IMG/VR virus record: IMGVR_UViG_3300032278_000058
Location: 1-33,446 of that record
Strand: one strand, 5' to 3'
DNA from: a virus
Length of the DNA: 33,446 nucleotides
Shown here: positions 1 to 33,446 of the stretch, one piece after another
How positions within the stretch are numbered: the first letter of the stretch is position 1
Layout: the number at the start of each line of letters is the position of its first letter
Notes under the pieces: model-generated
Told to the model about the DNA's origin: nothing
The model's input: the letters and a program-made list of their open reading frames with translations, nothing else
Database searches by the model: none
Translations under genes and position numbers: made by a program

Positions 1-3000
1 CACCAATACTTTCGTCTGCTTTAATAAGTGTGCTATATTTTCTAACTGTTAATTCTGTATTTAAACTATACTCTCTACCAGAGTGTTTTACAGTTACAGT
101 AGAAATTTTTCCTAAAGTATCAATTGTTATAATAAGTTCAGCACCTTGCCCGTTACCTACTTTACTAAATTGGTATGTTGGTGCTACTTTATAACCTCTA
201 CCAGGATCAGCAATATCAACTCTAGCTAATCTACCATTTTCCCAAATAGGTGTTAAGACTGCTTGTTTAACATTTGCAGTACCAACAAATACTATTTCTG
301 CATAGATATCAACAGCTTGATCAAATTTGCCAGAATTAATAGTTGGCATTGGATCAATTGTACCCAATTTATTAAGATCGTATTCATCAACAATAATATG
401 TTGTATAAGAACTCTATTAACTCTTTCAATAAGTTGTTTTACTGCTTCAAGTCTGTTTACAAACCAACTTTGTCGTGGTCTATTTAAAATACCGTATTTT
501 TCTTTTACACTTAACTCAGGATTCGGAACTGCTCTATAATTTGTGTCCCAACCAATTAAACTATCAAACCACTTACGTTCTACATCTGCTTTTGGCTTAC
601 TAGTTTTTAATCCTTCACTTATAAGTTGATATTCATTATGAATATTAGTATAAACAGGAATAGTCCAGTAGCGGAAATTAACTGCTGAATCATTAGCAGT
701 AAATAATGCATCACAATTATACAATGCAAATCTACTATCACTATACAATGCCGCATACTTATAACCTTGAGCTTTAGGATCTTCAATTAATTGTGCTACA
801 TCATATGCACTTGTTTTTCTCCAATCCATAGAAGGAATATGTTTTTTATTTTTAACCCAATAATAATACTGAGTTGAAAAACTTTGTGCTTGTTTGTTAT
901 AAATTTGTCTTGTTGATAATGTACTATCATCAGCAAACTTAGGTTGTCCACTAATTCCTTGTGCTAATCCTTCTTCTGTATCTGCTAATTCTGACCATTC
1001 AGATGGTTTAAGTGTTGTTTCAACCCATTCATAAATATCAATTGACGCTCCTTTAAATAACTTACCCCAAGTTGCTGTTTGATAAATTATACTTCCTTGA
1101 TAAGGATTATGATATTTTGCCGTACTTAAATCCCACCATATTTTTCCAACATAATTTTTGCCCCAGGCCGCGGATTCATCAACAACAGATATTGTTCCAC
1201 CTATTGTATATGTTGCTGGGTCATATAATGTTTTAAAAGCAATTTCTTCTTCGGCACTACCTGCAATTTTTCCTTGAACTGGGTCAATATAATCTATTTG
1301 GCTAGTAAGTACATTCTTTGAAGTATTATAAACAAATACACCTTTAAATTTTGATACATCAACTTGATCAAGTGGGTATCGTAATGTTTGCCATGACAAA
1401 ACATCTCTATTACGTCTAAAATCAATTATAGTTCCCTGATAATTGTCTCCAGGAGTAGTAGTTAATTCTGGCATTGAAACATAAACATGATTATCTGTAA
1501 ATAATAAATAATCACCGAAGCGTCTTGTTACAGGATTATTATAAACAAATTTTTCACTATAAAGTAATGTATCATTAAATCTTTGGAAAATAAGAACTTG
1601 TCCACTATCTTCATTTGAAGTTTTATACTGAGTAAGATTATTATCAAACGATGTAGGTAAAACTGTAGTATTTGCATCAAATGTTGTTGTTGATATAAGA
1701 TCACCACCACGTGATGAAACAGCTAAATTATCTTTATCAAAATCTAATGTTGCTCCGAATCTTTCTGCTACATCGTTTTCTGGACTATAAAGTGTTTGTG
1801 ACCATATGAAGCTACCCGCTACTTGCCTATACACATAAACAGCACCATTGTTAGTATCTATTTCATCTTGTAATGGGGCTCCAACTGCAACTATAGTTCC
1901 ATCATCTGAAACTGCAATAGCATTTCCAAACCCTATACCTGCTTTAGGTGTTACTATTACTTGACTAAATTCATAATGACCGTTGTTTATTCTGTATATA
2001 AGAACTTTAGGATCACTATCAGTAAACTCAGCTACAACAACTAAAATGTTTCCATCTTTATTAATTGTAAACGGAGTAGCAAAACCCGTTAATGTAGTAT
2101 GATCTACAATAGTTTCGTCGTCAACTGTTAACCCTAAATCATTAGGAACATATCCTACATAATCTATATGACTTGATAATTGTGTCCATAACGATGAATC
2201 AAATGCACCAGCTGGTAAATTAGTTTTACTTTGATAAAAATACTGTTGATGTAAAACAATATCATTTTCAAAATATGCTACAGTATCACTAAACACACCT
2301 TTATAATTTTTATCTTTGCCAACTGCATAATCATATGATATTCCATCAGCATCAGTACCATGATTATAAAAATATACCCTACCAGCAGTTCCAACTGTAC
2401 TACCATCATATTCTACGCCTGAACTTACATGAAGATAATGTAACTTACTATTTGTAGCAAATTCTAATTGCTTACCGAAGTATTTGAAACCAAAAGTATT
2501 ACTATCCTCTTCGGCCGCATACTCAGAAACATATCCATGATTTAACGAATACTCACCATTGGCTGTTTTATCATAAGTTAAAATTATTCCTTGGTTAACA
2601 TAAGCACTTGCCACACCTTCAGTATGGGCCTGAATATTAAATGTTTGTACCCAGTCTTTGTTTAATGGTGTTGGATAATTTGGTATTCTAGAAATTCCGC
2701 TAACTGTACTGCTAGAATAAAAATGTACTTCTAACTCGTTTTGAAAAGCCGGCGAAGTAACAGGTAACTGAGACGAATCCGTGTTTTTAATAACAACCAT
2801 TTTACCTGCAATCGATGAATCCATATCTGCATGATCTAATCTCCCTGATAAACGATTAACACCAGAACTAATAGCATCTTTAATACTAAGAGTACTACTA
2901 GCACTATTATTAAATCCGAAGCTAAATGTCCCTACCCTATCTTTTACATAAAGGCGGCACGTTAATAATTGTTCTTGTAAATACGTTACTTCGGCTGTAG

Positions 3001-6000
3001 CGCCTGTGGTGTCATCAATAATAATTTCACCTACTTGAGGAATATAAGGATTTCCTAAATTGTCAAAATTTGTAAATGTAACATCAATAAATCCACTCCA
3101 TAAGTCATATACAGCATGAGCTGAATTTACATATGAAAATGTTAAACCTAATGATGCAGGATCAAATACTGAGATAGGTGCAACACCTCCTCTAATAGTA
3201 TTAAGCCACATTGTAAAGTTATCTGTTACATTAAGAGTATCTGTAAAAACTTTTGCTCCTCTTATAAACCAAAGCTCACTTAAATTAGGCAATCCTTGTT
3301 TATCATAATAACTTAAATGACCTAAACGACCGCCTCTGGTAGGATCAAGAACTAAACTTAATGCACGAACATCATCCATTGTATTACCAAAGACAACAGG
3401 TGAACGTGATTCAGCTTGAGTAATAAAATCTTGTCCTATAAGATTAGGTATTGAAATCTGTTGAGCTGACGTAACTGTTGTAGTAAATGCTGGAATCCCA
3501 TCAATCTTCCACCAACCGCCAAATGTGTCTGCCGCTGAAGCTGGTCTAATTAATTCAAAGTCTCCACAACTTACTGCATTGTAGAAAAGTTCACCAGTAG
3601 GATCAAATGCACCACTAACATCTGTCATATAAATTATTGATTGACTAACATTTTCAATTCGAATATATGCTATTTCACCAACCGCAGTATCTGATGATAA
3701 TGAATCACCAACTGTTGGAATACGTATTAAATTATCAATGTACAATACTGCATCAATTTTATTTGCAATAACTTTCTGTCCTTCAAGTGCCGCAACACCT
3801 GGACCTGTATTCCCCCAAGGTAAAACACCATTTGGATAATTTTGTGAAAATTCGTTCCAATTAAGAACTACTTTATCACCATCTGTTGATCCTTCATATT
3901 GTGCAAGTGGGGCTCTAATTAATACGTGATCTGTAGAAACATCTATTCCATAGTCACCTCTTATAGCGTAAACTATAGTAGGGTATGAATTATTACCTAT
4001 ATCATAATTTGCTTCTTCTATAAACGATGTTGACCAAAAACTTGGAAACGTTAATGCACCGGTTGCCGCTGAGATTGGAAATTGTGCTTCCCAGGTTGTT
4101 TCTGAATACTTAACAATGTCTCCAGCAACATAAGGTAATCCTCCATCAAAGTCGCCTTTGAATTTAGTTTTTACATAACTGGCATTTGGAGCGCCAATAA
4201 CTAAATGATCTCCATTATCAGTTAATGCAATACTAGAACCAAATTTTCCTGGTCCTGTATAAAGTCCATTAGGTGCTGAAATTGTTTGTCTATGATAATA
4301 ATCTACATTATCTGCAACTCTATTAAAAACATAAACTTTTTCTTGCTCACTTGCTGATGCAATTAAAATAGTATTTCTTTCATCAGATGCAATAACTTTA
4401 CCAAATAAATGATCTTCCCCAGGTGCTAAATTAGAAATTAATTGGTGTGAACTATATGTTGGTTTATTTTGTAGTACGATCCACTTACCAGTATCATCAT
4501 CATCAACCCAAATTAATTCACCTACTTGTAATTCACTATTAATAATTCTAGTATTTGCATCTGCCATAGAAGCAACTCTAGCCGAAACAAATTTTGTAAT
4601 AAATCCTTGTTTTGTAGTATCAAAGTTTTCTGATAGTTCTACATCTGGAGTTTCACCATTTGCATAACAAATTATAGTATCTAATGATACACTTTTAACT
4701 TTAAAGAATTTTTCAATTGGTTCAGCTTCGTCCTGGCCGACATCAAGAATACCTATAATATCATTAGCTTCGTATCTTGCTTGTGTCTTAAGTTGTAATG
4801 TAGTTGTCCCAGCTGTAGTATCTGAACTTACTGCTATAACATTATCTGTTGTTCTAACATATTTGACAACATCCCAAGTTGTTCCTCGTAATCCTACCCA
4901 TACATAATCGCCAACATTTAAATCAGAAATTGTTGCATCTAAAATATCATCAAACTTTGCAACTGTTAATTTAACATCGTCTTCATTAACAAACCCTGCT
5001 GTCTGAATGTACTCAAGAAATGTTGAACGGTTAGGAAATGGTTTATGATTATAATTGTTAGGTTTAAGATAAACTTCAAATGGTCTTAGACGATAAATTA
5101 AATCAGTTTCTAGTCCTGACACAGTATCAACTAATTCTACTGGTTGCGGAGATAACTTAAATTTAGCTTCGTCTAATTTAAATTCTACTTCATCAAATCC
5201 ATCCGATGAACCATATTGTCCTAACTTAACAGCCCATTCTTCATAAAAGTCAATACTGTCTTTGTCTGCACTACTTAAAGCATCAAATAATTTTGTTAAA
5301 CTATTTTGTGTCCCTTTGTCTTGAATATATCCTTGATAAAACTTATACTGACTAACATCATCTTGAATAATATTTGCAAGATAGTCTCTCTTTTGATATC
5401 CAATAAGATGTTGTGCTATTCTTTGTTGTTCTGTATCGAAATTATCAGTATCTAAATCATAAAAATCTTTAAATTGTTTTGCTTTATAGTCTAGATTGGG
5501 GATTAATTTAGCTTCTGGTTTAGCTGTTAGTCTTTCCCACTTAGACGAATCAAAGTTTTCTGTACCAGGACTTTTTGTTATAGAAATATAATAAAATTCT
5601 TTATATTTTACTGTATCACCTAAAACATAATCTTGATAAGATTTCCATTCATTAATAATAGCATTATCATAAACGAATCCTGGAATATTTAAAGAGCCTT
5701 TCCAGTCATCAGTTCTATAACCTAAAACTTTAATTCGTTCTTGTCTATACCCTGGTTCTAAATCAAAAATAATATCATTAAAAACTGTATGGTTGTCAAT
5801 TAAACAAACGTGCTCTTTTTGTATTAAGGGTAGCTTAACAGCATATATACCATCAGCAGTATTTTGCGTAGTTATTTGAAATTCATTATCGTTACTTCTA
5901 TAAATTTTAGCAAATTCAGAATCTAATTTACGTCCGTCTGCTCTTAGAAGTGTATAGTCATGAAAATTATCAAAGATATTATCAGAAACATAATAATCTC

Positions 6001-9000
6001 TTTTAAATTTTAATCTATTACCAGCAGGACTTAAAGATATAACACTATCTTCACGCCAATTTTGTGTAGTCCAGAATAAAAATTCTTTAGCACTTAACTC
6101 CCAATTTTCAATTACATTAATTTCAGGATTAAAAAAGTTAAAATCAAATCCTTGTGTTTCTAACCACTTACCATAACCTAATAAAAAGTCAACAACTTCT
6201 TGAACAGTTGTTAATAAAGTACCATAAGCTAATTCTTTTGTGCTATTAATAATATTCGGAGAAAGATCAAACTGACGTCTAAAGAATGCTTCCCTACCTC
6301 CAGTAACTGGTAACTCAATTAATCTAGCAAAAAATTGTTGTTGAAATGTTGTTGAACTAGTATGAGCTTCTTTAACTCTATAATAATCATTATTAAATTG
6401 AACTGTTTGTCCAAGTACATATACTTGATTTTCTGTCCAGTCAAGAAAGGGATCAGTAACGCCGCCAATTTTTACAACAGGATCATCTGATAACTCACGA
6501 GCCGCAAAATATTTAAAATATGGATTAGTTTTATCATATCCTTTTATAACAAATCCTGCTGGTCTTTTTTCAATCATAACTCCGCTATAACTTACTAAAT
6601 CAACTACCGAACTTTTATTTAAAAATATCTTATAGTTTTCATCAGGAACAAAAACATTACCTTCATTAAATGGAGATCTACTGTCTAATACTAATTTAAA
6701 TTTGTCTTTATGAGTAAATCCTGCAACCTTAAACCCTATCTGATTTTTTACAGATTTTAATGCAGTTGTATAATCACTATACGTACCTAATGACTCTGAA
6801 TTAATATAATCACAAATATAATTAACTAATCCTGAAGTGTTAACTCTATCTTCATCAGTTATTACCATAGGAAAGATTAAATCTTTTAATCTAAGTCTTT
6901 TATCAGTTTCACTATAAATGATTTCTTTTGCTGGATTTCGAATTATTCGTGATCTATCAAATCCTAATCCCATAATTTTAGTTGGCTGATTAAGAATCCA
7001 ACTACAAATAAATGCGAATGGATATTCACTACTTCTGCGCCAGGCTGTTTCTGTTGGTGCTTCGTCCCCAAATACAAATTCTTTATTTGTTAAAACAAGA
7101 ACATAATTTTTAGCAAAGTTACTATCTAATGGACTTAATAAATTACCTTCACCATCAACTGGAATATGCTTTGTAATATCTTTTCTTGCATACGCTGTAA
7201 GATATTTTAATGCTTTACCAGGTTCTCTAACAATTCCATCTTCAATATCTTGCCATAAAATTTTATTTTCTCTAGTATATGGCGCTGGTCCGTAAACTGT
7301 TTTCCACCATGTCGGTTCAATAGTATAACCTAGAATTTCCCAAGGATGGGTATGCGGACGATCAGTATCAAAGGCTTCTTTATAAACACCTCTCCAATAC
7401 CCAGGTAATTGTTTACCACTTGGTGCCGTCATAGCACTATAATTAAATGTAAAACTATTTGACCTTACATAAAAATCATGATCTGTATAATCTATATTGC
7501 CAACATTTTCTAACCAAGCTACAAAGTCTGTAATTAATGCTTTATCTCTTGCCCATTTTGTAAATTTTGTATCTCTTGATTCACCGCCAATAAATTCATG
7601 TATATCTAAAATAGTTGAATCATACTCTGATTTTATATTGTTAAAAATTCTTTGTTCTAACTCTAACAGTAAGTCATCGCGAAAATCACCAAAGCAAACA
7701 AATATGTTACCGTCGTGTCCTTGAATAACTTCTGTTGGTACTTGGTAAGTGTTATCAATATATTTTATGGGTTTATATTTTGGATATAAACCTAATTTAG
7801 TAGGAGTTGGTGGAATATAACTTCCATCAGTAGTTTCATATTCATAAATTTCAATAATATCATCAACGACTTTAGTTGCTGTAATTGTTACAAAGCCTGG
7901 ATGGTCTGTTTCAAACTGATAATCTATACCATGATATAATTGTACTTTATTTTTATAAATGTAAACTGCTTTATCTGATAAAGCACTTAAATTAAAATCA
8001 CTTGACAATGCAAAAAATTGTGTATCTTTATCTTTTACAGTATGACTTGTTTTAGTATATGTTCCTATACCCATCATATCGCTAAAGAAAAACGGCATAT
8101 TATTAGTTTTATCTTTAACTACTGCCTGCATTACTTTTTCAAAATGAGGTACTGTCTCTCCTGTAAATCCTACAGTATTTGCTTTTTGAAGAAATACTCT
8201 TCTAAATTTTCCATACTCATTACTAGCATATCTAATTGCTTTAATAATATTTGCATTAGTATCAGTAATATGATATAAAGCAAGATCTACTTGTCCGCTA
8301 TGTTGTACAAAGCGACGACCATATGGAGCAAGATTTCCTATATCTCTTAAATTATTCATACCAGGCATTGAACCTAAAAACTCATCATTATATTCACTCA
8401 ATGAATGAACATGATCGTTAACTTCACCTAATGTAAAAGTAAGAACATTATCATTTAATGGATTTCGTTCTAAGTTATGCGGTATTTCATAATACCCGTT
8501 TTCATTTTTCTTTGTAGCACTATTAGATAGAATTTTAACTACATCATCTTTTACTAACTCTTTAATAAACGTAACATAAGCTACACCATTAATTCTATTA
8601 ATTGCAAAATCTGTTATATTAAATTTTCTTATGTTATTAACATACACTCTTAACCATAAATCATTTAAGTCACCACTACGATCATAAACATCAACAGCAA
8701 AACTATTTGTTTGATTAGAAACAACATATTGTCTTACCACGTGTTGTCTACTATTTTTAATAGCTTTAATCCATCCTGACGTATATGTAAAAGTACTAAT
8801 ATCACTATACTCTTTTAATAATGTTACATCAGTATTTCCTTTTACTTCTGCATTATTTTGTTGATAGGTATATGTACCACCTAATAAATTAAAATCAAAT
8901 AAAATATCTCCTGAATTTTCTAATGCTCTATAACTTAACGAAAATCCTAACTCTGGATCTTTAACTTCACCAGCACCTACTTTATAACTAAAAAGTTTAT

Positions 9001-10750
9001 TTCCAACAAATGTTGATGATGGGTAATAAGTTATGTCCGATAATGAATAACCACTCTTATCAAATAAATCAAATAAAGGCGGTTGGTTTGCATCAATTTT
9101 ATCTTGTCCAGCTTTCCACTCGGTACCATTATAATACCACATCTTACCTTTATACTCATCACCGTTTCTAACTAATACTGTTTCGTTTTCAATTGGGGTT
9201 GTATCTGTTTCTTCAATAAGACTAATTTGTCTTATAAGATTATGTGTAATAAATTTTACTTTAAAAATTTTTCCTGATACTCTACTATCAGGATCAGCAG
9301 TAAACAATACACGCATATTGTCAACAATATCTACACCATCAACATTATACCCTATTGCACCTTCAACATTTGAAAACACATCATTAGTAAATGTATCTAA
9401 TAAATCAATATCAGCTTTAGCACTAGTACCAAAATTATGTAATTTTAATCCTGCACTAAATTCAATAATAGGACGTTTTGCTCTATAATCTTGATCTAGT
9501 TCTGGAGGTGTACCTGTAAGTGTTGCAGACAGTTCAATAACTTCTCTATGAAACCATCTGTTATACCTTGCCCAAGGATTTCTACTTTTAGATGCTTTAT
9601 TAACTACAAGATAATCTTTTACTCCTGCAAAACTATTAGCATTACTATATGGTAACCTATCAAATCCTACGCTGTCAAACAAAACAGGTTTATCTGTTGC
9701 ATACGTAGCCGGAATTTCTAAATCTTTTTCATTAATTAAAGTAATTTCAGTTCCAACACCTTCAATATACCATTCACCAGTAGCATATTTTGTAGGAGTT
9801 ACTGTTCCTTGGAAATAAACCTTTAAACCATTTGAAAAAGCTATTCCACCAGTACTTGTATAAGTTTTTTTACCTAAAATTTCAGCTTCTACATCTATTT
9901 CTGTATTATCAACTGCATCTGCAATTTGTATTAACCCACTTGCATTAATATCATTTCCATTTACATAAAATAATGTATCAGGTGCATTATCAGGAATTGT
10001 CCAAGTAATAGTTCCAACATCAACTGTTTGAGTACTATCATCTAATCCTGTAGTATACAATAAACTAGGATCTAATGAACGTGCAGTTCTAAATGTTAAT
10101 GGCATTCCTACTGCATCAATTTCAAAGATGTATGTTTGTCCTCTAAATAATTTTAAAGTTGGATTAGATGTTAATCCGTCAGGTGTGAAAATATAACTAT
10201 TGTTGTCTATATTATCTTTTTTAGTTACTTTATAAGTACTTTCAACATCTTTAGCATTACCGGCAATGCCTATTCCTATTGGACCATTGGGTAACCAATA
10301 ATATTCTCGAAAATTTGTAAACTTATCCCATTCAATATGCGGGTTCCAAGCATAATATTCTTGACTATTAAGTTTACTATGATCATCTACAGTACCGCCA
10401 AACGCTCTTATTTGATTAATATAATCATTGTAGTCTTTATAAAAAGTAACATTGTTTAAATTATCTTTTACTACTACCGCTGGGTCTAATTGATAACTTT
10501 CTCTATCAGAATTATGTTCAGAAATATAAGTATCATCGGCTTTGTATGCTTTAGCAGTACGTCGGCCAAAGTATCCACTTAACTTTTCTGCCACACCGGG
10601 TTGAATTAACTGATCTAAAGTTGCATTAAGAAACTTTTTATTAGTTATACTACGAAAATATCTAGGAAGTAATTCCGCACTAGGTCTTCGTGGCGGTTTT
10701 ACACCACCAGTTGGTAACGGATATTCATGTTGGTCATCGGAAAAAGCCAT
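1..10750 (-). CDS. Giant baseplate-associated structural protein (partial, at least 3583 aa)
   Basis: The frame starts at the ATG at 10750, which overlaps the gp6 stop (TAATG), and runs to the window edge without a stop, so the C terminus is missing. The N terminus (SAELLPRYFRS, then LDQLIQPGVAEKL, then YYWLPNGP near residue 150) resembles, from memory, the start of very large virion proteins of marine T4-like myoviruses. Further modules can be read. A cupredoxin-like segment lies near residues 194-277. Four short modules resembling chitin-binding CBM5/12 domains lie near 1437, 1698, 2203 and 2815 (pattern YVLGDTVKY followed by W-x-x-L). FG-GAP-like propeller blades lie near 2110-2190 and 2940-3095 (for example FGNAIAVSDDG). 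In T4 the gene after gp6 is the wedge protein gp7; this one occupies that place but I see no gp7 similarity. The inferred role is a baseplate-rim or receptor-contact protein. The existence of the gene is secure; the function is inference. Confidence 0.85.
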   Translation of the reverse strand, partial: MAFSDDQHEYPLPTGGVKPPRRPSAELLPRYFRSITNKKFLNATLDQLIQPGVAEKLSGYFGRRTAKAYKADDTYISEHNSDRESYQLDPAVVVKDNLNNVTFYKDYNDYINQIRAFGGTVDDHSKLNSQEYYAWNPHIEWDKFTNFREYYWLPNGPIGIGIAGNAKDVESTYKVTKKDNIDNNSYIFTPDGLTSNPTLKLFRGQTYIFEIDAVGMPLTFRTARSLDPSLLYTTGLDDSTQTVDVGTITWTIPDNAPDTLFYVNGNDINASGLIQIADAVDNTEIDVEAEILGKKTYTSTGGIAFSNGLKVYFQGTVTPTKYATGEWYIEGVGTEITLINEKDLEIPATYATDKPVLFDSVGFDRLPYSNANSFAGVKDYLVVNKASKSRNPWARYNRWFHREVIELSATLTGTPPELDQDYRAKRPIIEFSAGLKLHNFGTSAKADIDLLDTFTNDVFSNVEGAIGYNVDGVDIVDNMRVLFTADPDSRVSGKIFKVKFITHNLIRQISLIEETDTTPIENETVLVRNGDEYKGKMWYYNGTEWKAGQDKIDANQPPLFDLFDKSGYSLSDITYYPSSTFVGNKLFSYKVGAGEVKDPELGFSLSYRALENSGDILFDFNLLGGTYTYQQNNAEVKGNTDVTLLKEYSDISTFTYTSGWIKAIKNSRQHVVRQYVVSNQTNSFAVDVYDRSGDLNDLWLRVYVNNIRKFNITDFAINRINGVAYVTFIKELVKDDVVKILSNSATKKNENGYYEIPHNLERNPLNDNVLTFTLGEVNDHVHSLSEYNDEFLGSMPGMNNLRDIGNLAPYGRRFVQHSGQVDLALYHITDTNANIIKAIRYASNEYGKFRRVFLQKANTVGFTGETVPHFEKVMQAVVKDKTNNMPFFFSDMMGIGTYTKTSHTVKDKDTQFFALSSDFNLSALSDKAVYIYKNKVQLYHGIDYQFETDHPGFVTITATKVVDDIIEIYEYETTDGSYIPPTPTKLGLYPKYKPIKYIDNTYQVPTEVIQGHDGNIFVCFGDFRDDLLLELEQRIFNNIKSEYDSTILDIHEFIGGESRDTKFTKWARDKALITDFVAWLENVGNIDYTDHDFYVRSNSFTFNYSAMTAPSGKQLPGYWRGVYKEAFDTDRPHTHPWEILGYTIEPTWWKTVYGPAPYTRENKILWQDIEDGIVREPGKALKYLTAYARKDITKHIPVDGEGNLLSPLDSNFAKNYVLVLTNKEFVFGDEAPTETAWRRSSEYPFAFICSWILNQPTKIMGLGFDRSRIIRNPAKEIIYSETDKRLRLKDLIFPMVITDEDRVNTSGLVNYICDYINSESLGTYSDYTTALKSVKNQIGFKVAGFTHKDKFKLVLDSRSPFNEGNVFVPDENYKIFLNKSSVVDLVSYSGVMIEKRPAGFVIKGYDKTNPYFKYFAARELSDDPVVKIGGVTDPFLDWTENQVYVLGQTVQFNNDYYRVKEAHTSSTTFQQQFFARLIELPVTGGREAFFRRQFDLSPNIINSTKELAYGTLLTTVQEVVDFLLGYGKWLETQGFDFNFFNPEINVIENWELSAKEFLFWTTQNWREDSVISLSPAGNRLKFKRDYYVSDNIFDNFHDYTLLRADGRKLDSEFAKIYRSNDNEFQITTQNTADGIYAVKLPLIQKEHVCLIDNHTVFNDIIFDLEPGYRQERIKVLGYRTDDWKGSLNIPGFVYDNAIINEWKSYQDYVLGDTVKYKEFYYISITKSPGTENFDSSKWERLTAKPEAKLIPNLDYKAKQFKDFYDLDTDNFDTEQQRIAQHLIGYQKRDYLANIIQDDVSQYKFYQGYIQDKGTQNSLTKLFDALSSADKDSIDFYEEWAVKLGQYGSSDGFDEVEFKLDEAKFKLSPQPVELVDTVSGLETDLIYRLRPFEVYLKPNNYNHKPFPNRSTFLEYIQTAGFVNEDDVKLTVAKFDDILDATISDLNVGDYVWVGLRGTTWDVVKYVRTTDNVIAVSSDTTAGTTTLQLKTQARYEANDIIGILDVGQDEAEPIEKFFKVKSVSLDTIICYANGETPDVELSENFDTTKQGFITKFVSARVASMADANTRIINSELQVGELIWVDDDDTGKWIVLQNKPTYSSHQLISNLAPGEDHLFGKVIASDERNTILIASASEQEKVYVFNRVADNVDYYHRQTISAPNGLYTGPGKFGSSIALTDNGDHLVIGAPNASYVKTKFKGDFDGGLPYVAGDIVKYSETTWEAQFPISAATGALTFPSFWSTSFIEEANYDIGNNSYPTIVYAIRGDYGIDVSTDHVLIRAPLAQYEGSTDGDKVVLNWNEFSQNYPNGVLPWGNTGPGVAALEGQKVIANKIDAVLYIDNLIRIPTVGDSLSSDTAVGEIAYIRIENVSQSIIYMTDVSGAFDPTGELFYNAVSCGDFELIRPASAADTFGGWWKIDGIPAFTTTVTSAQQISIPNLIGQDFITQAESRSPVVFGNTMDDVRALSLVLDPTRGGRLGHLSYYDKQGLPNLSELWFIRGAKVFTDTLNVTDNFTMWLNTIRGGVAPISVFDPASLGLTFSYVNSAHAVYDLWSGFIDVTFTNFDNLGNPYIPQVGEIIIDDTTGATAEVTYLQEQLLTCRLYVKDRVGTFSFGFNNSASSTLSIKDAISSGVNRLSGRLDHADMDSSIAGKMVVIKNTDSSQLPVTSPAFQNELEVHFYSSSTVSGISRIPNYPTPLNKDWVQTFNIQAHTEGVASAYVNQGIILTYDKTANGEYSLNHGYVSEYAAEEDSNTFGFKYFGKQLEFATNSKLHYLHVSSGVEYDGSTVGTAGRVYFYNHGTDADGISYDYAVGKDKNYKGVFSDTVAYFENDIVLHQQYFYQSKTNLPAGAFDSSLWTQLSSHIDYVGYVPNDLGLTVDDETIVDHTTLTGFATPFTINKDGNILVVVAEFTDSDPKVLIYRINNGHYEFSQVIVTPKAGIGFGNAIAVSDDGTIVAVGAPLQDEIDTNNGAVYVYRQVAGSFIWSQTLYSPENDVAERFGATLDFDKDNLAVSSRGGDLISTTTFDANTTVLPTSFDNNLTQYKTSNEDSGQVLIFQRFNDTLLYSEKFVYNNPVTRRFGDYLLFTDNHVYVSMPELTTTPGDNYQGTIIDFRRNRDVLSWQTLRYPLDQVDVSKFKGVFVYNTSKNVLTSQIDYIDPVQGKIAGSAEEEIAFKTLYDPATYTIGGTISVVDESAAWGKNYVGKIWWDLSTAKYHNPYQGSIIYQTATWGKLFKGASIDIYEWVETTLKPSEWSELADTEEGLAQGISGQPKFADDSTLSTRQIYNKQAQSFSTQYYYWVKNKKHIPSMDWRKTSAYDVAQLIEDPKAQGYKYAALYSDSRFALYNCDALFTANDSAVNFRYWTIPVYTNIHNEYQLISEGLKTSKPKADVERKWFDSLIGWDTNYRAVPNPELSVKEKYGILNRPRQSWFVNRLEAVKQLIERVNRVLIQHIIVDEYDLNKLGTIDPMPTINSGKFDQAVDIYAEIVFVGTANVKQAVLTPIWENGRLARVDIADPGRGYKVAPTYQFSKVGNGQGAELIITIDTLGKISTVTVKHSGREYSLNTELTVRKYSTLIKADESIG
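9920..10170 (-). other. Degenerate cupredoxin-like module in the giant protein
   Basis: Residues about 194-277 read PTLKLFRGQTYIFEIDA, then GMPLTF, then a TWTIPDNAPDTLFYVNGND segment and GLIQIAD. This order matches the cupredoxin-like beta-sandwich often found in marine phage structural proteins, where a GHPF motif and a YYxCxxH motif carry the metal ligands. Here the His is Met (GMPL) and the Cys/His motif is replaced by YVNGND, so copper binding looks lost. The fold assignment is from pattern memory. Confidence 0.45.
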
Positions 10751-13700
10751 TAGACACCATATCCCCCAGAGCCTGATGAAACATTACCTGATGTGTATGT
10801 TCCAGCACTTTGTATACCTGAATTAGTTGACGTTGCTACAGTTAAAACTTTACCTGAAGCTTTTAATCTACTTGCTGTAACGGCATCTATTACTTCAACA
10901 TTATCAACAGTCGCTCCACTAACAAAAATTTCATCTGATTCAGATTTAATTTCATACAAACTACCAAACCCTTGCAGTTGTTGGTTAGGAACAATTACAA
11001 TTGTTACTAACTCAGGTGCAACGGTCGCCATAATAAAAGTACTCAACTCTGAGAAATAAAACGTGTCTCCAAAATCCCAATTATCTAAAGCAAAGAATTG
11101 GTTGATTGCTGAAATAACTTTTGCCTTAATTGCATTAGTATTAACAACTTGGTCTGGATTTTTAACTATCTTAAATGTTGCTTGTAAATCTATATCAGCA
11201 TTTGCTCCAAATAAAACTTTATACTTTACAGGATGATAAATTACTTCATCACTAATTGATTTAATTTTATTAATCTCAGATCCATAATTATTAAACAAAT
11301 TATCGCTACTTGGCGGCAATGGTCTTTCTGTTACTGTACCATCTAAAAATTCTCTAAATAAATCATCATAACTTTTCGTTAATAGATATGTGTCAATAAT
11401 ATTACTGCTACTTGGATCAATTCTATTATCGTCATCTGCCGCGTGTACATATTGAAATTTAAGTTTGTCTCTTCCAACAAACGCTCTATATTCTGTCGTT
11501 AATACCAATGCACCAGCTGTATATATTTTAAATACATTCTCTGTAACTAGATAAAAAATTTGTCCAGCAGTATATTGACTTAATGCACCTACAACACTTT
11601 CAGATTGTTTTACATTTACTACTGCACCATCAATATAACTATAATCTTCAATTCCATCAGTAGTAATATACCTTTTCTGGAAAATATATTTTGTTAATGG
11701 ATTCGTTGTTTCTTTAACAATTTCAAGAAAGGTTTCAGGATCATCAACAACTCCGTCTTCGTCATCATCATAAAAACTTACTTCAACTTTTTTACTATCA
11801 ACATATCCATCAGCATCACGATATGCATCAGAAATTTCCCAATCATGCTGTACTGTAAATGGTATTAATTCGTCTGGTTTTAAATTAATAGATAAGACTG
11901 AAATTTTATCCTTAATAATTTGTCCTGTTTTATTGTCAAATACTTTATCAGCACTATCAAAATAAAATCTAATTTCTTCATCACTTTCAAAAATATATCT
12001 TAAACTACGATATGTAATTGTATATTTTTCACCATCTGTTTCAAGTAATAACAACCAACTTGCATCTAATTGTTGATTAGTAGTATCTCCGGTTTTACCT
12101 AAACTGAAGTCTCCGAGAATACTTAAATTATTTTCAACTACAATTCTCCATTGTCTTAAATTAGTATCATATCTTAAACCAAATGTTTTATTAGCAAATA
12201 ATTGATCGATGATTTGTGTTTTTACAGTTTCTACCAATGTTTTAGAAAATTTAGGTACAATTTGCTGTAAAACAGCCGTTGACGGAATAATATCATTAAG
12301 TATAATTGGTCCTGAACCATCTGTATTATCAACAGCACCGTCACCAACAATACTAACTACTTTAACCCATTTATAATCAAGTGCCCCTATATGATCTGGA
12401 TCGCCTAACATTAATGTACCATCTGTCATAAAATGATATCCATCAGGCGCTAAAAATTTTATTAATGTGCCTTCTTCAAGAAATCTTAATGCACTACCTG
12501 TAAATCCTGCAACTTGAAATCTTGTTCCGTCAACATCTTCAAAATGACCAGTTGTTTGATTAGTTCCTTTTGTAGTTTGTACCCAACTTGCTCCTAAATC
12601 TGAAACAATTGTTTTAGGAAAGTTTGTCAAATAATAATTTAACAATTGTTTTTCAGCTAAAATAGGTTGAATTACTTCTTCAACAATTCCTTCAAGGTCT
12701 ACTTTTGTTGTATATACAAAATTCTTATATTTCGTTAATGTCTCTTTATATACAACACCATCATTACCAAATAAATTTGTACTAGAATATTTTCCAGTAC
12801 TATCTAGTAAATCAAAATAACGTGAAATACCACTTGATGCTCTATTAACACTTTTAACTTTAACAATTTCTTGACTAATTCTTAAAGGTGCAACTTGATA
12901 ATCTTCACCAGTAACCATTCTATTTTGTGTATAATAAGTTGCAGGTGCATTTTCACGGATACTTACATTTGTTTCAGTAGTAGTTGCATTGTCTACTGTA
13001 TATTTTAATGACAATGTTACGTTTAATGTTTCTTGATTCCCAACTGCTGACGTATACGGAATTGCTATTCCTACTGACGTCATATCTGCAGGAATAATAC
13101 TATATGCTTGATTAATACTTGTTCTGTAATAAACTCTAAAATCACCGTTAGGTAAATTACCAAAGACACCGTCTGAGAACATTAAATTAATTTTATCTTG
13201 AGATTGTGTAAGAACAGCATAAATGTTTCTAACACTTTTACGTAAACTATTATAAACAATATTATTACCTTCAACTGCTTCAACCTTAGTCCATAATTCG
13301 GATTCAGCACCAATTGAATTTAATTTGTAAAGCCATACATCTGAATGATTAACATTAGTTGCATCAACAGAAATTGTTTGATTAGTACTAGGAGTATTAA
13401 CAGTAAATGTTCCTTGGTCTAATGTACCTTGTCTAAAATGACCGAAGTACCCGCTATTAGCACTTCCTGGTCCACGACCATCATCTCTATATAAAAATGC
13501 TAAACTGTTACCAGGTAAAGGTGGCTCTTCAGATATAACTCCGTCAATAACATCAACTGATGTTATTTGGAATGGTAAATTTCTTCCATCAATATTTTTA
13601 TTATAACTATAAACCGGAACATCTGTATTACTTGCTCTATATCTGTATTGATGTGTTAACACACCTTCTACTGTATCTTTTTTTACTGGACGGCCAATAG

Positions 13701-14205
13701 TAGAATTTACCGGTAATGCCGCATTAAGAATCTTTTCAAACTGTTCTCGCCAATCTGGATTAGCTGGATCATTCCAAACAACTGTTTGGTTAGCTAAATT
13801 AGTACCATTTGAATCTACTATTTCTTCTGATGACGATACTGCTTCAAATTTAATTAACCCATTAGCTGTTTGATTCCGCTTTGGATTATATGACAATAGT
13901 CGTGCTAAACGTAATACTGATTCTCTACGTTCTGCTAATTCAAGAAAGTTCTCTCTAGAGTTAAGATCAATACGATAAGAAATATTTTGCCCTAAGAATG
14001 CAATAAGATCTATTAACGCTAGGTATTCACTTGAATCAATATAATCATTAAAATCTTCTGGATAGTTCTCGCGAATATAAGCAATCATAGTGCGACGTAG
14101 ACCATCAAAATCATACGATCTAAAGTCTGCATTTCTAAATGTTTGATATACACGCTTCCAGTCTTCTGCAAGAAGCAATCTATTTTGTCTATTTGTTACT
14201 GACAT
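10750..14205 (-). CDS. 6: Baseplate wedge protein gp6
   Basis: This 1151-aa protein matches the T4 gp6 / baseplate J-like wedge family. gp6 dimers form the inner ring of the baseplate that clamps gp25 and gp53 and relays sheath contraction. The conserved N-terminal block lies at residues about 30-120 (FDGLRRTMIAYIRENYPEDF, ALIDLIAFLGQNISYRIDLN, RRESVLRLARLLSYNP). A C-terminal J-like region near residues 1000-1090 includes NAIKAKVISAINQFF and FGDTFYFSELSTFIM. T4 gp6 is about 660 aa, so roughly 490 residues are extra, mostly in the middle (residues about 500-950). The start follows AGGAAAAAACT. It lies after gp25 and is coupled by TAATG to the giant gene. Family identification is firm; the role of the insertion is unknown. 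Confidence 0.85.
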   Translation of the reverse strand: MSVTNRQNRLLLAEDWKRVYQTFRNADFRSYDFDGLRRTMIAYIRENYPEDFNDYIDSSEYLALIDLIAFLGQNISYRIDLNSRENFLELAERRESVLRLARLLSYNPKRNQTANGLIKFEAVSSSEEIVDSNGTNLANQTVVWNDPANPDWREQFEKILNAALPVNSTIGRPVKKDTVEGVLTHQYRYRASNTDVPVYSYNKNIDGRNLPFQITSVDVIDGVISEEPPLPGNSLAFLYRDDGRGPGSANSGYFGHFRQGTLDQGTFTVNTPSTNQTISVDATNVNHSDVWLYKLNSIGAESELWTKVEAVEGNNIVYNSLRKSVRNIYAVLTQSQDKINLMFSDGVFGNLPNGDFRVYYRTSINQAYSIIPADMTSVGIAIPYTSAVGNQETLNVTLSLKYTVDNATTTETNVSIRENAPATYYTQNRMVTGEDYQVAPLRISQEIVKVKSVNRASSGISRYFDLLDSTGKYSSTNLFGNDGVVYKETLTKYKNFVYTTKVDLEGIVEEVIQPILAEKQLLNYYLTNFPKTIVSDLGASWVQTTKGTNQTTGHFEDVDGTRFQVAGFTGSALRFLEEGTLIKFLAPDGYHFMTDGTLMLGDPDHIGALDYKWVKVVSIVGDGAVDNTDGSGPIILNDIIPSTAVLQQIVPKFSKTLVETVKTQIIDQLFANKTFGLRYDTNLRQWRIVVENNLSILGDFSLGKTGDTTNQQLDASWLLLLETDGEKYTITYRSLRYIFESDEEIRFYFDSADKVFDNKTGQIIKDKISVLSINLKPDELIPFTVQHDWEISDAYRDADGYVDSKKVEVSFYDDDEDGVVDDPETFLEIVKETTNPLTKYIFQKRYITTDGIEDYSYIDGAVVNVKQSESVVGALSQYTAGQIFYLVTENVFKIYTAGALVLTTEYRAFVGRDKLKFQYVHAADDDNRIDPSSSNIIDTYLLTKSYDDLFREFLDGTVTERPLPPSSDNLFNNYGSEINKIKSISDEVIYHPVKYKVLFGANADIDLQATFKIVKNPDQVVNTNAIKAKVISAINQFFALDNWDFGDTFYFSELSTFIMATVAPELVTIVIVPNQQLQGFGSLYEIKSESDEIFVSGATVDNVEVIDAVTASRLKASGKVLTVATSTNSGIQSAGTYTSGNVSSGSGGYGV

Positions 14206-14224
14206 AGTTTTTTCCTATTAACTC

Positions 14225-14234
14225 TATTTATTTA
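14225..14234 (-). promoter_or_regulatory. Candidate late promoter before gp6
   Basis: On the minus strand this reads TAAATAAATA, containing AATAAATA, a 7/8 match to the T4 late element TATAAATA. It lies in the 56-base gap between gp25 and gp6, just upstream of an AGGA ribosome-binding site and the gp6 ATG at 14205. It could give a gp6/giant-gene transcript independent of the operon head. AT-rich sequence makes chance matches likely. Confidence 0.4.
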
Positions 14235-14261
14235 AATTCATTAACCACATAGTTAATTCTA

Positions 14262-14705
14262 TTAAAAATTACCTGCATCCTCATCAAATGTTAACTTCAT
14301 TTTTTCTGAAATATTATAAGGAAGATATGTTAATGTACAATCAATTACAAGACCAGCTTCATACTGATCAATAATAATACTGTCTACACTTACCCTTGGG
14401 TCTGAATTAACAATCTCAGTAACATTTTGAGCTATAACAGTTTTTAAATTTTCTGTTAATGGTTCGTAAATAACGTCCCAAATAATAGTTCCGAACTCTG
14501 GATTTTCTAACTTTTCGCCCTGGCGTATATGAAAATGATTTATAATATCTTGCTTAATTAATGCAATATCATATAAAATATTACTTTTATTAGCTGGATC
14601 AACAGTACTCAGTCCACGATACGCTCTGCTAGTTGCAGGCTTTTTTTGAGCTTTTGCAGTAGTTACTCGAATTTGTTTATATAAATCTCTATCTGATATA
14701 CTCAT
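14262..14705 (-). CDS. 25: Baseplate wedge protein gp25
   Basis: This 147-aa protein has the compact fold of the gp25/GpW/Afp9 family, a wedge component that binds gp6 and nucleates the sheath next to the baseplate. Visible family marks are the N-terminal SNILYDIALIKQDIINHF helix, the RQGEKLENPEFGTIIWDVIYE motif split by a turn, and a C-terminal strand region (LVIDCTLTYLPYNISEKMKL). Its length is close to T4 gp25 (132 aa). The start at 14705 is preceded by an AAGG-containing sequence inside the end of gp5, only 8 bases downstream of the gp5 stop. It is the fifth gene of the baseplate operon. Confidence 0.85.
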   Translation of the reverse strand: MSISDRDLYKQIRVTTAKAQKKPATSRAYRGLSTVDPANKSNILYDIALIKQDIINHFHIRQGEKLENPEFGTIIWDVIYEPLTENLKTVIAQNVTEIVNSDPRVSVDSIIIDQYEAGLVIDCTLTYLPYNISEKMKLTFDEDAGNF

Positions 14706-14713
14706 AACTTACC

Positions 14714-16300
14714 TTACTTTTTTGCTTCCTTTTTAAACGGATCGGCTGTTGGGACAAACGTTAACGGATTAACTGCCGTTACTACATTATCTCTATCTGT
14801 TAATACAATTTTAAATGCTAAAGGATTTGAATTTTCATGATGATTCCAAGGTTCGTGCATCGGTGCTCTTTGTGATAAAGTTCCTAACGCATTATTTGTT
14901 GGCACTCCAGGCAAAATATGTGTATTAAGTGGTGAAACAATTTGAGAAGCTGACGCCATAGGACCATTCATATGAATTTGTGGAGCAGTTTCTAAATGAT
15001 TGCCACCTGACTTAATATGTGAGCCTCCTCCTGATGTAATTTTAGTTTCACCATTTGTTTTATACTCAGTATTACCTATTGTAGTAACCCATTGATTACC
15101 TCCAAACAAACATTTAAAATCATTAAGTGTTTCGATTTGAATGTTACCTTTACGTAATTTAGGTTCCCCATCTAATACACTATAACTTCCACTTGCTTTT
15201 AAATCTATATTAGCTCCTGCTTCAATAGTAATATTTCTATCTGCTGTTAAATTTAAATCATTTTCAGTATGTACACTCATACTGTCTTTTGCATAAATGT
15301 CTATTTTTCCATCTGATGTTAATTCAACCCATGCTGATCCTTTTGAATTAGCAATATAAATTAAATCTTCTGTATTATGTAATAAAATTTGATGACCAGT
15401 TCTAGTTCGTATTCTAACTAATTCATTATGTGGTAATTCACGTTGCCCATCTGTTTCATTAATAGATACGTTAGCATATTCTGGTGGGCCGTCACTTGCT
15501 GGTGTTTTTCTTAAAATTTTATCATTACCATCATCCATTACAAATGTCGTGCCGCCTAATCTAGCTCGATGTACATTAACAGGTCCATCAGTCATTCCAA
15601 TTATTCCAAGTGGTGACCCAACACTTTTATCAACTGGTCCAGGTGTACTCATCCCAAATACTGCACTAGGTACTTCACGTCTAGCACTTGATGTTGTTAT
15701 ACCTCTAAACTCATCTATAAAATCTTTTGTAACTAATCCTTGTTTTTGAAGATCTCCTAAAAACCTTGCTTGATATGGTTTTAAAAATTTTGTAGGATCT
15801 TGTTGGATGCCTGTTTCACTTTGTCTATTATATTCAGCTACCGGAATTTTTTTACCTTTATAATCTGTTGGTGCATTTTTTGTAATTGTAGTTGCCGGGT
15901 GTCCTGGCATAGCAAAATTCATATAACGATCTTGAATACAGCCTAACCAGAAACATTGATTAGGATTACCTTCTGCAAATATTACTAAAACCATAGTGCC
16001 AACATCAGGTGGAATCATCCACCAACCATAACTTTGTTGACTATATCTGTAATCTTCGTTTTTAGTTACTGACCATGCAGGTGTTTGTCCTGCAAATGGT
16101 GACAAATATTTTGCATTAAAAGTTTGTCCTGGAGTTGCACCATCATTACCAGCTGTAGTTTTTTTCAATAATTCTACTTGTATAGTACCCATGAAATGAG
16201 GATCAAGATGACTAATGACTCTAGCCTCAAAAGGACCAGGATTAGGTGGATCTGGAAAATCTGCACTAATTTTCTCGACTAATGTATTAAGCCACGCCAT
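14714..16300 (-). CDS. 5: Baseplate central spike gp5-like, no lysozyme domain
   Basis: This 528-aa protein resembles T4 gp5/VgrG spikes. Residues about 20-130 form the OB-fold (FEARVISHLDPHFMGTIQVE, then WWMIPPDVGTMVLVIFAEGN, then CFWLGCIQDRYMNFAMPG). Residues about 300-430 carry the short-period repeats of a triple-stranded beta-helix (IYIANSKGSAWVELTSDGKI, DLNLTADRNITIEAGANIDL). T4 gp5 has a glycosidase domain between these parts. Here that stretch (about 140-290) is linker-like, and I do not see the E-D-T catalytic arrangement of T4 lysozyme. It would form the membrane-piercing needle below the hub. The start follows GGAGGGTTGGATA and overlaps the upstream stop (TAATG). Confidence 0.8.
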   Translation of the reverse strand: MAWLNTLVEKISADFPDPPNPGPFEARVISHLDPHFMGTIQVELLKKTTAGNDGATPGQTFNAKYLSPFAGQTPAWSVTKNEDYRYSQQSYGWWMIPPDVGTMVLVIFAEGNPNQCFWLGCIQDRYMNFAMPGHPATTITKNAPTDYKGKKIPVAEYNRQSETGIQQDPTKFLKPYQARFLGDLQKQGLVTKDFIDEFRGITTSSARREVPSAVFGMSTPGPVDKSVGSPLGIIGMTDGPVNVHRARLGGTTFVMDDGNDKILRKTPASDGPPEYANVSINETDGQRELPHNELVRIRTRTGHQILLHNTEDLIYIANSKGSAWVELTSDGKIDIYAKDSMSVHTENDLNLTADRNITIEAGANIDLKASGSYSVLDGEPKLRKGNIQIETLNDFKCLFGGNQWVTTIGNTEYKTNGETKITSGGGSHIKSGGNHLETAPQIHMNGPMASASQIVSPLNTHILPGVPTNNALGTLSQRAPMHEPWNHHENSNPLAFKIVLTDRDNVVTAVNPLTFVPTADPFKKEAKK

Positions 16301-19101
16301 TATCCAACCCTCCGATGCGGACTTCCAGTACTAGCGACGCTAGTACGTGTAGCCAAACCAGTTTGTACAGTACCAGGTGGTCCATCAATCATCTCTCTAT
16401 ATTTTGCTTCTGTCAAAGCTGTTCCTGATTCGCTATCCTTAGCCGCCTTCTTAACATTTTTAGCTTGTCTGGCTTGGTTTCGTTGTCTTAACATTGTTAG
16501 TGTTTGGTCGAACCTGCCAGCCGCAAAAGTGCTTTCAACTTCAGTTACCCAATATATACCGCTAAATTTTTCTAGTTCTGTAGAAGCTTTGTTCTCATTA
16601 TCATTAGGAGTATTAAATATAGCTATCCCATTAGAACCATAATCTATTGGAGTTCTAAAACCAACATTAACAAAAACTTGTTTTGATTTATATACCATCT
16701 GACCGCGAGGATCAATCATTGACTTTTTACCTTTGCCAGCACCTACACTATTGTAATTTCCTACACCACTATCACTAATATAATATGGGTCACCCCAAAT
16801 TTTTAATTTAAGTTGCATTAAGTCAACAGTATGATTTACTAACGCATTATGAAACGTTCTAGCAATATCTTCTTTTTCGTTCCCTGGAACCCCTCGCACA
16901 CTAGCTGTGGGATTTTCTATAGAAACAGCACCTACTTTTCTTAATGGTCCTGTAATATTATCTTCAGCTCCTTCTTTATCTGCCATTGGGTGATGATTTT
17001 CTCTTTGTTGTTTAGATGTAGCAAAATTCCCTTGAGATTTTACATCAGTTTGATTACTTCCTTTATCTGGAGACACTGGTGTTAAAAATCTATTTTCAAA
17101 GTTTATTTCTATATCTTGTATATCTTTATTTTGTCCTGTGTACATATATTCATAATATTTGACAATATTATTTCTAATATCATCTTCGCCATGCATTACC
17201 TCAGTTGGCTTTTCTATTAATGAAATATTAACATCATAAGGTACAACTCTAAAAACATATATCTTTGGTGGCCGACCTTTTATTACTTCAACCTCTGGTA
17301 TAGGAATATTAAAAACCTGTGTTTCAATTCTAAACCATTCTTTAGCCCCAGAAGGTTTAATTGCTCTATCTAATAATCCTCGACCAAACTCACTTAATAA
17401 TACTACCTCTTCAATAATTTTATTAACTTTAGTACCTTTTTTAAATTTGAGTTCTCTAGATTCTGTAGAAATGTTAATTGCAGATGTAACATGAATTTTC
17501 TTTTTTGAATCGTATATAAGTCCTTCAGGGTTTGGCTCTTGAGCTCCGTCTTGTAATTTATCAAATACGATTGTTGCTTCACCGATTTTATTAATATTAG
17601 TTTGTGTAAATGAATTTACTTTTAATTGTTCACTTAAATCATTTCGTTTAATAGATATTCCTAAGATTTTTTGGGCCCAGTTCTCATAACTAAATTCTTC
17701 TGTAACTGCTTTAATTTTTGTAAATTCTTCTTTTGTTAATGTACCTTCGTGAAATTTTTTCTCAGCTTCTTCGGCACTGAGAATATGAGGACTAACCGCT
17801 GTATTTGTGGATTTTCCTTTAGTTCCCATCGCGGCACTTTCTTCTTTAATTGGAAATAAAATTACATACTCGTCAGCGTACGATCTTTCATTACCCTTTT
17901 CACGTTTTAATAAATTTGTATTAAGAACAGTTGCTAAACTATTCTTTCCGGATTGTAAAAGTGTTTCTACATTCCCGCCTGATATTGCTACATCAATTGG
18001 AACTTTTTGCACAAGGTCTGTTAATGCACCACCATTATAAGCTATTGCTGTACAATTATATTCAGAACCTTTAGTAGTTACATTAAATGTAGCATTTGTT
18101 ATCATTATAGGTAAATGCCTCTCTGATTGACCGTTCATTTTTGAAAGACGTATGACATCACCCACATTATCATTAAAGTCTAGTCCATATCTTGTAGACG
18201 GTTCTTGAAGGTACCCTACCCAGTCTATTGAAAGCATAAATGGAGCACCGATATAATTAACGTGTCCTGCTGTTCTAGCCCCAATTTCTAATGCTTCTAA
18301 AAATTGTCCCATACTATAAGGTTCTACAATACGAAAAGTCATCTGATGATATGCAGACGTTCTTGATTTAGGATTTGGAGAAATAATAGATCTTATATTT
18401 AAATCTTCTATAAAATATTCTGTTCTACCATGCTTTCCTTCCATTGCAGTTGTGGCTTTTTTCTTGCCGGTGCCTTGTGTACCACCTCCAGATTTAAGAA
18501 TTATAATCTGTGGTCCGTTTTTCATATATGTACCATCAGGATCTGCTAATTCGTCATTTGTTAAACAACTTAAAGTAATAACATAGTTAGCACTAACATA
18601 TCTTTCTAATGGATTTCTTTGTGGCCTTACACCATGGACAGTTACATCGTCCATCATTTTAGGATCTTCTCCTGTTTCTTCAACCGCGTCGGCACTAGCT
18701 AAAGGATCATCTGGAGCAAATTGACGAGGGTCGCCAGTTTTTTGACCTAGACCTGCAACAACCTCACCGTTTGCATTAATGGCCTTATTTGAAATAGGAA
18801 TTCCGGCGGCCATTGCAACCCCTTGCATTTCGCTTGTAACTGCTTGTATTGTTTTATCTAATACAGGAGCTATGTTGTGTTTTAATGTTTCCATTTCAGC
18901 TGTAGCTGTATTTTTAAATTGTTCAAATTGTTCAACGCCTCCGAAATTAGAACCTTCAAACAATGCGGTTGCATTTGTAACATCATTAGTAAATTGATTC
19001 TGAACATTACTTAAATTATTTGTTGCAAGATTGGCTTCTTCAACAAGTTTATTACCTTCCGGTAGAGCTGTTTTTAAAATACTTTTAAGATTAAATGACA
19101 T
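16300..19101 (-). CDS. Large baseplate hub-like structural protein
   Basis: This 933-aa protein lies between gp53 and gp5, where a gp27-type hub would be expected. I do not recognise a named domain with certainty. Its N terminus (about 1-100) is helical and Asn/Thr-rich. Residues about 165-400 are beta-rich (RYVSANYVITLSCLTNDEL, PYSMGQFLEALEIGARTAG, PFMLSIDWVGYLQEPSTRYG). The C terminus (about 770-880) includes LKIWGDPYYISDSGVGNYNS and SGIYWVTEVESTF, which looks like a second tail-tube/hub-type beta fold. A hub fusion with gp27-like parts is my best inference. It is translationally coupled to gp5 by TAATG. The start at 19101 has AGGATAAC upstream, overlapping the gp53 end. It is surely coding; the role is moderately supported. 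Confidence 0.7.
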   Translation of the reverse strand: MSFNLKSILKTALPEGNKLVEEANLATNNLSNVQNQFTNDVTNATALFEGSNFGGVEQFEQFKNTATAEMETLKHNIAPVLDKTIQAVTSEMQGVAMAAGIPISNKAINANGEVVAGLGQKTGDPRQFAPDDPLASADAVEETGEDPKMMDDVTVHGVRPQRNPLERYVSANYVITLSCLTNDELADPDGTYMKNGPQIIILKSGGGTQGTGKKKATTAMEGKHGRTEYFIEDLNIRSIISPNPKSRTSAYHQMTFRIVEPYSMGQFLEALEIGARTAGHVNYIGAPFMLSIDWVGYLQEPSTRYGLDFNDNVGDVIRLSKMNGQSERHLPIMITNATFNVTTKGSEYNCTAIAYNGGALTDLVQKVPIDVAISGGNVETLLQSGKNSLATVLNTNLLKREKGNERSYADEYVILFPIKEESAAMGTKGKSTNTAVSPHILSAEEAEKKFHEGTLTKEEFTKIKAVTEEFSYENWAQKILGISIKRNDLSEQLKVNSFTQTNINKIGEATIVFDKLQDGAQEPNPEGLIYDSKKKIHVTSAINISTESRELKFKKGTKVNKIIEEVVLLSEFGRGLLDRAIKPSGAKEWFRIETQVFNIPIPEVEVIKGRPPKIYVFRVVPYDVNISLIEKPTEVMHGEDDIRNNIVKYYEYMYTGQNKDIQDIEINFENRFLTPVSPDKGSNQTDVKSQGNFATSKQQRENHHPMADKEGAEDNITGPLRKVGAVSIENPTASVRGVPGNEKEDIARTFHNALVNHTVDLMQLKLKIWGDPYYISDSGVGNYNSVGAGKGKKSMIDPRGQMVYKSKQVFVNVGFRTPIDYGSNGIAIFNTPNDNENKASTELEKFSGIYWVTEVESTFAAGRFDQTLTMLRQRNQARQAKNVKKAAKDSESGTALTEAKYREMIDGPPGTVQTGLATRTSVASTGSPHRRVG

Positions 19102-19110
19102 AGTGTTGTG

Positions 19111-19407
19111 TTATCCTAGTTCTGATTTTACATCAGTTACATTTGGTAAAAGGATCTCAACTCCGGATTCGATATCATAAATTGGATCTTCTATGATATC
19201 CATATTTCGTTGTGCAAATACCCACCATAATTTTGGATTGTCATATAAGTCATAAGCAAGTAAGTCTGGCCTATGATTATATTGTGGTTCTATAACATAA
19301 GGTACATCGTCAGGTGATGCTGGAACTGGACGAATTTGAAAATATCCTAAAGAAGATCCGTTGTCAATATAAAGTGTATTCTTCCACGGTGATGATGCAC
19401 TTGGCAT
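19111..19407 (-). CDS. 53: Baseplate wedge protein gp53
   Basis: This 98-aa protein carries the gp53 signature QYNHRPDLLAYDLYDNPKLW followed by WVFAQRNMDIIEDPIYDIES and a C-terminal LysM-like end (GVEILLPN). gp53 joins neighbouring wedges around the hub. T4 gp53 is about 196 aa, so this is a half-length form containing mainly the conserved core, as I recall for marine relatives. Its ATG overlaps the gp48 stop (TAATG), which implies coupled translation. Confidence 0.8.
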   Translation of the reverse strand: MPSASSPWKNTLYIDNGSSLGYFQIRPVPASPDDVPYVIEPQYNHRPDLLAYDLYDNPKLWWVFAQRNMDIIEDPIYDIESGVEILLPNVTDVKSELG

Positions 19408-20333
19408 TAAATAAATCCTCCTGTGTTCTTACCAACATACGCACCTTTAACAAATTTATCAAGGCTGAATGATTCAACTGCCGTTCTGCTGTAAAGAGGC
19501 TGTACTGTTACTGCAAATAAACTTTGTGTCGGTGCCCAACTACTTTTTGTATCTTTAGGATTTGCATTTCCACTATGATGTCTAGCTTGTGCATTTTTTG
19601 TCATCATAGGTCCCATTATACCGCCTTCATACTCACCTATTGCAGTAGAAATATAATCAACTTCTTGTGGCATATCAATTGTAAACTGTACTATAACAAC
19701 AGGAACATCATTGAATACATAATCACCATAGCCATTTAATTTAACTACTGGTGGCGGAGCACCTTGTGTTACAGAATTATCTCCACCATAAAACATTTTT
19801 GTACAGCTTCTTAAATAATGAAGTGCTGACACCCAATATTGTGCTTCAAAGCCGTTCTGTACAAAAAAGTCACCAGTAATAACTAACTGGTCCACTTGTG
19901 ATGCTGTATAAATTTGGTACGGATAATTAGTATGTGTAGGAGCTAACGCATTATAACTTGCACTATGACTTACTAGCACAGCAGGAGTAAACGGAAATAC
20001 TAATCCATTTGTTTCACGTAAAGGGGCTAATAACTCTGACTCATTCTTAAAAGGTTCGATATTGGGAATACTTAAACGCACTCGCCAGTCTTGTTCTTGG
20101 GCTTTAGGAAAACTTCCTACAGCCGCTGATTTAACAGGACCAAATACCCCGTCCGGTAGATTCTTCTTCCGGGTTTCCTTCATAAAGGCCTTAGAACTTG
20201 TAATATCTTCAGCCCACGTTTGGGCTTTTCGAATTCCGGGTTCTAAATTTTTTAAATTTGGTGCTACAAATTCATTTACAGCATCAAATCCACCTTGTAT
20301 TTTATTAGCTACATTTTGTACAAAACCTACCAT
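19407..20333 (-). CDS. 48: Baseplate tail-tube cap protein gp48-like
   Basis: This 308-aa protein is the first gene of the minus-strand operon. gp48 sits on the hub and, with gp54, starts tail-tube polymerisation. The N terminus (MVGFVQNVANKIQGGFDAVN) is amphipathic. The body has tube-fold-like strands (RVRLSIPNIEPF; YPYQIYTASQVDQLVITGDF; DVPVVIVQFTIDMPQEVDYI). Its place directly before gp53 fits gp48 of T4-like marine phages; gp54 is an alternative because the two share the tube fold. The ribosome-binding site is GTAGGAG, about nine bases before the ATG. A late-promoter-like CTAAATA lies immediately upstream. Confidence 0.65.
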   Translation of the reverse strand: MVGFVQNVANKIQGGFDAVNEFVAPNLKNLEPGIRKAQTWAEDITSSKAFMKETRKKNLPDGVFGPVKSAAVGSFPKAQEQDWRVRLSIPNIEPFKNESELLAPLRETNGLVFPFTPAVLVSHSASYNALAPTHTNYPYQIYTASQVDQLVITGDFFVQNGFEAQYWVSALHYLRSCTKMFYGGDNSVTQGAPPPVVKLNGYGDYVFNDVPVVIVQFTIDMPQEVDYISTAIGEYEGGIMGPMMTKNAQARHHSGNANPKDTKSSWAPTQSLFAVTVQPLYSRTAVESFSLDKFVKGAYVGKNTGGFI

Positions 20334-20352
20334 TTGGCTATACTCCTACAAG

Positions 20353-20359
20353 TATTTAG
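20353..20359 (-). promoter_or_regulatory. Candidate late promoter of the baseplate operon
   Basis: The minus strand reads CTAAATA, then CTTGTAGGAG with the gp48 ribosome-binding site. The same heptamer stands at a similar distance from the ribosome-binding site of the gene at 25371. The T4 late element TATAAATA matches at 6 of 8 positions. The start site would fall only a few bases before the Shine-Dalgarno sequence, giving a very short leader. Confidence 0.5.
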
Positions 20360-20388
20360 TTGACTTTATTAAGTGTATAGTTTATAAT
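20360..20388 (+). promoter_or_regulatory. Sigma-70-type early promoter for gp55-gp47-gp46
   Basis: TTGACT (20360-20365), a 17-base spacer and TATAAT (20383-20388) make a near-consensus host sigma-70 promoter. Transcription would start near 20395, before the ribosome-binding site of gp55. Its -35 box touches the divergent late element at 20353-20359. Confidence 0.8.
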
Positions 20389-20411
20389 AAGTTATTACTA
20401 TGGAGAATTTC

Positions 20412-21263
20412 ATGAGGAAAGTAAACTATTTAAACAACAGAGATCTACTAGCAGAGATCCACAAATCAAAAAACACATTTTCTAGCTACACAGATGAGGG
20501 GTACGATCAATTTGATGTAATTTTACCGAGCATTGATAAGATTAATATACGTACAACCGCAGAAGCCAAGCGAGCTAGAGCTAAACGCATAGGTCAAAAA
20601 GACTATGAACGACGCAAAGCTGACGGTGAAAAAATAAAACAATCAGAATGTGATATAGACTATAGAAAAATAAACAAAGAAGACGTAATTTTTAGGGTAA
20701 TGATGTTTGATCATATACCTGATGACAAAGGACGCAAAAAGAAACCTAAAACTATTGCTGATACTAAAGAAAAACTAAATTTCCCACCATTCCAACATTA
20801 TAAGTTTAATGAAGAAGGCCAACTTCAAGTTGTTGGCAAAAGTCATTGGGTTGGAGGTATGGAAAACGGTTATTATGATAAAGGCTGTGGTCAAGCAACT
20901 AATAAACTTGCTATGATGTGGATGAAGTTATGTGAACGATACGCAACTAGAGGCAATGTTAGAGGATATACGTATAATGATGAAATGAAAGGACAAGCAA
21001 TTTTACAACTTGCACAAATAGGCTTACAATTTGACGAATCTAAATCAAACAATCCATTTGCATACTATACTGCCGCAGTTACAAACTCATTTGTTAGAAT
21101 TATTAACATTGAAAAACGCAATCAAAACATTAGGGACGATATTTTAGAAATGAATCATATGAACCCATCATTTACTCGACAAAACCAAGGAGCGTGGGAA
21201 CGAGAAATGAAAGAACATAATAAAAATTATAAAGCACCCGAAAAAAAGGTAAAAGAAAAGTAA
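20412..21263 (+). CDS. 55: Late-transcription sigma factor gp55
   Basis: This 283-aa protein resembles T4 gp55, the small sigma that binds host RNA polymerase core and recognises TATAAATA-type late promoters. The conserved block lies in the second half: MMWMKLCERYATRGNVRGYT, EMKGQAILQLAQIGLQFDES, then NNPFAYYTAAVTNSFVRIIN, equivalent to sigma region 2. T4 gp55 is 185 aa, so the first roughly 150 residues, rich in Lys and Arg (AKRARAKRIG), are an extension. I chose the second ATG at 20412 because GGAG stands six bases before it. The in-frame ATG at 20400 would lie almost on the predicted transcription start. The next gene, gp47, begins immediately after the stop. Confidence 0.85.
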   Translation: MRKVNYLNNRDLLAEIHKSKNTFSSYTDEGYDQFDVILPSIDKINIRTTAEAKRARAKRIGQKDYERRKADGEKIKQSECDIDYRKINKEDVIFRVMMFDHIPDDKGRKKKPKTIADTKEKLNFPPFQHYKFNEEGQLQVVGKSHWVGGMENGYYDKGCGQATNKLAMMWMKLCERYATRGNVRGYTYNDEMKGQAILQLAQIGLQFDESKSNNPFAYYTAAVTNSFVRIINIEKRNQNIRDDILEMNHMNPSFTRQNQGAWEREMKEHNKNYKAPEKKVKEK

Positions 21264-22280
21264 ATGTTTAAAAAGGCCGCCGTCTTTACGGATATACACT
21301 TTGGATTAAAGTCAAACAGCAAAGTACACAATGATGATTGTGAAGAATTTATAGATTGGTATATTGACCAAGCTAAAGAACATAATTGTGAAACCGGTAT
21401 CTTTATGGGTGACTGGCATCACAATAGAAATAGCTTAAACATTACTACCATGGACGCTACTATCCGAAGTTTAGAAAAACTTGGGAAAGCATTTGACAAT
21501 TTTTACTTCTTTCCTGGTAATCACGACTTATACTATAAAGATAAACGTGATATTCATTCCATAGAGTTTGGTAAACACATTCCTGGCATTACTATTATTA
21601 ACAAAATTACAACAAAAGGTGATACTACTTTAATACCTTGGCTTGTTGGTGACGAATGGAAACAGATTTCAAAGATTAAAAGCAAATATATATTCGGTCA
21701 CTTTGAATTACCAACGTTTTATATGAACGCTATGGTGCAAATGCCTGACACTGGCGAACTCCAACCTGATCATTTTAAAAATCAAGACTATGTGTTCTCC
21801 GGACACTTCCATAAAAGACAAGTTAAAGGCTGTATCAATTATATAGGTAATGCATTACCTCACAACTATGCTGATACTTGGGACGATGAACGCGGTATGA
21901 TGATATTTGAGCACGGCGGCGCTCCTGAATATCTTAACTGGTGGAATTGTCCCAAGTATCGCACGGTTAAACTATCACGCTTATTAGATGAAAAAGATAC
22001 ATTAATTAAACCAAAGATGTATTTGCGTGTTACATTAGACTTACCGATATCATATGAAGAAGCAAGTTTCATAAAAGAAACATTTATTAATGAATATAAG
22101 TGCAGAGAAATTACACTTATACCAAATAATAAAGATGATGAGATTAATACCGACATTGATATTACAAAATTTGAAAGTGTTGACCAAATTGTTGCTAAAG
22201 AAATCCAAGCTATTGAGTCAGACAACTACGATAAAGCAAAATTACTTAACATTTATAACAAGCTAGGGCAAGATGATTAA
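21264..22280 (+). CDS. 47: Recombination nuclease subunit gp47 (Mre11-like)
   Basis: This 338-aa member of the SbcD/Mre11 metallophosphoesterase family works with gp46 to resect DNA ends for recombination-dependent replication and host DNA breakdown. The metal-binding motifs are visible: D10-x-H12 (FTDIHFG), G49-D50 (MGDWHHNRN), G85-N86-H87-D88 (PGNHDLYY), H146 (FGHFE) and G180-H181-x-H183 (SGHFHKR). Length equals T4 gp47 (339 aa). The ATG directly follows the gp55 stop. Its 3' end overlaps gp46 by 8 bases, typical of the 47/46 pair and consistent with stoichiometric coupling. Confidence 0.95.
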   Translation: MFKKAAVFTDIHFGLKSNSKVHNDDCEEFIDWYIDQAKEHNCETGIFMGDWHHNRNSLNITTMDATIRSLEKLGKAFDNFYFFPGNHDLYYKDKRDIHSIEFGKHIPGITIINKITTKGDTTLIPWLVGDEWKQISKIKSKYIFGHFELPTFYMNAMVQMPDTGELQPDHFKNQDYVFSGHFHKRQVKGCINYIGNALPHNYADTWDDERGMMIFEHGGAPEYLNWWNCPKYRTVKLSRLLDEKDTLIKPKMYLRVTLDLPISYEEASFIKETFINEYKCREITLIPNNKDDEINTDIDITKFESVDQIVAKEIQAIESDNYDKAKLLNIYNKLGQDD

Positions 22281-24045
22281 AATACAAGACATAACTGTTA
22301 AAAACTTTATGAGTGTAGGTAATACTACACAAGCAATTAACTTTAATATAGATCAACTAACTCTTGTTTTAGGTGAAAACTTAGATCAAGGTGGAGACGA
22401 TGCTGGATCACGTAATGGTACAGGTAAAACAACAATAATCAATGCTTTAAGTTATGCATTGTTTGGTCAAGCCCTTACAAACATTAGACGTGATAATTTA
22501 GTAAACAAAACTAACAACAAAGGTATGTTAGTTACTTTAAGTTTTGAAAAAAACGGAGAAAAATACCATATTGAGCGAGGACGTAAACCTAATTTACTAA
22601 AATTCTCTATTAATAACGAAGATCAAGAAATAACTGATGAGAGTCAAGGTGATTCTCGTAAAACACAACAAGACATTAATACATTACTAGGTATGAGTCA
22701 TAATATGTTTAAGCATATACTGGCATTGAACACATATACTGAACCATTCTTAGCAATGAAGAACAATGATCAACGTGCTATTATAGAACAATTATTAGGT
22801 ATTACTATACTATCTGAAAAAGCAGAACTATTACGTGAGCAAATGCGTATTAATAGAGATAGAACCACTGAAGAAAATGCAAGACTAACCGCAGTTCAAG
22901 ATAGTAATGAAAAAATTAAAGAAAACATTGAACGCTTACAAAGTAGACGTAAGGCTTGGATAGCACAAAACAAAGAGACTTGTGTTAAACTGCAAAAAGG
23001 AATTCGTGAATTAGAACAATTAGATATTGACAGTGAATTAGAAGACCATGAAAAGTTAGCTGAGTGGACTGACCTTAATAAACACCATAAGAATCTTACA
23101 AAAGAACTAGCAACTGTTGAACGTGCATTAGAACAAGCAGATAAAAATGTACAAAAGATAGGTAGTGATCTTGATAACCTTGAACACGCCAAGTGCTATG
23201 CTTGTGGACAAGAACTACATGACGAGAAACTTGAAGAAATGAAGAACTCAATTCAAGCAGACTATGGTGATGCACACACTTACATGATTGAAATTGCTAA
23301 TAAGCAAGATAAAGTACAAAAGAAATTAGAAGACATTGGTGATCTAAGTAGAAAACCTAATCCGTTTTATGAAACAGCTAAAGAAGCCTATGAACATAGA
23401 GGTAATGTTGAAAACTTAAAGAAAGTATTAACAGAAAAAGAAGAAGAAACTGATCCTTATCAAGAACAAATAGATGATCTAAAACATACAGCATTACAAG
23501 AAGTTAACTGGGACATTCTTAATGAACTAACGTCATTAAAAGACCACCAAGACTTTTTATATAAGCTATTAACAAACAAAGATAGCTTTATAAGGAAGAA
23601 AATTATTGATCAAAATCTTGCATACTTAAATAACAGGCTTACTTACTATCTTGATAGAATAGGATTACCACATACTGTTACATTTTTAAATGACTTAAAC
23701 GTAGAAATTACACAACTTGGTCAAGACTTAGACTTTGATAACTTGTCAAGAGGTGAACGTAATAGATTAATCCTTGGATTAAGTTTTGCATTTAGAGATG
23801 TTTGGGAAAGTTTGTACCAACATATTAACTTACTGTTTGTTGATGAACTAATAGATAGTGGTATGGATACAGCAGGTGTTGAATCCTCTTTAAGTATATT
23901 AAAGAAAATGGGTAGAGAACGTAATAAAAACATATACCTTATTTCACATAAAGATGAATTAATGGGTAGAGTAACTAACGTATTAAAAGTTATTAAAGAA
24001 AATGGCTTTACCTCCTATGACAATGATGTAGAGGTTATGCAATAA
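22273..24045 (+). CDS. 46: Recombination nuclease subunit gp46 (Rad50-like ATPase)
   Basis: This 590-aa SMC/Rad50-type ATPase is the partner of gp47. Walker A is GSRNGTGKTT (residues 45-54), preceded by an insertion (LDQGGDDA) that lengthens the usual GxN loop. The middle, about 180-420, is coiled coil, interrupted by a zinc hook C308-Y-A-C311. The C-terminal half holds the ABC signature LSRGERNRLIL (about residue 490) and Walker B LLFVDELIDSG (about 520), followed by the His switch region (LISHKDEL). T4 gp46 is 560 aa. The last codon overlaps the next gene as TAATG. Confidence 0.95.
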   Translation: MIKIQDITVKNFMSVGNTTQAINFNIDQLTLVLGENLDQGGDDAGSRNGTGKTTIINALSYALFGQALTNIRRDNLVNKTNNKGMLVTLSFEKNGEKYHIERGRKPNLLKFSINNEDQEITDESQGDSRKTQQDINTLLGMSHNMFKHILALNTYTEPFLAMKNNDQRAIIEQLLGITILSEKAELLREQMRINRDRTTEENARLTAVQDSNEKIKENIERLQSRRKAWIAQNKETCVKLQKGIRELEQLDIDSELEDHEKLAEWTDLNKHHKNLTKELATVERALEQADKNVQKIGSDLDNLEHAKCYACGQELHDEKLEEMKNSIQADYGDAHTYMIEIANKQDKVQKKLEDIGDLSRKPNPFYETAKEAYEHRGNVENLKKVLTEKEEETDPYQEQIDDLKHTALQEVNWDILNELTSLKDHQDFLYKLLTNKDSFIRKKIIDQNLAYLNNRLTYYLDRIGLPHTVTFLNDLNVEITQLGQDLDFDNLSRGERNRLILGLSFAFRDVWESLYQHINLLFVDELIDSGMDTAGVESSLSILKKMGRERNKNIYLISHKDELMGRVTNVLKVIKENGFTSYDNDVEVMQ

Positions 24046-24248
24046 TGGATGATACACACGACTTACTAACAAAAGCATACTTAGAATACTATAAAGCTAA
24101 TGAAAACTTTGAAAAACGTAAGAGCGAAAGTACAAAACGTGATGCTAGACGATGGTTAAGCGAAATAAGACGCTTATGTTCTAAACGTAGAGTAGAAGTA
24201 ATGGACGCTCACACTGAGTTTCACCAGAAACGGAAGGCTGAATTATAA
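24045..24248 (+). CDS. Small conserved-type basic protein
   Basis: This 67-aa, highly charged, apparently all-helical protein (FEKRKSESTKRDARRWLSEI, then RRLCSKRRVEVMDAHTEFHQ) starts in the TAATG overlap with gp46, so it is translated from the same message. No domain is recognised. Small ORFs in this position are, as I recall, common in marine T4-like phages. The tight coupling suggests a link to the 46/47 nuclease, but that is inference. Confidence 0.65.
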   Translation: MDDTHDLLTKAYLEYYKANENFEKRKSESTKRDARRWLSEIRRLCSKRRVEVMDAHTEFHQKRKAEL

Positions 24249-24266
24249 TACTAGTTAAGTACCATT

Positions 24267-24689
24267 ATGGAGTGGACTTACCTAGGAAAAATCATTAAAG
24301 AACTACCGAAGGATTGTGTTGGCTTTGTATACCTTATTACAAATACAACCAACAAACGCAAATATGTCGGTAAAAAACTAGCTAGATTCAGAAAGACACG
24401 GCCACCCCTCAAAGGTAAGATAAACAAAAGAAGAAGTACAGTAGAAAGTGACTGGAGAGATTATTGGGGATCCAGTGACTGGTTGTTAGAAGATGTTAAT
24501 AAGTTAGGCAAAAACAAATTCACACGAGAAATACTACATTACTGTCCAAGTAAAGGCGTAACAAGTTATCTAGAAGCGAGAGAACAGTTTGAACGCAGAG
24601 TTCTAGAGACTGACGAATACTACAACGGCATTATAAACGTACGAGTAGGCGGATCAAAGGTCCTTAGAGAAGCTCTTAAAGGCAAATAG
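24267..24689 (+). CDS. GIY-YIG-type endonuclease-like protein
   Basis: This 140-aa protein contains the two GIY-YIG strands as G19-F-V-Y22 and Y33-V-G35, separated by a short turn (TNTTNKRK). A downstream Arg-rich helix and E-containing helix (YLEAREQFE, about residues 100-108) could supply the catalytic Arg and Glu. It lacks an obvious DNA-binding C-terminal domain, so it may be a small phage nuclease rather than a homing enzyme. It starts 18 bases after the preceding stop on the same strand and is the last gene before the structured RNA region. Confidence 0.65.
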   Translation: MEWTYLGKIIKELPKDCVGFVYLITNTTNKRKYVGKKLARFRKTRPPLKGKINKRRSTVESDWRDYWGSSDWLLEDVNKLGKNKFTREILHYCPSKGVTSYLEAREQFERRVLETDEYYNGIINVRVGGSKVLREALKGK

Positions 24690-25109
24690 TCAAATATAGC
24701 AACATTGTTTGGTCGGGATAGCTCGACTCACCTTGAAGGTGTACGTTATGACACTTAGACTCTGGTGCGTTGCAAGGAATAGACTAACTTTAGGTCTAAA
24801 AGATGCTGGCTCTGAGTAAAAAGCAACCAGCACGGTAGAAAATTCCGCTTAATAGGAATTCATACCGTCCGTAACTATTACGAAGGCTGAAGTAGGAGGT
24901 TGTCGGGTTACCGCCTCCGTGCATTATGCAATCTTCTTTATTAAGATGGTACGCTCATCTCACATGATGGCTATTAAATGCTTCGTCCGAGTACGGGCGA
25001 AGTATGGCTCAACTATCTACATGATGCAAAAGTGCTACGCACTTAATTAAACAGTTGAGAGAATAATGTGTTAGAGCGATAGCGAGAACACAGATCAACG
25101 TAGTTGATC
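24690..25109 (+). ncRNA. Candidate large structured RNA (about 420 nt)
   Basis: No convincing gene lies here, but consecutive hairpins fill the stretch. The arms are: GTCGGG/CTCGAC (24712-24727); CACC/GGTG (24729-24741); TAGAC/GTCTA (24780-24798); TGCTGG/CCAGCA (24804-24832); CGGTA enclosing AATTCC/GGAATT (24833-24868); GGAGG enclosing CGG/CCG (24895-24918); ATCTT/AAGAT (24931-24947); a 9-bp CTTCGTCCG stem with AGTA loop (24981-25002); CTCAACT/AGTTGAG enclosing AAGTGC/GCACTT (25008-25059); TGTGTT/AACACA (25067-25092); and AGATCAAC/GTTGATCT (25092-25110). It resembles no tRNA, tmRNA, RNase P or group I core that I know. Strand is taken from the neighbouring transcript; both are possible. Confidence 0.65.
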
Positions 25110-25307
25110 TTAATGCAGTTCCGGATCTCTTCCGTAACGAAATGCTTCTTTATCGTATACTACGACTTCTTCTATAGTATATTGTGACTCAGGATTAGCT
25201 TCAACCAATTGTCCCATTACTTCAAACGCTTCAGATTCTGAAGAACAATCCATTAACTCTTGTTTCTGAGTAACCTTCTCTATAACCCTATATACAGTTC
25301 GAGGCAT
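25110..25307 (-). CDS. Small hypothetical protein
   Basis: This 65-aa acidic protein begins MPRTVYRVIEKVTQKQELMD and ends YDKEAFRYGRDPELH. It has a beta-alpha-beta look, and no family is recognised. I chose the ATG at 25307 because the 25 residues encoded upstream of it (from an ATG at 25382) overlap the divergent promoter region and look non-coding. Its stop codon abuts the last hairpin of the structured RNA on the opposite strand, so the two transcripts converge. There is no strong ribosome-binding site. Confidence 0.55.
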   Translation of the reverse strand: MPRTVYRVIEKVTQKQELMDCSSESEAFEVMGQLVEANPESQYTIEEVVVYDKEAFRYGRDPELH

Positions 25308-25335
25308 AAGAGTATTTAATGACCAATGTCTGCGA

Positions 25336-25341
25336 ATTATA
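25336..25341 (-). promoter_or_regulatory. Weak candidate -10 box for the 65-aa gene
   Basis: The minus strand reads TATAAT about 28 bases upstream of the ATG at 25307. No good -35 hexamer stands 16-18 bases further upstream, so this is tentative. Confidence 0.25.
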
Positions 25342-25342
25342 G

Positions 25343-25349
25343 CTAAATA
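25343..25349 (+). promoter_or_regulatory. Candidate late promoter before the 187-aa gene
   Basis: CTAAATA stands 9 bases before the ribosome-binding site AGGGAG (25359-25364), which is six bases from the ATG at 25371. The layout is close to that upstream of gp48, supporting a shared gp55-dependent element. Confidence 0.5.
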
Positions 25350-25370
25350 TAATTGAACAGGGAGTATATT

Positions 25371-25934
25371 ATGAAAGTACATCAGATTATCGGCGAAAAA
25401 CAGCTAGATGAAGTACCTGGTGCCAATCCATTAACACGAATGGTTAAAAAAGCTGGGGCAAAAATTGCTGGTGCTGTTGGAGCCAAAGGTATTCAAGGGC
25501 AAGTACAAGGCGGTTTAGATGCTGACGCAAGAGGAAAAGAACTATATACAGCTTGGAAAACCTATGCTGGTCAAACTGGCACTGATGCTAAAGTACCTAC
25601 AAAGGATCAAGTAGCAGATTTTATGGCTACACAAAAAATGCCAACAGGTAGATTAAATGCTATTCCTGATGGTAGCACTTTAGGAAAAGGTGAGATTGAC
25701 AAAGTATTACAAGGTGCGGCACAAGATTCTTTTAAAGGAAAAGCCGGACAAGCGGCAGTAGGTAAAGCACCTGCGGCGAAGAAACCACCCGGAGAAGAAT
25801 GGGGTACAAGTCCTGGAGCAGAACAAGAACCACAACCAGCAGGCGCAGGCGGTGGAACAATTCCAAAAAATTTAAAACAAAAGATTGATGCTTTAAAGCC
25901 GGCACAAAAACAAGAACTAATTAAGTTGCTATAG
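25371..25934 (+). CDS. Ala/Gly-rich probable virion protein with capsid-targeting-like N terminus
   Basis: This 187-aa protein of unknown family is rich in Ala, Gly, Lys and Pro. It begins MKVHQIIGE, which aligns by eye with the T4 internal-protein targeting peptide MKTYQEFIAE, including an I-x-E site of the type cut by the gp21 prohead protease. The middle (about 50-105) looks like a small helical fold (LYTAWKTYAGQTG, QVADFMATQK). A Pro/Ala linker then leads to a short C-terminal helix (KQKIDALKPAQKQELIKLL). I chose the ATG at 25371 because AGGGAG lies six bases before it. The next gene follows after nine bases. An internal head protein is an inference. Confidence 0.65.
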   Translation: MKVHQIIGEKQLDEVPGANPLTRMVKKAGAKIAGAVGAKGIQGQVQGGLDADARGKELYTAWKTYAGQTGTDAKVPTKDQVADFMATQKMPTGRLNAIPDGSTLGKGEIDKVLQGAAQDSFKGKAGQAAVGKAPAAKKPPGEEWGTSPGAEQEPQPAGAGGGTIPKNLKQKIDALKPAQKQELIKLL

Positions 25935-25943
25935 GATAAGCAA

Positions 25944-28505
25944 ATGAAACTGCAAGAAGTTGTTGCTTACAATCTAAAAACCCAACACATATTAACTGAA
26001 GGATGGGATACACTTTCAGAAAGCCAACGTATCTTTATGGGCAAGGCTGAACGTGAGCTATGGCCATTAATGGAACAGCTTACAAAAGTGTTTGAAGCAG
26101 AACTTACTAGCGATCAAATCCAATCAATATTTAAAGGCGCTGAAACTCATGCAATGGATTCAGGTCAAAATAAAACTGCTATGGGAAAAGCAGGTGATGC
26201 CTTAAAAGTTCCTGGTAAAGTTATGAAAGCCGTTAACGATAAAATTAACGAGCTTGGTAAGATGGCACAAAAGACTGGTCCTGTTCAAAATTTAGATAAA
26301 AAGTTTGAAGAATTAAAAAAGAAAATTGGATCTAGCGATGGAAAAATTGTTCAAGGTGTTAAAGCAGTTAGTGACTGGGCAAAAGAAAATCCCGGCAAGG
26401 CAAGTTTAGCAGTAGCTATATTAACAGCCGCGGCGGCATTTGCTAGTGGTCCAGGCGGTGGTGCGGCAGTAGGTTTCTTATTACGTTCAAGTAAAGATTT
26501 ATTACAAGGTGAAAAACTTTCAACAGCGGCAGGTAAAGCAGTTAAAACAGCGGCAATTGGTGCTCTTGCAGGTATGGCGTTTGATGCAATCGGCGATGCG
26601 GTTGTTGATAATATTGAAGCAGATGGTTATGATGCAATTAATTCAACAGCTGAGTCTTTAAAAAATGCGGCTGTAACTGATGCTGTAGCAGATGTATCAG
26701 CTGAATATAGTGATGTACTACCTCAACTATCAGACGGTTATAATCAACTGAATATATCAGGAAATATTAATGCTTACAATTACAATTTTAATGTTATACT
26801 CACTGGTGATCAACAAGGAAATTATGAAGCATTATCAAATGCAGTTCATCAAGCGGCAAATCAAAGTGGTTCATTTTCACCTGAAGCACTTAAATCAACT
26901 GCCGAATTACATGACTTCTTAGCATCTGTTCAAGCAAGTCCAGATCAAAGTACAATGAGAGAGGCAATAGCCGCATTAGAACACGCAAAAGCAACTGACA
27001 TAACTCATGAACAATTAGTAGAACTAGGTTTAGAAACAGATAATTTAGAAGCATTCGTTGATAGTGCCACAGAAAAGATACCAGGGGCGGCCGCAGTAAT
27101 TCAAGGTGCAACACAACAAGCAAACGATTTTAATAAAGAAGCAGTTAAGGCTGGACAACCTAAGAAAGGTGAGAACTATGAACTTCCTTTGGAAGACCAA
27201 GCAGAAGCATATAAACGAGACCTACACAATAGATTAGCAGAAGTTGGTCCTGATAACGCATGGATGGACGATCCTAAGTATGCAGATCCTAGCCAACAAA
27301 AAGGCGCACAGATGGATTTAGGATTAGACGATCCTAATACACTTGGTGCAAAAGCAAAAAGAGGATTAGGTGCGGCAGGTAAATGGGCTAAAGGTGTAGC
27401 AGGTAAGGCAGTAGCAGGTGCTAAACAAGGCATGAAAGATGTAGGAAATAAAGTTACTGCTAACAAACTTAACAAGGATTGGCAAAAAGCTGGAGAACCG
27501 ACAGACGCAGGATCTATTGTTAATATATTATCTAGTGCAGGATTAAGCAACGATGATATAACAGCAATTAGTACTGGTGCTAGTGTTGAATTACCAGTTA
27601 GTGCAGAACCAGAACCAGAAGCAGATGCTGGTGCTGAAACAGGAACTGAAAAAGATCCAGAAGGTGTCAAACCTAATCAAGGAACAGATAATAAAATTGA
27701 AAATGGAACTACAGCAGATGGGTCTGATGGTAAAGAATATACTCAGTCAGGTGGAGAATGGGTTAGCGGCGGAAAAAAAGCAACACCTGAAATAGAAAAA
27801 GAATTAGATGCACAAGTGGCAATACCTACTGATGACGAAACAGTTCCATCAGATGGTGGCGGAGATGCTACTGATCAAGAACCAGCAGATGATACAAATG
27901 TTCCAGGACGTGAATATGATGCTGATGATGAAGCAGAAGCAGAACAAGGTACTGATGCAGAACTAGGACCAGAAGCTGAACCAGAAGCTGAACCAGAAGC
28001 AGGTACAGAACCAGAAGCAGGTGCAGAACCAGAAGCAGGTGCAGAACCAGAAGCAGGTGCAGACACTACAGGTGCAGAACCAGAAGCACCAACAGATGCA
28101 CCAGCAGATACTACAACAGATGCACCAGCAGATACTACAACAGATGCACCAGCAGATACTACAGCTAGTGCTGATCCAGAAAAAGGATCAAGAACCTTTT
28201 CCACTTTGGATAAGGACTCTACAGATACTACAGCTGGTACTGGTGCTGAAACACCTACAGATACAACTGTAAGTGATTTAGCAAACGCAATTACTACAGC
28301 AGGTGTTGGTGATGTTGTTAAAGCAGAACTAGAAACAGGTGTTAGTGGCGGTGGCGGAACAGAACCTACATTAGCTCAGATCAGAGCCGGAACGCTTGAT
28401 GCAGAATTTATACCAAACTTGGCAAAGGAAATTAAAAAGGCAGGTGTTGGTGAAGTAGTTAAACAAGAATTAACATCTGAACAAACAGCAGACATGATGA
28501 CTTAA
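25944..28505 (+). CDS. Large repeat-containing probable virion protein
   Basis: This 853-aa protein of unknown family begins MKLQEVVAYNLKTQHILTEG, again with an L-x-E site near the N terminus. Residues about 153-180 (SLAVAILTAAAAFASGPGGG, then AAVGFLL) and 199-222 are Gly/Ala-rich hydrophobic segments that could span or insert into a membrane. Residues about 545-770 are disordered, acidic and low-complexity, with Glu-Pro-Glu-Ala and Pro-Ala-Asp-Thr-Thr repeats. Two related short segments close the protein (DLANAITTAGVGDVVKAELE and NLAKEIKKAGVGEVVKQEL). A ribosome-binding site (AGGATAAGCA) precedes the ATG. Its stop overlaps, on the opposite strand, the stop of the gp26 frameshift extension (CTTAA). 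A packaged or virion-surface role is inference. Confidence 0.7.
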   Translation: MKLQEVVAYNLKTQHILTEGWDTLSESQRIFMGKAERELWPLMEQLTKVFEAELTSDQIQSIFKGAETHAMDSGQNKTAMGKAGDALKVPGKVMKAVNDKINELGKMAQKTGPVQNLDKKFEELKKKIGSSDGKIVQGVKAVSDWAKENPGKASLAVAILTAAAAFASGPGGGAAVGFLLRSSKDLLQGEKLSTAAGKAVKTAAIGALAGMAFDAIGDAVVDNIEADGYDAINSTAESLKNAAVTDAVADVSAEYSDVLPQLSDGYNQLNISGNINAYNYNFNVILTGDQQGNYEALSNAVHQAANQSGSFSPEALKSTAELHDFLASVQASPDQSTMREAIAALEHAKATDITHEQLVELGLETDNLEAFVDSATEKIPGAAAVIQGATQQANDFNKEAVKAGQPKKGENYELPLEDQAEAYKRDLHNRLAEVGPDNAWMDDPKYADPSQQKGAQMDLGLDDPNTLGAKAKRGLGAAGKWAKGVAGKAVAGAKQGMKDVGNKVTANKLNKDWQKAGEPTDAGSIVNILSSAGLSNDDITAISTGASVELPVSAEPEPEADAGAETGTEKDPEGVKPNQGTDNKIENGTTADGSDGKEYTQSGGEWVSGGKKATPEIEKELDAQVAIPTDDETVPSDGGGDATDQEPADDTNVPGREYDADDEAEAEQGTDAELGPEAEPEAEPEAGTEPEAGAEPEAGAEPEAGADTTGAEPEAPTDAPADTTTDAPADTTTDAPADTTASADPEKGSRTFSTLDKDSTDTTAGTGAETPTDTTVSDLANAITTAGVGDVVKAELETGVSGGGGTEPTLAQIRAGTLDAEFIPNLAKEIKKAGVGEVVKQELTSEQTADMMT
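27969..28087 (+). repeat. CCAGAAGC-based tandem coding repeat
   Basis: CCAGAAGC recurs at 27969, 27981, 27993, 28011, 28029, 28047 and 28080, with periods of 12 then 18 bases, encoding E-P-E-A and E-P-E-A-G-A units. The near-identity of codons points to recent slippage expansion. Confidence 0.85.
28098..28163 (+). repeat. 24-base tandem coding repeat
   Basis: Two perfect 24-base copies (28098-28121 and 28122-28145) and a third of 18 bases (28146-28163), beginning GCACCAGCAGATACTACA, encode A-P-A-D-T-T-T-D. This is an in-gene repeat, not a CRISPR array, because no spacers are present. Confidence 0.9.
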
Positions 28506-28735
28506 AAGAACGGATGACCCGTCTTTTTAGTAGTTTCCATATTACTTTTAACTACTTTTTGAAACCCTTCTCTATCTTCGTAAGATGTACAATACATTTC
28601 ATCAAGAGTTACCCCTCCACGCATATACCAACAAAGTTGGGCAAGGTCATATTTAAAGTTTTTAACCTCGTTATCTAAGTCTTCAACTTCTTTTAGGATT
28701 TCACCAAGAGGTAGTGTTGAAATCCTTATGCGAAA
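28502..28735 (-). CDS. -1 frame extension of gp26 (GT-like / gp51-like domain)
   Basis: This open frame has 77 codons and no ATG, GTG or TTG start near its beginning. It encodes ISTLPLGEILKEVEDLDNE, then LCWYMRGGVTLDEMY, then EDREGFQKVVKSNMETTKKT and the end GHPFF. The sequence looks like a genuine helical domain and resembles, from memory, the short protein labelled gp51 in some marine T4-like phages. Entry by a -1 shift at 28735-28741 would give a 388-aa fusion. In lambda-type phages the equivalent gpGT recruits tail subunits to the tape measure. An unusual ATA or ATT start is the alternative. Confidence 0.75.
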   Translation of the reverse strand, partial: FRIRISTLPLGEILKEVEDLDNEVKNFKYDLAQLCWYMRGGVTLDEMYCTSYEDREGFQKVVKSNMETTKKTGHPFF

Positions 28736-28741
28736 AAATTT
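28695..28741 (-). promoter_or_regulatory. Programmed -1 ribosomal frameshift signal
   Basis: The minus strand reads A AAT TTT TTC in the gp26 frame (28741-28732), which contains two overlapping X-XXY-YYZ heptamers (A AAT TTT and T TTT TTC). The gp26 stop follows two codons later. After 8 bases (or 5 for the second heptamer) comes a perfect 9-bp stem, AGGATTTCA (28726-28718) with TGAAATCCT (28703-28695), and a 14-base loop. Slippage by -1 enters exactly the open frame of the extension. Confidence 0.8.
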
Positions 28742-29667
28742 GAATGATCAAACGATACAGGAATTTCATAATTTGCTGGAGCACCTGCTTTTAATTCTTC
28801 GTCAGTTGCTTGTACCTTAACAGGTTCCATATTAAACTGCTCTCTTTGTTTTTCAACATGGTCTACAATTGCTTTATAAAACTGTTTATCAGCTTTTGCA
28901 ATAAATTCAGCAATATGGTTAGGGTCTACAACAATTTGATCATCAACTTGAATTTGCATAATTGAGTGTGTTACAACATCAATAGTGATACCAGTTAATT
29001 TTACAAAAGACTCATTAAACTTTACAAGTTTTGTTTCGTCATCCATTCCTGCATCATTAACTGTTTGAAATAGTCTTTGCTCTTCAAATGTTTTAATTGC
29101 AGTTCTTGTAAACTCTCTATACGTTTGTGGACGTATAGTAATTTTCATTCCTTCATTATTAATTACATTATGAAAGTTAGCAGATCCAAACTTATCAAGT
29201 ACCATTCTTAAATCTAATTCAAAGTCTTTTTCTATTGGTGGTTTAGTATTAGGTACTTTCGTATTTAATGTTAACTTTTCACCGTAAGTTGCTATTCTAA
29301 TACCAACTAAAACTGTATCTAAATCAATAGTTGGCATTCCCCAAGCATCTTTAATAGCTGGTACACAACTTTGAATAACATCTACAGTTGCCTGACCATT
29401 TAATAATGCATCAGGTGTTTTAAATACAAGTTCATCTCTCGCCGTCATAGCAAAGACTGGTAATTCATCATTCTCGGACATATCTATTGCCCCATCAGGA
29501 TACCAGTTACCTTTACTAGGTAATTTTATATAAACCTTAGGTTGCCTAAAGTATTTTTCCAATGGATTAGGCGTACCCATTGTAGGTTGTTTTCCATCAG
29601 GAGAAGGCGGTTTTATCGTCTGCGGTCCTAAAGGAATGCTTCCCGGCATTGTTAATTGTTCAGCCAT
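28726..29667 (-). CDS. 26: gp26-like baseplate hub / tail assembly protein
   Basis: This 313-aa protein resembles the T4_baseplate (gp26) family of marine T4-like phages. The conserved region starts at residues 36-53 (LEKYFRQPKVYIKLPSKG), followed by ELPVFAMTARDELVFKTPDA and LNGQATVDVIQSCVPAIKDA. The C-terminal half is helical. T4 gp26 (208 aa) is needed for hub assembly. The start at 29667 follows GGAG with six-base spacing. The last codons, AAT TTT TTC GCA TAA, form a slippery site; a -1 shift there would extend the protein by 77 residues. It is divergent from the tape-measure candidate. Confidence 0.8.
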   Translation of the reverse strand: MAEQLTMPGSIPLGPQTIKPPSPDGKQPTMGTPNPLEKYFRQPKVYIKLPSKGNWYPDGAIDMSENDELPVFAMTARDELVFKTPDALLNGQATVDVIQSCVPAIKDAWGMPTIDLDTVLVGIRIATYGEKLTLNTKVPNTKPPIEKDFELDLRMVLDKFGSANFHNVINNEGMKITIRPQTYREFTRTAIKTFEEQRLFQTVNDAGMDDETKLVKFNESFVKLTGITIDVVTHSIMQIQVDDQIVVDPNHIAEFIAKADKQFYKAIVDHVEKQREQFNMEPVKVQATDEELKAGAPANYEIPVSFDHSNFFA

Positions 29668-29678
29668 GTTTTTCTCCG

Positions 29679-29686
29679 GATAAATA
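29679..29686 (+). promoter_or_regulatory. Candidate late promoter, plus strand
   Basis: GATAAATA is a 7/8 match to TATAAATA and lies about 80 bases before the tape-measure ATG at 29768. It falls within the leader of gp26 on the other strand. Confidence 0.4.
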
Positions 29687-29698
29687 TATTATAGTTCA

Positions 29699-29712
29699 TG
29701 TAAATATTTATG
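29699..29712. promoter_or_regulatory. Palindromic two-way late promoter
   Basis: Around the palindrome TAAATATTTA, the plus strand reads TGTAAATA (29699-29706) and the minus strand CATAAATA (29712-29705), each 7/8 to the T4 late element. It sits in the 100-base gap between divergent gp26 and the tape-measure gene and could serve both. Confidence 0.5.
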
Positions 29713-29767
29713 ATGAACAATTAAAGTGGGTTTTAATTATGGTAGCTAAACACAGGAACATTAAACA

Positions 29768-32521
29768 ATGCCTCAAGTAACAATACGTCACGAAGGCGAT
29801 GTCTCCTATAGTGATGCGGCCTCAGAAGCTACTCTTGAGAAGCTATTAGCTAAAATGGGTGGTAAGGGCGGTGGCGGAGCCCAATCATTATACAATGACG
29901 CCCAAAAGAAGGGTGCGGCCGAGCTCAAAAAGCTATCTAAAAAGCAAAAAGAACACTCAGAACAAGTAGGCGCAGACACCGATGCAACAAAAGACCATAC
30001 AAAAGTTACAGAAAAAAGTACCGGCGCTTTAAAAAAATTCTGGAATGCCGCTAAAGGAGGGTTCGGTGGTGTTACTAGTGCGATTGGTGGTACAATTGGA
30101 GGTTTATTAGAAGGCCAAACTAACCTAGCTAATTATTCATCAAGAATTACAGGATTAATAGGAGAAATTCCTGTTGTTGGAATGCTTGGTCCTCCTATAC
30201 AAGCACTTATAAGCACTATTGACAAAAACATTGATTCTACTAGACAACTAAACCAAGTTGGTGGTGACTTAGGTGAAGGTTTATTTGGTGCACAATTGGC
30301 CGCGGCAGAGGCAAGAATGAGTTTAGAGTCATTCACTGCTTTAATGGGCGACCAATCACAAAACCTTTCAGCATCATTTGGTGGTGCAACTACAGGTATG
30401 TTACAATTTAGTTCTTTAATGAAAGGTGTAAAAACTATGGACAAACAGTTTGCCGCTTTAGGTTATACTGTTGATGAACAAGCAGAATTTACTGCTGAAT
30501 ATATTGAATTACAAAGATCACAAGGTTTATTTTCTGCACGACAAGAAAGAAAAAATATTAAAGGTGCTCAAGATTACCTATTACAATTAGACCAGTTAAC
30601 AAAAATTACTGGTCTGTCAAGAAAAGAAGCGGCGGCGGCTTTAAAAAAACAAGCTGATGATAAACGTTTAACAGCAATTTTACATAACATGGATGAAGGT
30701 ACTAAAGCACAACTTCAAGCCGCACTAGCTCAAGTCGAAGGTTTAAGTCCTGAGATGGGCGATGCTATGAAAGAAATGGTTGCTACAGGTGGTGTACCGA
30801 TTAGTGATATGGGTAAATCAATGATGCTATTGAATCCTAAATTAGGTGAAATGGCTAAAGGATTAAAAGATGGAACTGTAGACCAGGCGGACTTTGCAGA
30901 CGAAATTAAACGTACTAAAGCAATGGCCATTGAAAGAATGAAAACTGAAGGCGATATGATGAGTGCCGCGGCGGCTTTAGGGAATCCTATTTATGATGCT
31001 ATTTTTGCCTTTGCAAAGGTTGGAGAGGTTGGTGGTAAATTAACTGAAGCTCAAAAGGCACAAGCGGAAGCAATGAAAGACCCAGCAAAACAAGTAATGA
31101 ACTTCCAACAAGTTATTGTTGATTTACGTAACACTATTATGAAACAATTAATTGAATCAAAGGTTTTTGATAAAGTTGTAGCGGCGATTGGTACAGTAGT
31201 TGATTGGTTTGGCAGTGACGCAGGCATGAAGAAAATTGAAGAAATTGTTAAATCAGTTACCGATGGTATATCTGGCTTCTTGGAAACAATGTCAAATTTA
31301 GACTATGCCGCACTATGGGAAACCTACGTTAAAGTACCTCTTGAAAATCTAAAAGGATTAGTGCCTGATTGGATTAAAAATATGATCTTTGGTAAAGAAG
31401 AAAATGCAGAAGTAGAAGAATCAAAAGCCAAAGTTAAAGAACTTCAAACATTAGTAGCCGAAGCTAAAGCGGCAGGTAATAATTTTGTAACATACGCAGA
31501 TGGAACAAAAGTAGCACTAGCAGATGTTGAAAAAGAAATTGCGGCAACAAAGAAAAAAATTGAAAAAGATGAAGCTGGTGGCGGAGGTTGGTTTGCAACA
31601 TTAATTGATAACATTGGTCTTTTAGGAGCTATAGCAGGAACAACTTTAGCTGTAGGTGGCCTAGCTTACGCGGCAGTTCTTGCATTTTCATTGTTATTAA
31701 AACTGTTCGGAACAGGTCCAACGGCGCTTGGAGCGGCGGTTCTTGTAGGAATATTTGTTGGTACTGGCGCGGCAATTGCCTTGGCAGGTAAAGGAATTGA
31801 TCTCGCAGGTGAAGGCGTCCAAAAAGTTGCTGATGCATTAAAAAACATGAGCGAAATTAAAGATGTTGCTAACTTAAAAGAAATTTCTGGAATAATGGGA
31901 TCTATGGCAGGCGCATTGGCGAAATTTGCTGTAGGTGGTGTTATTGCTAAATTAATGGGCGAAGGCACATTAGAAAAATTAGCAGGTTCCCTTAAAGCCT
32001 TTGAAGATGTTAATGCTAGTAAACTTGCTCAAGTTGGTCCAGGAATTGCGGCACTATATGAAGGTACAAGTAAATTTACTGGTGAAGGTGCTTGGCAAGG
32101 ATTTAGTAAATGGGTTGGTAGTTTATTTGGCGGCAGTTCAAATGACTTTGAAAAAATGGCCCAAGGTATTAAGCATTTCGAAGGCATTGACGGAACCAAA
32201 TTAGCTAGTTTGGGTTCAGGGTTAAGTGGAATAGCAGAATTCATTGCGGCAATAAGCGCCGAAACCGACCTTAAAAAACAAGTAAAGGCTATCGAAGACC
32301 TAGTTGATGTAATGAAGGATTATCGAAAACAATATGATAAAATGAGCGGCGATATGCAATCCAGTTTTAATATGGCTGTAAGTAACTCCGGAAAAGGCAC
32401 TATAGAAGCCCTTAATGAGTTAAATACTGTAATAAAACAATTAGTTGATGAACAACGAACTAGTAATGAGATAGGTAAAAAGATTGTAGCATCAGTTAAT
32501 GATGCAGGAACAATAGGATAA
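29768..32521 (+). CDS. Probable tail tape-measure protein
   Basis: This 917-aa protein has the features of tape measures: an Ala/Lys/Gln-rich, mostly helical N-terminal two thirds (for example DAQKKGAAELKKLSKKQKEH), an early Gly-rich stretch (FGGVTSAIGGTIGGLLEGQ), and a strongly hydrophobic block at about residues 607-674 (LLGAIAGTTLAVGGLAYAAV, LGAAVLVGIFVGTGAAIALA) suited to membrane insertion. A helical tail (ELNTVIKQLVDEQRTSNE) closes it. T4 gp29 does this job at 590 aa; this is longer, and I see no direct similarity. Its neighbour is the gp26 frameshift gene, as chaperones neighbour tape measures elsewhere. AGGAA precedes the ATG. Portal gp20 follows after three bases. Confidence 0.6.
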   Translation: MPQVTIRHEGDVSYSDAASEATLEKLLAKMGGKGGGGAQSLYNDAQKKGAAELKKLSKKQKEHSEQVGADTDATKDHTKVTEKSTGALKKFWNAAKGGFGGVTSAIGGTIGGLLEGQTNLANYSSRITGLIGEIPVVGMLGPPIQALISTIDKNIDSTRQLNQVGGDLGEGLFGAQLAAAEARMSLESFTALMGDQSQNLSASFGGATTGMLQFSSLMKGVKTMDKQFAALGYTVDEQAEFTAEYIELQRSQGLFSARQERKNIKGAQDYLLQLDQLTKITGLSRKEAAAALKKQADDKRLTAILHNMDEGTKAQLQAALAQVEGLSPEMGDAMKEMVATGGVPISDMGKSMMLLNPKLGEMAKGLKDGTVDQADFADEIKRTKAMAIERMKTEGDMMSAAAALGNPIYDAIFAFAKVGEVGGKLTEAQKAQAEAMKDPAKQVMNFQQVIVDLRNTIMKQLIESKVFDKVVAAIGTVVDWFGSDAGMKKIEEIVKSVTDGISGFLETMSNLDYAALWETYVKVPLENLKGLVPDWIKNMIFGKEENAEVEESKAKVKELQTLVAEAKAAGNNFVTYADGTKVALADVEKEIAATKKKIEKDEAGGGGWFATLIDNIGLLGAIAGTTLAVGGLAYAAVLAFSLLLKLFGTGPTALGAAVLVGIFVGTGAAIALAGKGIDLAGEGVQKVADALKNMSEIKDVANLKEISGIMGSMAGALAKFAVGGVIAKLMGEGTLEKLAGSLKAFEDVNASKLAQVGPGIAALYEGTSKFTGEGAWQGFSKWVGSLFGGSSNDFEKMAQGIKHFEGIDGTKLASLGSGLSGIAEFIAAISAETDLKKQVKAIEDLVDVMKDYRKQYDKMSGDMQSSFNMAVSNSGKGTIEALNELNTVIKQLVDEQRTSNEIGKKIVASVNDAGTIG

Positions 32522-32524
32522 ACA

Positions 32525-33446
32525 ATGAGCTGGAAACGTTATTTTACACCAGTAGCAACTAAACAAACAGGTGAAGGAAATTATAGTCCTTTAGGCGGAG
32601 CCGCAAATCAAGGCTTGGGACCTGCACAAGCAAATTATAGTTCTTACTTACCAGATGTATATGTTGGTTCTCCAAATCGTGTTGAACGATATGGACAATA
32701 TAATACTATGGATATGGACTCAGAAGTAAATGCCGCATTAGATATCCTAGCAGAATTTTGCACACAAAAAAATAAACAAAATCAAACTCCATTTATAATG
32801 GACTTTAAACAAAAAGCAACCAATTCAGAAATTACAGTACTCCAACAATACTTACTACAATGGAGTAAACTAGAAAAATTTGATACACGTATGTTTAGAA
32901 TTGTACGTAATATTTTCAAATACGGTGATGCATTTTTTATTAGAGACCCTGAAACTAAAAAATGGTTTTGGGTTGACCCAGCAAAAGTATCACGCATAAT
33001 TGTAAACGAATCAGAAGGTAAAAAACCTGAACAATATATTATTAGAGATGTAAACTTAAACTTTAGAGACATGGTAGCTACAACTCCACACCAAACAACA
33101 GGTAATGTTACTGGAGGTGGCGGTGGTTACTTACAAGGCGGAGTGCGAGGATACGTTGGAGCATCTAATGCCACAGCAATGAGTGGCGGCAGATTTATGA
33201 AAGAACATAAAGAAACTGCCATTGATGCCGAAAACGTTGTACACCTTAGTTTATCAGAAGGACTAGACCTAAATTATCCTTTTGGTAATTCATTACTAGA
33301 AAGTATTTTTAAAGTTTACAAACAAAAAGAATTACTAGAAGACGCAATTATAATTTATAGAGTACAAAGAGCTCCGGAACGTAGAGTATTCTACGTTGAC
33401 GTGGGCAATATGCCGAGCCACTTGGCTATGCAATTTGTTGAACGTG
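32525..33446 (+). CDS. 20: Portal vertex protein gp20 (5' part)
   Basis: The ATG at 32525 follows AGGATAAACA and opens a frame that runs to the window end (307 codons; the C-terminal part is missing). The sequence matches the T4 gp20 portal family: SPNRVERYGQYNTMDMDSEV, then AALDILAEFCTQ, the KYGDAFFIRDP segment, ENVVHLSLSEGLDLNYPFGN followed by SLLESIFKVYKQKELLEDAI, and IYRVQRAPERRVFYVDVGNM. gp20 forms the dodecameric DNA channel at the head-tail vertex. A Gly-rich insertion (TGGGGGYLQGGVRG) lies near residues 197-211. T4 gp20 is 524 aa. Confidence 0.95.
   Translation, partial: MSWKRYFTPVATKQTGEGNYSPLGGAANQGLGPAQANYSSYLPDVYVGSPNRVERYGQYNTMDMDSEVNAALDILAEFCTQKNKQNQTPFIMDFKQKATNSEITVLQQYLLQWSKLEKFDTRMFRIVRNIFKYGDAFFIRDPETKKWFWVDPAKVSRIIVNESEGKKPEQYIIRDVNLNFRDMVATTPHQTTGNVTGGGGGYLQGGVRGYVGASNATAMSGGRFMKEHKETAIDAENVVHLSLSEGLDLNYPFGNSLLESIFKVYKQKELLEDAIIIYRVQRAPERRVFYVDVGNMPSHLAMQFVER

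Follow-up and report, generated by a model that had tools for sequence, protein, structure and literature searches.

We propose that a gp26-like gene of the virus analysed here encodes both a short and a long tail assembly chaperone, the latter through programmed -1 ribosomal frameshifting, and we assign this reading, drawn from sequence comparison, a probability of about 0.93. The window, that is, the whole stretch of DNA under analysis, is the 33.4-kb virus record IMGVR_UViG_3300032278_000058. A slip site and its phase, the coding character of the -1 frame, a selected stem and the homology of the resulting extension to T4 gp51 are established by sequence, and the frameshift signal is almost certainly real. 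Most ribosomes would stop at the zero-frame TAA to give a 313-aa short form, while a minority would slip back one base on T_TTT_TTC, aided by the stem 5 nt downstream, to give a product of ~388 aa that consists of the first 312 residues and a 76-residue C-terminal domain. Lambda G/GT suggests how the two products would act, the short form as a coat on the tape measure protein and the long form in the recruitment of tail tube subunits. We infer the slippage and its efficiency, as well as the chaperone action and binding to the tape measure. T4 would obtain the same short and long products from two separate paralogous genes, those of gp26 and gp51.

Layout of the gp26-like gene and its neighbours

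The gp26-like gene lies on the minus strand (28726..29667), and its 313-aa zero-frame product is the proposed short tail assembly chaperone form (TAC-N). It matches Pfam family PF12322 (T4_baseplate; E 8.7e-10, 39.1 bits against a curated cut-off of 24.5) and PHROG family phrog_150 (baseplate hub; E 5.9e-12). The zero-frame protein terminates in ...SNFFA*, specified by the codons TCA AAT TTT TTC GCA TAA. The slippery heptamer T_TTT_TTC, read directly from the sequence (28732..28738, minus strand), is in the zero-frame phase needed for simultaneous slippage, and the zero-frame stop TAA (28726..28728, minus strand) comes two codons after the TTC of the slip site; the slippery run in the right phase (28738-28732) and the stop two codons on are thus both present, as the original prediction had it. 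Two in-phase heptamers, AAATTTT and TTTTTTC, are found within AAATTTTTTCGCATAAGGATTTCA, the second being the conserved one. AAATTTT was considered as the main slip site and, although in phase, was dropped because it is conserved in only part of the clade.

Counted from the zero-frame stop, the -1 frame opens at -19 nt and runs to a stop at 28504-28502. Read after slippage, it gives the extension FFRIRISTLPLGEILK...GHPFF (28502..28738, minus strand), the proposed TAC-C domain, which comprises 78 codons including the slip-site FF and is followed by the stop. The first ATG of this frame is ~41 codons in, and there is no start codon near its beginning. An 853-aa ORF on the plus strand (25944-28505) meets the extension tail to tail, the two stops overlapping, and carries tandem repeats with 18-bp and 24-bp units at 27930-28165 (+).

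The divergent neighbour on the other side of the gp26-like gene encodes a 917-aa protein (29768..32521, plus strand) that is plausibly the tape measure, judging from its composition, its position and the portal gene next door. The protein is rich in A, G, K and L, low in Pro and marked by long hydrophobic stretches, and its position is the same as that of the structural protein of RaK2/121Q. It had been taken for a likely tape measure in the original prediction; composition and hydrophobic stretches agree with this, but the family searches gave a weak match to phrog_14121 (E 0.003) and no informative family match that settles its identity, and we grade the assignment as plausible only. Elsewhere in the window, one ORF of at least 3583 aa (2-10750, minus strand) runs off the left end beside a baseplate wedge gene and is probably a giant structural gene, and a 140-aa ORF (24267-24689, plus strand) may be homing endonuclease-like because it matches three homing endonuclease PHROGs together with a PHROG labelled NAD synthetase.

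Kinship with T4 gp26 and gp51

PF12322 contains both T4 gp26 and T4 gp51, which are paralogues. In T4 gp51 the PF12322 match covers residues 1-201 and the protein continues beyond it; a profile of the cyanophage extensions aligns to residues 200-245 (i-E 2e-5), the homology of the extension beginning where the PF12322 match of gp51 ends. Profiles that include the window's clade match the gp51 C-terminus of T4, RB43, Aeromonas 31 and Acinetobacter phages, and the combined extension profile reaches whole-protein E-values of ~1e-5 to 1e-3 against gp51 proteins, with no unrelated match among 194 decoy ORFs. Judged from these profile matches, the extension and the C-terminal domain of gp51 are homologous, which bears out the link between the two that had been suggested earlier.

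A structure model of the short form built from 5 sequences had a pLDDT of 57, and one built from 55 sequences a pLDDT of 83. In BFVD, the strong matches of the 55-sequence model were to predicted baseplate hub assembly proteins of the T4-like type (E 3.9e-23), and the match of the short form to the annotated tail assembly chaperone of Escherichia phage K1H was weak (Foldseek E 0.086); sequence and fold searches of the PDB returned nothing useful and no chaperone fold match for the short form. The gp26 fold model also matches several proteins of ~450-690 aa (E 1e-6 to 1e-3) from jumbo phages, among them Erwinia Special G and phiEaH2 and Ralstonia RSF1 and RP12, and on the modelled fold these proteins may be unrecognised tail assembly chaperones.

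The gp26/gp51 label itself raises the alternative that the frameshifting is real but its products are parts of the baseplate hub and not tape measure chaperones, which we regard as unlikely. In T4, gp26 has been described as part of the hub, and gp51 as essential yet absent from the particle (PMC3004832); the same paper, however, tabulates gp26 and gp51 as hub assembly chaperones. The making of short and long forms by -1 frameshifting is, moreover, a hallmark of tail assembly chaperones, and T4-like tail assembly chaperones with a short/long organisation were identified by Vladimirov, Gautam & Davidson 2022 (Virology 566:9-15), according to the passages citing that work in PMC10885494 and PMC12846349.

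Conservation of the slip site, the -1 frame and the stem

Nucleotide searches with the junction gave no match among annotated phages, and protein searches were therefore used. The gp26-like protein retrieved 61 phage records by tblastn, jumbo phages predominating; the extension alone retrieved Phosso and Atu_ph07 (E 2e-6 to 5e-6), and the 121Q extension as query retrieved ~45 records, most of them overlapping the end of gp26. The T6 heptamer stands in the same phase in 10/10 genomes first inspected, where the -1 frame encodes a similar domain of 60-80 residues, and the same arrangement is seen in one cyanophage, two Rhizobium phages, Aeromonas phiAS5, Stenotrophomonas CM1 and KVP40-like Vibrio phages. 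The heptamer is likewise found in all 85 viral contigs from the first scans and in 79/79 additional relatives from a further scan, an alignment of 16 sequences having been too diverse for use in scanning. An in-phase TTTTTT[CTG] occurs at the same place in 184 of 187 related loci, a survey that includes some near-identical copies, and is spelled TTTTTTC in 181 of them, TTTTTTT in 2 and TTTTTTG in 1. The octamer TTTTTTCG has zero entropy across 62 non-redundant close relatives, in which the flanks vary; from the genes' own codon usage, T_TTT_TTC would be expected at ~6% of FF sites in the window's clade. By this measure the in-phase slippery heptamer is beyond chance, and heptamer and phase, to whose conservation the original prediction had looked, are kept among relatives.

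The -1 frame shows the codon-position pattern typical of coding sequence (62 non-redundant close relatives), and its pN/pS in pairwise comparisons is 0.23, the other two frames giving 1.7 and 1.1; by these measures it is under protein-level purifying selection. The -1 ORF had been described beforehand as protein-like, 77 codons long and devoid of an ordinary start, which agrees with this value. No conserved -1-frame start codon was found among the 62 relatives, in which starts are scattered and 46 lack an ATG within the first 20 codons. The overlapping -1 ORF is accordingly a conserved domain without a conserved start of its own.

The putative stimulatory stem begins 5 nt after the heptamer with the 5' arm AGGATTTCA (28718..28726, minus strand), which pairs with the 3' arm TGAAATCCT (28695..28703, minus strand). 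In the window 9/9 pairs form, with an RNA MFE of -11.3 kcal/mol (z -3.0), so that the perfect 9-bp stem announced 5-8 bases downstream is indeed there. The mean number of pairs formed is 7.23 of 9, versus 5.51 +/- 0.14 (sd) after synonymous recoding of the -1 frame, and sequences with 8 or more pairs number 29, where 3.9 would be expected and the most seen in any of 1000 trials was 10, an excess that, though large, is not readable as a probability because the sequences are related. The pair count falls to 2.7-4.3 when the 3' arm is shifted by 1-3 bases, and several pairs show changes on both sides, e.g. GC/AT at 14-43 and 15-42 and CG/AT/TA at 18-39. Since pairing exceeds the synonymous expectation and both sides of these pairs have changed, the stem pairing is, on this comparison, selected, and the covariation that the original prediction had looked to is present. 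Within the window's clade the stem stands out clearly; it is weak or shifted in some members, e.g. L023 and L161, and therefore not universally required, and in a few a good stem is absent or the partner appears to lie further downstream. In one subgroup (L163, L166, L174, L179, L181, L182) the predicted partner of the 5' arm GGATCTTA lies ~20 nt further downstream and is GTTAAGGTC or a similar sequence instead of ATCCT.

These features bear on a second alternative, in which the downstream ORF is a small gene in its own right, its translation coupled to that of gp26 through re-initiation past the gp26 stop, with no fusion product. Annotators do list this ORF as a separate hypothetical protein or as a 'baseplate hub assembly catalyst', cyanophages have a -1-frame ATG soon after the stop, and in Cygsa01 and Vibrio K444, which have no canonical heptamer, an ATG overlaps the gp26 stop. 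We nevertheless hold re-initiation to be very improbable: the first -1-frame ATG of the window comes only ~41 codons in and the clade shares no conserved start, T4 gp51 shows that the C-terminal domain works when fused to the PF12322 domain, and the invariant octamer and the stem would be left unexplained. An ATG-started separate gene, or an ORF retained after loss of the slippery site, either of which had been named as telling against a fusion, is found in no close relative, nor in the RaK2/121Q/CBB/PA5oct/Atu_ph07-like jumbo phages, the cyanophages, the KVP40-like phages or phiAS5; the heptamer is lacking in 3 of the 187 loci, those of the distant genomes Cygsa01, Vibrio K444 and Kuttervirus Se_AO1 (L017 3572-4482, L192 2402-3405 and L191 2510-3500), which keep the small downstream ORF, in Se_AO1 without an obvious start. 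It is hardly credible that an error of assembly or sequencing, or decay of the gene, accounts for the frameshift, for although the heptamer lies within a T run, where indels are common, the same phase recurs in many phages with isolate genomes as well as in independent metagenome contigs, a conservation that rules out assembly error, and the extension is under purifying selection.

Known chaperone systems and the single-gene state

Vladimirov and colleagues reportedly named T4 genes 26 and 51 TAC-N and TAC-NC, and frameshifting is said in the same work to be kept in several T4-like groups. The window gene belongs to the same family as this T4-like pair and has the same C-terminal domain; T4 has two separate genes, whereas one gene in the window would do both by frameshifting, as its sequence indicates. 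For lambda G/GT, Xu and colleagues in 2004 reportedly described a short form and a longer -1 frameshift form, with the slippery heptamer just before the stop. The window gene shares with lambda the short and the longer -1 form, the heptamer just before the stop and, if its 917-aa neighbour is the tape measure, a place near that gene; it differs in its slip site (TTTTTTC, against GGGAAAG in lambda) and in its large neighbour, which is divergent in the window and downstream in lambda, and no sequence homology to lambda G or T was found. The conserved in-phase heptamer and the homology of the extension to gp51 support the original suggestion that gp26 and its extension are the T4-family counterpart of G/GT.

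In phage Adele and the Vandenendeviridae/Andersonviridae, a -1 frameshift takes place at the poly-T motif GTTTTT at the end of TAC-N, and the second ORF of the chaperone is routinely annotated as a separate hypothetical (PMC12846349); the window gene shares the poly-T -1 frameshift and differs in phage families and motif context. The original prediction knew of no such device in the T4 gp26/gp51 genes, but it had already been published by Vladimirov et al. 2022, to judge from the citing statements in PMC10885494 and PMC12846349, the latter of which cites that paper for poly-T -1 frameshift signals in T4-like TAC-N genes. The poly-T frameshift of T4-like chaperones is thus already known, and the shared sequence features strongly support the jumbo-phage and marine clade as new members; our literature search found no paper joining 'tail assembly chaperone', 'jumbo phage' and 'frameshift'. 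Added here are the evidence of a selected stem and the wider survey.

Genome-wide, one PF12322 copy is present in every heptamer genome where the model scores, and SCTP-2, which falls below the profile threshold, has one copy by BLAST. T4, RB43, Aeromonas 31 and an Acinetobacter phage have two copies, and a usable heptamer is absent from gp26 in all 4 of these genomes; T4 gp26 retains FF, spelled TTC TTT. Since one copy goes with the heptamer and two copies go without it, the single frameshifted gene and the short-plus-long gene pair appear to be alternatives. PMC10885494 says likewise, with reference to Vladimirov et al. 2022, that one short and one pre-fused long copy are present in some T4-like phages. 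We lean towards the view that the single frameshifted chaperone gene is the common state across the T4 superfamily and has been replaced more than once, either through a duplication that left one short and one pre-fused long gene (gp26/gp51 in T4, RB43, Aeromonas 31 and Acinetobacter phages) or by a route in which the canonical slip site was lost and the C-terminal domain survived as a small ORF, separate or decoded in some unconventional way (Cygsa01-like and Ackermannviridae-like phages). In many annotated genomes of jumbo phages and cyanophages the second half of the chaperone is probably mislabelled as a separate hypothetical gene, and frameshifting, as in 121Q, and gene duplication, as in T4, would provide a natural comparison of two ways to set the ratio of short to long form.
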